DNA of 38,995 bases, from IMG/VR virus record IMGVR_UViG_3300038701_002672, positions 1-38,995 of that record. One strand, given 5' to 3'. The position numbers were made by a program, and so were the translations under genes. Below the pieces are notes generated by a model, which worked only from the letters and a program-made list of their open reading frames with translations, did not search any database and was not told the origin of the DNA. The stretch comes from a virus. Below are positions 1 to 38,995 of the stretch, in pieces (the stretch's first letter is position 1; the number at the start of each line of letters is the position of its first letter).

Positions 1-127
1 GATTTTCTTGGGATCTTTACTAGACGACTTAAAGCCTAAGCCAGCCAAGAAATCATAAGTAAACTCATCAGCGAGAGCCCATAGATAAGTCTGATTATTA
101 TACTCGCTAATCCAATAAGGTTTCTTC
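1..127. repeat. Terminal overlap, left copy (circular contig closure)
   Basis: Bases 2-125 are identical to 38870-38993. If the outermost mismatched bases are included, the aligned overlap is 127 bases. Collapsing it gives a circle of about 38,868 bp in which the split annealing-protein gene reads through in frame. This fits an assembler-generated overlap on a circular or circularly permuted genome. The sequence alone does not exclude a true short terminal repeat. Confidence 0.9.
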
Positions 128-774
128 GCATTTGATTCATTATTGCGATAGCTTTTGCTACTCATTGCCGCATTACTCTTATTAGCATAGACAACTTTAG
201 ACTTGCCGTCGCTAGTCACACCGTACTTAGCCAAGTCATCCCAGCTGAGATCACGAATACCCAAGAGTCTTTTGATCGCATTGCCAATGAAGTTACTGTA
301 AGACTTCTTCTTGATATTAGTCAGATCAACATCTTTTAGAGCTTTGTTCTTGCCACCAGCACGACCAAAGAATTTATCACGACTAGAGCAAGTCCCGATC
401 GCTTCGATCACATCATAAGACGAATTGCCCAACTGGGCCTTGCCGATTGTTGTGTAGATGCAGTATTTACCGTTGTCATCGTCTGCAAAATCTTCACGTT
501 CAATCACAACATCAAAGATTCGTACACCGAATCGCCGTGCGACTTTTTCCGCTCCTGATGCCTGCAAATACGGCTTGCCGCCTTGGTCTGTCCAATCGCC
601 GCTTGATGTGCTCTTAATCGCGATTTCCATCACTTGATCAAATATCTTATTGCGCGTGTTAATAATCTCTAGTGCATCGACAGCAGTTTGTAATTGATGC
701 ATCGGGATAATCTCAGCACCTTGTCCTTGCGCTTCAATATCTTCTTTTTTATAATTCTGATTAGTTGTTTCCAT
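1..774 (-). CDS. Putative single-strand annealing (recombination) protein, N-terminal 258 codons
   Basis: The ATG at 774 follows an AGAGAGGGG Shine-Dalgarno. The gene runs off the left contig end and continues at 38868 down to the TGA at 38812, giving 276 aa in one open frame. The middle carries a GDWT..GGKPYLQASGAE block, then RRFGV, and later KKSYSNFIGNAIKRLLGIRDLSWDDL-type sequence. I associate this pattern with a widespread phage family next to recombination nucleases. The role, annealing of ssDNA ends in phage recombination, is inferred from that and from the Cas4-like exonuclease gene directly downstream (ATGA overlap). The start overlaps the stop of the 69-aa gene by 14 bases. The coding call is firm; the function is tentative. 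An Erf/RecT/Rad52-type fold could be tested by structure prediction. Confidence 0.6.
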   Translation of the reverse strand, partial: METTNQNYKKEDIEAQGQGAEIIPMHQLQTAVDALEIINTRNKIFDQVMEIAIKSTSSGDWTDQGGKPYLQASGAEKVARRFGVRIFDVVIEREDFADDDNGKYCIYTTIGKAQLGNSSYDVIEAIGTCSSRDKFFGRAGGKNKALKDVDLTNIKKKSYSNFIGNAIKRLLGIRDLSWDDLAKYGVTSDGKSKVVYANKSNAAMSSKSYRNNESNAKKPYWISEYNNQTYLWALADEFTYDFLAGLGFKSSSKDPKKI

Positions 775-970
775 TGATGCCCCTCTCTAGATCACTTACT
801 ATTTTCTTCATGCCGCTGACGTGATTCTCTCGGTCATAAAGCATGTCCTGAATTGTTTTGTCGTACTGATTCAAGACCCGAACTCGGTGATAAAACTCAT
901 CAATCAACTCGGCTCGTTTAATTGATTCCATCGCTTTACCCTTGACATCCCCCTCGTTAATGCTGTACAT
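761..970 (-). CDS. Small hypothetical early protein, 69 aa
   Basis: The start chosen is the ATG at 970, because AAGGAG lies six bases upstream. Longer in-frame starts further upstream lack a ribosome site and would run through a hairpin. The protein is charged and helical, with a predicted coiled or helical C-terminal half (DEFYHRVRVLNQYDKTIQDM). No family is recognised. It lies in the early leftward operon just before the annealing protein and overlaps its start by 14 bases, so the two are probably translationally coupled. It may be an accessory factor for recombination or replication, but that is only context. Confidence 0.75.
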   Translation of the reverse strand: MYSINEGDVKGKAMESIKRAELIDEFYHRVRVLNQYDKTIQDMLYDRENHVSGMKKIVSDLERGINGNN

Positions 971-1037
971 GTTCATCTCCTTATTTTTTAGTCTTAAGAT
1001 AGAAGGTGTCGACATTGCCGTGACGACACCTTTTTTT
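942..1037 (+). ncRNA. Candidate antisense small RNA ending in a plus-strand terminator
   Basis: The hairpin AAGGTGTCG/CGACACCTT (1003-1011 with 1024-1032, 12-base loop) is followed by seven T on the plus strand. This is a textbook intrinsic terminator, yet no plus-strand gene lies upstream. A perfect TTGACA occurs at 942-947 on the same strand, but the -10 near 964-970 is poor. A transcript from about 976 to 1037 would be complementary to the AAGGAG ribosome site and start of the 69-aa gene. The terminator is well supported; the promoter and the RNA itself are speculative. Confidence 0.4.
1003..1037 (+). terminator. Intrinsic terminator, plus strand
   Basis: A 9-bp stem with a 12-base loop and a T7 tail, pointing against the surrounding minus-strand genes. 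On the minus strand the stem is preceded by A residues and not followed by T, so it should not stop the early operon. Confidence 0.75.
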
Positions 1038-1050
1038 ATTAGTGTCGAAC

Positions 1051-1188
1051 TTAAGCAGCTCGCTTTAACCATTTCCAAAACCGAAACCTTGGCCTTTTTT
1101 GCAAACTGATCACATCCCCGACAAATGCCGACGGATAGATATGTTTTTCTTTTCCCTTGATGCGCACATAGAAATATAGACCGTTCAT
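1051..1188 (-). CDS. Small basic hypothetical protein, 45 aa
   Basis: The ATG at 1188 has a near-ideal AAGGAGG seven bases upstream, and the frame runs 45 codons to the TAA at 1051. The product begins MNGLYFYVRIKGKEKHIYPS and ends in a basic, aromatic tail (PRFRFWKWLKRAA). Nothing in it identifies a family; the short basic C-terminus could bind nucleic acid or membrane. It sits between the 116-aa and 69-aa genes of the early operon. Confidence 0.65.
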   Translation of the reverse strand: MNGLYFYVRIKGKEKHIYPSAFVGDVISLQKRPRFRFWKWLKRAA

Positions 1189-1204
1189 TTTCGCCCTCCT
1201 TGTT

Positions 1205-1555
1205 TTAAGCCGCTTGACTAGCAGCGTGTTTTAGACTGTACAAATCCTCGAAATTCTTAAGCATCGCAGCATCGTTATTGTCATAGAGCGCCCCATATTG
1301 AGCTTCATCTAAAACAAACTGACACATGCACAACTCATCAACTTTATTAATAAAGTCCTTAGTAAAAAACTCTCTAGCTTCATCAATAATCAAGCCGTTA
1401 AACCCATCTCTAAGAATCTCTGCGTCGTCTTGCGTTTTTTTGTAAAAACGAAACTCACCATCCAAGATGTTATTAGCAAGACTAATGAGATCATCATAAA
1501 AATCACTGTCAAAAACTTTTACAAACGCATAATATTGTATTGTTTGCCTGTTCAT
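1205..1555 (-). CDS. Hypothetical early protein, 116 aa
   Basis: The ATG at 1555 is preceded by GGGGA. The protein is acidic and helical, with many Asp, Glu and Asn residues, one Cys pair (CMC near residue 80) and an Ala-rich C-terminus. No recognised domain. The acidic composition and early-operon position resemble small host-takeover or inhibitor proteins, but this is context only. The leader upstream of the gene (1556-1664) contains the opposite-strand promoter, palindrome and terminator described separately. Confidence 0.7.
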   Translation of the reverse strand: MNRQTIQYYAFVKVFDSDFYDDLISLANNILDGEFRFYKKTQDDAEILRDGFNGLIIDEAREFFTKDFINKVDELCMCQFVLDEAQYGALYDNNDAAMLKNFEDLYSLKHAASQAA

Positions 1556-1594
1556 CTAATCCCCAAAAAAACTTAATATATTGAAATATTTAAC

Positions 1595-1623
1595 TTGACT
1601 TTGGATAATATTTTATCCATATT
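1595..1623 (+). promoter_or_regulatory. Candidate plus-strand promoter with palindromic operator in the spacer
   Basis: TTGACT at 1595-1600 is followed after 17 bases by CATATT (1618-1623, four of six consensus bases). The spacer contains the perfect 16-bp palindrome GGATAATATTTTATCC (1603-1618), placed where a dimeric repressor would block RNA polymerase. It drives nothing but the short terminator-ended segment downstream. Confidence 0.45.
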
Positions 1624-1628
1624 GCGGA

Positions 1629-1688
1629 CCTGTTCAAATCCCTCTTTGTGCCAGTCAGGCCTGCCTAATACTGACTGGCCTTTTTTTT
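1629..1688 (+). ncRNA. Candidate 60-nt regulatory RNA, antisense to the early operon
   Basis: Starting about six bases after the -10, the predicted RNA has an unstructured 20-base 5' part containing UCCCUC, then the 9-bp hairpin GCCAGTCAG/CTGACTGGC (1650-1658 with 1671-1679) and eight U. UCCCUC can pair with GAGGGA ribosome-site or leader motifs present upstream of several phage genes. The RNA is also antisense to the leader of the 116-aa gene and to the last codons of the HTH gene. Transcription is not demonstrated. Confidence 0.45.
1650..1688 (+). terminator. Intrinsic terminator, plus strand
   Basis: A perfect 9-bp GC-rich stem, a 12-base loop, then C and eight T. It overlaps the stop codon of the minus-strand HTH gene. 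The T run lies only on the plus-strand side. Confidence 0.8.
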
Positions 1689-1958
1689 ACTTTTTCTAGG
1701 CATATTCAAGGCCCGTCTCGCATCCAGCTTCGTCACATTCTTTTTGTCAGAAACACAGTGCAGTTGCTCACACCATTGGTCAAAAGCCCTGATCGGAAAA
1801 AACCTAGTAACCTTAGTCTTCCCATTTCTAAGCAGCAGCATTGGTGGCTTCACGTCAAAGACTTCATTAATGATGTATTCTCGAAAAGTATGATAGCAAA
1901 CACCGAAGCGCTGTGCCGCTTGTTCTAGCGTATAATTAAGCGATGCAATTTCACTCAT
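1665..1958 (-). CDS. Helix-turn-helix DNA-binding protein, 97 aa (excisionase- or MerR-like)
   Basis: The ATG at 1958 is preceded by GGAGGGAC. Residues 9-30 (YTLEQAAQRFGVCYHTFREY) form an N-terminal helix-turn-helix of the winged MerR/excisionase type. A middle segment with the FFPIRAFDQWCEQL motif follows, then a Lys/Arg-rich tail (RKSKKKASQY). This layout suits a small DNA-binding regulator or an excisionase-like directionality factor. The gene overlaps the upstream ribbon-helix-helix gene by eight bases, so the two are likely co-translated as the first genes of the leftward early operon. Which of these roles it has cannot be told from sequence. Confidence 0.6.
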   Translation of the reverse strand: MSEIASLNYTLEQAAQRFGVCYHTFREYIINEVFDVKPPMLLLRNGKTKVTRFFPIRAFDQWCEQLHCVSDKKNVTKLDARRALNMPRKSKKKASQY

Positions 1959-2157
1959 GACTGTCCCTCCTGCGTGATTTTTCTTTCTTGATTTTAGTGA
2001 TAACCTGTGACACTAGCTTTGTATTAAGTGTTCGATAAATCGAAGTATTGATAAAGGATGTCCGTGAAATGCCCATCTCGTCGGCGACCTCTTGCATGTC
2101 GCTGTACAAATTCTTTGGCATCCTTACTGTGACATGCACTTTGTCTTCCCTGCTCAT
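1951..2157 (-). CDS. Arc/MetJ-type ribbon-helix-helix transcriptional regulator, 68 aa
   Basis: The start ATG at 2157 follows AGAGGTGA. Residues 7-43 (VHVTVRMPKNLYSDMQEVAD, then EMGISRTSFINTSIYRTL) match the ribbon-helix-helix fold: a short beta strand that reads DNA, helix A, a G-x-S/T-x-T turn and helix B. The C-terminus is basic. P22 Arc is the classic phage example and represses an early operon as a dimer of dimers. Here the gene heads the leftward operon and lies divergent from another RHH-like gene, with palindromes between them. Autoregulation at those palindromes is therefore likely, though inferred. Confidence 0.75.
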   Translation of the reverse strand: MSREDKVHVTVRMPKNLYSDMQEVADEMGISRTSFINTSIYRTLNTKLVSQVITKIKKEKSRRRDSHE

Positions 2158-2183
2158 TACTTCACCTCTTTATCTGTGATTGA

Positions 2184-2211
2184 TTGTGACACAATTATAC
2201 ACAAAGTGTCA
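2184..2211. promoter_or_regulatory. Divergent promoter/operator between the two RHH genes
   Basis: The 72-bp gap holds TTGTGACACAA (2184-2194) and ACACAAAGTGT (2199-2209), which together form TGACAC...GTGTCA arms with a 13-base spacer. TATAAT is present on the minus strand at 2199-2194. Symmetric half-sites over the likely -10 fit an operator read by one or both ribbon-helix-helix proteins. The -35 elements are not clear. Confidence 0.5.
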
Positions 2212-2229
2212 ATTAATATTTTTACTGTT

Positions 2230-2454
2230 ATGCCAAAAGTTCATCTTACAGCTCGCGTTGACGAAAATTTAATGAGCAAAACAAAAACGCTTCTAACAAA
2301 GTATCCAGGTCTTAAGTTAAGCAAAGTGCTTGAAGTATCTCTGGAAAGCTTTTTTGATCTTCCTCTAAAAAAGCAGGAAGATATTATTGCTAATTACCTT
2401 CTCTTAGGCCTTAAAAAACCACCTACAAAAAACAAATCATCAAAAAATTCCTGA
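2230..2454 (+). CDS. Ribbon-helix-helix-like regulator, 74 aa (divergent partner)
   Basis: The start chosen is the ATG at 2230. The upstream extension to 2092 lies antisense to the Arc-like gene and looks non-coding. The N-terminus MPKVHLTARVDENLMSKTKT resembles an RHH beta strand plus helix A; KLSKVLEVSLESFFDLP could be helix B. The C-terminus is Lys/Ser-rich and probably disordered. The ribosome site is weak. The divergent arrangement with the Arc-like gene suggests a second regulator of the same switch, like the Arc/Mnt pairing in P22, but Mnt homology cannot be claimed. Confidence 0.55.
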   Translation: MPKVHLTARVDENLMSKTKTLLTKYPGLKLSKVLEVSLESFFDLPLKKQEDIIANYLLLGLKKPPTKNKSSKNS

Positions 2455-2469
2455 CGAAGGATTTGTAGA

Positions 2470-2937
2470 ATGGACTCCGTAATTAATTACTTAGCCTCAA
2501 ACTGGATCGAGCTTCTTTGAATCACTGGGATCAACATCCTTGCTCTTATCATCGCCTTCTTTGCTTTCATTAAACGAGTCCGCAATATCGCAAGCCGTGG
2601 TGAAACTACTCTCAAAGAGTGCGAGAGAATTATAAAAAACGAGGATGCTCTTCTCGACAGAATCACTCAACTGTCCAATCGCTTTCATCAGCTCTTCGAG
2701 ACTTCCGTTCATGTCCCTGATAGCTCTAAGTTTGAGTTCTTTTGCGGTGTCTACTTTTTCATTGGAGATCAACATTATAAAAATTTACCTCTTTGCCCTA
2801 AGTGCTTAGTTTCTACTGATCAAAAGCTCTTTATGCCCCTAGCTCCAAAACCAAGCAGTCGATTCTTCTGTCCAAACTGCAATTTTGAAGTTTACCATCC
2901 CAAAATAGCCAAAAGGCAATCAAACAAGGGTCTATAA
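2470..2937 (+). pseudogene. Membrane-anchored zinc-ribbon protein interrupted by an in-frame TGA
   Basis: The ATG at 2470 has GAAGGA eight to nine bases upstream. The frame reads MDSVINYLASNWIELL, then TGA at 2518-2520, then continues open for 138 more codons to the TAA at 2935. The downstream part has a membrane helix (ILALIIAFFAFI), a charged helical region (KECERIIKNEDALLDRITQL) and a zinc ribbon, CPKC then CPNC about 28 residues later. The next gene has the same plan, so the frame is clearly an evolved one. Other phage genes end in TGA with overlapping starts, so TGA is a stop here. A nonsense mutation is the simplest reading; read-through or a sequencing error remain possible. Confidence 0.6.
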
Positions 2938-2977
2938 AATCAGCTCAAAAGCCCTTGATACTTTTTCACTTAAAGAA

Positions 2978-3301
2978 TTGATATTCTTGCTTGTCATTGC
3001 TATCTTGCTCTTCATGGTTTTAAGTATCTTCAGAAAACTCAGGCAATTTAATCGTCTAGTCAAAACTGCTAATCACAAGGGGTTTATCTACAAAAATCGC
3101 CTTCTTTGGTTTGCTGATTATAAAAACAATTCCAGTCATGACATGCCCTTATGTCCTAATTGTTACGGCACTAAACTCAGCACAATCCCAATGCAGCCCA
3201 AATCTGACCGCCGCTGGTTCTGTTATGCATGCAAGCTAGAATATATCGGGAACCCATTCCTAAACACGCCTTACAAACATTCTGAATCAGCTGCTGATTA
3301 A
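2978..3301 (+). CDS. Membrane-anchored zinc-ribbon protein, 107 aa
   Basis: The annotated start is the TTG at 2978. The frame is open further upstream (SSKALDTFSLKE...), so a rarer upstream start is possible. Residues 1-18 form a membrane helix (LLVIAILLFMVLSIF), followed by a basic stretch and a C-terminal zinc ribbon with CPNC (near residue 59) and CYAC (near residue 82). It is a diverged paralogue of the TGA-interrupted gene just upstream; both share PLCPxC ... MxPKx ... RxFCxxC. Its location in the lysogeny/immunity region suggests a lysogenic-conversion or exclusion role, which is untested. It converges with the XRE gene, five bases away. Confidence 0.65.
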   Translation: MIFLLVIAILLFMVLSIFRKLRQFNRLVKTANHKGFIYKNRLLWFADYKNNSSHDMPLCPNCYGTKLSTIPMQPKSDRRWFCYACKLEYIGNPFLNTPYKHSESAAD

Positions 3302-3305
3302 AAAA

Positions 3306-3581
3306 CTAAGCCGCAATATCTCCATCGACTAAATCCTTAGGACTTACTCCGAACAACTCCGCCATGCGGAATAGTAAGCCCGCGCTGACTCTGGAGAGGT
3401 CTTTTTTGCCATTCTCAATTAAACTGTAATAACTTCGACTGATACCAAGACGATTAGCAGCGTCCCCTCTTTTGAAACCTGCTCTCTCTCTCAATGCAGA
3501 AACATTATTAGGATACTCAATAACTCTGTTCTTCTTGCACTCGGTACATATGTGTTCAACTTGCTGCGTATTAACTTTCAT
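3306..3581 (-). CDS. XRE-family (Cro/CI-like) repressor, 91 aa
   Basis: The start is placed at the ATG at 3581, with GAGGGA four to five bases upstream; the longer frame from 3611 would run through the promoter. Residues 33-88 contain a helix-turn-helix of the Cro/C1 type (LRERAGFKRGDAANRLGISR, then SYYSLIENGKKDLSR). An N-terminal CTEC pair precedes it, perhaps a metal or redox site, or half of a zinc knuckle. Transcribed alone and divergent from a second XRE gene, it fits one arm of a bistable lysis-lysogeny switch. Which protein acts as CI and which as Cro cannot be decided from sequence. Confidence 0.8.
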   Translation of the reverse strand: MKVNTQQVEHICTECKKNRVIEYPNNVSALRERAGFKRGDAANRLGISRSYYSLIENGKKDLSRVSAGLLFRMAELFGVSPKDLVDGDIAA

Positions 3582-3593
3582 GATTCCCTCTTT

Positions 3594-3630
3594 GTATGTA
3601 CAATAAAACATACACCATAGATGATGTCAA
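3594..3630 (-). promoter_or_regulatory. Promoter of the minus-strand XRE gene with overlapping inverted repeat
   Basis: A perfect TTGACA lies on the minus strand at 3630-3625, with TTTATT 17 bases on (3607-3602). The inverted repeat GTATGT-8-ACATAC (3594-3599 with 3608-3613) overlaps the -10 and start site, as expected for an operator. Confidence 0.6.
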
Positions 3631-3658
3631 CTAAAAAACACATAATAATAAACTGATT

Positions 3659-3678
3659 CTATTAACTATAGTTAATAG
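3659..3678. promoter_or_regulatory. 20-bp perfect palindromic operator upstream of the plus-strand XRE gene
   Basis: CTATTAACTATAGTTAATAG is a perfect 20-bp palindrome that ends eight bases before the start codon at 3686. It contains TATAGT, a good -10 for the plus strand. The position implies autoregulation of the 127-aa XRE protein, or repression by its divergent partner. Confidence 0.65.
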
Positions 3679-3685
3679 GTAAGAA

Positions 3686-4069
3686 GTGATTGTGAATAAA
3701 AAGGAAATAGGGGAAAGAGTAAAACAGCTTCGCACCATGAAGGGCGTAAGCATTGAAAATTTAGCAAAGAAAGCTAAATTAAGTTACCAGTACACCTGGA
3801 GAATAGAAAACTCTTCGATTAAAAATGTTGGGCTAGACACATACATGGCCTTATCTAACGCCCTTGGAGTCCCACTATCTTATTTACTCTTCGGAGAAGT
3901 CTATACTTCAAATACGGAAAAGAAGGCTCTAGAGAATGCCATCATGCCAGGCAACGAGCTGCTACCATTAACTCCGATTGAAAAAAAAATGCTTGAAGGT
4001 TTTCGAAATATCGAGAAGAAAGAACAAAAAGCGTTCCTTAATATGATTGAAACCATTGCAAGGAAATAA
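3686..4069 (+). CDS. XRE-family repressor, 127 aa (lysogeny repressor candidate)
   Basis: The GTG at 3686 is used; a second GTG at 3692 is equally possible, since the ribosome site (AGGTAAG) is weak. Residues 8-66 form a helix-turn-helix domain (IGERVKQLRTMKGVSIENLA, then KKAKLSYQYTWRIEN and ALGVPLSYLL). A C-terminal helical segment (TPIEKKMLEGFRNIEKKEQK) is likely the oligomerisation part. There is no LexA/CI-type Ser-Lys peptidase domain, so induction by RecA-stimulated self-cleavage is unlikely. It heads the plus-strand operon running to the two-TM gene at 5325. This is the best candidate for the maintenance repressor, but that assignment is inferred. Confidence 0.75.
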   Translation: MIVNKKEIGERVKQLRTMKGVSIENLAKKAKLSYQYTWRIENSSIKNVGLDTYMALSNALGVPLSYLLFGEVYTSNTEKKALENAIMPGNELLPLTPIEKKMLEGFRNIEKKEQKAFLNMIETIARK

Positions 4070-4082
4070 TTGGGAGGTGTTT

Positions 4083-4127
4083 GTGAAGAGGCTAAAGGAA
4101 AAGACTAAGAAGCATGACTCAATATGA
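4083..4127 (+). CDS. Possible 14-codon leader peptide
   Basis: A GTG at 4083 follows an excellent GGGAGGTG site and opens a frame of 14 codons (MKRLKEKTKKHDSI when read from GTG) before the TGA at 4125. It is highly basic. It could be a leader peptide, or the start of an ancestral longer gene. It lies 50 bases before the envelope-protein gene. Confidence 0.3.
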   Translation: MKRLKEKTKKHDSI

Positions 4128-4176
4128 TCATGATAACAGTCATTACGAAGAAGTAATCGAAAGTGGAGGGCCTAAA

Positions 4177-4866
4177 ATGTGGCTAATTAACTCATTACTG
4201 ATTGTATTATTAGGCCTTAGTGTTTTCCCATTGCCTTACCAAAAAATAGGGTGGAGAGGTGGCTATTCTGATACTCAGCTATCTTCCGATACATACATTG
4301 TTTCAGTTCAGGGATCGGTATGGGCCAGTAATGAAAAGCTAATTGACTTTGCTTTGCTCCGTGCATTTGAATTGTGTCACATCAATGAAGCAGCATATCT
4401 ATATCTAGTTTCTGACTATCAATTCAGTGATTTTCCCAGACGTTCTGTCAGCTCTATCATAAAGTGTTCAGATACTGATTCTTTTAACAATGCAGTTGAT
4501 ATTGAAGCTGTTGCAGAAACTCTTAATAAGAAATACAAATTAAATATAGACTGGATTCGAAGACTCAAGTTCCAAAGAGAAAAACTTAGCACTAATAGCC
4601 AGCAGATGACTGCAGAAGATAAAGAGGCATTAAATTGGGCACGTCAGAATCCGAACGAACCTGATGCTGTTAAGATTTTAGATCTTCTTAAAAAAGAATA
4701 TGGGACTTCTAGGATTCAAAATTCAATGCCTGGGGTAGAGCAAAGTGAAGATCTAAAACAACTAAGTGACGAAGAACTTTTAAAAAGATTAGGGTTTTCT
4801 GATAAGGAGATAAAGGAAACTCTTTCAAACAAAACCCCTTCAAGCACCCCTCCCAATGACAAATGA
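4177..4866 (+). CDS. CC0125/CC1285-like envelope protein with a virion-type C-terminal motif, 229 aa
   Basis: The ATG at 4177 is preferred over 4114 because GGAGGG lies seven bases upstream and the product then begins with a clean signal or anchor helix (MWLINSLLIVLLGLSVFPLP). The next segment, GGYSDTQLSSDTYIVSVQGS followed by FALLRAFELC, matches my memory of the CC0125/CC1285 lipoprotein family, but the lipobox Cys is missing. In the C-terminal third, AEDKEALNWARQNPNEPDAV resembles the last 33 residues of the phage ejection protein at 9833-11206. The tail is Lys/Ser/Pro-rich. Its expression with the repressor suggests a prophage-expressed envelope protein, possibly for superinfection exclusion. 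That function is inferred only. Confidence 0.65.
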   Translation: MWLINSLLIVLLGLSVFPLPYQKIGWRGGYSDTQLSSDTYIVSVQGSVWASNEKLIDFALLRAFELCHINEAAYLYLVSDYQFSDFPRRSVSSIIKCSDTDSFNNAVDIEAVAETLNKKYKLNIDWIRRLKFQREKLSTNSQQMTAEDKEALNWARQNPNEPDAVKILDLLKKEYGTSRIQNSMPGVEQSEDLKQLSDEELLKRLGFSDKEIKETLSNKTPSSTPPNDK

Positions 4867-4993
4867 TCAAAAAGAAAAAGTCCGAAAGTGGTTAGAAGCA
4901 AAATGTACTCAGCTAAAATGTGAGTATTGTGGCCACCAATCATGGACCATGGTCAATAGGTTTTTAATGATGCCTACTCTTAGTGAAAAATGA
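4856..4993 (+). CDS. Possible small zinc-knuckle protein, 45 aa, perhaps truncated
   Basis: A frame from the ATG at 4856 overlaps the previous stop and reads 45 codons, including CEYCGHQSW, a typical half zinc ribbon. No Shine-Dalgarno is visible, so translation would depend on coupling. After the TGA at 4991, a neighbouring frame remains open and protein-like (NDILTDFIEQKRYAYYMHDK) up to about 5078. A frameshift may therefore have split a longer gene. Confidence 0.4.
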   Translation: MTNDQKEKVRKWLEAKCTQLKCEYCGHQSWTMVNRFLMMPTLSEK

Positions 4994-5074
4994 TATTCTT
5001 ACTGACTTTATCGAGCAAAAAAGGTATGCTTACTATATGCACGATAAGGAAAAAACAGTTGAAGGAGTGGAAGT

Positions 5075-5284
5075 ATGAAAAAAATTACTGAACGCTTAGA
5101 AGAGGCCGTTAATAGAAAAAGAAATCAGAAACACAGCGCACAGCTGGATAGGTGCATGCAATTTGTAAACAAAATGAAAGATGCTGGTTTGCTGAACACA
5201 GCTAATCAAACGCCTTCTCCAGTGAGAGAGGGAGGATTAGAACAACTAAGTTTATATGCTTCGAATTTTAACCTTCTACGTTAA
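5075..5284 (+). CDS. Small hypothetical protein, 69 aa
   Basis: The ATG at 5075 has AAGGAG nine bases upstream. The first 40 residues are strongly helical and basic (MKKITERLEEAVNRKRNQKH) and the remainder is polar. No family is recognised. It is co-directional with the repressor operon and probably expressed in the lysogen. Confidence 0.6.
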   Translation: MKKITERLEEAVNRKRNQKHSAQLDRCMQFVNKMKDAGLLNTANQTPSPVREGGLEQLSLYASNFNLLR

Positions 5285-5324
5285 ATTAGAATGTACATTA
5301 TCTAGGCCTTCTTGAATTTAAATT

Positions 5325-5639
5325 ATGCAGACATCTAACACCCCATTAATACTTGGATTTTCATGCTTTGGATATATCCTGGGTGAGGTCAGAACAATCG
5401 TTAATTTCATCAATCAGAAACCTAGCGATATCACTGACATAATAATGCTAATGATTGTCATGCTGTTATTTGGGATGGGTTTTGCGCTAACGATCTGGGG
5501 ATTTAAAGAAAAAAAGCAAATTAAAAAAATACTTCAAGAAATTCAATCTAGACAATCTATTCAATTTGTACCAGCCCAAGCCCCAATATACTACCCAGTT
5601 AAAAAAAACTCTTCAAAGAAACAATCATTGCCTCTTTAA
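5325..5639 (+). CDS. Two-transmembrane hypothetical protein, 104 aa
   Basis: Residues 6-22 (TPLILGFSCFGYILGEV) and 38-60 (IIMLMIVMLLFGMGFALTIW) are hydrophobic enough to span the membrane. A basic cytoplasmic helix (KEKKQIKKILQEIQSRQ) and a Lys/Ser-rich tail follow. The ribosome site is weak. As the last gene of the lysogenic operon it may be a membrane-located exclusion protein, by analogy with other prophage two-TM proteins. No sequence family supports that specifically. Confidence 0.5.
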   Translation: MQTSNTPLILGFSCFGYILGEVRTIVNFINQKPSDITDIIMLMIVMLLFGMGFALTIWGFKEKKQIKKILQEIQSRQSIQFVPAQAPIYYPVKKNSSKKQSLPL

Positions 5640-5731
5640 AGAGCTTCAATCATAGAACTGCCCCGAATAGAATCATCACCATCCAGCACTGATAAAAAAT
5701 TTCCATTTCATAATCAGAATGTTTATAACAA

Positions 5732-5756
5732 GTAACCTTCCGGTTACAATTATTTT
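5732..5756. terminator. Short terminator between the convergent immunity operon and integrase
   Basis: GTAACC-TTCC-GGTTAC is a perfect 6-bp stem with a 4-base loop, followed on the plus strand by AATTATTTTA. The stem is short, so efficiency is uncertain, but the position after the last plus-strand gene is right. No gene is visible in 5640-5909. Confidence 0.5.
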
Positions 5757-5786
5757 AATGTCAATGAGTCTCTTTAGCCTATTAAA

Positions 5787-5825
5787 GATCAACATAGCAC
5801 CCCCTGCAATTGGTTATTGTTGATC
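5787..5825 (-). terminator. Weak hairpin downstream of integrase
   Basis: GATCAACA (5787-5794) pairs perfectly with TGTTGATC (5818-5825). On the minus strand the stem is followed by TTTAAT. It may end or stabilise the integrase transcript, but the long loop makes it a weak terminator. Confidence 0.3.
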
Positions 5826-5909
5826 CTCACCCAGCGCACAGATAAACCATATTTTTCAGATACTTGCAATACGAGTTAAAACACTTAGAATAAGTTTATG
5901 CTTGTTTGA

Positions 5910-6983
5910 CTAATCAGATTTCTGTTTATAATCAGGCATGCGATGCACCGCATCGATTAAAGTCTGCGGTAACGAGTGCGCATAGCGCTCTGTCATCTTA
6001 CTATTACTATGCCCCAGCAAGGTCTGCACAGCGCGTAGATCCGCGGTATTCTTCAAGACATACGTCGCAAAGGTATGCCTAAAACTATAAGGACTAATTT
6101 TTTCTTTGATACCAGCACGTTTTAGCGCTCGGCTAAGCCCGTTTTTCATTTCTTTCTGATGACCTTCTATTTTCCCAGGAAACAAGTAATCATCGTTAGC
6201 CTTGTCTTTAATATGCTCTGCTAGATTTAGTTTTAGATTCTCATTTACAGGGACTGTCCTAAAACGCTTAGTTTTAGACTTTTTAATAACAAAGTGATTA
6301 TCTACAATGTCTTCTACTTTTAGCCGCAGAGCCTCGCTTGGGCGCATGCCGGTGTAGTATAGAATCATGAAGTAAAGCTTGATATGTCCAGTCATCGCGT
6401 CAATTGTACGACTTAATAAATCAGGGTCAACATATTTCGGCGGTAGCTCCTCAACTTTTGGTCTTTTGAAGTTTTCAAAAGGATTAATTGAAATATACTT
6501 TTTTTCGATAGCGTAGTCATACATTTTCTTTAAAAAGGCAGATAGCAGTCTAATCGTGTTCGGCTTATAGTTCTTTAGATAACAGTATTTTAAAACTATA
6601 TTTGAATCGATCATATTAATCATAAAATCACCGACTTGCTTGTATTTCTTTGCAACACCAACAAACATAAACCCTACCGCTTCATGAGAAGAGTCTAGCT
6701 TAAGAAAAGAATTAATTAGCAGACGATTTATTTTTATTGTGCTTTCCGCGTGATAGCCGAGCAACGAGTCTAGATAGTCTACAGTCAGCTCAAAAAGTGA
6801 AATTTCTGACGGCGGCAACTCTATATCAAGACGTAAATAAGTCTTATCTTGCTCATAACGACTCAGTACTTTTCTTGCTTCTGACTTAGTGATCTTGCCT
6901 AGACGAATCCATTTTTGCTTACCTTTAATATAATCAATCAGGTAATAAACACCGTCTTTTTTCTGCCTTGTAATACTAGCCAT
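5910..6983 (-). CDS. int: Tyrosine integrase, 357 aa
   Basis: Site-specific recombinase that integrates and excises the phage at tRNA-Thr. The N-terminal 60 residues resemble an arm-binding domain, residues about 63-175 the core-binding SAM-like domain, and 185-345 the catalytic domain. Visible active-site elements are Arg214 (TGMRPSEAL), Arg302 in YSFRHTFAT with His303, His325 in LLGHS and the nucleophile Tyr334 (TERYAH). The first His of the usual HxLRH box is Tyr299, a tolerated variant. The start at 6983 has no clear ribosome site, and two integrase-arm-like repeats lie directly in front of it, suggesting self-repression. The gene is transcribed away from attP. Confidence 0.95.
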   Translation of the reverse strand: MASITRQKKDGVYYLIDYIKGKQKWIRLGKITKSEARKVLSRYEQDKTYLRLDIELPPSEISLFELTVDYLDSLLGYHAESTIKINRLLINSFLKLDSSHEAVGFMFVGVAKKYKQVGDFMINMIDSNIVLKYCYLKNYKPNTIRLLSAFLKKMYDYAIEKKYISINPFENFKRPKVEELPPKYVDPDLLSRTIDAMTGHIKLYFMILYYTGMRPSEALRLKVEDIVDNHFVIKKSKTKRFRTVPVNENLKLNLAEHIKDKANDDYLFPGKIEGHQKEMKNGLSRALKRAGIKEKISPYSFRHTFATYVLKNTADLRAVQTLLGHSNSKMTERYAHSLPQTLIDAVHRMPDYKQKSD

Positions 6984-6984
6984 A

Positions 6985-7004
6985 GTTAGGTGATCATTAG
7001 GTAA
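6985..7004. promoter_or_regulatory. Integrase arm-type sites, left pair
   Basis: GTTAGGTGA (6985-6993) and ATTAGGTAA (6996-7004) are direct repeats 11 bp apart. The same pattern recurs on the other side of the core at 7230-7249. They overlap the integrase 5' leader. Confidence 0.6.
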
Positions 7005-7050
7005 AATTATAAACAGAATGAAATTAACGTCTAAGTAATTGATTTTAAAG

Positions 7051-7092
7051 AGCCGAGAAGCGGAATCGAACCGCTGGCCTATTGATTACGAA
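7051..7092. other. attP: attP core: 3' half of tRNA-Thr(CGU)
   Basis: Read on the minus strand, 7092-7051 begins with TTCGTAA, an anticodon loop with anticodon CGU. It continues through the T-arm (AGCGGTTCGATTCCGCT) to an acceptor 3' strand ending CTCGGCT. The 5' half of the tRNA is absent and the sequence upstream of the loop does not pair, so this is not a functional tRNA. It is the identity block by which the phage would restore the host tRNA gene after integration. It sits between the integrase gene and the end of the late operon. Confidence 0.85.
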
Positions 7093-7229
7093 TTACTTTT
7101 ATAAAGCAAAATAATCTGCAACAAAATCAACAAACTCTAAAAAGTCTTGTTATTACTGCCTTTTGTTTGTTTTGTATATTTTAGGTTTTTTTATAAAATT
7201 AGCAATATTTTTTATTATTTTAATGCAAT

Positions 7230-7249
7230 ATTAGGTAATTATTAGGCAA
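7230..7249. promoter_or_regulatory. Integrase arm-type sites, right pair
   Basis: ATTAGGTAA (7230-7238) and ATTAGGCAA (7241-7249) are again direct repeats with 11-bp spacing, in the same orientation as the left pair, about 140 bp from the core. The DNA between core and arm (7100-7229) is very AT-rich, as bendable intasome DNA often is. Confidence 0.6.
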
Positions 7250-7282
7250 GAAAAACCCCGCATATGTACGATATGACGGGGC
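7250..7282 (-). terminator. Intrinsic terminator of the late operon
   Basis: On the minus strand CCCCG-TCATAT...ATATG-CGGGG forms a stem with a small bulge, followed by TTTTTC. It lies about 35 bases after the holin stop and isolates the late transcript from attP and integrase. Confidence 0.85.
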
Positions 7283-7315
7283 TTTAGGGAGATTAGTGTG
7301 TATGAAAATTTCTGC

Positions 7316-7495
7316 TTAATTCTTAGCTTCTTTTTTAGCTAGTCCTCGGCTAATTGCATAAGCTGAGCTCGCAATTGCTGTCATAATTGTTGCGTATTCT
7401 GCAGGGACTAGATCTTTTATAGCCATAGCCCAAGTCCCAACTATTGGCAATAATGTTAACCAAAATTCTGTTGTTTTTATTCCTGATTTTGTCAT
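7316..7495 (-). CDS. Small holin-like membrane protein, 59 aa
   Basis: The start at 7495 is chosen because GGAGG lies nine bases upstream; it overlaps the endolysin stop by four bases (ATGA). A hydrophobic stretch begins at about residue 9 (TEFWLTLLPIVGTWAMAI) and a second weaker helix covers 37-50 (IMTAIASSAYAISRGLA). The C-terminus is basic (KKEAKN), typical of small phage holins. The neighbouring endolysin supports a role in permeabilising the inner membrane at lysis. No family-specific motif is visible. Confidence 0.65.
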   Translation of the reverse strand: MTKSGIKTTEFWLTLLPIVGTWAMAIKDLVPAEYATIMTAIASSAYAISRGLAKKEAKN

Positions 7496-7839
7496 TTTCT
7501 GCCTCCATGTTCGATTGAAAAGTGATTGCCGTCGCCAAAACGTCCACCCCAGCAGCATTGGTAGTTTTCCCCGCTAAGAGACTCCCAGAATTCCCCCAGG
7601 GGCTTGTAGTCATTAGATTTTGTCAAATACTTGTCACCTTTAAACAAATTAAGGTCAATCGCTAGGCGTTGAGTATGCAAGCTATTCTTGATACCTTTGC
7701 CAACTGATGCGTAGTAGCTTGCAGTCGACTGGGGTCTCCAGGCCTCACCCATCGTGATGCTATAGCCCGATTTGTAAGCATGCTCGATTAATTGAACGAG
7801 TAGTTTGCTAAATAACTGTTGTTTTTGTAATAATCCCAT
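7492..7839 (-). CDS. Endolysin, M15 family D-Ala/L-Ala peptidase, 115 aa
   Basis: A peptidoglycan peptidase that cuts the stem peptide. The metal-binding pattern of M15 enzymes is visible: SLHTQRLAIDLNLF with His55 and Asp62, and GDGNHFSIEHGG with His106. The length matches compact M15C endolysins such as that of phage T5, which are single-domain without a wall-binding module. There is no signal peptide, so release needs the holin. It is coupled to the upstream gene by a TAATG overlap and to the downstream holin by ATGA. Confidence 0.85.
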   Translation of the reverse strand: MGLLQKQQLFSKLLVQLIEHAYKSGYSITMGEAWRPQSTASYYASVGKGIKNSLHTQRLAIDLNLFKGDKYLTKSNDYKPLGEFWESLSGENYQCCWGGRFGDGNHFSIEHGGRK

Positions 7840-8168
7840 TATTCCACCATTTTTTTTACTAAGCTACCAAGCACACTACCCGCCCCGCCTGCTGCTATAC
7901 CGATTGCGCCAGTAATAACTGCGAGTTTGACTTTCAATGCTTCGCTATCTTTTAACGATGCGTATTTTACATCATTGATCATTTTGCTTAGCGCTTCTTT
8001 GTCTTTTGCTTGTTTGTCTGCAAAGTTATCAATTTTATTATAAAGTCTCTCAAACCCTTCTTTTTGCGCTTCGGAGTGTTTGTCTACGCGCTGGGTCAAG
8101 ACTCTTATATGGAGCATCACTTCGCTGTTACTGTAGGGTATCCCATTTATTTTATCGTTTGTGTTCAT
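7839..8168 (-). CDS. Coiled-coil, C-terminal membrane protein, 109 aa (XhlA-like lysis accessory)
   Basis: Residues 20-80 are a charged helix with heptad character (HIRVLTQRVDKHSEAQKEGF onward). A C-terminal hydrophobic segment at about 84-103 (LAVITGAIGIAAGGAGSVLG) follows. This plan matches hemolysin XhlA-type lysis accessory proteins, a cytoplasmic or periplasmic coiled coil with a C-terminal anchor. Its place directly before the endolysin supports a lysis function. A spanin-like role is less likely because no lipobox or N-terminal signal is present. Confidence 0.6.
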   Translation of the reverse strand: MNTNDKINGIPYSNSEVMLHIRVLTQRVDKHSEAQKEGFERLYNKIDNFADKQAKDKEALSKMINDVKYASLKDSEALKVKLAVITGAIGIAAGGAGSVLGSLVKKMVE

Positions 8169-8174
8169 TGTATC

Positions 8175-9833
8175 TTACTGTGTTAGCTGATTATTATTTG
8201 CCCCATATCCCAGCAAGTCTAAAAGCTGCTTAATTGGACTAGCTTCTACATCATCAGCCATGGGGGCTAACAACGGCGCAGACTGTGCTGCTTTAGATAT
8301 AGCGTTTGCAGTTCCCCCTCCAGCTTTGCCAGCTAGCTTCAAGAGCTGCGCGATGCTACTTTTAGCTAGTGGGCTTTCAAGCATCGGTCTGCCAAGGAAA
8401 CCTATTAATGCACCTAGGCCACCACTTGATGCTCCAGCAGTAGCTGACACTGCATCGAAGGGATTGACCAAGTTTTTTGTTTCACTTCTTGACAGTAGTT
8501 TATCCGTACTTTTCCCAAGTCTGCCGTAGACTCCTAGCTCTTTGTTAACTCCTCTCACCTCTGGAGCGGCTTCTTCTATAGCTCTACGCAGGCCTTTTGC
8601 TTTTGCTCTGTCAATCCCTGTTGAGGCTCCATTGTCCATGATCCCCTGCATGAACGGCCTTTCACCAATGTCTTTATAAAGAAATCTTTTGATTTGATTA
8701 GCTTCTTTTGCCGAAATAGCATCTTTGCTTTTTAAAAGATCATCAATTACATCATCAACTCTAGAAACAATATTACTAGACCCCTCGGGGTTTAGAGACG
8801 AATTAGAAAATGGCTGTTTAATTTTCTGAAAGTTTTTCAGTTCTTCAATAATAGTTTCTTTATCAATAGCACTGTCAGCATTTGCTAAAAAGCCTTCTAG
8901 CTTATTCTCGTTTTCTTCTAAGCCTCGCCTAGCTAAGTTATTAAATCCTTTTAACGTCCTCGGCCTTGTCGTTCGTTCTAAAATATCTCGTCCTAGATTT
9001 TTGCCAGCTGCTAATTCTTTTGGGCTTGGCTTTAGCGCTTTATTTAAAACAGTCGCGCCTTTATCCATGAAATAATCATCTGCTTTATTGCCTAATTTGT
9101 TGGCAACCGGGGCAGCCACAGAACTTGCTAAATCGAATGTCCCACCGACAGCAAAATCTTTTAACGGATTAATATCAGTGTCTTCACCTAACAATGCTCT
9201 GCTAGTATCCTCTAGCCCTTCAACAGCTACGTTAGTTAGTCCACCTCGCAGAATCGGGCTTAGGACCTTCCCCAAGGCTGGCGTTGCAGCTGCCCCTAGT
9301 CCTGGCGCCCCTGCCTCAACTAATCCAGCAATATTAGTCGCTGGACCAATTGTTTTTATAGCTTTTGCTGTGACACCGAAGGGGTTGACATATCCCCCGA
9401 CTTTTCCAAGCGCCGAAGCAATCGGAGAGTTCTGTTGTGACTTTTCTGCTTCGTCACGATTAATTTCTGACATTGCATGGTAGATTTCAGAAATCGGCGT
9501 TTCCCAATCAAAGGGCTTGGCTGCAAGCGTGCTTAATCCGACAGTCAGCGGCTCGGTTAATCCTGCGGTGGAACCACTCGCAAAGCCTCTGGCTGCTGCT
9601 AGTGCGTCATCTTTCAGGCCATAAAGCCGCTCCCACTCTCCACGCTCTTGGCCATTATCACCGCCAGCCCAGTCATTAGACGCGGGGTCAACCATGCCAC
9701 GCTGGCCTAATGCTGCTAGTTGTTCGGGGCTTGCTTGATTGCCACGATTAGCTAGATAAGCATCGGGATTAAACTGGCTTGGCGCTACTCTCTGAGCTTT
9801 ATTAGCTAAATAAGCGTCTGGGTTAAAAGCCAT
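8175..9833 (-). CDS. Ejection (internal virion / DNA transfer) protein, 552 aa
   Basis: The ATG at 9833 overlaps the upstream stop (TAATG). The N-terminus carries two copies of FNPDAYLAN (about residues 3-11 and 21-29), a motif I know from podovirus internal virion proteins. The rest is Ala/Gly/Leu-rich with long helices and hydrophobic patches (ALGKVGGYVNPFG; AGASSGGLGALIGFLGRPM), as expected of proteins ejected into the envelope. Position and composition match the P22 gp7/gp20/gp16 cluster. The exact counterpart is not assignable. Confidence 0.7.
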   Translation of the reverse strand: MAFNPDAYLANKAQRVAPSQFNPDAYLANRGNQASPEQLAALGQRGMVDPASNDWAGGDNGQERGEWERLYGLKDDALAAARGFASGSTAGLTEPLTVGLSTLAAKPFDWETPISEIYHAMSEINRDEAEKSQQNSPIASALGKVGGYVNPFGVTAKAIKTIGPATNIAGLVEAGAPGLGAAATPALGKVLSPILRGGLTNVAVEGLEDTSRALLGEDTDINPLKDFAVGGTFDLASSVAAPVANKLGNKADDYFMDKGATVLNKALKPSPKELAAGKNLGRDILERTTRPRTLKGFNNLARRGLEENENKLEGFLANADSAIDKETIIEELKNFQKIKQPFSNSSLNPEGSSNIVSRVDDVIDDLLKSKDAISAKEANQIKRFLYKDIGERPFMQGIMDNGASTGIDRAKAKGLRRAIEEAAPEVRGVNKELGVYGRLGKSTDKLLSRSETKNLVNPFDAVSATAGASSGGLGALIGFLGRPMLESPLAKSSIAQLLKLAGKAGGGTANAISKAAQSAPLLAPMADDVEASPIKQLLDLLGYGANNNQLTQ

Positions 9834-11206
9834 TATTGAGCCCCCAGCGATTGCATAATCTGCGCTGCTCTAGGATCATTCGGGTTTTGCTTGGCCCATG
9901 CTATGGCTTCTTGATCTTCAGCGCTCATCTGCTGATTTTGCCCGCCCGACATTGCTTTTTGAATCGCGGAAGCTTCTGTTTGATTCATGTACTCGCTGAC
10001 ATCATAGCCAGACTTGTTGAATGAATTAATATACTCATTCTGTTTATCCCGTGTTAAGCGCCTTAGGTTATTAAGTTTAGCCATCCTAACCTCAGGCGTG
10101 TCTGTCATCGTTGGAAGTATTCTGTCGTATTTTTCTTCATCTTCTTTGCGCAATACCCCACCCTCCAAAAACTTAGCGACAAACTGCTTAGCTGCGTTAA
10201 CTTCAGACTGTACATTTTGCGTCTCTGTATCATAAGGATTTAACGATGAAATTCTTCCAGCGATGGGGCCACCAATGTTCTGATTAGACTGTAGTGTTGT
10301 CTCTAGCTTGTCTAGAACCGCCGGGATATTGTTCCCGTCTGCTAAGAGCACAGCTTGTGTTGCAGGAAGTCTTTGGCCTCTTTCATCTCTTGCCTTGTCT
10401 CGGCTATATTTTTCCTGATCCATTAAAAACTTTTGTTGCGCCATGTCTGCACGCATCATTTCCAGCGGATTTAAAGACGCTTTTTCTTTTAAGAAATTAG
10501 TAAAATTAGGGTCTTGCTGTGCGTACTTATATTCTTTGACATTATTAGTCATCAGATCCCCCCCTTTCTGCAGCTTCATGAACTCGGCAATGGCGGACTT
10601 TTGTCTGTTAGCATAATCATCAGCGATCTTATTGCCCTGTCCCATGTAGACTTTTTGCAGTTCTCGGCCGTTGTTGGGGTTAAGCGATCCGACGACACCT
10701 GCTAAGCCGTTCATGATTGCAGAGAACATGTGCGCGTTTTTTTGTTTTTTTAATGAATCATGATCTAAGCCAAACTGGAACTTCATCGCCTCAGGATCAT
10801 TGCCCACAGGGTCTTGGCCGTAGGGCTGTGCGCCTTGACTCCCCAGATTATTCGCGCCCATGCCTAGGTTAGGGGTTTGTGGGGGCTGCATGGCTAGTTC
10901 TTTTGGGCTACCGAATGGCTCGACGTGCAGATGATCTTTTTCAAGGATCGGCTGGAAGCCTTGTTCTTGATAATAAGACTTCATCTGGTCAATTTCTTCG
11001 GGGCTCTTACCCATCGTTCGCAGATCAATGGCATTGCCGCTGGTATGGAAGCTATTGGGCACGCCTCCCACCGCTGCATTCTCATCGGGGCTGCGCATGG
11101 CACTGGTAATCATTTGTTCAAAGGGCGCATTTCCTGCCGCTTGGCGAAGAGCTTCCGCGATTGAGCTAAAGCCTTGTTTGATCTTATCATCTTTAAAATT
11201 AAGCAT
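9833..11206 (-). CDS. Ejection protein with N-terminal M15 peptidase domain, 457 aa
   Basis: The ATG at 11206 is preferred over the TTG at 11221; GAGAGA lies six bases upstream, and it overlaps the previous stop (ATGCTTAA). Residues about 10-97 form an M15 peptidase: SFHTSGNAIDL gives His54 and Asp61, and DHLHVEP gives His92 and His94. The remainder is Gln/Asn-rich and helical. The protein ends with AEDQEAIAWAKQNPNDPRAA, a motif also found in the immunity-region protein at 4177-4866. The likely role is local peptidoglycan digestion during genome ejection, as a structural component. A free lysis enzyme is less likely because a dedicated endolysin is present. Confidence 0.75.
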   Translation of the reverse strand: MLNFKDDKIKQGFSSIAEALRQAAGNAPFEQMITSAMRSPDENAAVGGVPNSFHTSGNAIDLRTMGKSPEEIDQMKSYYQEQGFQPILEKDHLHVEPFGSPKELAMQPPQTPNLGMGANNLGSQGAQPYGQDPVGNDPEAMKFQFGLDHDSLKKQKNAHMFSAIMNGLAGVVGSLNPNNGRELQKVYMGQGNKIADDYANRQKSAIAEFMKLQKGGDLMTNNVKEYKYAQQDPNFTNFLKEKASLNPLEMMRADMAQQKFLMDQEKYSRDKARDERGQRLPATQAVLLADGNNIPAVLDKLETTLQSNQNIGGPIAGRISSLNPYDTETQNVQSEVNAAKQFVAKFLEGGVLRKEDEEKYDRILPTMTDTPEVRMAKLNNLRRLTRDKQNEYINSFNKSGYDVSEYMNQTEASAIQKAMSGGQNQQMSAEDQEAIAWAKQNPNDPRAAQIMQSLGAQ

Positions 11207-12302
11207 AAAAATCTCTCTCAATCGTCGATCCTAGTCTCGATCCATTGACGTAATAATAGCCTTTGTCAGTTAAGATATCGTAGGTATTAGGCGAGTCATG
11301 TTCGACTGCTGTTGCAGTTTCTAGCTTTTCAAAGAACGGATGCCCGAAACTCATGATGACTTGTTTGCCGTTTTCAAAAACATGCTTATAGAACTTATGT
11401 CCAGGTGCACGCCTTCTGCTATGTGTTGCAATAACTCGACCGCCACGGACAATGTCCCCGACAATAATGGTCTCAACCGGCTTGCTACCGCCATCTTCTA
11501 GCTCAATCTCTGTGCCTCTGGGCAGACATGCAGCGCTCGCAATAGACGCCCCCATACCGAATAACGAACTAAACGGGTCACCTTTTCCTGACTGCCCGCT
11601 GGACATCATCGGTGCCCCGAGGTTAGTTTTGTAGAGATTATCAATCATCTGATAGGGTCGCATACCCGCCTGATCGATCTGGCTATGCAGCGTGCCCATG
11701 GTGCCGATTTGGTTTTGCTGGATCTGGTTGAATGCTTGATTAGCGGCGAGACTTTGCTGAGTGCGGCCCATATTCTCCCCTGCCTGCATGCCTTGGCGCT
11801 GCAAGTCCATCTGCCCCTGCATTTTATCAACATCTAGTTGGTCTTTAGCTTGCTGCAGGCCATATTGCGATCTGACCCCAGCCATATTCTGCGCAGCGTT
11901 TCTAGCTGCAGTGGTCTGTGCACCGTAGTTAAGCCCGCTCTTCCCAAAGCCTCTGGATGCAAAACTCTTGTTAAGCTGTGACATCCCTTGAGACATGTCT
12001 TGCTTCATACCGTCTAGCGTACTGTTAAGCGCATTGCCGTAAGCGGACTTTGGCGCATAACTAAGATTAGGCGTGTTAAATTTAAAATTACTACCCGCGT
12101 TATACTGAGGGATGTTCTGCCCGCTAAGCAACTTGCCAGCGGTGACATGCTTCTGCATATTAGAGTAGTCTTGCATCATCCCATAGTTGGGAGTTGCGCC
12201 TTGGGCAGTTTTATAGAGTTGGTCCTCTAGTCTGCCCGTGTTTTGTGGTTTATAGAGAGCCTGAGGGCCTCCGCCGCCTTTGCTGCCACCCATTGACATC
12301 AT
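11199..12302 (-). CDS. Virion protein with C-terminal Hint (intein-like) domain, 367 aa
   Basis: Residues 1-258 are Gly/Gln/Met/Ala-rich and helical, like a podovirus ejection protein (repeats such as MQGQMDLQRQGMQAGENMG). Residues 259-367 match a Hint domain: the nucleophile Cys259 in ACLPRGTEIELEDGG, the VETIIVGDIV block, ATH at 292-294, GHPFF at 320-324 and a terminal YYVNG with Asn353. In inteins and Hedgehog proteins this fold catalyses an N-S acyl shift and cleavage at the Cys. There is no substantial C-extein, so splicing is unlikely and C-terminal self-cleavage or ligation is the expected chemistry. The gene ends by overlapping the M15 ejection protein. The domain call is good; activity is inferred. 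Confidence 0.75.
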   Translation of the reverse strand: MMSMGGSKGGGGPQALYKPQNTGRLEDQLYKTAQGATPNYGMMQDYSNMQKHVTAGKLLSGQNIPQYNAGSNFKFNTPNLSYAPKSAYGNALNSTLDGMKQDMSQGMSQLNKSFASRGFGKSGLNYGAQTTAARNAAQNMAGVRSQYGLQQAKDQLDVDKMQGQMDLQRQGMQAGENMGRTQQSLAANQAFNQIQQNQIGTMGTLHSQIDQAGMRPYQMIDNLYKTNLGAPMMSSGQSGKGDPFSSLFGMGASIASAACLPRGTEIELEDGGSKPVETIIVGDIVRGGRVIATHSRRRAPGHKFYKHVFENGKQVIMSFGHPFFEKLETATAVEHDSPNTYDILTDKGYYYVNGSRLGSTIERDFYA

Positions 12303-12310
12303 TCACCTCT

Positions 12311-12592
12311 TCATTTATCGCCAGAACCTTGTTGTGTACTTCTTCGCAACACATCAACAAGCGGTTTGATCGCTGGCGCTGCACTTCCCTGCCCTTGCGG
12401 CATTCCAAACCCTCCTCCGAAACTTGCCCCCGATTGCGGAGCTTGCTGCGGGTTATAAGACGACGCGTAGGGATCTTGCACAACGCTAGCGTTATTCGGC
12501 ATGCGAAATGCTGGCCCGCCCTGCATCGGCATTGATTGCTTTCCTTTGTTGATTGTATCCCAAAAACCTCCTTCGCTTGGTCCTGAACTCAT
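12311..12592 (-). CDS. Small Gly/Pro/Gln-rich late protein, 93 aa
   Basis: The start at 12592 follows GGAGG and overlaps the acetyltransferase stop (ATGA); the longer frame to 12676 is antisense-free but lacks a ribosome site. The sequence is low in complexity (QQAPQSGASFGGGFGMPQGQ), with a helical, basic C-terminus (IKPLVDVLRRSTQQ). No family is recognised. Its place between acetyltransferase and Hint protein, with tight spacing, suggests a minor virion or assembly component. Confidence 0.65.
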   Translation of the reverse strand: MSSGPSEGGFWDTINKGKQSMPMQGGPAFRMPNNASVVQDPYASSYNPQQAPQSGASFGGGFGMPQGQGSAAPAIKPLVDVLRRSTQQGSGDK

Positions 12593-13164
12593 GATTGGCC
12601 TCCGTCTACTTTTACTAATTTTACTGTGGTTTTTTTCTTTGGTGCTAGTTTCAGATGGAAGTCTTTGCTTAGACAAGCGAGACGTATTTCGTCGGTATAA
12701 TTACGATCTACGCAGACTTCTTGCCTGTAGCGACCTTCTTCTACAAAGCCGCGGTCTAACAAAGGCTGTGCTAGACGATCTTCGATAATCTCGCAGACGA
12801 CTTTTCTAAAGTTACAATGGTTAAATAAATACTCGACCCACATCTCCATGCAGCGACTAGAAGTCTGTTGATTCCTGACTTGTTTATCAATCAGAATCCC
12901 CGCTTTGACGACCATATTGCGATAATTGCAATGATACGCCGAGACCATGCCGATCGTATACGACTGTTGACCATCGTTAGCCTCTAACATCATGATGATG
13001 TTCTGCGACCAAGCGGGATAGTTCATACACTCGTCTAGTGTAGGAATCGCCATGTTGTTACGGAAATAATACGCGTAGTCTGGATCAACGATCCAGTTAG
13101 AGATAAGATGTCCATCACCCTGATTAAAGACTCTTAACGATACAGATGCATTAGATAAATCCAA
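12589..13164 (-). CDS. GNAT-family N-acetyltransferase, 191 aa
   Basis: A TTG at 13164 is the only usable in-frame start, with an in-frame TAG just upstream. The fold-defining pieces are an N-terminal beta strand (SVSLRVFNQGDGHLISNWI), a central block (TIGMVSAYHCNYRNMVVKAG, then ILIDKQVRNQQTSSRCMEMW) where the acetyl-CoA loop lies, and the late strand-helix NFRKVVCEIIEDRLAQPLLD with RGFVEEGRYR. This is typical of RimJ/RimL-like GNATs, which occur in many podovirus late regions. The substrate is unknown. A GAGGGAC motif lies 15 bases before the TTG. Confidence 0.75.
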   Translation of the reverse strand: MDLSNASVSLRVFNQGDGHLISNWIVDPDYAYYFRNNMAIPTLDECMNYPAWSQNIIMMLEANDGQQSYTIGMVSAYHCNYRNMVVKAGILIDKQVRNQQTSSRCMEMWVEYLFNHCNFRKVVCEIIEDRLAQPLLDRGFVEEGRYRQEVCVDRNYTDEIRLACLSKDFHLKLAPKKKTTVKLVKVDGGQS

Positions 13165-13198
13165 GCATGCCTAACCTTCGTCCCTCAACGAAAATTTA

Positions 13199-13606
13199 TT
13201 AAAACGGAACTGAAGCCTCTGATGCCTGTGCTGGCTGAGTATCGTAATACTTAGCAACATGATCATCTGATTTGTCTTCGTTCTTAGTTACTTTGTCTAA
13301 AAACTTAATATTCTTAGCATTGATGTAATAACGATGCTGGTATTCCTCCGCGTCATTCTTCCACACATCATGCCTTAACTCACCCTCAACTAAGACCGCT
13401 GAGCCTTTGCTCAGATACTGTGCACAGTTCTCAGCTAGTTTAGCCCAGCATTCGACATTATGCCAGTCTGTTCTTTTCTCGCCCTCACCGTAATAGCTAC
13501 TAGTCGCAAGCGTCATGGTGACTTTTGTCTTGCCTGAAGAAGTGTGAGACACCTTAGGATCTCTCCCAAGGTGCCCCATCAATAATGTTTTGTTGTAATA
13601 TGGCAT
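13199..13606 (-). CDS. ssb: Single-stranded DNA-binding protein, 135 aa
   Basis: Binds ssDNA during replication and recombination. The OB-fold is clear: YYNKTLLMGHLGRDPKVSHT, then WHNVECWAKLAENCAQYLSK and GSAVLVEGELR. A short linker and an acidic-amphipathic C-terminal tip ending SVPF follow, a variant of the DDDIPF tip that recruits partner enzymes. The protein is shorter than bacterial SSB, as phage versions usually are. It is placed among late and moron genes far from the replication block, which is unusual. The ribosome site is weak, so translation may couple to the lipoprotein gene eight bases upstream. Confidence 0.92.
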   Translation of the reverse strand: MPYYNKTLLMGHLGRDPKVSHTSSGKTKVTMTLATSSYYGEGEKRTDWHNVECWAKLAENCAQYLSKGSAVLVEGELRHDVWKNDAEEYQHRYYINAKNIKFLDKVTKNEDKSDDHVAKYYDTQPAQASEASVPF

Positions 13607-13613
13607 CGTTAAT

Positions 13614-14270
13614 CTAATTAGCTGGAGTTAATAAATAGTACTTCTTGTCAATCTCAACCGCCCAGCCTTGCTCGTTAGCGCCGGCGATTTTAACACTGTG
13701 TGTGAAGTCTTCTTCCACGGGAGCGTAAAGCGAAGGATCTTCTTGATAATGTTCTTCACAATCATTTGTATCAACTTCATTAGCCATGCAGAGCCTATAA
13801 AAATTCCAACTTTTAATTATTTTTAGATAAACATCAAAGCCAGTATCAACAAGTTCATAACCGAGATAGATATCAAAGACATCGTTCACCCCACCATCGA
13901 CCGCATAATAAGCCGTTTCACCATCAGGCGCTAAAGTAAAAAAAGAATCGAACTCTTGCTTTACTTCATCATGATCAAATTCTTTCGCTTCAAAAGCAAA
14001 AAACGGCGTCACTAGATCATCGAACTTGCCATCAGCGTTCATTGTGATCTGGTAGTCATCTTCTGCAGTCTCAGAGTCCAATGAGATTACGCTAACATCC
14101 CATTCTTTCGCAAAGTAAGCGTTGTCGAGTTCGATAGTCACGCCTTCATCAATAAGCTGCTCTAACAACTTTTGAGGCGCAACATAGCGATCAGAACCGT
14201 CATTAACATCGGCTTCATTACAAGCCGCAAGACCAAAAACAATCAATAAACTAGCTAAAACTTTTTTCAT
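13614..14270 (-). CDS. Acidic lipoprotein, 218 aa (moron)
   Basis: The signal peptide MKKVLASLLIVFGLAAC has a lipobox with Cys17 as the acylated residue, followed by Asn-Glu. Position +2 is not Asp, so outer-membrane sorting is expected. The mature part is strongly acidic with mixed alpha/beta character and no recognised domain; Cys residues at about 156 and 164 could form a disulfide. It has its own good ribosome site (GGGAG) and its own upstream region with a palindrome. It could be a lysogenic-conversion or receptor-blocking lipoprotein by analogy with known phage morons. The function is not shown by sequence. Confidence 0.75.
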   Translation of the reverse strand: MKKVLASLLIVFGLAACNEADVNDGSDRYVAPQKLLEQLIDEGVTIELDNAYFAKEWDVSVISLDSETAEDDYQITMNADGKFDDLVTPFFAFEAKEFDHDEVKQEFDSFFTLAPDGETAYYAVDGGVNDVFDIYLGYELVDTGFDVYLKIIKSWNFYRLCMANEVDTNDCEEHYQEDPSLYAPVEEDFTHSVKIAGANEQGWAVEIDKKYYLLTPAN

Positions 14271-14488
14271 AATATACTCCCTATTTTAATAAAACACGTT
14301 CATTTTACCTAGCATAAATCTAGATTTATTCAATGAAAATTAGCTGTTTTTCATTAATTATTCTTTTAACAAATCAAATAGTTACATGTTTGAGATATTG
14401 ACTCTTTGTTTATTTTTATATACAAATTATACATGGCCTTGGGGGAGGTGTCATATCTAGCATATTAGCTAATTGTGGAGGTAAAGCT
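14271..14488. promoter_or_regulatory. Divergent AT-rich promoter region with 16-bp palindrome
   Basis: This gene-free stretch separates the lipoprotein (minus) from the DUF4160 gene (plus). It holds the perfect palindrome ATAAATCTAGATTTAT (14314-14329), a hairpin AATGAAAA/TTTTCATT just beyond it, and on the plus strand TTGACT near 14398 followed by AT-rich DNA with TATATA and TACAAA. It looks like an autonomous moron promoter region; exact start sites are not determinable. Confidence 0.5.
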
Positions 14489-14737
14489 ATGCCAGAAATA
14501 GCCCGATTTTACGGGATCATCATTAAGCTCTTTTTTGGAGACCATGCTCCGCCTCATTTCCATGCGGTCTACGGTGAGGATAATGCCTTGTTTAATATCC
14601 AAACTCTTGAGATGATCGAAGGGGATTTACCGACCAGGGCTAAAAAGCTCGTACTGGAATGGGCCTCGATGTATCAAAAAGAGCTAATGGATATGTGGGA
14701 TCAACAAGAGTTCCGTAAACTTCCACCGTTGAGGTAA
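14489..14737 (+). CDS. DUF4160 protein, 82 aa (predicted toxin-antitoxin-like partner)
   Basis: GGAGG precedes the ATG by nine bases. The sequence MPEIARFYGIIIKLFFGDHA, with PPHFHAVYGED, is diagnostic of DUF4160, as is the later RAKKLVLEW segment. The HxPPHFH-like cluster may bind metal. DUF4160 genes are commonly paired with DUF2442, as here with a five-base gap, and are often listed as predicted toxin-antitoxin or stress modules. The biochemical activity is unproven. It lies on the opposite strand to all late genes, so it is an independent cassette. Confidence 0.85.
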   Translation: MPEIARFYGIIIKLFFGDHAPPHFHAVYGEDNALFNIQTLEMIEGDLPTRAKKLVLEWASMYQKELMDMWDQQEFRKLPPLR

Positions 14738-14741
14738 TTTT

Positions 14742-14996
14742 ATGAATTATCCTAAAATCATTTCGGTTAAAGCCTTAGACAAGCACACTTTAGCAATCGA
14801 GTTTGAGAATCACGAGAGCAAGAAATATGACATCACCCCACTACTAGACAAAGAAATGTTTTTTCCTCTCAAGGATCCAGCTTTATTCAAAAATGTACAC
14901 GTCGAAACTGGGGGCTATGCTGTTAGCTGGAATAATGAAATTGATATTAGCGAGCATGAGCTTTGGGTGCATGGCACTCCCATGCTGGGCTCTTAG
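14742..14996 (+). CDS. DUF2442 protein, 84 aa
   Basis: GAGG lies eight bases before the ATG. The pattern MNYPKIISVKALDKHTLAIE, then LLDKEMFFPLKDPALFKNV and AVSWNNEIDISEHELW, is typical of DUF2442 (NE0471 N-terminal domain-like), complete at the usual length. Together with DUF4160 it forms a two-gene operon that ends facing the HigA gene. It is probably the antitoxin or partner half, from family context only. Confidence 0.88.
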   Translation: MNYPKIISVKALDKHTLAIEFENHESKKYDITPLLDKEMFFPLKDPALFKNVHVETGGYAVSWNNEIDISEHELWVHGTPMLGS

Positions 14997-15001
14997 CCTA
15001 C

Positions 15002-15301
15002 TCAATTTTTCAAGCTAATCTGCTTAATTTTTTTTAATGCCCCAGCCAACTTATCTTTCTGAGTCTCTAGATCAAAATGCACTTGCAGATTCATCCAAAA
15101 CTCTGGCGTCACTCTAAAATAGCGCGCTAGTTTCAAAGCTGTGTCTGCAGTAATCCCGCGCTTCTTGAGCACAGTCTCATTAATTCTACGCGCTGAGACA
15201 TTAATGCTTTTAGCAAGTGCTAATTGACTCATCCCCAAGGGCTCTAAGAACTCTTTTTTTAAAATCTCGCCGGGGTGGATTGGAGCTGTTTGTTCCATCA
15301 T
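15002..15301 (-). CDS. higA: HigA-type antitoxin without adjacent HigB, 99 aa
   Basis: The family signature IHPGEILKKEFLEPLGMSQL opens the protein. An XRE helix-turn-helix follows (ALAKSINVSARRINETVLKK), then the conserved RYFRVTPEFWMNLQ and DLETQKDKL segments. HigA neutralises the RelE-like mRNA interferase HigB and represses its own operon. No HigB-like gene is found on either side: upstream is a tail-fibre-associated gene and downstream, convergent, the DUF4160/DUF2442 pair. It may be an orphan that protects against a host or competitor HigB, or it may serve as a plain regulator. Confidence 0.88.
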   Translation of the reverse strand: MMEQTAPIHPGEILKKEFLEPLGMSQLALAKSINVSARRINETVLKKRGITADTALKLARYFRVTPEFWMNLQVHFDLETQKDKLAGALKKIKQISLKN

Positions 15302-15307
15302 TAATTT

Positions 15308-15814
15308 CTATGATACTTCACTCAACTCCGCAATCTTATCTTTTAACTTCTGCCGAATCACTGGCTTATCATCTTCACCTTTTTGCAATCTTTCATCGAG
15401 GTTTTTAAGGGCTTGCTGGTAAGTATCTAGATCAGTCCAGTCTTTTATTTTTTCCTTGGCTCGTTGGAGCTTAGCTATTTTGATCGGATCGGGGGCATCG
15501 GATTCTAGCTCTTGGTCTAGCTGTTTGTTTAGGCTGAATTGGTGACGTTTTTTAATGCATGATTCGGGCATAATCTCAATATCCCATGATAAGTCTTGAA
15601 ATAACTGGCCATCCTTGATTGAGCATTGTTCAAGATACACATCTTCCATTTGTTCTGCAGATACTTGAACCTTTTCAATAAAGTCCCATTTTTTAGGAAT
15701 CGCAGGAACAGTATACTCAGGATCTATAAAATAAGCTCCAGTCAGAATATAAGAACCATCAGTTCTTTTATAAAAAAAATGCTGTCCTTCTAATAAAAAT
15801 AGATTTTTATTCAT
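15308..15814 (-). CDS. Putative tail-fibre assembly or chaperone-like protein, 168 aa
   Basis: It lies four bases after the fibre gene and reads in the same direction. The N-terminal half (YILTGAYFIDPEYTVPAIPK) is strand-rich and the C-terminal half is a charged helix (IAKLQRAKEKIKDWTDLDTY). Short proteins with a Pro-rich N-terminus and a helical C-terminus directly downstream of a fibre gene often act as fibre-assembly chaperones. No specific motif confirms this here, so the call rests mainly on position. Confidence 0.5.
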   Translation of the reverse strand: MNKNLFLLEGQHFFYKRTDGSYILTGAYFIDPEYTVPAIPKKWDFIEKVQVSAEQMEDVYLEQCSIKDGQLFQDLSWDIEIMPESCIKKRHQFSLNKQLDQELESDAPDPIKIAKLQRAKEKIKDWTDLDTYQQALKNLDERLQKGEDDKPVIRQKLKDKIAELSEVS

Positions 15815-15817
15815 ATT

Positions 15818-16843
15818 CTATCCTCTACCGAATATAACCACGTTAAAATACATATCAGTTTTAATCCCATTGTCAGCTGTGTAAACTTCCGTTACATTAG
15901 TATTAACTAACCCTGTTGCTGCAACTTGATCATTTAATGCCGCGCCAACATCTGTACTGACTACACAAGTAAAATTTGAACTACTTAAATTTGTATCAAA
16001 AATTACATGATATTTCCCAACTCCAACTTTACCTGATGCCACAGCATCAATATTATATGAATTGGGTTGAACAACACCTGTTGAAGAAAGTTGCCCATGG
16101 ACATTCACACCACTATTCCTATTAATATACCCACCGAATGTCGGAGGATCCACATCAGGCAGCAGCATCTCGCCGTCCGAGTTAATCGTGATCTTATCCG
16201 AACCGCCGACTTCGATCTTGATCGTGTCATCCGATGAACACCTAATCGACGTGTCGTTATCAGCATCCAGATCGATACGGTTGCCATTGCTCACCAGATC
16301 AATCCCTGAAGTGTTAATCCTAATCCGGTCAGAGCCGCCGGCTTCAAAAGCAATGACATCATCAGATAAACACCTAATCGACGTGTCGTTATCAGCATCC
16401 AGATCGATACGGTTGCCAGTTGTCCCTAGATCTATCGCTACAGAAGCATTATTAAACGTCTTCGTCCCGCTAATAGTCTGCGCTCCCCCGGTCATCACAA
16501 AGTCCGCATTAGCACCCGGGTCTGGGATCGTCAGCGTTCTATCATTTGCACTATTAGCATATTCTAACGCCGCCTTGCCTGCACCCGCTCCGCCTATCTG
16601 TGCTTCGCCCGCTTCCCAGCTATGCACGCCCGTCCACGGGTAATCCGCTGTTAGATCTAGGCTACCTCCTGTCAACTTCGGCCCGTTGCCAGGCGTGCCA
16701 TCGTGGGCATGGCCCGTGGCAACGTTAAGACTGCCGTTGTAGGTGTCTCTAATGTCTGTTTGCAGATTAGTGTTCATCTGCGCCGATGCGATAATCGTAT
16801 TCGGCGAAAACGTATATGTTACGCTCATGCTATGATCTGCCAT
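15818..16843 (-). CDS. Tail fibre / receptor-binding protein, 341 aa
   Basis: The N-terminal 60 residues contain SVTYTFSPNTIIASAQMNTN and a GHAHDGTPGNG block common in phage fibre proteins. The middle has repeated beta-rich units with NRIDLDADNDTSIRC and SDD...GGSDxIxIN. The C-terminus (TEVYTADNGIKTDMYFNVVI) is likely the receptor-binding tip. Two 44-residue repeats share a 50-bp identical DNA block. It sits between the nozzle/adaptor genes and the moron island, where host-range proteins usually lie. There is no endosialidase- or pectin-lyase-type catalytic motif. Confidence 0.75.
   Translation of the reverse strand: MADHSMSVTYTFSPNTIIASAQMNTNLQTDIRDTYNGSLNVATGHAHDGTPGNGPKLTGGSLDLTADYPWTGVHSWEAGEAQIGGAGAGKAALEYANSANDRTLTIPDPGANADFVMTGGAQTISGTKTFNNASVAIDLGTTGNRIDLDADNDTSIRCLSDDVIAFEAGGSDRIRINTSGIDLVSNGNRIDLDADNDTSIRCSSDDTIKIEVGGSDKITINSDGEMLLPDVDPPTFGGYINRNSGVNVHGQLSSTGVVQPNSYNIDAVASGKVGVGKYHVIFDTNLSSSNFTCVVSTDVGAALNDQVAATGLVNTNVTEVYTADNGIKTDMYFNVVIFGRG
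16237..16418. repeat. Direct repeat inside the fibre gene (50 bp, 132-bp period)
   Basis: Bases 16237-16286 and 16369-16418 are identical. The offset of 132 equals 44 codons, so units can be gained or lost in frame. Each copy encodes the GNRIDLDADNDTSIRC segment of the shaft. Confidence 0.9.
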
Positions 16844-16852
16844 TTTGCCTCC

Positions 16853-17107
16853 TTATTTTTCGACCCATCCTGTGGTCTTCTTATCGTCTGATTCTTTGAT
16901 GTAGAGCGTTGTCGATGCGCCGCCGTCAAGATTAATATAAAGCGCTCCGATGGAGCCTTTAACTTCACCCTCTGGGCTGCCTTTGCCGCGGTAGACTTCG
17001 AATAAGCTCAACGCTTGTTTAATATCTTTAATTTCTGTATCGACCTGAAACGCTGTGATCGGATCACGAAGCGTACGCCTCGCTAATGAAAATAAACTTC
17101 TAATCAT
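16853..17107 (-). CDS. Small tail-associated protein, 84 aa
   Basis: The start at 17107 overlaps the nozzle stop (ATGA-type coupling). The second half, KGSIGALYINLDGGASTTLY followed by IKESDDKKTTGW, is a motif I associate with phage tail-tip or fibre-adjacent proteins. The N-terminus is basic and helical. It probably joins nozzle and fibre, or caps the tail. Confidence 0.6.
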   Translation of the reverse strand: MIRSLFSLARRTLRDPITAFQVDTEIKDIKQALSLFEVYRGKGSPEGEVKGSIGALYINLDGGASTTLYIKESDDKKTTGWVEK

Positions 17108-19182
17108 CGGTACCCCTTCATCTGATAAAGCTTATCAACGCCAGAGTAGCGACAAGGCTGCCCTGCTGCGTTGTTCTCAACTTTGATATTATTCCAAATA
17201 TGAATTTTACTACCCGAGATCGGCAGCTTATCTGTCAGCACAGCTTTACCGTCCCACACGTCAACATCCCACATTGCCGAATCCCAGAATGCGATTCCAT
17301 TAAGACTGAGTGATAGTGTTGTTGATGCCGTGTAAGAGAAATCAAAGCCCGCAGTTAGAGCAATATCATAGTTGCCGCTGGTTTCAACATAAGGTCTAAT
17401 AAAGCGCAAACGCTTCCAGCGACTGCGCGTTCCGTAGTCGTTCCAGCTGTGTGTGTAATGCCAAGGGATCCCGCCGACAGTGTAGACCGACGTGTCATCG
17501 GGCTCTGTATCCCAAAGCGTCGTAACTGTTAACGTGTCAGCAGTATTAGATGCTATGTCCCGCTCTTGGCCCTCGCCTGTGCCGCTGAGGATATTAACTC
17601 TAAGACCTGCATAAGCATCCACAGTCCATAGCTGTGCTGTATCGATTAAAGTCGAAGCCCCGCCAGACGTTGCTGTTGATGTAATATTAGAGCCGTCGCC
17701 GTCGAGAGTATTCTGTCTAAAAATATAGCCGTTCTCGTCACCGCGCCACCATTGCTGAGCACCATCAATTGTCACAATAGACGCGCATTGCGTGCTAAAG
17801 CCTGGCCACAGTGACCAGTCTGCCGTGATGCCTTTTTGAGCTGCTGCAACAGAGCGAACATCAAGCGCAAAACACATGTTATTTTCTGTAACTGGATCGG
17901 TGCCTGTGTGGATAAATAGTAGATAAAGATTATTATCTTCATCATAGACTGCGCAAGCATCATCAATATAATCTTTGTAGACTTTGTAAGTCGTCGAGCT
18001 GCTATTCTCGTCAAAGAAATCACTGATAGGCTCGCCCATGTTTTGCACAGTGATGCCGTCCGTGCGAAAAACAGAGTTCTCTGAAAGAAAATAACAATAG
18101 TTGTCTATGACAATAATACTACGATCATTAACCGCGCCAACTCGCTCATCGGAACGCAGACGACTAATCGTGAAATCAAGTTCATTATTACCCGATAGAA
18201 CATAAATATCATACCTTTTAAAAACTAATAAAACATCAAAGAAAGACTTCATGCCTGTGATTGGTGATCCGTCTGCTACCTCTGAACTAAAAACTGTTTC
18301 AGTATCCAGCTCACCCTGCGGCCAGTAGTACGGAGCAAATAGTTTGGAAAAATAAATCTTATTATCTTTAAACCCGAACAAGCGATTTTTAAATAACTCG
18401 ATCCCTTTCAGCCCTTCTGGCGCAACGTCATGAGTGTATTCTAATAATGCTCCCAGAGAATTAACATCTAATATTGTGTAAGTCGTCGTGACGTTGTCGT
18501 TAATCTCGCCGTGATAGAACAAGACTGTATTATTAGCATTGGTGACATAGATGTAACGCTTGGTTACCTGTGTGTCTGTAGAGACTGGAACATTTGTTAA
18601 ATCAATCTGATTATGTCCGCCGCCGATTGTAATAGATCCGTTATCGCAAGGATTACTTTCAACTCCGTCTGCACTAACGTAAGTCACAGCAATCAAGAAA
18701 GTATCCGTTGGAGTTAAAGTCCCCGCACCGTTACTAGTTGCTAATGTTGGGCTAGTACCAGGCCTATCAATGCCTGCATTCGTAAAAGTCGTGCCATCGC
18801 TCTTGAGCAGATCATCTGCACCATTGGCAAAAAAAGCAAAATTCTCAAAACTCTGCCAGTCGGGCCAATTCCCAGAGCTTAACCCAGTTTTAACTGACGA
18901 AGGCGAACCTCCATTGTCATCATAGATTGCTGTACCAGATGAATAATAGATCTTCTGGTCGACATCGTTGTTATATTTAAAATCAAAGATGCTCGTTGCG
19001 TAACTAGACAATGCTGTCTGGTTTCGTTTACCACCGCCGCGTCTTTTCGAAAAAGCACCTTCGTCGTTAAAATGTCCACCGACGCAGCTAAAAGCATCAC
19101 GAGGGCTAAATTCAGTCAATGCCTTCTTAGTCTGAATACCGCCTAAATTACGAAATGCTAATTCTTGAAAAGCTAGCATCAC
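17104..19182 (-). CDS. Tail nozzle / packaged-DNA stabilisation protein, 692 aa (P22 gp10- or T7 gp12-like)
   Basis: A large beta-rich protein that begins with FRNLGGIQTKKALTEFSPRD and GAFSKRRGGGK, typical of podovirus nozzle proteins that close the portal channel below the adaptor. Repeated blade-like segments (FDFKYNNDVDQKIYYSSGTA; IVIDNYCYFLSENSVFRTDG) suggest a beta-propeller. Late gene order (portal, scaffold, coat, adaptor, then nozzle) supports the assignment. The start overlaps the upstream gene by four bases. Confidence 0.7.
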   Translation of the reverse strand: MMLAFQELAFRNLGGIQTKKALTEFSPRDAFSCVGGHFNDEGAFSKRRGGGKRNQTALSSYATSIFDFKYNNDVDQKIYYSSGTAIYDDNGGSPSSVKTGLSSGNWPDWQSFENFAFFANGADDLLKSDGTTFTNAGIDRPGTSPTLATSNGAGTLTPTDTFLIAVTYVSADGVESNPCDNGSITIGGGHNQIDLTNVPVSTDTQVTKRYIYVTNANNTVLFYHGEINDNVTTTYTILDVNSLGALLEYTHDVAPEGLKGIELFKNRLFGFKDNKIYFSKLFAPYYWPQGELDTETVFSSEVADGSPITGMKSFFDVLLVFKRYDIYVLSGNNELDFTISRLRSDERVGAVNDRSIIVIDNYCYFLSENSVFRTDGITVQNMGEPISDFFDENSSSTTYKVYKDYIDDACAVYDEDNNLYLLFIHTGTDPVTENNMCFALDVRSVAAAQKGITADWSLWPGFSTQCASIVTIDGAQQWWRGDENGYIFRQNTLDGDGSNITSTATSGGASTLIDTAQLWTVDAYAGLRVNILSGTGEGQERDIASNTADTLTVTTLWDTEPDDTSVYTVGGIPWHYTHSWNDYGTRSRWKRLRFIRPYVETSGNYDIALTAGFDFSYTASTTLSLSLNGIAFWDSAMWDVDVWDGKAVLTDKLPISGSKIHIWNNIKVENNAAGQPCRYSGVDKLYQMKGYR

Positions 19183-20606
19183 CCCACTCCTAAAAGTGGC
19201 AAATTAATATTATTCGTTTCTTCAAAATATGTAATGTCAAGCTGCGGTTCGTCTGCTCCATTATCACTCGAATAAAAACGTAAGTCAGTTGAAGCATTTG
19301 ATGACCAAGCCGGCTGCACATCATCAACATCATGATCTAGTCTAAGAGCAAATCTTGACTTGCCCTCAAGATCGATATTGCTAATGCCCGCAGCGTTCAG
19401 TGCTGCGCTCACTTCTACACCCGCAGTCATCGATGACACTAAGACATCAGATGCAAGCCTAGTCGAGCCAAAGCTGGCAATGTTATAGTCTGATGCTGAT
19501 AAAGACGTGTCTGAAACAGTTGTTGCAGACGTAATCGCAATGCTAGAGCTAAAAGCGTTAGAAAGAATAATGCTCGGCGTATATTTTAAGTCAGCTGAAT
19601 CAATATAATAACCCGCCCCGATCGATGATGTATCGAAGACTAACTTGATACGTCTCATTAAACCGAATTCATCATTATTTTTACCGGCCTCAATGATCAT
19701 GTAGAGAGTCGTAGAAGAATCATTCGCTGCTGTCCCCGCGCCTGATCTAATTGATGTCCAGCTTTGATTATCGACTTCCCTCGTCATGTATCCGTCTACG
19801 CTAGATGTTTCCGGATTAGCGTCAGGGTTAAAAGATGCAGAAGCGTCGGTGTAGCATGGAAAGCTTACGTTATCGAAATATGTTAGCGGGATGTGTTTAG
19901 TGAGCAGTATTTTATTATTGTCTAGCGGACTTAACTCTGCATCAATCTTTTGACGATTATCCCACTTGTCCCAGAGATATAAATCATAGAGTCCGATCCC
20001 CCGCATAGAGTTGCCTTCTTCTCTTCGAAAAGAAACAGCGCCCTTGGAGCTAAGAGTACTTTTCTTATCCCAAATTTCTCCATGGTCTTTGATGCAAGTG
20101 TTTTCTTGAAAGCTTAACTCAAACTTAAGCGCGATATCAGACTCAGGCTTTGAGTTAAAACGCACTAGCTTGCGCAGGCAAGGCACACAACCGTGTTGCA
20201 CGTAATAGATCAAGTCAGCATCAAGATTGGGATAAGCGTTTCTATAGATAACATAGTTAGTCTGACCAAAGCCTAGATTACCGATCTCGATCTCACCGCG
20301 CACTTCAGCAATATCAATCGCTTTAATCAACATGCTAAAATCATCTTCAATGATGATAGAGTCTGTAAAAATATCATAACGATTGTTAGAGATAAACTCA
20401 GCTGTGTCAGTCGAGAGCTTTGGAGCGCGCATAATGAACGGGGCTTGGCTGACTTCGAAGCGCTCACCCGCGTCTACGAAATGCGTATTAATAGGCTTCC
20501 ATTGTCCGTTGGCTTCGACATAGTTGATCCAGCCGGCGGCAAAGCTAGCTTTGATCGAGCCGTCTTTTTGTCTAATGTGATTAGAATTATAAGTTTGCTT
20601 ATGCAT
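19179..20606 (-). CDS. Virion structural protein with DNRLRE-like C-terminus, 475 aa
   Basis: The N-terminal half has no recognised domain. It carries GCVPCLRKLVRF, a Cys pair, and GNSMRGIGLYDLYLWDKWDN. The C-terminal 200 residues contain beta repeats ending in ALRLDHDVDDVQPAWSS and LRFYSSDNGADEPQLDITY, a pattern seen in DNRLRE adhesion-like domains. It is likely a head- or tail-exposed fibre or decoration protein. It lies between the 277-aa protein and the nozzle with four-base overlaps. Confidence 0.6.
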   Translation of the reverse strand: MHKQTYNSNHIRQKDGSIKASFAAGWINYVEANGQWKPINTHFVDAGERFEVSQAPFIMRAPKLSTDTAEFISNNRYDIFTDSIIIEDDFSMLIKAIDIAEVRGEIEIGNLGFGQTNYVIYRNAYPNLDADLIYYVQHGCVPCLRKLVRFNSKPESDIALKFELSFQENTCIKDHGEIWDKKSTLSSKGAVSFRREEGNSMRGIGLYDLYLWDKWDNRQKIDAELSPLDNNKILLTKHIPLTYFDNVSFPCYTDASASFNPDANPETSSVDGYMTREVDNQSWTSIRSGAGTAANDSSTTLYMIIEAGKNNDEFGLMRRIKLVFDTSSIGAGYYIDSADLKYTPSIILSNAFSSSIAITSATTVSDTSLSASDYNIASFGSTRLASDVLVSSMTAGVEVSAALNAAGISNIDLEGKSRFALRLDHDVDDVQPAWSSNASTDLRFYSSDNGADEPQLDITYFEETNNINLPLLGVG

Positions 20607-20611
20607 ATGAA

Positions 20612-21445
20612 TTACACTTCAATATAAGTTAGGTGGCCATCGACTGAAGTCGCGCCAGAGAGCTCTAAATTTAGCAATGTATTAGTCGCTGTCTCAAAAT
20701 GTCCCACAGAAGAGTATGCCACATGCACACCCCCGTTACCTGCCACTTGCATTTGACCTGTCAGGGCAGTGCCACCTGCACCACTTTCGAATCTAACTGT
20801 GACATCTGCAGATGCAATAATCGTATAAGACAGGACTCGAATCTTTTTACCTACCACTGCTGCGATGAGCGTATTGTCCCCAGCTGATGCTACATCAATC
20901 ACCGCGAACTTCGGAGTTACTGATGCACCGGCAACAGTCATTGAACTAGATTCTTGTGCTGTACCTGCAACGCTAGATCCATCTTCGCTTACAGGCATCA
21001 CGTATTGAACACCCGAGAGAGACGCGGCGTTTCGCACTAAATCTCCCTCAGCGTTGACTGCATTCGGCAGTGCTGACCCATCAAAATCTTTTGCTTCAGA
21101 TCCTGTTGACTGAGTAAAAACATTGGATGCAGCAGTGTCATGTGCAGCTGCAGCATAATTGTTTACATAGAGACGACCGTTCCCATCAGTTTTTAAAACT
21201 GAATAATCTCCGACGGTATCTGCAAGTGATGCTCCGAGAGAATCTTCTCTGACTGTAAGCATGAGCATCCCGGTGTCTCCTGAGGAGTGCGCTGTGTCTT
21301 CATCATATTGAGTAACACTACCGCCACCGCCACTTATCGATGTGCCATCCGGGTTAAGAACAACTCTACCGGTTTGCCCCTGGACATCAGTTGACTCAAT
21401 TAATGACTCTCTATCTCTACTATTTAAATCCTCTGGAATCGCCAT
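20612..21445 (-). CDS. Virion structural protein, 277 aa (head decoration or fibre)
   Basis: A Gly/Ser/Ala/Thr-rich, beta-dominated sequence. The central LKTDGNGRLYVNNY and the C-terminal TVRFESGAGGTALTGQMQVA, with a final strand GHLTYIEV, resemble jelly-roll phage surface proteins. It starts with a short leader (MAIPEDLNSRDRESLIESTD) that may anchor it to the capsid or tail. No catalytic motif. The assignment is by composition and by its place directly after the adaptor. Confidence 0.55.
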   Translation of the reverse strand: MAIPEDLNSRDRESLIESTDVQGQTGRVVLNPDGTSISGGGGSVTQYDEDTAHSSGDTGMLMLTVREDSLGASLADTVGDYSVLKTDGNGRLYVNNYAAAAHDTAASNVFTQSTGSEAKDFDGSALPNAVNAEGDLVRNAASLSGVQYVMPVSEDGSSVAGTAQESSSMTVAGASVTPKFAVIDVASAGDNTLIAAVVGKKIRVLSYTIIASADVTVRFESGAGGTALTGQMQVAGNGGVHVAYSSVGHFETATNTLLNLELSGATSVDGHLTYIEV

Positions 21446-21454
21446 GAAAATCTC

Positions 21455-22114
21455 CTAGGCATAAAATGGTTTTACTGAGACACGCTGCGTACTCGGCAGC
21501 TCAATGCTCGCTTTAAATTCTTTTTCTTTTTGCTGGCAGATGTATTCCCAGCTACCCACTGGCGCACCACCGCCGTAAGACTCTTCTTTTGTCTTCGAAA
21601 TAACAGCTGCTTTAAATGGGATTAAATCATGATAAATAGGCGAGAACCCAGCGACAGGCGTGTCAGAATCATCTGAAAGCTCAGCAGGATAGAAATAATA
21701 AGTTAACTTGATTCCACCCGTTTCACTAGTATTAGGAGTGGGCTCTAAAACAAGGTCTGTCCCTACGAATCGCGCTGTAAAATTAGGATAGTAGTTAGAA
21801 TAGCTAGATCCGCCCGTATAATTAGGCTCATCAAAGCGCTCAAACCACTGGATCGGGCAAGTTGAATTATCTTCTACTTTCTCAATAAGACGTGCAGATA
21901 TATAATCGCTAGGGACTGCTATCTCAGCAGTCCCTGCAACAATATCTAGCGTTGTGCTTTTAAGCGCGCGGTTATCCCTAGCGTTTAACAGCCATTGCCA
22001 GTAATAATAGTAAGATTCATTGATATAATCTGTAAGCTCGGCGTCCGTCCAATATGATTCTTCGGTCTCATCTAACTTACGGCGCAATCTTGTGCGCATT
22101 TGTAAAAGATTCAA
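21455..22114 (-). CDS. Head-tail adaptor (P22 gp4-like), 219 aa
   Basis: Residues 4-40 (LQMRTRLRRKLDETEESYWT, then DAELTDYINESYYYYWQWLL) are the hallmark of podovirus adaptor proteins that assemble below the portal. The rest alternates strands and short helices (PSDYISARLIEKVEDNSTCP). The only in-frame start before the motif is the TTG at 22114, with an in-frame TAG two codons upstream. A GAGGGAC motif lies 15 bases before the TTG, exactly as for the GNAT gene. Confidence 0.75.
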   Translation of the reverse strand: MNLLQMRTRLRRKLDETEESYWTDAELTDYINESYYYYWQWLLNARDNRALKSTTLDIVAGTAEIAVPSDYISARLIEKVEDNSTCPIQWFERFDEPNYTGGSSYSNYYPNFTARFVGTDLVLEPTPNTSETGGIKLTYYFYPAELSDDSDTPVAGFSPIYHDLIPFKAAVISKTKEESYGGGAPVGSWEYICQQKEKEFKASIELPSTQRVSVKPFYA

Positions 22115-22150
22115 TGCCTAGTCAACTTTGTCCCTCATGAAACATTGTTA

Positions 22151-22567
22151 CTATGCTACTTTTTTAGTTTTAGATTTAACCAAGTTTTTCAGCTCACCCT
22201 CGACTTCTTTGACGCGGTTTTCGAACTTCTCCACGTTCACGCTCTCTGAGTCAAAAACTGACGCGTTTTTGTCTGCTTTTATTTCTTTAGCGGCTTGCTT
22301 TTCGTTTAATAGATGCCCTTTGACTTCTTTTAGCAAATCTTCTAACGACTTCTTCTTTATTGCGAATTCGTAGTCTTCATAGCTCTCATATCTAGACATC
22401 TGGTTGTTGTCATAGAACAAAGTAGCTAAGCCAAGATGGCTTTTTTTACGAAACATATTAAAATGATTCATGTTATAAATAGGTTTTTCTTCTTTCGGTA
22501 AAAACGTATAAGGGATTCCGCAAACCATTGTTTTGACAGTTTCGTTTAATGTATTTGTTACTTTCAT
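22151..22567 (-). CDS. Hypothetical head-completion-region protein, 138 aa
   Basis: The N-terminal half (VCGIPYTFLPKEEKPIYNM) is compact. The C-terminal 70 residues are a Lys/Glu-rich helix, probably a coiled coil (EKFENRVKEVEGELKNLVKS), ending with a basic tail. It lies between coat and adaptor genes, where small head-joining or minor proteins are common. No family recognised. Confidence 0.65.
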   Translation of the reverse strand: MKVTNTLNETVKTMVCGIPYTFLPKEEKPIYNMNHFNMFRKKSHLGLATLFYDNNQMSRYESYEDYEFAIKKKSLEDLLKEVKGHLLNEKQAAKEIKADKNASVFDSESVNVEKFENRVKEVEGELKNLVKSKTKKVA

Positions 22568-22576
22568 TATTTCCTC

Positions 22577-23017
22577 TTATTTGTGAATATATATTTTAGG
22601 CTCTGGCTTTTGCTCGGGTATGTACCAGATCCCACGCATCGCGTTTTCGTGGGCTTCTTTAATGCGCTTTTTGTTCTTATCAATCCATGCTAGGCGATCG
22701 TCTTCTCGCTTGGCATGCGACAGCTTTTTTCTGATCGCTTTCTTCTCACAGTAAATTCTATATTGCTCATCAGGTTCTGGATAATAGTGCAGCATGTCCC
22801 AGTCAACGCGGTTAGCGATAATCCCAAGGATACGATTATCTAGCGGCATCGGCTTGCCATCATCATCTTCTGCAGTCCATACGACTTTCTTTAGTCCGTT
22901 ACGCTTATCAGTGTACCAGATTTCATAACGCTTAATTGGGGCATTCCAGACAACACCCAGGCCATCATCAACTAGCTTTAACTGATTTAAAAAACTCTTT
23001 GGAACGCTTGGTTTCAT
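22577..23017 (-). CDS. Hypothetical head-region protein, 146 aa
   Basis: The sequence is rich in Trp, Tyr and charged residues. It starts KPSVPKSFLNQLKLVDDGLG, then VVWNAPIKRYEIWY, and has a basic helical middle (KKAIRKKLSHAKREDDRLAW). The pattern recalls small proteins found after coat genes in P22-like phages, but no family can be named. It follows the coat gene after a hairpin that may lower its expression relative to coat. Confidence 0.65.
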   Translation of the reverse strand: MKPSVPKSFLNQLKLVDDGLGVVWNAPIKRYEIWYTDKRNGLKKVVWTAEDDDGKPMPLDNRILGIIANRVDWDMLHYYPEPDEQYRIYCEKKAIRKKLSHAKREDDRLAWIDKNKKRIKEAHENAMRGIWYIPEQKPEPKIYIHK

Positions 23018-23037
23018 AATTTTTCAAAAAGTAAATA

Positions 23038-23066
23038 AAGAGTGAGGACGCTAGGCCCCCACTCTT
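23038..23066 (-). terminator. Hairpin after the coat gene (partial terminator or attenuator)
   Basis: On the minus strand AAGAGTG pairs with CACTCTT around a G/C-rich centre, followed by TATTTACTTTTTG. It lies just after the coat stop and could stabilise coat mRNA or partly end transcription, giving high coat and lower downstream expression. Confidence 0.5.
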
Positions 23067-23074
23067 AAAGCTTA

Positions 23075-24292
23075 TTACCAGGTAGGTTGAGCTAAGTTGT
23101 GAATACGTGCATGAGAAGTTGGGTTTTTCATACCAAGGTTCATGTAAGTCCCAATCTGCAATCCGTAAACGGCTTGATTAGAGAGCTGGCGCATCTCATT
23201 GCCGTCTTCATTCATGATATGCAGACCTTTATTTACAAAGTACTTTTTATAATCTGATGTATCGATTATGAAGACTGAATCAAAACCACAATCGGAATCT
23301 TCAGTTAATCCATATCCATTCCAAGTAGGCACTTGCTTATGACCTGCGTCTACCCTCGCATCATTTTTGTACTCTTTCATTATTGTTGTGATTTGAAAAT
23401 ACTTGCGCATTTGAACAGGGTTCAAGAACACCTTGAGGGTTTCTTTACTATTAGACCCACCCAAGGTTTTCATCCGAACCAGTGCACGCTGCATGATATC
23501 AGCTGATAAGTTAGCCCCGCCAGCATCAATCGTAATACCGTCGAGCGTGTTATTAGTCGTTCGATTAAGACCTTGGAAAGTTGCGGACAAAGTTCCATCA
23601 TCTGTACCGAGGACAAAACCACTGAGTTCTTTACCCCCAGTCGGCACATTGTCTCTAACATCCTCACGGACAATGTAAGAATCGTCCGAGCAAGTAATAT
23701 TGTTAGCTAATACAATCTGATTGTTCGGAATATCAACGTTAATGATTTCTTGAGAATCAGCTTCTTTAACATCAGCACCGGTGACAACATCAACAAACGT
23801 ACCAATTTTAAAATGTGTAGGAATACCGTTGTCAAAAGTCACCGTGTCGTTGTTTACAACTGCACCATTCACTTGCGCAATACGACCAGATCCGTCTCGG
23901 TAGTGTTGTGCGTTCAGCTCTTTAATAGAGTCTTTAAACCCATTGTCAGTCTGAAAAGTTAAGCCCTTCGCGTAAGACTGCTTATTTTTTTTACTAATCT
24001 GAATAGCCAAGTCAGATATCTGAATATGATGCACAAACATCTTTGCCGAAATCGCCCATTTGTCCATTTTTTGCTGAGCTGGCGTGCGGAAATTTTCAAG
24101 CTCGTTTTGTGACCCTTGCCCGCGCTGATTACCTCGATATCTCACGGGCAATAGAACGCCGCTTTCACCGTAATCTTCTGTGCCCTTTTGTAACGCTTCA
24201 AAAGTCGGTGCTTCTTCGTTAATAATAGTTTGAATCGTGTTGTCGTCGTAGACTTCTTTTAGTAAGCCTAGGTTTGTACTATTGACACCCAT
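23075..24292 (-). CDS. Major capsid (coat) protein, 405 aa
   Basis: The main shell protein, presumably HK97-fold. Beyond the N-terminal arm, VLLPVRYRGNQRGQGSQNEL lies in the region of a coat E-loop. The middle contains ITIDAGGANLSADIMQRALV and KVFLNPVQMRKYFQ, and the C-terminus has YGLQIGTYMNLGMKNPTSHA, features typical of coat proteins with a DUF5309 or P22-like arrangement. The length (405) is near that of P22 coat (430). It directly follows the scaffold gene, the canonical order. Confidence 0.85.
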   Translation of the reverse strand: MGVNSTNLGLLKEVYDDNTIQTIINEEAPTFEALQKGTEDYGESGVLLPVRYRGNQRGQGSQNELENFRTPAQQKMDKWAISAKMFVHHIQISDLAIQISKKNKQSYAKGLTFQTDNGFKDSIKELNAQHYRDGSGRIAQVNGAVVNNDTVTFDNGIPTHFKIGTFVDVVTGADVKEADSQEIINVDIPNNQIVLANNITCSDDSYIVREDVRDNVPTGGKELSGFVLGTDDGTLSATFQGLNRTTNNTLDGITIDAGGANLSADIMQRALVRMKTLGGSNSKETLKVFLNPVQMRKYFQITTIMKEYKNDARVDAGHKQVPTWNGYGLTEDSDCGFDSVFIIDTSDYKKYFVNKGLHIMNEDGNEMRQLSNQAVYGLQIGTYMNLGMKNPTSHARIHNLAQPTW

Positions 24293-24308
24293 ATTTATTT
24301 ATCCTTTG

Positions 24309-25097
24309 TTACAAACGCTCCATCAATCGCGCTACGCGGGATTCCTCAGTCGAATAGTCCGGTTTTTTAAACGGAGGTAGCCCGTCTTTGCTCGCTGAAG
24401 GAGGAGTTTGATCTTGTTGTTTTTGTTTTGTGTATTGAGTTTGCCGAGAGTGATAGACCTTATCCATGAACTTTTTAACATCCGCCAAAGCTTTCTGAGC
24501 AGACACTTTGTCATAGCCGCCCAAAGGATTCTGGTTGTATTTTAACAAAGATTCCTGTGCAATATTCTGCACGAGGGGCAACAATTCTTTTTCAATGCCT
24601 TCTGATTCTAAGAAGCTTGTCAAATCGCTCTGATATTGATTCAGAACGATGTTCTGACTAGTTTGCAAAGCAGTCTGTGCAGCTTGCAGTGCTTCCTGCA
24701 TGCGCGGGTCCATCTGATCTGGCGGTTGGTTACCCTGACCGTTTTGAGCAAACTCAGATTGCAAAAACTTCTGAAAAGCCTGCTGTGCTGCAGGGTTTTG
24801 CCCGATCATTTCATCAAGACGCTCGTAAGCCGAATAGACATCTTTCTTAGCTTCGTAGGATTGGATCTTCTGCTCAAATTCTTTTATTTTTGCAGATGAC
24901 TCATCTCGTTCTCTATTTCTCTGGTTTATCACTTCATTAAAACGATCAACAGGGATTGGGCCTCGTGCATTTTCGGCGTTTAACGTCTCCGCAGACGGAT
25001 CAAGGCTTGCTTCGTTATAATCGTTTGTTTGTTCTTGAGCTACCGCTGACGATTCGGGAGCTGCAGTTTCAACTGCGTCATTAACGTCATATTCCAT
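24309..25097 (-). CDS. Scaffolding protein, 262 aa
   Basis: Highly charged, Gln/Glu/Ala-rich and helical. It has an acidic N-terminus, a coiled-coil segment (VINQRNRERDESSAKIKEFE), a central Gln-rich part and a basic C-terminal region (PPFKKPDYSTEESRVARLME) that would bind coat, as P22 scaffold does. Position between portal and coat is canonical. There is no protease motif, so removal is probably by exit and not by cleavage. Confidence 0.82.
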   Translation of the reverse strand: MEYDVNDAVETAAPESSAVAQEQTNDYNEASLDPSAETLNAENARGPIPVDRFNEVINQRNRERDESSAKIKEFEQKIQSYEAKKDVYSAYERLDEMIGQNPAAQQAFQKFLQSEFAQNGQGNQPPDQMDPRMQEALQAAQTALQTSQNIVLNQYQSDLTSFLESEGIEKELLPLVQNIAQESLLKYNQNPLGGYDKVSAQKALADVKKFMDKVYHSRQTQYTKQKQQDQTPPSASKDGLPPFKKPDYSTEESRVARLMERL

Positions 25098-25099
25098 AG

Positions 25100-27178
25100 T
25101 TATACTCCGAGGTTTAACGCCATCTCTGGCGAGGTTGAGTTGTTCAAATTAAAATCCCCCACAGGCAATCCCGAGTCTTGAGGGACATGAGATGCGGACT
25201 GCGTTTGTGGGGGAATCTCTTGGCCTGCTTGGCCCTGAGCAGCAGATGCCATCTGCCTCTGCATCTCTAAAGCTTGCTGCTGTAAAATCTGGTCTATCTG
25301 CTGCGCACGCATGCTAAACGCGCCCATCTCGTCTTTAAAATCTGGGCGTTTCATCTCATCTGTCAGCACTTTCATGTGTATTTGTAGGTTGTCGAAGGGC
25401 ATGATGGGGGGAATCTGTTGTATCGCCATCTCGCCGCGATTGACTGCAGTTAACACCGAGTTGATCCAGCGCGCACGCTCAACATCAGCGTTAATCTCAG
25501 TCGTGATTGAACTAACCCCAAACTTCTCCAGAAACTCTTCGTTACCAATGGGGTTAGACATTGGGTCGAGTGGACCGAACAAACCCATCTGGGCTAATTG
25601 CTTAAACATCTCTTGCTGGAATACTTTTGACTTTGGTATTGAAGACCCCGCTTCGATTCTAACGGTGAGGTTGTCGCGGAGATCTGAACCAACAAAGTCA
25701 TTAATCTCAACTTCGAGATTGTCTTTGTTCATCTGCTTCATTCGCTGCACTAAGTTAGCTCTGTTTTCTTTGTAGTATTTAGCAATAAGACGAAGCTTTG
25801 CTCCCTGGCATCGCTCAATGAACTTTTCTGAAGAACTAAATTGATCTGAAAACTTAGAATTACTTTGTTCAAGTAATAAGTCCATCCCGCCTAGGGTGTT
25901 GACTCCCGTAGGCCGTATCCCATTCATTATTTCATTAGTGCCCGCTGCCATGTAGAATGTAGTCACACCGTCTTCTAGCCATTTCCACATCTGCGGATCA
26001 ACGCCCATGCCGGGGATTTTCTGTGGTGCTACCCCACTGGACCCAACTGGATTAAAGAATAAATTAAGCCCTGGCTCTCCGCTGATATACCCTTCTGGGT
26101 TGAGAGACCCGTTCGGTATCAACCATTGCGGCATTGCCATCGTGCGCAAAGAAAGCTCTATTAAAGCAAGCGTGCCGTTGATCCTACGTTGGAGCGGGAT
26201 AAGATCTTTAACGTAGCTTTTGCCATGAAATTGAAAAGGATTGTCTTGCCAAAAATCCCAATTGTAAGGATGCCAAGAGTCTTTTACTTTTGAAGTATAA
26301 TATGGGCTTTCAGCGGCATACAAGACAAGACCAGAGCATACAATGACCATCAGCCCTTTTTTGTAACGCTGCGTTGGTGCAAAATAAGCTTCTTTAACAA
26401 CTGTGCAGTTCTGCAGATCATCTTGCGTACTGCTGCGGCTCTGATCACGAAAAGATTCCGTTTTAAGAGCATTTTGCAGATTTAAAATTGTTGATAGATT
26501 TTTTTCTTCGCTGACTTTAGAAGCTTCGCCAGTATAACCCTTATCCTTTTTTGAATAACGCTCTTTAACCCAGGAAAGTGGCTTAACGTTCTGTTCAACA
26601 AAGAACTGTTTTCCGACTATATCAACGATCATCCTAAACGGATCGATATATTCAAAAGCAGTGTCGCCAGTTCGCCCTTCGTAAGGCTTGCCGTCTTCAC
26701 CCATCATCAATACTGTTTCGCCGAGGCTTGAATCCCAATAATCTTTGCGAAACCTTCCACCGGTAATTAACTTTATAGTCGTTGATTTAGAATATTCACG
26801 CTCTTCATGATCGATTTCCCACTTTGCGTCTAAAATAGATTCGCCAAGCTTGGCTGCGTTTTTATCTTTCTCGTCTTCGCTGTTTGGGGAGATCGTAGCA
26901 GTCGGCTTTTGACGCGTTAACAAAGACCCGATCGTCATGATAGACGGGGCAATATAGTTTGCAATCGGGCGCGGCATCCAGCTGTTAGCTTGAGTCTTGG
27001 GGATACTTTCCCAAGTCTTGCCAACGTTAGAGTACTGGATATGCTGCTGCCCCATAAAAAAGCGCAGTGCTTCATCCCACTCTTTTGCTTTCGCAGTATA
27101 GTAAGACTCGTACATGCACGAGCAATCATCAACAATGTTAGCTAAGCTTTTTAAGCCCTGCTCAGTTGACAAATCCAA
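25100..27178 (-). CDS. Portal protein, 692 aa (P22-like)
   Basis: Forms the dodecameric DNA entry pore. Length and order (after terminase, before scaffold and coat) match P22 gp1 (725 aa). Recognisable parts are IPKTQANSWMPRPIANYIAP near the N-terminus, HPYNWDFWQDNPFQFHGKSY in the middle, a long helical section with NEIMNGIRPTGVNTLGG, and a Gln/Met-rich C-terminal barrel (QQIDQILQQQALEMQRQMAS). The start is uncertain. The TTG at 27178 has no ribosome site; the frame is open upstream as far as a CTG at 27214, and an ATG with a GAGGGAC/GGCGG leader lies out of frame at 27218. Confidence 0.85.
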   Translation of the reverse strand: MDLSTEQGLKSLANIVDDCSCMYESYYTAKAKEWDEALRFFMGQQHIQYSNVGKTWESIPKTQANSWMPRPIANYIAPSIMTIGSLLTRQKPTATISPNSEDEKDKNAAKLGESILDAKWEIDHEEREYSKSTTIKLITGGRFRKDYWDSSLGETVLMMGEDGKPYEGRTGDTAFEYIDPFRMIVDIVGKQFFVEQNVKPLSWVKERYSKKDKGYTGEASKVSEEKNLSTILNLQNALKTESFRDQSRSSTQDDLQNCTVVKEAYFAPTQRYKKGLMVIVCSGLVLYAAESPYYTSKVKDSWHPYNWDFWQDNPFQFHGKSYVKDLIPLQRRINGTLALIELSLRTMAMPQWLIPNGSLNPEGYISGEPGLNLFFNPVGSSGVAPQKIPGMGVDPQMWKWLEDGVTTFYMAAGTNEIMNGIRPTGVNTLGGMDLLLEQSNSKFSDQFSSSEKFIERCQGAKLRLIAKYYKENRANLVQRMKQMNKDNLEVEINDFVGSDLRDNLTVRIEAGSSIPKSKVFQQEMFKQLAQMGLFGPLDPMSNPIGNEEFLEKFGVSSITTEINADVERARWINSVLTAVNRGEMAIQQIPPIMPFDNLQIHMKVLTDEMKRPDFKDEMGAFSMRAQQIDQILQQQALEMQRQMASAAQGQAGQEIPPQTQSASHVPQDSGLPVGDFNLNNSTSPEMALNLGV

Positions 27179-27259
27179 GTCATCTAGTTTTGTGGGGTCA
27201 AATCCCTTACTCAGACATAAACCGCCTGTCCCTCGTTAAATGTTTAATTACGAATGATC

Positions 27260-27637
27260 CTAACCATGGCCCATGATTGCTGCTATCTCAGACCTAGCTT
27301 GCGCTTTCTCTTCTTTTTCTTCTTTAGTGTCTGCTTTTATTCCGTCTAATATCTCGAATGGGTTGACTGGCTTAGCCACAGCTTCCCTGGTAACATTGTC
27401 GCAGTTCTTAACTTGCTTGTAAGTATGCAAAGCTTTGTCTGTGTAGCTCATAAGCCTATCTAGGAGATCATTGTTATCTTGCTTTAGTTGCTTAATCTCA
27501 TCACCGAGCATCTTAATAATAACATTATAGCTTTCTTGTATGACTCTTAAAGACTGATTGTTTGACTCGTTGACATGCTTGACTTGTTCCATGATACAAT
27601 CAAAAAGCCTGTCTTTATTTTTATTCCTGAACATCAT
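27260..27637 (-). CDS. Coiled-coil hypothetical protein, 125 aa
   Basis: The start is set at 27637, which overlaps the previous stop by ATGA and has AAGG just upstream. A long amphipathic helix covers residues 20-75 (IQESYNVIIKMLGDEIKQLK, then QDNNDLLDRLMSY), followed by a Lys/Glu-rich linker and the end motif QARSEIAAIMGHG. It is probably a small virion or assembly protein next to the portal. No family recognised. Confidence 0.65.
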   Translation of the reverse strand: MMFRNKNKDRLFDCIMEQVKHVNESNNQSLRVIQESYNVIIKMLGDEIKQLKQDNNDLLDRLMSYTDKALHTYKQVKNCDNVTREAVAKPVNPFEILDGIKADTKEEKEEKAQARSEIAAIMGHG

Positions 27638-28056
27638 TTCAACCTTGTCTTTCCTTGAGCTCTCGCCTGTAGTGGTGCTGGGGGAGGCAGATTGCAATCT
27701 TCATGTAATACAACATTGCCAGTTACAATCCACCTCTCCCCTATCTGCTTGTGACAGCCTAAGCACCGGCCTCCTTGCGCCTGTTTTAGGATGTCTGCTA
27801 GACTATCCCGCCTAATAATAGCTTTGATTGGTAGCAGCTTGGTCTTAGAACCAAAGCCAGCTTGGTACTCATCAAATGCAACTTTTAAATCGTCAAAGTC
27901 CTCTGGGCTAATCTCGCATGTCCTGCAACATGCAAAGCCAGTGATGTTCTTGTTGTTAGGGATATTATTCTCTAACTCTACAATCACTTGCGTCATATGC
28001 GGCGTGCCGACAACCTGCCGACCGCACTTAGAACATCTGCCCGGGACGACTAACAT
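27634..28056 (-). CDS. Cys-rich zinc-binding protein, 140 aa
   Basis: The cysteine motifs are CSKCGRQ (residues 8-14), CCRTCE (about 43-48) and CLGCHK (about 99-104), with a further His-Glu-Asp-Cys near 117-121. These are enough for one or two zinc knuckles. The C-terminus is basic and Pro-rich. A zinc protein between structural genes and the portal could be a DNA-binding packaging or regulatory factor; the sequence gives no more. Confidence 0.65.
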   Translation of the reverse strand: MLVVPGRCSKCGRQVVGTPHMTQVIVELENNIPNNKNITGFACCRTCEISPEDFDDLKVAFDEYQAGFGSKTKLLPIKAIIRRDSLADILKQAQGGRCLGCHKQIGERWIVTGNVVLHEDCNLPPPAPLQARAQGKTRLK

Positions 28057-28058
28057 GC

Positions 28059-28358
28059 TTACTTGCCAAATCCTTCAATCCAATAATCACCCGTGTCACT
28101 GTTAGTGAACGTAGCCTTAACTTCATTCAACCCTACATCTTTCGCAGGGAGAATTGCTGTGTCTCCGTCAGAAGCGAAGCCCCATCCAATAATTTCAGTA
28201 ATCACTCGGTCGCTAGGAAGATTAAGCGCAGCTAACTCAGTAGCTGTTGCAGCTGTGATTGTTCCAGTTGTGACAGAATCCCCATCAAAGATCCCAATTT
28301 CACGAATAATACCGTTACCCATGTCGATTATTTTTGTCGGTGTGTTTGAAAATGCCAT
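28059..28358 (-). CDS. Small virion-like protein, 99 aa
   Basis: Short and beta-rich. It starts MAFSNTPTKIIDMGNGIIRE and has an ITAATATELAALNLPSDRVI segment and a C-terminal EVKATFTNSDTGDYWIEGFG strand pair. Its plan (MAF start, small beta barrel, Gly-containing final strand) resembles the next gene upstream. It may be a capsid decoration or head-fibre protein. Confidence 0.65.
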   Translation of the reverse strand: MAFSNTPTKIIDMGNGIIREIGIFDGDSVTTGTITAATATELAALNLPSDRVITEIIGWGFASDGDTAILPAKDVGLNEVKATFTNSDTGDYWIEGFGK

Positions 28359-28383
28359 CTTATGTTTTCCTTATTTTATTTGA

Positions 28384-28656
28384 TTAAATTCCCTTTGCTT
28401 CCCATATCCCGCTCTCATCAGCACTAGTAACGATCGTCATAGAACCAGTGGGATTACTCACAGGGAGAGTTTCGTTAACAACTGACTGCGTTGCAATGGC
28501 TGCAGCGCCGATAGGCTGCAACTGCATATGCTGCACAGTAGAAAAGCCTGTGATAACTTCACCGCCAGTGTCGCCGCCAGTGTTAGTATAAGTGCCTCGG
28601 ACAACTCTTTTGTGCCCTTCAATTTGGTTGTCTGTTACTGTGTAAGTAAATGCCAT
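28384..28656 (-). CDS. Small virion-like protein, 90 aa
   Basis: GGAGAG precedes the ATG at 28656. The sequence KRVVRGTYTNTGGDTGGEVI, with MQLQPIGAAAIATQSVVNET and a final VTSADESGIWEAKG, is a pattern I know from small phage structural proteins. It is beta-rich and likely forms a surface or decoration subunit. The gene lies directly after the large terminase, between packaging and portal genes, an unusual place for a decoration protein. Confidence 0.65.
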   Translation of the reverse strand: MAFTYTVTDNQIEGHKRVVRGTYTNTGGDTGGEVITGFSTVQHMQLQPIGAAAIATQSVVNETLPVSNPTGSMTIVTSADESGIWEAKGI

Positions 28657-28682
28657 GTTTCTCTCCTACTTGTTGTTGATGT

Positions 28683-30125
28683 CTAATAACCCAAAACCTG
28701 TCTAATAGCGTTGCCCTTATCGGCTTGTTTCTTACGCTCCACACCTTCCCAGTAAGCTCTTGTCTCGTCGTTAAGATGTGCGTAGCGATTAATTTCTTTC
28801 TTGTGTACATGACCGCTACTTTGATTAATCAAGCGCAAGCAATGAACTGCAGCATCTAACAAATCGTCTTCCCCTGTTGCCTCTCCCCTAAACCTTAACA
28901 ATTGTTTCCTTAGCTTTGGAGTGTTCACGTAACACCTACCTTGACTAAACAAATGCTGAACACTCATTAACCTTCTAACCTTATCGCCATCCGCTGGTAG
29001 AGCGACACAAGGTTGCCCTTGTCTCTGGAAGATATCTGCTAGGCTCTTTTGAAATGCGACGGATTCAACCCCAAACTGTATACACTTATGTTTGTTTTGT
29101 AGATTGCTGATACGCTGGATGATCTCGTGCAAATCAAAACGCCCATACACTGTTTCTAATTCATAATAATTTGGTACCTCTCCGTAACCAACTCCCCACA
29201 CACTAATTGCCGTTTCATCGGCTGTTTCCTTTTTACTAATAGCTGGATCAATCGCCATATATCTAGCCGCAATATCTTCATCACTTGGCACCCCTTCCTT
29301 TAACCATTCGGCCTTGATAAGATGGCCTTCTCTCGGAATAGGGTCCTGCATGTAGAGACATTGCCAATCGTACTCTGACAATGTGTTCTTGATGCGAATC
29401 ATGTCATCGTAGCCGTAGCGCTCTGGCCATAGCGACTTATTCTGATTATCCAAAGCCGGCATATTAATCACATGCCAATTCTCATGTGCATTGTTCTCTA
29501 GAACATAACCGACTAGGTCCTCTTCATGCCACCGAGTCATCACTAGTATGACAGCCCCACCAGGCATCAATCGTGTGTAAGCTGTTGATCCATACCAATC
29601 GTTGATTTTATCTCTTATCGCTCTACTGTCGGCATCCTCCCGATTCTTAATCGGATCATCGATTAGTAGAAGATCTGCACCACGACCTGTGATCGGACCA
29701 CCGACACCAACGGCAAAGTATTGGCCACCTGCCTCTGTTTCAAAACGATTCGCTGCTGTTGTATTCGATCTCATGACACAGCCCGGAAACACAGCTTTAA
29801 ACAAAGGATCTCTTAATTGATCTCTAACTTTACGACCGAAGTCGTCTGATAACTCTTGCCCGTAAGTTGACGTTATCAAGTACTTGCCTGGATTACGTCC
29901 TTTGTACCAAGCCGGGAATAACTGAGAAACTAATCTGCTTTTCCCGTGCCTTGGGGGCATTGAGATGATCAATCGCTTAATCTCTCCACTGTCTACCGCC
30001 ATGAGCGCTTTAGCTAATGTCACAATATGATCTGGAGCTTCATAAGCAGGATCAAAAAGCATCGCATAGCTAAGCAAACTATTACGCGCTGCACTTAATA
30101 TGCCTTCAGTTGTCAAAGAACTCAC
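28683..30125 (-). CDS. terL: Large terminase subunit, 480 aa
   Basis: ATP-driven packaging motor and headful nuclease. The N-terminal ATPase has a Walker A-like MPPRHGKSR (56-64), Walker B LLLIDDP (152-158) and a coupling motif MTRWHEED (196-203). The C-terminal RNase H-like nuclease begins near RYMAIDPA with Asp293, continues through FGVESVAFQ and ends with GEDDLLDAAVHCL. Length is normal for the Terminase_6-type family. It starts at a GTG overlapping the small-subunit stop. Confidence 0.95.
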   Translation of the reverse strand: MSSLTTEGILSAARNSLLSYAMLFDPAYEAPDHIVTLAKALMAVDSGEIKRLIISMPPRHGKSRLVSQLFPAWYKGRNPGKYLITSTYGQELSDDFGRKVRDQLRDPLFKAVFPGCVMRSNTTAANRFETEAGGQYFAVGVGGPITGRGADLLLIDDPIKNREDADSRAIRDKINDWYGSTAYTRLMPGGAVILVMTRWHEEDLVGYVLENNAHENWHVINMPALDNQNKSLWPERYGYDDMIRIKNTLSEYDWQCLYMQDPIPREGHLIKAEWLKEGVPSDEDIAARYMAIDPAISKKETADETAISVWGVGYGEVPNYYELETVYGRFDLHEIIQRISNLQNKHKCIQFGVESVAFQKSLADIFQRQGQPCVALPADGDKVRRLMSVQHLFSQGRCYVNTPKLRKQLLRFRGEATGEDDLLDAAVHCLRLINQSSGHVHKKEINRYAHLNDETRAYWEGVERKKQADKGNAIRQVLGY

Positions 30126-30496
30126 AAACTAGCCATCGCTTCGATCTTGCTAGCTTGTTGCTGTGTAATATTAATCGTAAGTCCAGATGCGCTAGACAAT
30201 GAAAGCTTTAGCTCTTCATCCTCTCCGAGAATCTGCAAGCCTAAGCCTGCAGCACGCAGTCTGTCAGAAGCCTTCCCGTCCTCATTAGTTGCAATGTCAA
30301 TAATGACCTTAGCTAACTTAGACGAATCTTTCGCCAGAGCTTTAGCTGCTTGAGCCTTCGCTAACTTATTAGCTCGAATAAGCTCGCCGTACTCTTCAGC
30401 TGCGTCTTGCACAACCTTGCTTAATTCCTTTTCAGAGAACTCTCTTAAGCTAGATTCTATCTTTTCTTTATTCTTTACTTTGCGACTATCAGCCAT
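30122..30496 (-). CDS. terS: Putative small terminase subunit, 124 aa
   Basis: The start is placed at the ATG at 30496 (MADSRKVKNKEK). The longer frame from 30520 adds a hydrophobic leader and no ribosome site. The protein is almost entirely helical (SSLREFSEKELSKVVQDAAE; AKALAKDSSKLAKVIIDIAT), with a C-terminal strand region (GLTINITQQQASKIEAMASL) that could form the ring barrel. Position immediately before the large subunit, with overlap, is the main evidence. No sequence motif proves DNA recognition. Confidence 0.65.
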   Translation of the reverse strand: MADSRKVKNKEKIESSLREFSEKELSKVVQDAAEEYGELIRANKLAKAQAAKALAKDSSKLAKVIIDIATNEDGKASDRLRAAGLGLQILGEDEELKLSLSSASGLTINITQQQASKIEAMASL

Positions 30497-30573
30497 TGAT
30501 ACTGATATTAATTGAAGCACTAAACAGAAGTCAAAAAATCTAATTGCCCGTTATTTGTCCGTTAATTGCCCGT

Positions 30574-30792
30574 TTAGTGTTTTACGTTGCGTTTGAGTGC
30601 TGGATATAAGTCAAAAAGAACTTCTGACCATTTTTTAAGACTGCTTTTCGTAATCAAAACCCTGCCCGTCTGACTATTAGCACTTTTGATGAATGGTATT
30701 TTAAGATAATCATTATGCCAACGTCTCGCAGTGCCGTAAGGCACCATCAGAGTCGAAGCTATCTCTTTCCATTCAGTTAGTATTTCTTTCAT
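30574..30792 (-). CDS. Small helix-turn-helix DNA-binding protein, 72 aa
   Basis: The ATG at 30792 has AAGGGTG upstream; the TTG at 30807 has none. Residues 7-30 (EWKEIASTLMVPYGTARRWH) form a helix-turn-helix of the terminase small-subunit or excisionase type, followed by a winged segment (SQTGRVLITKSSLKKWSEVL). It could be the DNA-recognition half of the packaging initiation complex, or a late regulator. Both fit its place just before terS. Confidence 0.55.
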   Translation of the reverse strand: MKEILTEWKEIASTLMVPYGTARRWHNDYLKIPFIKSANSQTGRVLITKSSLKKWSEVLFDLYPALKRNVKH

Positions 30793-30825
30793 GACACCCT
30801 TATCCAAATTAATTAGCTAGTAATT

Positions 30826-31638
30826 TTATTCCAAATCAGGTTCTTGAGGCAATGGCATCCAGAGCTCAGGGTACCATTTGCCATCATCTGCATATGTCCC
30901 AGTGGCACAAAGATCCCAGTACCCACCATTTTTTTCAAAAGAATCTTCAAACCATGCTACAGTGGCCATAACACCTACTGCCGATATCTTGTTGTAAACC
31001 TCACATTTAGCGAATCCCAAAATGGGAGTCCCATCTTTCGGAGCTGTCTCAATTGGTTGCCATTTATTAGTATCATTTTTAACGCCATCGCTAGCATCCA
31101 GAACTTCCCAGCCTTCCACTTTGCCGAGTATGTCAAAATACTTTTCAGTATTATCTTCACCATTCATGGCAAGCAGTGTCACAAATAATTCATTTGTTAC
31201 CATCCACTCTTTTTTCTTCTTTGAATAAAAGATACTATAGTTGCTTGCCCAGCTTCGATGCCTAATCTTTTTTTCGTCTCGCATTGATAAATAGATCGCT
31301 TCCCAAGACGTAATACTTTCCTCCGAAAATTTACTTTTAAGAAACTCTAATTCTTCTTTAATGTTTATCAAAAGTGACTCAATTGCTTTGAGATGACAAA
31401 ATTTCATCCCCGTTGGTGTAGCCCCTTTTAAAGATGCCCCGACTAACCATTCGTAAGCCTTGCCCTCATAGTCAACTTTTGTACAGACGACTACAAAATC
31501 ACCGTTACCGATTCCTTTCGTAGTCACATGGAATCTAATCAACTCACCGTCTTCTGGGACGAAAGGCCTCACTTCCCAATCTTTATCAAAATTAATAAAC
31601 GGAATGATTTTTTCGTATTGGATAATATCTGAACTCAT
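30826..31638 (-). CDS. DUF551-containing protein, 270 aa
   Basis: The C-terminal 75 residues begin with WQPIETAPKDGTPILGFA and end WMPLPQEP, the classical DUF551 pattern common in phage accessory proteins. The N-terminal 190 residues are unrecognised, mixed alpha/beta, with LVGASLKGATPTGMKFCHLK and a Lys/Trp-rich part. The gene is the first one after the structured-RNA region and has its own GAGG site. The function of DUF551 is unknown. Confidence 0.75.
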   Translation of the reverse strand: MSSDIIQYEKIIPFINFDKDWEVRPFVPEDGELIRFHVTTKGIGNGDFVVVCTKVDYEGKAYEWLVGASLKGATPTGMKFCHLKAIESLLINIKEELEFLKSKFSEESITSWEAIYLSMRDEKKIRHRSWASNYSIFYSKKKKEWMVTNELFVTLLAMNGEDNTEKYFDILGKVEGWEVLDASDGVKNDTNKWQPIETAPKDGTPILGFAKCEVYNKISAVGVMATVAWFEDSFEKNGGYWDLCATGTYADDGKWYPELWMPLPQEPDLE

Positions 31639-31650
31639 TTTAAAACCTCA

Positions 31651-31907
31651 AAAATAAAAAAAACTCATCCTGTGCCAGTCGCTACCCTGGCTCAGCTTAG
31701 GTCCTATTACTTTCAATTTAGCAACTATTGAAAGAACGCTCCTGCTAGGGATGTTCATATATCCGGATTCAGATCATCGCTGTAGCAAGACTCGCAGGAT
31801 AAACCTTAATACTAACATCGTTGGACCGTGTGTCTCCAATGGAATACTTTCAGGTGATTTCTGCCACTCTCCATATTCCATAGCTTTCCACACCGACAGG
31901 ATGAGTT
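31651..31907 (-). ncRNA. Candidate structured RNA, about 250 nt, closed by a 12-bp end helix and a U tail
   Basis: No convincing gene occupies 31639-31905. On the minus strand the RNA would start with AACUCAUCCUGU (31907-31896) and end with ACAGGAUGAGUU (31673-31662), which pair perfectly. UUUUUUAUUUU-type sequence follows directly. Inside lie further exact helices: GUGUG/CACAC (31893-31889 with 31832-31828) enclosing UGGAAUA/UAUUCCA (31880-31874 with 31846-31840); UCCUGC/GCAGGA (31799-31794 with 31745-31740) enclosing GGAU/AUCC; UUUCAAU/AUUGAAA (31733-31727 with 31717-31711); and GCCAG/CUGGC next to the end helix. The helices are mutually compatible. No known RNA class is recognised, and no strong promoter is visible upstream. 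Confidence 0.6.
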
Positions 31908-32118
31908 ACGAAACCATCTTCTTAGCCAACTCAACAATATCATGTTTGTAACATAAGAAGTCTTTTTTGGCAAGCTCTCTATTGCTAAAATATTTATAAT
32001 TTTCATGTATTTGCATAAGATTTCCCCAGTTATCTACAACTCTAGCACGCCACCTGCAGCGGCCTTTTTTATCGGACGGGAATCCTGCTGTGATTTTGTA
32101 GTTTTGTTTAATAAACAT
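31906..32118 (-). CDS. Basic hypothetical protein, 70 aa
   Basis: The ATG at 32118 overlaps the previous stop (TAATG), which decides the start against the longer frame from 32184. The protein is Lys/Arg/Trp-rich (KKGRCRWRARVVDNWGNLMQ), resembling small AP2-like or DNA-binding phage proteins, but no family is certain. The tail is helical (KKDFLCYKHDIVELAKKMVS). Its stop codon coincides with the 5' end of the structured RNA. Confidence 0.6.
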   Translation of the reverse strand: MFIKQNYKITAGFPSDKKGRCRWRARVVDNWGNLMQIHENYKYFSNRELAKKDFLCYKHDIVELAKKMVS

Positions 32119-32372
32119 TAAGAACGCTCTTTTTCTGCGTCTATAGTCCCTTGTTTTTCCCACAGCACGCCTTCGGGTCCGCAAGGTCCAATTCCAGTGA
32201 AGATAATTTCTCCACCATGCTGGTGCTCAATATGTACTTCTAGATTTTTACTTCTCATTTCATAAATGCCATAGCTTCCAGAGCTTTCATGTGTACAATT
32301 TTCAAATAATTTATGCCCCTTCCAAGTCGCCGAACCACATTCATAAAACTTACAATCCTCACATTTTTTCAT
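32118..32372 (-). CDS. Cys-rich small protein, 84 aa
   Basis: GAAGGA lies upstream of the ATG. The N-terminus MKKCEDCKFYECGSATWKGH, with FENCTHESS, has a four-Cys spacing (CxxC-x5-C ... C) like small phage zinc or iron proteins. The rest is Gly- and His-containing with no known domain. It is coupled between the VRR-NUC and the 70-aa genes by overlaps. Confidence 0.65.
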   Translation of the reverse strand: MKKCEDCKFYECGSATWKGHKLFENCTHESSGSYGIYEMRSKNLEVHIEHQHGGEIIFTGIGPCGPEGVLWEKQGTIDAEKERS

Positions 32373-32681
32373 TTACAATCCTTCTTGAATCACATCATCA
32401 ACAGAGCGAGCCACTATATAAACCCCACCCTGTTCTTCGATCATGCTTCTAAAGTTTTTTTGATTATCTGACAGCTTACCCTTGGCTGTCTTCACTTCTA
32501 TCTCGATACGCTTACCATCTTTGATACCCGTGATGTCAGCAGCTCCAACCAAGCCAAATCTAACAAAACGATTACCACGCTTGGATGCCAGACTAACAGC
32601 ACCAGTATTCTGCCGCCAGTATTTGCCTGGCCTTAATTTTAGATAGCTTAATATAGTTCTCACAATCGCTGTCTCTCTCAA
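32373..32681 (-). CDS. VRR-NUC domain nuclease, 102 aa
   Basis: Stand-alone PD-(D/E)XK nuclease of the VRR-NUC family, which includes structure-specific endonucleases and Holliday-junction-type resolvases. The core is visible: FGLVGAADITGI with Asp49, RIEIEVKTAKGKLSDNQKNF with Glu62-x-Lys64 and Gln74, and a final YIVARSVDDV strand. Length is the usual one for phage copies. The start is a TTG with GAGG about seven bases upstream and GAGGGAC further up. It probably resolves replication or recombination intermediates before packaging. Confidence 0.85.
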   Translation of the reverse strand: MRETAIVRTILSYLKLRPGKYWRQNTGAVSLASKRGNRFVRFGLVGAADITGIKDGKRIEIEVKTAKGKLSDNQKNFRSMIEEQGGVYIVARSVDDVIQEGL

Positions 32682-32728
32682 TATTCCTCGCTGTGTCCCT
32701 CAGTTACAATTATAAATTTAACATTCAT

Positions 32729-33220
32729 CTAAGCCACGCCCTGATAACGCTCATCAAGGACATGATTCATTTCCCTTGTCGCCTCCTTTGCCAAATCATC
32801 AAATCCAGCATTCGGATATTTCTCATTCAAGCTTTTAGCCTGTTTGTATTTCCATTCCAGACGCTGCTCTTCAGAATCAAATCGCTTTGCAAAAAGCTCC
32901 TTAACGAATCGACACACATCTTGGCCGATTTTACTGCGTTGTCTCTCGGGCTTAAAAGTATTTTGAGCTTGCCAGCGCTCGTTAGCCTTAGCTCTCTGCG
33001 CCTCCTGAGCCCTCACCTTCTCCGCATACCTCAGCACCACCTCAGGCGTCGGAAAGAACTTTTCACTCGTCGTGATCGCATCAATCGCTAGCATATAATT
33101 CTTTGTTTCAAGCCATTTGATTTTATTAAACCAAGCTGACATGCCAGCAGGACTCGGCAGTTTACGATCGTAGAAACCGCATAGATTTTCCATGCCCTTC
33201 GCAAAATCATGATGATTCAC
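32729..33220 (-). CDS. Putative helicase-loader-like replication protein, 163 aa
   Basis: It starts with a GTG preceded by GAGGTG, overlapping the initiator stop. The N-terminal 70 residues (FAKGMENLCGFYDRKLPSPA, then AIDAITTSEKFFPTPEVVLR) have the pattern of phage replication accessory or loader proteins such as G40P-loader-type domains. The C-terminal half is charged and helical. Position directly behind the initiator supports a lambda P-like role in bringing the host helicase to the origin. Sequence support is modest. Confidence 0.55.
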   Translation of the reverse strand: MNHHDFAKGMENLCGFYDRKLPSPAGMSAWFNKIKWLETKNYMLAIDAITTSEKFFPTPEVVLRYAEKVRAQEAQRAKANERWQAQNTFKPERQRSKIGQDVCRFVKELFAKRFDSEEQRLEWKYKQAKSLNEKYPNAGFDDLAKEATREMNHVLDERYQGVA

Positions 33221-34388
33221 ATTGCACCTCGTGGTTATCAGCGCAGCTTTTCAGCCACGCATCGATTGAACTTTCAGACGAATTGTGTTCATCCTCCCAG
33301 CCCTCAGCGTTCAGCCACGTCGAGGCGTGGGGGATGTATCGGCCGTTCTCCTTGGCCCACTGATCCGAGGTCTTGGCATACTCGAGGGTGGCGAGGATCT
33401 TCCCTTGGAGCTGCTCGTTCGGATTCAGTTTTTTCCAGGTCTGCCTTGCCTGGCCCTTTGAGATTTTTTTGGGATATGCCCCCCAGAAGCGCTCAAAGTT
33501 CGCTTGCTGCTGCTTCGTTAGTCCACCCGTGTTGCGGGTCTTGGCCCGACCAGTCACCATTTCGGCCTCTACGGTCTGCTCGCCGTCAACTGAGTTTTTT
33601 AACAAAACATTTTTCACACCATCCCCACCCCTGGGGGGGTAAGGGGGGTATTTATATTTAACTTCCTCTTTAACTTCCTCTTTAACTTCATGTCCCAGAC
33701 CGTTAACAGTAGCTGACCCCCCGTTAACGGTACCCTGACCCCCTGTTAACAGTGCATCTTTATACATAAATTCCCCGCTTTTTTCTCCAAAGCCTTCTGG
33801 CCACGGCATCTTTGCTTTAGACGGGTCTTTATCTCCCTTCTTCGAGTTACAACGCTTGCAGGCTGTTATCAGATTTTTTTTAGAATTTGTTCCACCAGTG
33901 CTATGTGGGATCACATGATCAAGACACATAGCCCTGCGCTTATCTTTCAAATCTTCATGACAGTATTGACAAGTATAGTTATCTCTATTGTAAATTTCTC
34001 TTCTTAGCTTTTCTGTGGGATATCGGCCTCGCGCTGGTCCATTAAGCTCAACTCCAGGGTAGTTGGGCAAAACGTCTTCTCCGTATTTTCTTAATCCAGG
34101 CTGGTGTTTTCTAAAACTTAAAGCATGGATCCACTCATGACCCTCTTCATCTTCCCACCATTTAATATTTGTTTTTTCGTTTATCTCAATTAAACACTCT
34201 TTAATTTTTTCCAAACTAAGCCAATCAATATGTCGGCATACGATCCCTTTTATCGTGTAGGGATTCCCATCCATCTTACCATACGAGTTAAGCTGTGGTA
34301 TGATAAGGCAGAACAGCCCCAAAGCCTCTGGGCTTAACGAAGCTACAGCCCTAGACATGTTAATCGACTCTTGTATTAATCTAGGCAT
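33207..34388 (-). CDS. Replication initiator with internal HNH domain, 393 aa
   Basis: Residues 1-105 form a winged-helix initiator domain (RLIQESINMSRAVASLSPEA, with IKECLIEINE and HALSFRKHQPGLRKYG), as in lambda O-type organisers. Residues 124-186 are a complete HNH module: CQYC (140-143), LDHVIPHSTGGTN with Asp157-His158, NLITACKRCNSKKGD. A flexible linker (210-295) encodes the iterons. The C-terminal part (FERFWGAYPKKISKGQARQT, then GRYIPHASTWLNAEGWEDE) is a classical phage replication C-terminus. The start has GGTGG upstream. The HNH may nick the origin, recognise DNA, or be a captured homing domain; which is unknown. Confidence 0.8.
   Translation of the reverse strand: MPRLIQESINMSRAVASLSPEALGLFCLIIPQLNSYGKMDGNPYTIKGIVCRHIDWLSLEKIKECLIEINEKTNIKWWEDEEGHEWIHALSFRKHQPGLRKYGEDVLPNYPGVELNGPARGRYPTEKLRREIYNRDNYTCQYCHEDLKDKRRAMCLDHVIPHSTGGTNSKKNLITACKRCNSKKGDKDPSKAKMPWPEGFGEKSGEFMYKDALLTGGQGTVNGGSATVNGLGHEVKEEVKEEVKYKYPPYPPRGGDGVKNVLLKNSVDGEQTVEAEMVTGRAKTRNTGGLTKQQQANFERFWGAYPKKISKGQARQTWKKLNPNEQLQGKILATLEYAKTSDQWAKENGRYIPHASTWLNAEGWEDEHNSSESSIDAWLKSCADNHEVQCESS
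33640..33752. other. ori: Candidate replication origin inside the initiator gene (iterons plus AT-rich tandem repeats)
   Basis: Three GTTAAC-centred iterons lie at 33702, 33723 and 33745, 21 and 22 bp apart. Two of them share TGACCCCC next to the palindrome. Directly beside them are three tandem 12-mers TTTAACTTCCTC (33657-33690, the last partial) and TATTTATATTTAA. Iterons followed by AT-rich DNA within the linker of the initiator gene is the lambda arrangement. Confidence 0.6.
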
Positions 34389-34563
34389 AGACCACCAAAT
34401 TTTAATTTGTTAAAACAAGAACGTCTGTTCATCACCCGTTCACCTCTTCTGTTCAAATCCACTTCCAGCACCCTCTCGCTACGTCTTCAGCATTTCCCTC
34501 AAAACGCAGAAGCTATGTAAAGATTATTCAATTTTCTATACATACAGATTAAGCTATGTAAAC
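34389..34563. promoter_or_regulatory. Regulatory gap before the initiator with 12-bp direct repeats
   Basis: No gene is seen in these 175 bases. AAGCTATGTAAA occurs at 34510-34521 and 34551-34562, 41 bp apart (about four helical turns). Between them, on the minus strand, TTTACA and TATAGA stand 16 bases apart as a possible promoter. Nearer the gene, three TGAAC repeats lie within 34425-34460. Confidence 0.45.
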
Positions 34564-34791
34564 TTAATGCAGCTGATCAGCATCAGCACGGTACCCTGTT
34601 TGATACTCATATAGTTGCTTTGACAACGAGATTGCCCAATCAACATACAGCTTAGATTGTCTCCAATAAATTTCTGTTTCTTTCTGTCTAGCTTCTTCAC
34701 TTTTTATAAACTGCCGCCACAGATAGCCGACAGAAAAACCCAAGACAGCGTTTGATAATATCATCCAAAAAAACACATCTTTAATCGTCAT
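34564..34791 (-). CDS. Small membrane protein, 75 aa
   Basis: The N-terminal hydrophobic helix (DVFFWMILSNAVLGFSVGYL) is followed by a charged helix (RQFIKSEEARQKETEIYWRQ). It overlaps the upstream gene by 11 bases. The single-TM plan recalls small host-membrane modifying early proteins. No family recognised. Confidence 0.6.
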   Translation of the reverse strand: MTIKDVFFWMILSNAVLGFSVGYLWRQFIKSEEARQKETEIYWRQSKLYVDWAISLSKQLYEYQTGYRADADQLH

Positions 34792-34987
34792 GTCCTGCCC
34801 TGTATTTATCGTAAGGAATCCACTTATTATTTATTTTAATCATACAACCTTGAAACAACCCAAAGCTTGGATATTTAAATTCAACTTCCATGTTTGATGC
34901 AATTACCTTACATTTACTAAAATCATAAAATGCGTAGCCACCCAAACAAATTACGAATAAAATTAATGTGTATATTATTTCTTTCAT
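34781..34987 (-). CDS. Small secreted or membrane-anchored protein, 68 aa
   Basis: It begins MKEIIYTLILFVICLGGYAF, a signal or anchor helix, then a short strand-rich domain with two Cys (SKCKVIASNMEV; FQGCMIKINN) that could form a disulfide in the periplasm. The start is coupled by TAATG to the previous gene. No known family. Confidence 0.62.
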   Translation of the reverse strand: MKEIIYTLILFVICLGGYAFYDFSKCKVIASNMEVEFKYPSFGLFQGCMIKINNKWIPYDKYRAGHDD

Positions 34988-35196
34988 TATTTACTCCTCG
35001 CAATCAACTCTTTCTGCTCATCATTTAATTGTTCTTCATAGATAGCATATGTTTTTGTTGCATCTAATTTCAAAAGCTCTAATGCATCATTGAAACCCTC
35101 TTGATAATAGCTTCTTTGGGGAAACCCATCATAAAATTGTTTATGAGAATATTCTCCGTTCAAAAATATATGCAAAATATATTCTACTAGTCTCAT
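34987..35196 (-). CDS. Small acidic hypothetical protein, 69 aa
   Basis: GGAGG lies upstream of the ATG at 35196. The sequence is Tyr/Phe-rich at the N-terminus (EYILHIFLNGEYSHKQFYDG) and helical and acidic at the C-terminus (IYEEQLNDEQKELIARSK). No family recognised. A 70-base gap before the gene (35197-35266) holds repeated TAGCTAT words and TATAGAAT and may contain a weak promoter. Confidence 0.6.
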   Translation of the reverse strand: MRLVEYILHIFLNGEYSHKQFYDGFPQRSYYQEGFNDALELLKLDATKTYAIYEEQLNDEQKELIARSK

Positions 35197-35266
35197 TGTT
35201 TATCCTCCATTGTAAATAGCTACAATATTCTATAGCTATCTCTATCAATTAGACACTTTAACACAA

Positions 35267-35476
35267 TTACCAGCCCAGTTTATTGCTTGCTTCGAAGAGA
35301 GAGGCGATTACCTCATCAGGGTCATATACGGGGTCAAGGTCTTTATTAACCATTTTAACCGCGATTAATGGCTCGCCCGTTTCTATATACTGCTCGTTTA
35401 GTTTATAAATAAATTCAATGTCGCGCGGTGATAGAGCTTCAACTTCTATTGTTATTGTGTGTGCATCGTCGCTCAT
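35267..35476 (-). CDS. Small acidic hypothetical protein, 69 aa
   Basis: The start at 35476 (MSDDAHT) is preferred; a GTG at 35494 would overlap the preceding gene. The chain is acidic and likely a single alpha/beta unit (ITIEVEALSPRDIEFIYKLN, then EVIASLFEASNKLGW). No family recognised. Probably an early host-interaction protein by position only. Confidence 0.6.
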   Translation of the reverse strand: MSDDAHTITIEVEALSPRDIEFIYKLNEQYIETGEPLIAVKMVNKDLDPVYDPDEVIASLFEASNKLGW

Positions 35477-35480
35477 GCTT

Positions 35481-35774
35481 TTATTCGTCTTCACGCATAG
35501 CGTTAAAAATGTTTAACACTGTTTGATTAATATCAATATGTATATGTTTGTTCAAAAACTTATAATAATGAGATGGAGATTTAAACAATAAGTAATCTTC
35601 ATCACGATCATCTTTATTTTTTATTATTATTTCATGAGTTCCTGGATTCTTTGTCACAACTAATGTGCCGACATAAGAATCTTTACCGATATATTCATGA
35701 AATTTGAATTTAGATCTCCAAGTAAAATATTCCTTTACAGATTCTTTAACTTCTAATGTGATTTGTTCATTCAT
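35481..35774 (-). CDS. Hypothetical protein, 97 aa
   Basis: The start is set at the ATG at 35774. The 40 upstream codons in this frame are the out-of-frame shadow of the Gly-rich gene (Ala/Met/Glu-rich, low complexity) and should not be coding. The protein is strand-rich in the middle (YVGTLVVTKNPGTHEIIIKN) with a charged helical end. No recognised domain. Confidence 0.6.
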   Translation of the reverse strand: MNEQITLEVKESVKEYFTWRSKFKFHEYIGKDSYVGTLVVTKNPGTHEIIIKNKDDRDEDYLLFKSPSHYYKFLNKHIHIDINQTVLNIFNAMREDE

Positions 35775-35802
35775 AATATTTACGTGTTCGTCATTCTTCT
35801 CT

Positions 35803-36231
35803 CTAAGGCCAGCCCCAACCAGGGCCTTCCCCATCTCCTGATCCATCTCCTTTGCCATTTCCTGTGCCATCGCTATAGCCCCAGCCTGATCCATATCCTG
35901 CGCCTGAGCCTATGCCAGTGCCTGAACCTGAGCCATCTACATCTACATCTACATCTACATATCCACAGCCAGTGCCGTCTCCATATCCAGAGCCGGATCC
36001 TGAACCTTTGCCTGCTCCTGAGCCTTTGCCTGAGCCATTGCCTAAGCTATTGCCTGAGCCATTGCCCCAGTCTGAGCCTAAGCCAGAGCCATCTCCAGAG
36101 CCATCGCCAAAGCCAGTACCATCGCCATCTCCTGAGCCATCGCCATCGCCATCGCCATCGCCATATCCTGATCCTGAGCCTTTGCCAAAGCCAGAGCTCC
36201 AGCCATATTTATTTTTATCATACATATCCAT
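35803..36231 (-). CDS. Gly-Asp/Ser alternating repeat protein, 142 aa
   Basis: The start is the ATG at 36231 ([11 protein letters not shown]); a GTG at 36237 is an alternative. After a short normal N-terminus the protein becomes an almost continuous (Gly-X) run with X mostly Ser or Asp, such as [17 protein letters not shown] and [13 protein letters not shown], plus a VDVDVDVDG block, ending GPGWGWP. The DNA is a degenerate 6-base repeat, so all frames look open. The run could be a calcium-binding or phase-separating low-complexity chain, or a fibre-like element. No enzymatic motif. The N-terminal and Trp-rich ends argue for a real gene. Confidence 0.6.
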
Positions 36232-36243
36232 GATCACTCTTAC

Positions 36244-36648
36244 TTACTCACTCCACACAGGCACATTCTTTATAGAATCTTGGGCTTTTTGTGTTGTATA
36301 GAGGACTTCAATAACTTTTGTTAGAATGATTTTATCCACTTCAATTGGGAATTTGCATTCACCGGGTTTACTAACGCCTTGCATTGCAATTTGGCTTAAT
36401 GACGCTGCGCCTGACCAGTACCAGATGCGGCGCACACATAATAGAGTGACAGAGTCCCCCTTAAAAGATTCAAGATATCCAGCAAATACTCCCGACGATT
36501 GAGTGCGTATAACGCAGTATGGCAGTGCATCCACAGATTCATCTGCTGCTAACATGTTAGAGTGTAGTGCTGCTGCATCTGCTGCAGATGACTGAATGCT
36601 AGATTTTAGTACGTATTCAGCACCGTTTATTGTTATTTGTTTTTCCAT
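36244..36648 (-). CDS. DUF6948-type phage protein, 134 aa
   Basis: The start is the ATG at 36648 with AAGGAG upstream; the longer frame overlaps the neighbour without a ribosome site. The block [20 protein letters not shown], then [20 protein letters not shown] and [18 protein letters not shown], is the diagnostic DUF6948 pattern as I recall it. The function is unknown. The family is common in early regions of many phages. Confidence 0.75.
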
Positions 36649-36911
36649 TTTTTCTTCTCCTTTTCTTTCTTGTAACACCTGTTCATTCTAATAGACTCAA
36701 CAGCTTCCTGACTGGGAGCGAAGTATATATTAGACTCTTGTGTCACTGTTTCCGTGGATCCACCTGCTCTATAGATAATCTCTGTCCACGCTTCTTCTTG
36801 TGCCAACTCGATAGCGTGCCTAATTCCTCTGTCTGTATTTACAGTCACTTCAACTATATAACCTAAAGCGCTTACTTCTATTGAATATTTCTTCCATACA
36901 CCGTAAGTCAT
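36633..36911 (-). CDS. Hypothetical protein with basic tail, 92 aa
   Basis: The ATG overlaps the preceding stop (TAATG). A strand-helix-strand core is likely (YSIEVSALGYIVEVTVNTDR, then HAIELAQEEAWTEIIYRAGG), with a Lys-rich end ([12 protein letters not shown]). No family recognised. Confidence 0.65.
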   Translation of the reverse strand: MTYGVWKKYSIEVSALGYIVEVTVNTDRGIRHAIELAQEEAWTEIIYRAGGSTETVTQESNIYFAPSQEAVESIRMNRCYKKEKEKKKWKNK

Positions 36912-37612
36912 TAGATAACTCCGTTCATGATAGTATAATATTCTTCTTTGTTTTTGAACTTCTCGTTCAAAGTATCAAGAGCTAACTTCTGCTGATCCCA
37001 AGTTGGCTTTAGCTCTTCATTCATCACTCTAAATGTGACAGATAAAGCTTCCGCGATTGTCTCAGCAATGCCTTCGTAACTTCGTTTTGGGTCCTGCAAT
37101 AGATTAAAGATGCGCTCCTGCAAGTCCTTGACTTTTTTGTAATCAGGGCGACGAGTGGAGTATCTAGATGGGGCATATTCTGGACGTCTGATTGGAATCC
37201 CAGGCTCCCATAAGAGGTCTGTTTTTGATACTTCAGATGAACTTGCTACTAAGAAGTGTGGGCCTATACTTGTAGAAGAAAAGTACTCTTTAATCTCTTC
37301 CTTGAGATCAAGCTCCCACATCACTGCGAACGATGCTGTTTTATACTCGTTAGTATTTTCCATTGCGTTCCATGCGCGTGATAGTACTTCTTCACTAATA
37401 CGACTGCTTGCAAAGTCATCAGACATGAAGTCAGTCTTTGCGTAGTGATCAACAACTGCTTTGCCAGCTTCTAAGACTTTGTAGTATTCTTTAGTCTTTG
37501 TGTTGAATCTGGAAGGATTGTCCTTAATTTCTTTTGCAACGTGATCAACAACTAGACTGAATGCTTCAGTAAAACTTTTATTATCTTTTTCTTGTTTCAT
37601 TGCATTTTCCAT
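36911..37612 (-). CDS. Hypothetical early protein, 233 aa
   Basis: GGGGA lies upstream of the ATG. Helical and charged throughout, with an aromatic Pro/Arg-rich centre (IPIRRPEYAPSRYSTRRPDY) that separates two helical halves. No catalytic motif is seen. It is the largest unidentified gene of the early operon, between the Cas4-like nuclease and the DUF6948 gene. Confidence 0.65.
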   Translation of the reverse strand: MENAMKQEKDNKSFTEAFSLVVDHVAKEIKDNPSRFNTKTKEYYKVLEAGKAVVDHYAKTDFMSDDFASSRISEEVLSRAWNAMENTNEYKTASFAVMWELDLKEEIKEYFSSTSIGPHFLVASSSEVSKTDLLWEPGIPIRRPEYAPSRYSTRRPDYKKVKDLQERIFNLLQDPKRSYEGIAETIAEALSVTFRVMNEELKPTWDQQKLALDTLNEKFKNKEEYYTIMNGVI

Positions 37613-37614
37613 TT

Positions 37615-37839
37615 TTATATCCCCTGATTTTTATACTTAAAATCCTCAGCAGCTTTTTCGTTTTTAATCTTCTGATATGCGTCTATATATTCAGCTAAAT
37701 CTTTAAGCTTAAACTTAATCACTTTTTGTTTTTCGATCAGATCTAACTCTAGATTCAGACTTTTTTCCGAATTCCATTCTTCTTCTAACAGTCGCTCTGC
37801 TTTGAAAAAGATATCGTCATTATTTAACGTTGTTTCCAT
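37615..37839 (-). CDS. Small coiled-coil protein, 74 aa
   Basis: GAAGGA lies upstream of the ATG at 37839, which overlaps the end of the nuclease gene by 20 bases. The sequence is Glu/Lys/Leu-rich (ERLLEEEWNSEKSLNLELDL; FKLKDLAEYIDAYQKIKN), consistent with a short coiled coil. It may be a nuclease partner by coupling, but nothing proves this. Confidence 0.62.
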   Translation of the reverse strand: METTLNNDDIFFKAERLLEEEWNSEKSLNLELDLIEKQKVIKFKLKDLAEYIDAYQKIKNEKAAEDFKYKNQGI

Positions 37840-38815
37840 TTTGTTTTCCTTCTAATTTAATAATCTTATTCTTAATGTAGCTTGTTTCTATCTCATCCCA
37901 CTCAGTCGCTATCTTTCGTTTAACGTTAATTTTTTGCGACTTGATTAAGTAATCTGCGCATAGATACTCGCCCTCTTTGTCAAAAAAACTTTTGATAGTC
38001 TTATCAACTTCATTAAATTCTTTTGACAGCGGCGCTAGCTGCTCTCTGCGCTCTAGCAAGCCTGCTAACTCAAGATCATCGATAGGCTTGACTCCGTCAC
38101 CGAAACTAGACGGCGGCAGGCACAGCTGTTTAAAAGCACAATAGCGACACCAGGATTCATCATCTGTACGATTAGGTATTGCCTCTTTTTCTATTGCTGC
38201 ATAGACACGCTCGGCACGCTTAAGAATCGTTTCGATAAAATCATAATCCATCTGCATCCAGATCGCTTTGATTGCGCCGGTTTGCTTATTCTTAAGAATG
38301 AAACAGCCCGTTTCTTCTTCATGCTGCAAAAGATAGATTTGTAACTGAGCAGGATAGCTGCGTTGATGTGCTTTTTTAGAATAAAGCAGATCTTCAGCGC
38401 TGTTGATTTTATGAAAGTCATAGTCCGCAATTGACTTCACATCAAAAGGGAATCTCTGATTCTCCCAGAGCATAATCCCGTCAATATGGCCTGTAATTAG
38501 TGGTTTATCTAACTGACACGCGCGCTGCTGCTCGACGATTTCAAAACCCATTTCTTTAAGGTCTTTGATCGTCGCTTCTTCATGCAAAAACCCTTCGTCA
38601 AAAATCGCCTGAGTCTCTGGGCCATGCATCACACGATCTCTCCAGTTCTTGATCGAGTAATAATGGTAGCGATCACATCCGTTACCAATTGACGATGCTC
38701 GTAAGCAATTCTGCGGATGTTGCTTGATCTTTTTAGATTTTAAAGTTCGCCAGGCCTCGACAATATCAGGAAGGTCATCAAAGCTTTTCGGACTTAACGC
38801 GTAAGATTCACTCAT
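37820..38815 (-). CDS. Cas4/RecB-like PD-(D/E)XK exonuclease with Fe-S cysteines, 331 aa
   Basis: The nuclease motifs are His78 (FLHEEA), Asp112 in GHIDGI, Asp125-x-Lys127 in FPFDVKSIA and Gln157 with Tyr161 in QLQIYLL. Four Cys fit a Cas4/AddB-type iron-sulphur cluster: Cys47 (NGCDRYHYY) and Cys223, Cys226 and Cys232 (WCRYCAFKQLC). The enzyme likely resects DNA ends to feed the putative annealing protein encoded just upstream, with which it overlaps by ATGA. There is no helicase domain and no CRISPR array, so a Cas adaptation role is not indicated. Confidence 0.82.
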   Translation of the reverse strand: MSESYALSPKSFDDLPDIVEAWRTLKSKKIKQHPQNCLRASSIGNGCDRYHYYSIKNWRDRVMHGPETQAIFDEGFLHEEATIKDLKEMGFEIVEQQRACQLDKPLITGHIDGIMLWENQRFPFDVKSIADYDFHKINSAEDLLYSKKAHQRSYPAQLQIYLLQHEEETGCFILKNKQTGAIKAIWMQMDYDFIETILKRAERVYAAIEKEAIPNRTDDESWCRYCAFKQLCLPPSSFGDGVKPIDDLELAGLLERREQLAPLSKEFNEVDKTIKSFFDKEGEYLCADYLIKSQKINVKRKIATEWDEIETSYIKNKIIKLEGKQNGNNVK

Positions 38816-38995
38816 GACTGCAACTCCTTTTCTAGAGCTGCTTCTAGTGCAGACGAATGATTGACAAACATTTTCTTGGGATCTTTACTAGACGACTTAA
38901 AGCCTAAGCCAGCCAAGAAATCATAAGTAAACTCATCAGCGAGAGCCCATAGATAAGTCTGATTATTATACTCGCTAATCCAATAAGGTTTCTCT
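38812..38995 (-). CDS. Putative annealing protein, C-terminal part (continues at 1..774)
   Basis: The last 61 codons of the gene that begins at 774. The region upstream of about 38870 duplicates the left end of the window. It ends with TSALEAALEKEL-type sequence and a TGA overlapping the nuclease start. The last two bases of the window differ from the left copy and are probably an assembly edge effect. Confidence 0.7.
   Translation of the reverse strand, partial: EKPYWISEYNNQTYLWALADEFTYDFLAGLGFKSSSKDPKKMFVNHSSALEAALEKELQS
38869..38995. repeat. Terminal overlap, right copy
   Basis: Matches 1-127 with differences only at 38869, 38994 and 38995. The length of 127 equals a common assembler k-mer, which suggests a closed circle and not a biological repeat; that is an inference. 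Confidence 0.9.

Follow-up and report, generated by a model that had tools for sequence, protein, structure and literature searches.

A hairpin tag of a putative ejection protein recurs in a lysogeny-module protein of an environmental phage and may serve superinfection exclusion

Phage P22 prophages express SieA, an inner-membrane protein that blocks DNA entry via the ejection proteins gp16 and gp20, and gp20 truncated by its final 33 residues is nonfunctional, according to the excerpted text of the report on this system (mBio 2024, PMC10883804). The lysogeny module of phage TP-J34 encodes Ltp, a membrane-tethered lipoprotein described in the excerpt of its report as acting on the tape measure protein (Front Microbiol 2014, PMC3952083). 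In phage T7, the gp16-N tape stabilizes the C-terminal region of gp15 in the channel, as stated in the excerpted account (PMC8954989).

The locus described here comes from an IMG/VR virus record, the full 38,995 bases of which were analyzed and are called the window below. A protein encoded beside the repressor gene of this phage contains a copy of the C-terminal tag of a protein with an M15-peptidase domain, and the gene that follows the M15 gene opens with short repeats that accompany this tag across viral contigs.

The hairpin tag and the repeats of the next gene

The tag and the repeats are encoded in the window by two adjacent genes.

9833-11206, minus strand: M15-peptidase virion/ejection protein of 457 aa, tagged (PF08291, E = 5.7e-11)
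9836-9934, minus strand: C-terminal hairpin tag of the M15 protein, its last 33 residues (alignment, profile, and AlphaFold2 tag model)
8175-9833, minus strand: putative ejection protein of 552 aa, encoded directly after the M15 gene (TAATG overlap)
9807-9827, minus strand: first FNPDAYL repeat of the 552-aa protein
9753-9773, minus strand: second FNPDAYL repeat of the 552-aa protein

The 552-aa protein starts with MAFNPDAYLANK...FNPDAYLANR, and the M15 protein has both features by which tagged proteins were defined, namely, a C-terminal tag and a next gene opening with FDPDxYL-type repeats. The M15 protein and some other tagged proteins have up to ~140 C-terminal residues in common, with ~30% identity, and the 552-aa protein is linked by blastp to the protein encoded downstream of the tagged gene of locus L132. 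Few proteins of the tagged loci carry PHROGs labels; from the gene order and the M15 domain, we infer that proteins of the M15 and 552-aa types are ejection proteins.

The 367-aa protein encoded directly before the M15 gene (11199-12302, minus strand) contains the C-terminal stretch ACLPRGTEIELEDGG...VGDIV...GHPFF, and its end is what we take to be a Hint/intein-type domain; it had no Pfam match and only a weak intein-related NCBIfam match. Elsewhere in the window, positions 15002-15301 (minus strand) presumably encode a HigA-like HTH protein amid late genes, and a putative lipoprotein, whose lipobox-like sequence reads LAAC, is presumably encoded on the late strand at positions 13614-14270 (minus strand), beside an SSB-like gene. 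Positions 35803-36237 hold a highly repetitive Gly/Ser/Asp-rich ORF, with a Pro-rich frame equally open on the opposite strand.

A first scan found the tag in 12 viral contigs and in one phage of Silvanigrella aquatica (CP017838), and all 13 stretches end 0 to 7 residues before the stop codon, in proteins of 333 to 849 aa. A position-neutral DNA pattern, A..WA..NPNDP, retrieved at least 119 stretches with at least 120 tags from the viral_contigs collection. Among the matches listed, the Trp residue lies 20 to 21 residues from the end in 101 of 117 ORFs with closed ends, and truly internal tags occur at L063, L071, and L131. These searches place the tag at the C-terminus of virion-type proteins of viral contigs. 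A redundancy cut left 60 tags. Modeled on its own with AlphaFold2 from 56 rows, the tag consists of two helices (pLDDT 87.8), which predicts a helical hairpin. Solved structures yielded only short or doubtful matches to it. The tagged proteins are not mutually unrelated, as 109 of 113 are connected by single linkage of blastp matches, a permissive grouping in which low-complexity links are possible.

Whole-record searches gave a single tag match in 13 of 14 records and then in 48 of 50, the latter set being 50 of the at least 119 loci and having some records in common with the former. The records with a second match are the window, G038 with two identical inverted tags, and G056 with a weak match in a frame of equal length. 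In G038, the two identical tagged genes (L086) are inverted and separated by ~1.6 kb; this palindrome may be an artifact of assembly. An integrase was found in 7 of the 42 tagged records searched, including the window, and no second tag was found in the 6 other integrase-bearing tagged records.

When one tag was used as the query against 50,697 isolate phage records, only CP017838 was retrieved, together with weak matches that included an annotated DNA polymerase, and a typed tag consensus retrieved CP017838 and two Methylophilales phages from the isolate records. The pair of tag and repeat is abundant in uncultivated viral contigs and nearly absent from those 50,697 records. No plasmid record matched one tag, and of the 18 stretches that a narrow pattern (AxxWA[KR]QNPN) found in the genome_contigs collection, none was confirmed as a tag. 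A generic repeat of host proteins, the contrary outcome named in the sequence-only reading of this DNA, was unseen in both of these searches.

At the start of the gene right after a tagged gene, F[DN]PDxYL occurs one to four times. Among the matches listed, a strict expression detected the repeat in 93 of 104 downstream neighbors and in 0 of 95 upstream neighbors, and a cleaner count found it after 112 of 114 testable tags, with exactly two copies in 101 cases (6 of 120 tags were dropped, having too little DNA after the tag). Many of the tag loci are near-copies, with 101 distinct starts. The two exceptions, L071 and L131, start with FDPDAFF and FDPDAYF repeats, so that a post hoc loosening of the last position gives 114 of 114. 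Other ORFs in the tag loci contain the repeat in 6 of 904 cases, and by eye all 6 seem to follow tags overlooked by the first definition. In the reverse test, based on a start codon plus the repeat pattern, the preceding ORF was tagged in 80 of 83 new testable loci; of the remaining three, L177 and L222 have a visibly diverged tag, and L181 has none. In Methylophilales phage MEP402 (Zobellviridae), both elements are diverged, the doublet after the tag reading FNVKEFL and FDVKAFL.

Since two short elements meet at one gene junction and are conserved while the protein bodies vary, the tag and the repeats are most simply read as a docking pair of ejection proteins. Another explanation is that each of them binds a third part of the virion (portal, scaffold, or core) and that the lysogeny-module protein binds that part as well. 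Co-occurrence and adjacency are no proof of contact, and the cores of T7 and PhiM1 also rest on the portal, as far as the excerpted descriptions go. However, the elements face each other at one junction, at 112 of 114 and 80 of 83 loci, as partners would, and we consider binding through a third part quite unlikely.

The lysogeny-module protein and its tag copy

The features of the lysogeny module are as follows.

3306-3611, minus strand: Cro-like HTH gene, divergent (PF13560, E = 3.5e-11)
3661-3676, plus strand: perfect palindrome ATTAACTATAGTTAAT, candidate operator, between the divergent HTH genes
3686-4069, plus strand: CI-like HTH repressor (PF01381, E = 4.6e-7)
4177-4866, plus strand: lysogeny-module protein of 229 aa, or 250 aa from the alternative start ATG 4114 (open frame; GGAGG before ATG 4177)
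4177-4239, plus strand: hydrophobic N-terminal segment, putative signal peptide or signal anchor, lacking a lipobox Cys (hydropathy, model helix)
4222-4419, plus strand: CC0125-like domain, residues 37 to 102 of 250 (NCBIfam NF047637, E = 3e-8)
4600-4692, plus strand: hairpin tag copy, residues 163 to 193 of 250 (alignment, profile; model helices 167 to 178 and 183 to 196)
4856-4993, plus strand: 45-aa ORF with CxxC, overlapping the stop codon of the 4177-4866 gene (weak phrog_4293 match)
5910-6983, minus strand: tyrosine integrase (phrog_1, E = 5.7e-61; PF00589, E = 3.5e-35)

Judged by its integrase gene, the phage is temperate. The earlier placement of the 4177-4866 protein in the immunity region holds, as its gene lies directly 3' of the CI-like repressor gene on the same strand, 44 nt from the end of the latter to ATG 4114 and 107 nt to ATG 4177, and no terminator-like site was found between the two genes. 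The next ORF, the 45-aa CxxC ORF, is without the FDPDxYL repeat and is possibly an operon partner of the gene.

The Shine-Dalgarno sequence is better at ATG 4177 (GGAGG, judged by eye) than at ATG 4114, and a start at ATG 4114 would make the N-terminal part mostly acidic. In the 250-aa numbering, the hydrophobic stretch covers approximately residues 22 to 40, with a KD19 hydrophobicity maximum of 2.14 at residue 22, and a helix at residues 20 to 35 is predicted in a low-confidence model. This single-sequence model is weak (pLDDT 62) and comprises an N-terminal helix, a strand-helix-strand body, the tag helices, and short helices beyond; fold searches with it retrieved no match at E ≤ 0.001 from PDB or BFVD. 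The body had been described from sequence as a CC0125-type lipoprotein that lost its lipobox Cys. The resemblance is real (E = 3e-8 over residues 37 to 102, with the CC0125 family also recovered for the gene in a DNA search), and an N-terminal Cys is lacking, the only Cys residues being 88 and 118 of 250, but the match to NF047637 reaches 34.3 bits, below the curated cut-off of 40. The protein further differs from the CC0125/CC1285 family, whose lipobox is taken from the family name, in its additional hairpin and C-terminal helices. No homolog of the whole protein was found in the viral_contigs, genome_contigs, and phages collections, the last of which gave one motif-only match (E = 3), and no relatives of the window's phage were found in viral_contigs by its portal or terminase.

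Residues 163 to 193 correspond to the final 33 residues of the M15 protein: QQMTAEDKEALNWARQNPNEPDAVKI in the lysogeny-module protein pairs with QQMSAEDQEAIAWAKQNPNDPRAAQI at the very end of the latter, with 18 of 31 residues identical. The Smith-Waterman score of this pair is 104, compared with a maximum of 61 in 1000 shuffles. Profile A3, built from 56 virion tags with the lysogeny-module protein left out, detected that protein at an E value of 2.7e-12 and the M15 protein at 5.8e-19, and no third tag was found in the window at E ≤ 10, leaving two copies only. These values bear out the match that the sequence-only reading had seen at approximately residues 163 to 190. The DNA similarity that it had also pointed out amounts to 57 of 93 bases, with identities of 21/31, 24/31, and 12/31 at codon positions 1, 2, and 3, respectively, which indicates a conserved protein and no recent copy. 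Thus, the tag copy is old, or the resemblance has been maintained at the protein level. A recent duplication of the end of the M15 gene was considered and is ruled out by the third codon positions. The hairpin is followed by 57 residues in the 4177-4866 protein, so here the tag is not at or near the C-terminus.

The copy reads NPNEPDA and the virion tags read NPNDPRA, with two core positions changed. When D was replaced by E in the DNA pattern, viral_contigs, possibly scanned without the window's own record, gave 0 matches, versus at least 119 for D, which suggests that a constrained residue is changed in the copy and that binding may be lost. At the core positions of the tag, the copy retains 10 of 12 residues, versus 8 of 19 at the other positions (one-sided Fisher P = 0.027, with core positions picked by the authors from conserved tag columns). 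Among 127 virion tags, the best match of the copy is the window's own M15 tag; in reverse, the copy ranks 48 of 127 for the M15 tag, the best matches of which are tags of other phages. The hairpin might instead be a generic helical module for another envelope function, such as dimerization, without any exclusion, reflecting old homology without a functional link or convergence. The changed core (NPNEPDA) and the low third-position identity (12/31) speak for such a module, and a GH6 cellulase in PDB contains a tag-like stretch (E = 0.0038), which indicates that such hairpins can arise elsewhere. In contrast, the E value of 2.7e-12 against a profile without this protein, the best match to the tag of its own phage, and the retention of the core all argue for a relationship with the virion tag, and we regard a generic module as unlikely.

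From ATG 4177, the N-terminus has no basic residues, and K and R follow the hydrophobic segment, an arrangement in which the positive-inside rule disfavors an outside C-terminus. The hairpin may accordingly face and act in the cytoplasm, where it would sequester newly made 552-aa protein, either that of a superinfecting phage, with interference in assembly, or that leaked from the prophage, with detoxification of a membrane-active ejection protein. The binding logic would be unchanged. However, the body resembles the CC0125 lipoprotein family, exported by name, and Cys residues 88 and 118 would presumably suit an oxidizing compartment; such an action in the cytoplasm appears quite unlikely to us.

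Proposed exclusion and comparison with known systems

The presence of a tag copy on a predicted membrane-anchored protein beside the repressor is best explained by a decoy for superinfection exclusion in the manner of SieA or Ltp. We put the chances at about even that the 4177-4866 protein is a membrane-anchored, probably periplasm-facing superinfection-exclusion protein that acts as a docking decoy. In such a mechanism, the hairpin of the first ejection protein would dock on the repeats of the second during assembly of the trans-envelope channel. When a 552-aa protein arrives, the membrane-held hairpin of the lysogen would bind its FNPDAYL repeats or compete with the M15 tag in some other way, and the channel would fail to form, so that the DNA of a related phage would stay out. 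In favor of the decoy are the significance of the tag match, the retained core, the co-occurrence of tag and repeats, the position behind the repressor gene, the hydrophobic N-terminus, and the precedents of SieA, Ltp, and T7; against it are the two changed core positions, the low reciprocal rank of the copy, the N-terminus devoid of basic residues, the failure to find homologs of the whole protein, and the single tag in each of the 6 other integrase-bearing records. The pairing of tag and repeat provides the decoy idea with a concrete target, which was absent from the sequence-only reading.

A wider proposal, in which our confidence falls somewhat short of even, is that environmental phages use a two-part docking code, consisting of the ~33-residue C-terminal hairpin and the paired FDPDxYL repeats, that leaves variable bodies free to swap, and that one half of this code on a membrane-held lysogeny protein lets lysogens exclude relatives by docking mimicry. 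To our knowledge, atomic detail of how ejection proteins recognize each other is limited to a few podophages. Two short, strongly conserved elements that meet at a single junction in a large, little-cultured phage group would offer a simple handle on ejectosome assembly. If the decoy works, it shows how a virion part, once copied, can give rise to an exclusion protein, and which phages are excluded becomes predictable.

No paper on the FDPDxYL repeat or the tag was found in a full-text search of the open-access literature, and none was found there on ejection or internal virion proteins together with C-terminal or conserved motifs. Among the matches listed for decoys or mimicry in superinfection exclusion in the open-access literature, none describes this arrangement, judged by title and the start of the abstract.

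The proposed docking resembles that of T7 gp15 and gp16 in that the N-terminal part of one ejection protein would hold the C-terminal region of the one before it, but the excerpted T7 account describes a long tape, whereas a 33-residue hairpin and a 7-residue repeat occur here; the likeness drawn here concerns the arrangement. Like SieA, the 4177-4866 protein would be a prophage membrane protein aimed at ejection proteins, a likeness that is functional and not derived from sequence, and the excerpted text of PMC10883804 reports no ejection-protein mimicry for SieA. The likeness to Ltp consists of a lysogeny-module gene, a membrane tether that is here predicted, and an active domain directed, here by proposal, at an injected tail protein. 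In contrast, Ltp belongs to a Gram-positive host, is a true lipoprotein, and targets the tape measure protein, and the excerpt of its report does not describe it as a copy of a virion tag. The sequence-only reading had presented its exclusion mechanism as one it had not seen described; SieA and Ltp already act at a similar place, and, set against the excerpted reports on these two proteins, the new part of the proposed mechanism is the mimicry of a docking element.

Follow-up and report, generated by a model that had tools for sequence, protein, structure and literature searches.

A stretch of 246 nt lying between the replication and packaging genes of a phage, with no credible gene in it and predicted to fold into a closed, multibranched structure, raises the question of whether it is a functional RNA and, if so, what such an RNA would do at that position. 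The window analysed here is the whole stretch of DNA in IMG/VR record IMGVR_UViG_3300038701_002672, which holds one virus sequence of 38,995 bases.

The phage and the gap between its replication and packaging genes

An exact 124-nt repeat is found at both ends of the record (2-125 and 38870-38993), which is thus probably a complete, circularly assembling phage genome. The phage is probably temperate, as it carries a tyrosine integrase together with repressor-like helix-turn-helix ORFs near 3300-4070, the latter judged by eye. The genes taken as real from 38815 down to 15002 all lie on the minus strand and form a collinear replication-packaging-virion block. It begins with a PD-(D/E)XK nuclease, small unknown ORFs and a Rep-like protein with an HNH domain, and continues with a helicase-loader-like protein, a VRR-NUC protein and two small ORFs. 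Beyond the structured element come a 270-aa ORF and small-terminase candidates, followed by the large terminase and then by the portal-like genes and the rest of the virion region. In the replication-initiation-like protein at 33207-34388 the HNH endonuclease domain lies mid-protein (about residues 124-194) and is perhaps an inserted homing endonuclease.

The gap at 31639-31905 (267 nt) is the largest non-coding gap of the minus-strand block, the runner-up being 175 nt, and is bounded on one side by the TAA stop of ORF 31906-32184 (minus) and on the other by the ATG of ORF 30826-31638 (minus). Two open frames cross the region and neither has a credible match in PHROGs or Pfam (one Pfam match was sub-threshold, E 0.08), in agreement with an earlier note on this DNA, made from the sequence alone, which had seen no credible gene here. 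The features referred to below are as follows.

5910-6983, minus strand: tyrosine integrase
31906-32184, minus strand: upstream ORF, 92 aa from a TTG start (70 aa from an internal ATG), no family match
31662-31907, minus strand: whole structured element, 246 nt, 5' end 31907 and 3' end 31662, closed by a 12-bp helix, predicted minimum free energy (MFE) -79.7 kcal/mol
31896-31907, minus strand: 5' arm of P1, AACUCAUCCUGU, its first two As being the final bases of the upstream ORF's TAA stop
31828-31893, minus strand: P2 domain, predicted to form GUGUG/CACAC, next AUGGAAUAU/GUAUUCCAU, next a GUGG/UCAC hairpin
31700-31827, minus strand: P3 domain, closed by GGUCC/GGACC and containing P4 (31783-31790/31740-31747) and P5 (31727-31734/31710-31717)
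31674-31691, minus strand: P6 hairpin, GCCAG/CUGGC, directly adjoining P1, pair probability 1.00
31662-31673, minus strand: 3' arm of P1, ACAGGAUGAGUU, mean pair probability 0.95
31650-31661, minus strand: U-rich tract UUUUUUAUUUUU (U6AU5), immediately past P1
31636-31649, minus strand: Shine-Dalgarno-like GAGG (31649-31646), eight bases before the ATG (31638-31636) of the downstream gene
30826-31638, minus strand: downstream ORF, the first gene past the element, 270 aa, its C-terminal third resembling a Paracoccus phage protein

Predicted fold and its significance

The two ends of the element form an exact inverted repeat (31662-31673/31896-31907) of 12 bp, 100% complementary, with 222 nt between the arms, which bears out the pairing over 12 bp described in the earlier note. 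The U-rich tail that the same note had placed after the closing helix is likewise present, as U6AU5 at 31661-31650 on the minus strand, and the first pairs of P1 use the As of the TAA of ORF 31906-32184, so that the coincidence of the 5' end with the stop of the previous gene also holds. In the predicted minus-strand fold P1 closes a four-way junction with P2, P3 and P6, with a CG linker between P1 and P2, none between P2 and P3, the 8-nt UAAGCUGA between P3 and P6, and none between P6 and P1. P2 is made up of 5 bp, then 9 bp, then its hairpin; P3 has 5 bp, with P4 and P5 inside, and P6 has 5 bp. Mean pair probabilities range from 0.92 to 1.00 for P1, P2, P3, P5 and P6, and P1, P2, P3 and P6 are retained when the element is folded in a 600-nt context. 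The set of helices proposed earlier (12, 7, 7, 6, 5, 5 and 4 bp) keeps its 12-bp closure, with the other lengths corrected in the predicted fold to 9 (one G-U), 8 (one G-U), 8, 5, 5, 5, 5 (one G-U), 4 (one G-U) and 4 bp, besides some short ones, and its 6-bp member, probably TCCTGC/GCAGGA, would form at the expense of the 8-bp P4 of the prediction. The P6 loop GGUAGCGA is able to pair over 6 bp with the P5 loop AGUUGCUAA, a possible kissing pair (p 0.014, uncorrected, with 10 loop pairs tested).

Only on the minus strand is P1 followed by U6AU5, no such tract being present on the other side, and five G-U pairs are found in the minus-strand fold against two in the plus-strand fold. The MFE z-scores of the 246-mer are similar on both strands (-3.4 on the minus and -3.7 on the plus strand, with none of 200 shuffles as stable), and therefore do not by themselves tell the strands apart; it is the U-tract and the direction of the genes which favour the minus strand as the RNA strand.

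Significance was judged against dinucleotide shuffles, and as one gap was picked among several in the genome, all of the figures are weakened by a small factor. At most one in 400 shuffles was as stable as the whole fold, a closing helix as long as P1 around the whole region arose in 0.25-0.75% of 400 shuffles, and the structural entropy of the element is low (p 0.02). A scan for T-tailed, far-spaced repeats (at least 12 bp with at least four G/C, arms 140-420 nt apart, then at least seven T in eight) returned one occurrence, this element, in 4.24 Mb of fetched loci and window on both strands. The bulk of the significance sits in P1 and P2: the P2 domain is significant by itself (z -3.6, p 0.002), the P3 domain falls short of significance (p 0.11), and the inner 222 nt without P1 are near chance (z -1.5, p 0.08).

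It could thus be argued that an ordinary intergenic spacer or decayed gene folds by chance and was singled out by a reading of the entire window. The near-chance values for the inner 222 nt and for P3 are consistent with this, as is the failure to find conservation, and in the window-wide fold scan (mean z -0.43, sd 1.3) a few other stretches, mostly coding, also reach z -3 to -4. However, the combination of P1 and U-tract is unique in the 4.24 Mb, P2 and the whole fold exceed nearly all of their shuffles, and the element fits exactly between a stop codon and a ribosome-binding site in an otherwise compact block, so we consider chance folding unlikely. The strongest fold signal of the window scan is found elsewhere, at 5601-5846 on the minus strand (z -6.1), where ORF 5325-5639 (plus) and the integrase (minus) are separated by a U-tailed 20-bp hairpin near 5605-5650, probably a terminator of the conventional kind close to the integrase end.

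Search for relatives and comparison with known phage RNAs

The earlier note recognised no Rfam class, and a search with the Rfam 15 covariance models agrees with it: no family scored at or above its gathering threshold anywhere in the window, and at E <= 10 the region 31500-32050 gave no relevant hit. Comparison of the element and its flanks with phages and plasmids by blastn gave no matches or chance ones only, a pattern of the paired P1 ends had no match in viral contigs, and patterns built on the unpaired core matched once in viral contigs and eight times in genome contigs. Eight of these core matches scored below the best shuffled score; the remaining one, in locus L250, was slightly above it with only 50 shuffles, and none is convincing as a relative. 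Blastn likewise detected no relative in the 165 loci collected from the surroundings of related terminases. A covariance model built on the single sequence matched only the element itself when run over 90 sources (826 kb), 22 complete phage records and 398 bacterial genomes (Croceicoccus phylum). As single queries the 270-aa ORF and the whole terminase gave no matches.

The closest phage relative in the terminase-based collection is L088 (also L245), record IMGVR_UViG_3300036401_000062 (terminase 53%, portal 47%), in which the element is absent and the 1 kb upstream of the ORF-77 homologue, where the contig starts, is filled with other small ORFs; the element is therefore not a fixed companion of this terminase. 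Portal-based searches recovered L088 and one distant relative only, and no prophage. As far as these comparisons reach, the element is an orphan, without detectable relatives in the sequences searched, and as the pattern-based scans are blunt, absence from these sequences should not be taken as absence in nature.

Among known systems, the late leader of lambda (the 6S RNA of pR'-tR') and the StxS RNA of Stx phages resemble the element in their site between early/replication and late genes and in a terminator-like end with a U-tract. In Stx phages the pR'-tR' region, which gives rise to StxS, undergoes transcription and termination in lysogeny, and the RNA so left has a regulatory role (PMC7873438). 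These RNAs differ from the element in that no promoter-like site or Q-like gene was recognised for the element, its stem encloses 222 nt and no sequence similarity was detected. The element would work most like a late leader, which is the best fit, and is at most a candidate for the lambda type.

The other two roles suggested in the earlier note, an antiterminator and a packaging-linked RNA, fit less well. The put RNAs are about 70 nt long, comprise two stem-loops and lie downstream of early promoters (PMC9378689). The element shares with that of HK022 the character of a structured phage RNA which, if acting in cis on the nascent transcript, could affect termination. However, it is 246 nt long, has a four-way junction and lies at the late border, so identity with the HK022 RNA was rejected on size and fold; neither a put-like signature nor an antiterminator gene was recognised. 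With the phi29 packaging RNA it has in common that it would be a phage RNA with packaging genes in its neighbourhood, but there is no match in Rfam and no pRNA-like signature, the phage has a conventional large-terminase gene, and what speaks for a link with packaging is gene order, the element lying about 1.1 kb upstream of a small-terminase candidate. GOLLD and ROOL are likewise phage-encoded, highly structured and of unknown function; GOLLD RNAs are in many cases longer than 800 nt, and GOLLD and ROOL alike are often found near tRNA islands (PMC12286853), whereas the element has 246 nt, no tRNA and no Rfam match.

Several further identities were considered and rejected. No model for a group I or group II intron, a tRNA or a tmRNA matched (Rfam, ARAGORN). 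The ends are paired as in a retron msr-msd RNA, but comparison with Pfam and PHROGs revealed no reverse transcriptase in the ORFs on either side. A miniature inverted-repeat transposon was set aside on finding no target duplication at the ends, no second copy in the window and no match to the paired repeat in viral contigs, and a CsrB-like decoy on the count of GGA motifs, of which there are eight against 5.4 +/- 1.7 in shuffles, mostly in stems.

Candidate roles at the border of early and late genes

When the leader, switch and trans-acting readings are added together, it is probable that the element is a functional RNA of one kind or another. Among them we tentatively prefer a structured, cis-acting leader or border RNA of the minus-strand transcript, in which P1 may serve as an unusual long-range intrinsic terminator or mark a processed 3' end; the proposal of a long-range terminator is made because the 12 nt at either end pair with each other immediately ahead of the U-tract. 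Under such a model, transcripts of the early region would reach 31907 and the RNA would fold while emerging; the 3' arm of P1 would then stack on P6 and capture the 5' arm with the polymerase standing on the U-tract. P1 and the U-tract would thus have the anatomy of a terminator with a 222-nt insert, placed where the early replication genes give way to the late terminase and virion genes, and expression of the latter would depend on read-through or antitermination, comparable to lambda pR'-tR'. What the sequence itself displays is the anatomy, the position, the one-sided U-tract and the statistical excess of P1 and P2; we infer transcription of the element, termination at the U-tract, control by antitermination and any further role of the released RNA.

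The leader reading is favoured because the element exactly fills the largest gap of a collinear block, flanked upstream by proteins of replication type (Rep/HNH, helicase loader, VRR-NUC) and downstream by the genes for the terminase and portal-like proteins, and because P1 is followed by U6AU5 on the minus strand only, the single such repeat in 4.24 Mb. The significant MFE, the low structural entropy and the greater number of minus-strand G-U pairs also favour it, as does the conventional 20-bp U-tailed hairpin near 5605-5650 of the same phage. It is weakened by the absence of a homologue from the sequences searched, by a terminator stem which atypically encloses 222 nt, by an inner structure which without P1 is near chance (p 0.08), and by a plus strand which folds about as significantly (z -3.7). 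The late-operon leader of the earlier note is retained as the best fit for a structured element at the replication/late border that is absent from Rfam and has a minus-strand end like that of a terminated transcript. No sigma-70-like site was found directly upstream of the element, although the promoter types of the host may differ. The reading is further weakened in that no Q-like or other antiterminator family was recognised among the neighbouring proteins (Pfam, PHROGs), a search which would miss distant or novel Q types and which left several small ORFs unassigned. A simple terminator scan does not call P1 with its U-tract, the loop limit of the scan being 8 nt.

The lambda terminator is a local hairpin; if the proposed leader is true, its terminator would instead be built on a long multibranched structure. 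If transcribed, a structured RNA outside Rfam would be placed at the point where the phage decides between early and late expression. In our judgement, the control of late genes has been little explored in phages far from laboratory models, and uncultivated phages may hold many lineage-specific RNAs of this kind.

A discrete phage ncRNA acting in trans and directed at host, phage or packaging targets, whether released by cleavage at P1 (RNase III being one candidate enzyme) or transcribed from a separate promoter, appears rather unlikely. The compact closed fold with its paired ends and well-defined pairs, and the possible kissing pair between P5 and P6, are what would be expected of it, and stable phage RNAs are known, both as GOLLD and ROOL (PMC12286853) and as StxS from a late leader (PMC7873438). 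However, there is no promoter-like site directly upstream, no homologues were found in other phages and no indication of a target or of a packaging role emerged.

A further reading is an intercistronic switch acting in cis on the downstream gene, ORF 30826-31638, which we regard as slightly less likely still. The 5' arm of P1 would, on the modelled pairings, pair either with the 3' arm or with the Shine-Dalgarno sequence and the AUGAGUU start, so that the start would be exposed when P1 is formed and hidden when P1 is open. The 7-mer ATGAGTT is present both in the 3' arm (31668-31662) and at the start codon (31638-31632), and when the 3' arm is made unavailable the predicted pairs are 31901-31907/31632-31638 and 31898-31900/31646-31648. 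Out of 44 phage start regions, only that of ORF 30826-31638 shares at least 7 nt with the P1 arm, and a random phage 12-mer matches this start region as well in about 2% of cases. However, the match was spotted after the fact and its statistics are weak, the P1 fold is better than the alternative by about 15 kcal/mol, meaning that something must open P1, and no ligand or factor is known. That the four-way-junction leader should represent a new class of phage RNA, which both ends its own transcript through a helix spanning 222 nt and controls the next gene by pairing of its 5' arm with the start codon, would combine the two proposals and is improbable.

Least probable among the alternatives is a site acting at the level of DNA, such as a pac or cos region or a replication origin, with palindromes that fold as RNA by accident. 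The place between replication and terminase genes is a usual one for such sites, and the fold of the plus strand is about as significant as that of the minus. Against this, the region has no iterons or strong short direct repeats, the GC-skew has no turning point there, the small-terminase candidate is about 1.1 kb away with the element upstream of it, and P1 arms set 222 nt apart in a nested fold, with a one-sided U-tract, fit an RNA better.

Further features were noted among the virion-region genes of the phage. At 14489-15301, an ORF for a HigA-like antitoxin is accompanied by two small ORFs on the plus strand, the set looking like a toxin-antitoxin moron. Within ORF 15818-16843 an 81-nt segment is repeated at 89% identity (16227-16439), which is likely to be a duplication within a structural protein such as a tail fibre, and the C-terminal part of the protein encoded at 11199-12302, CLPRGTEIELEDGG...VGDIV, resembles by eye a Hint/intein-like domain.
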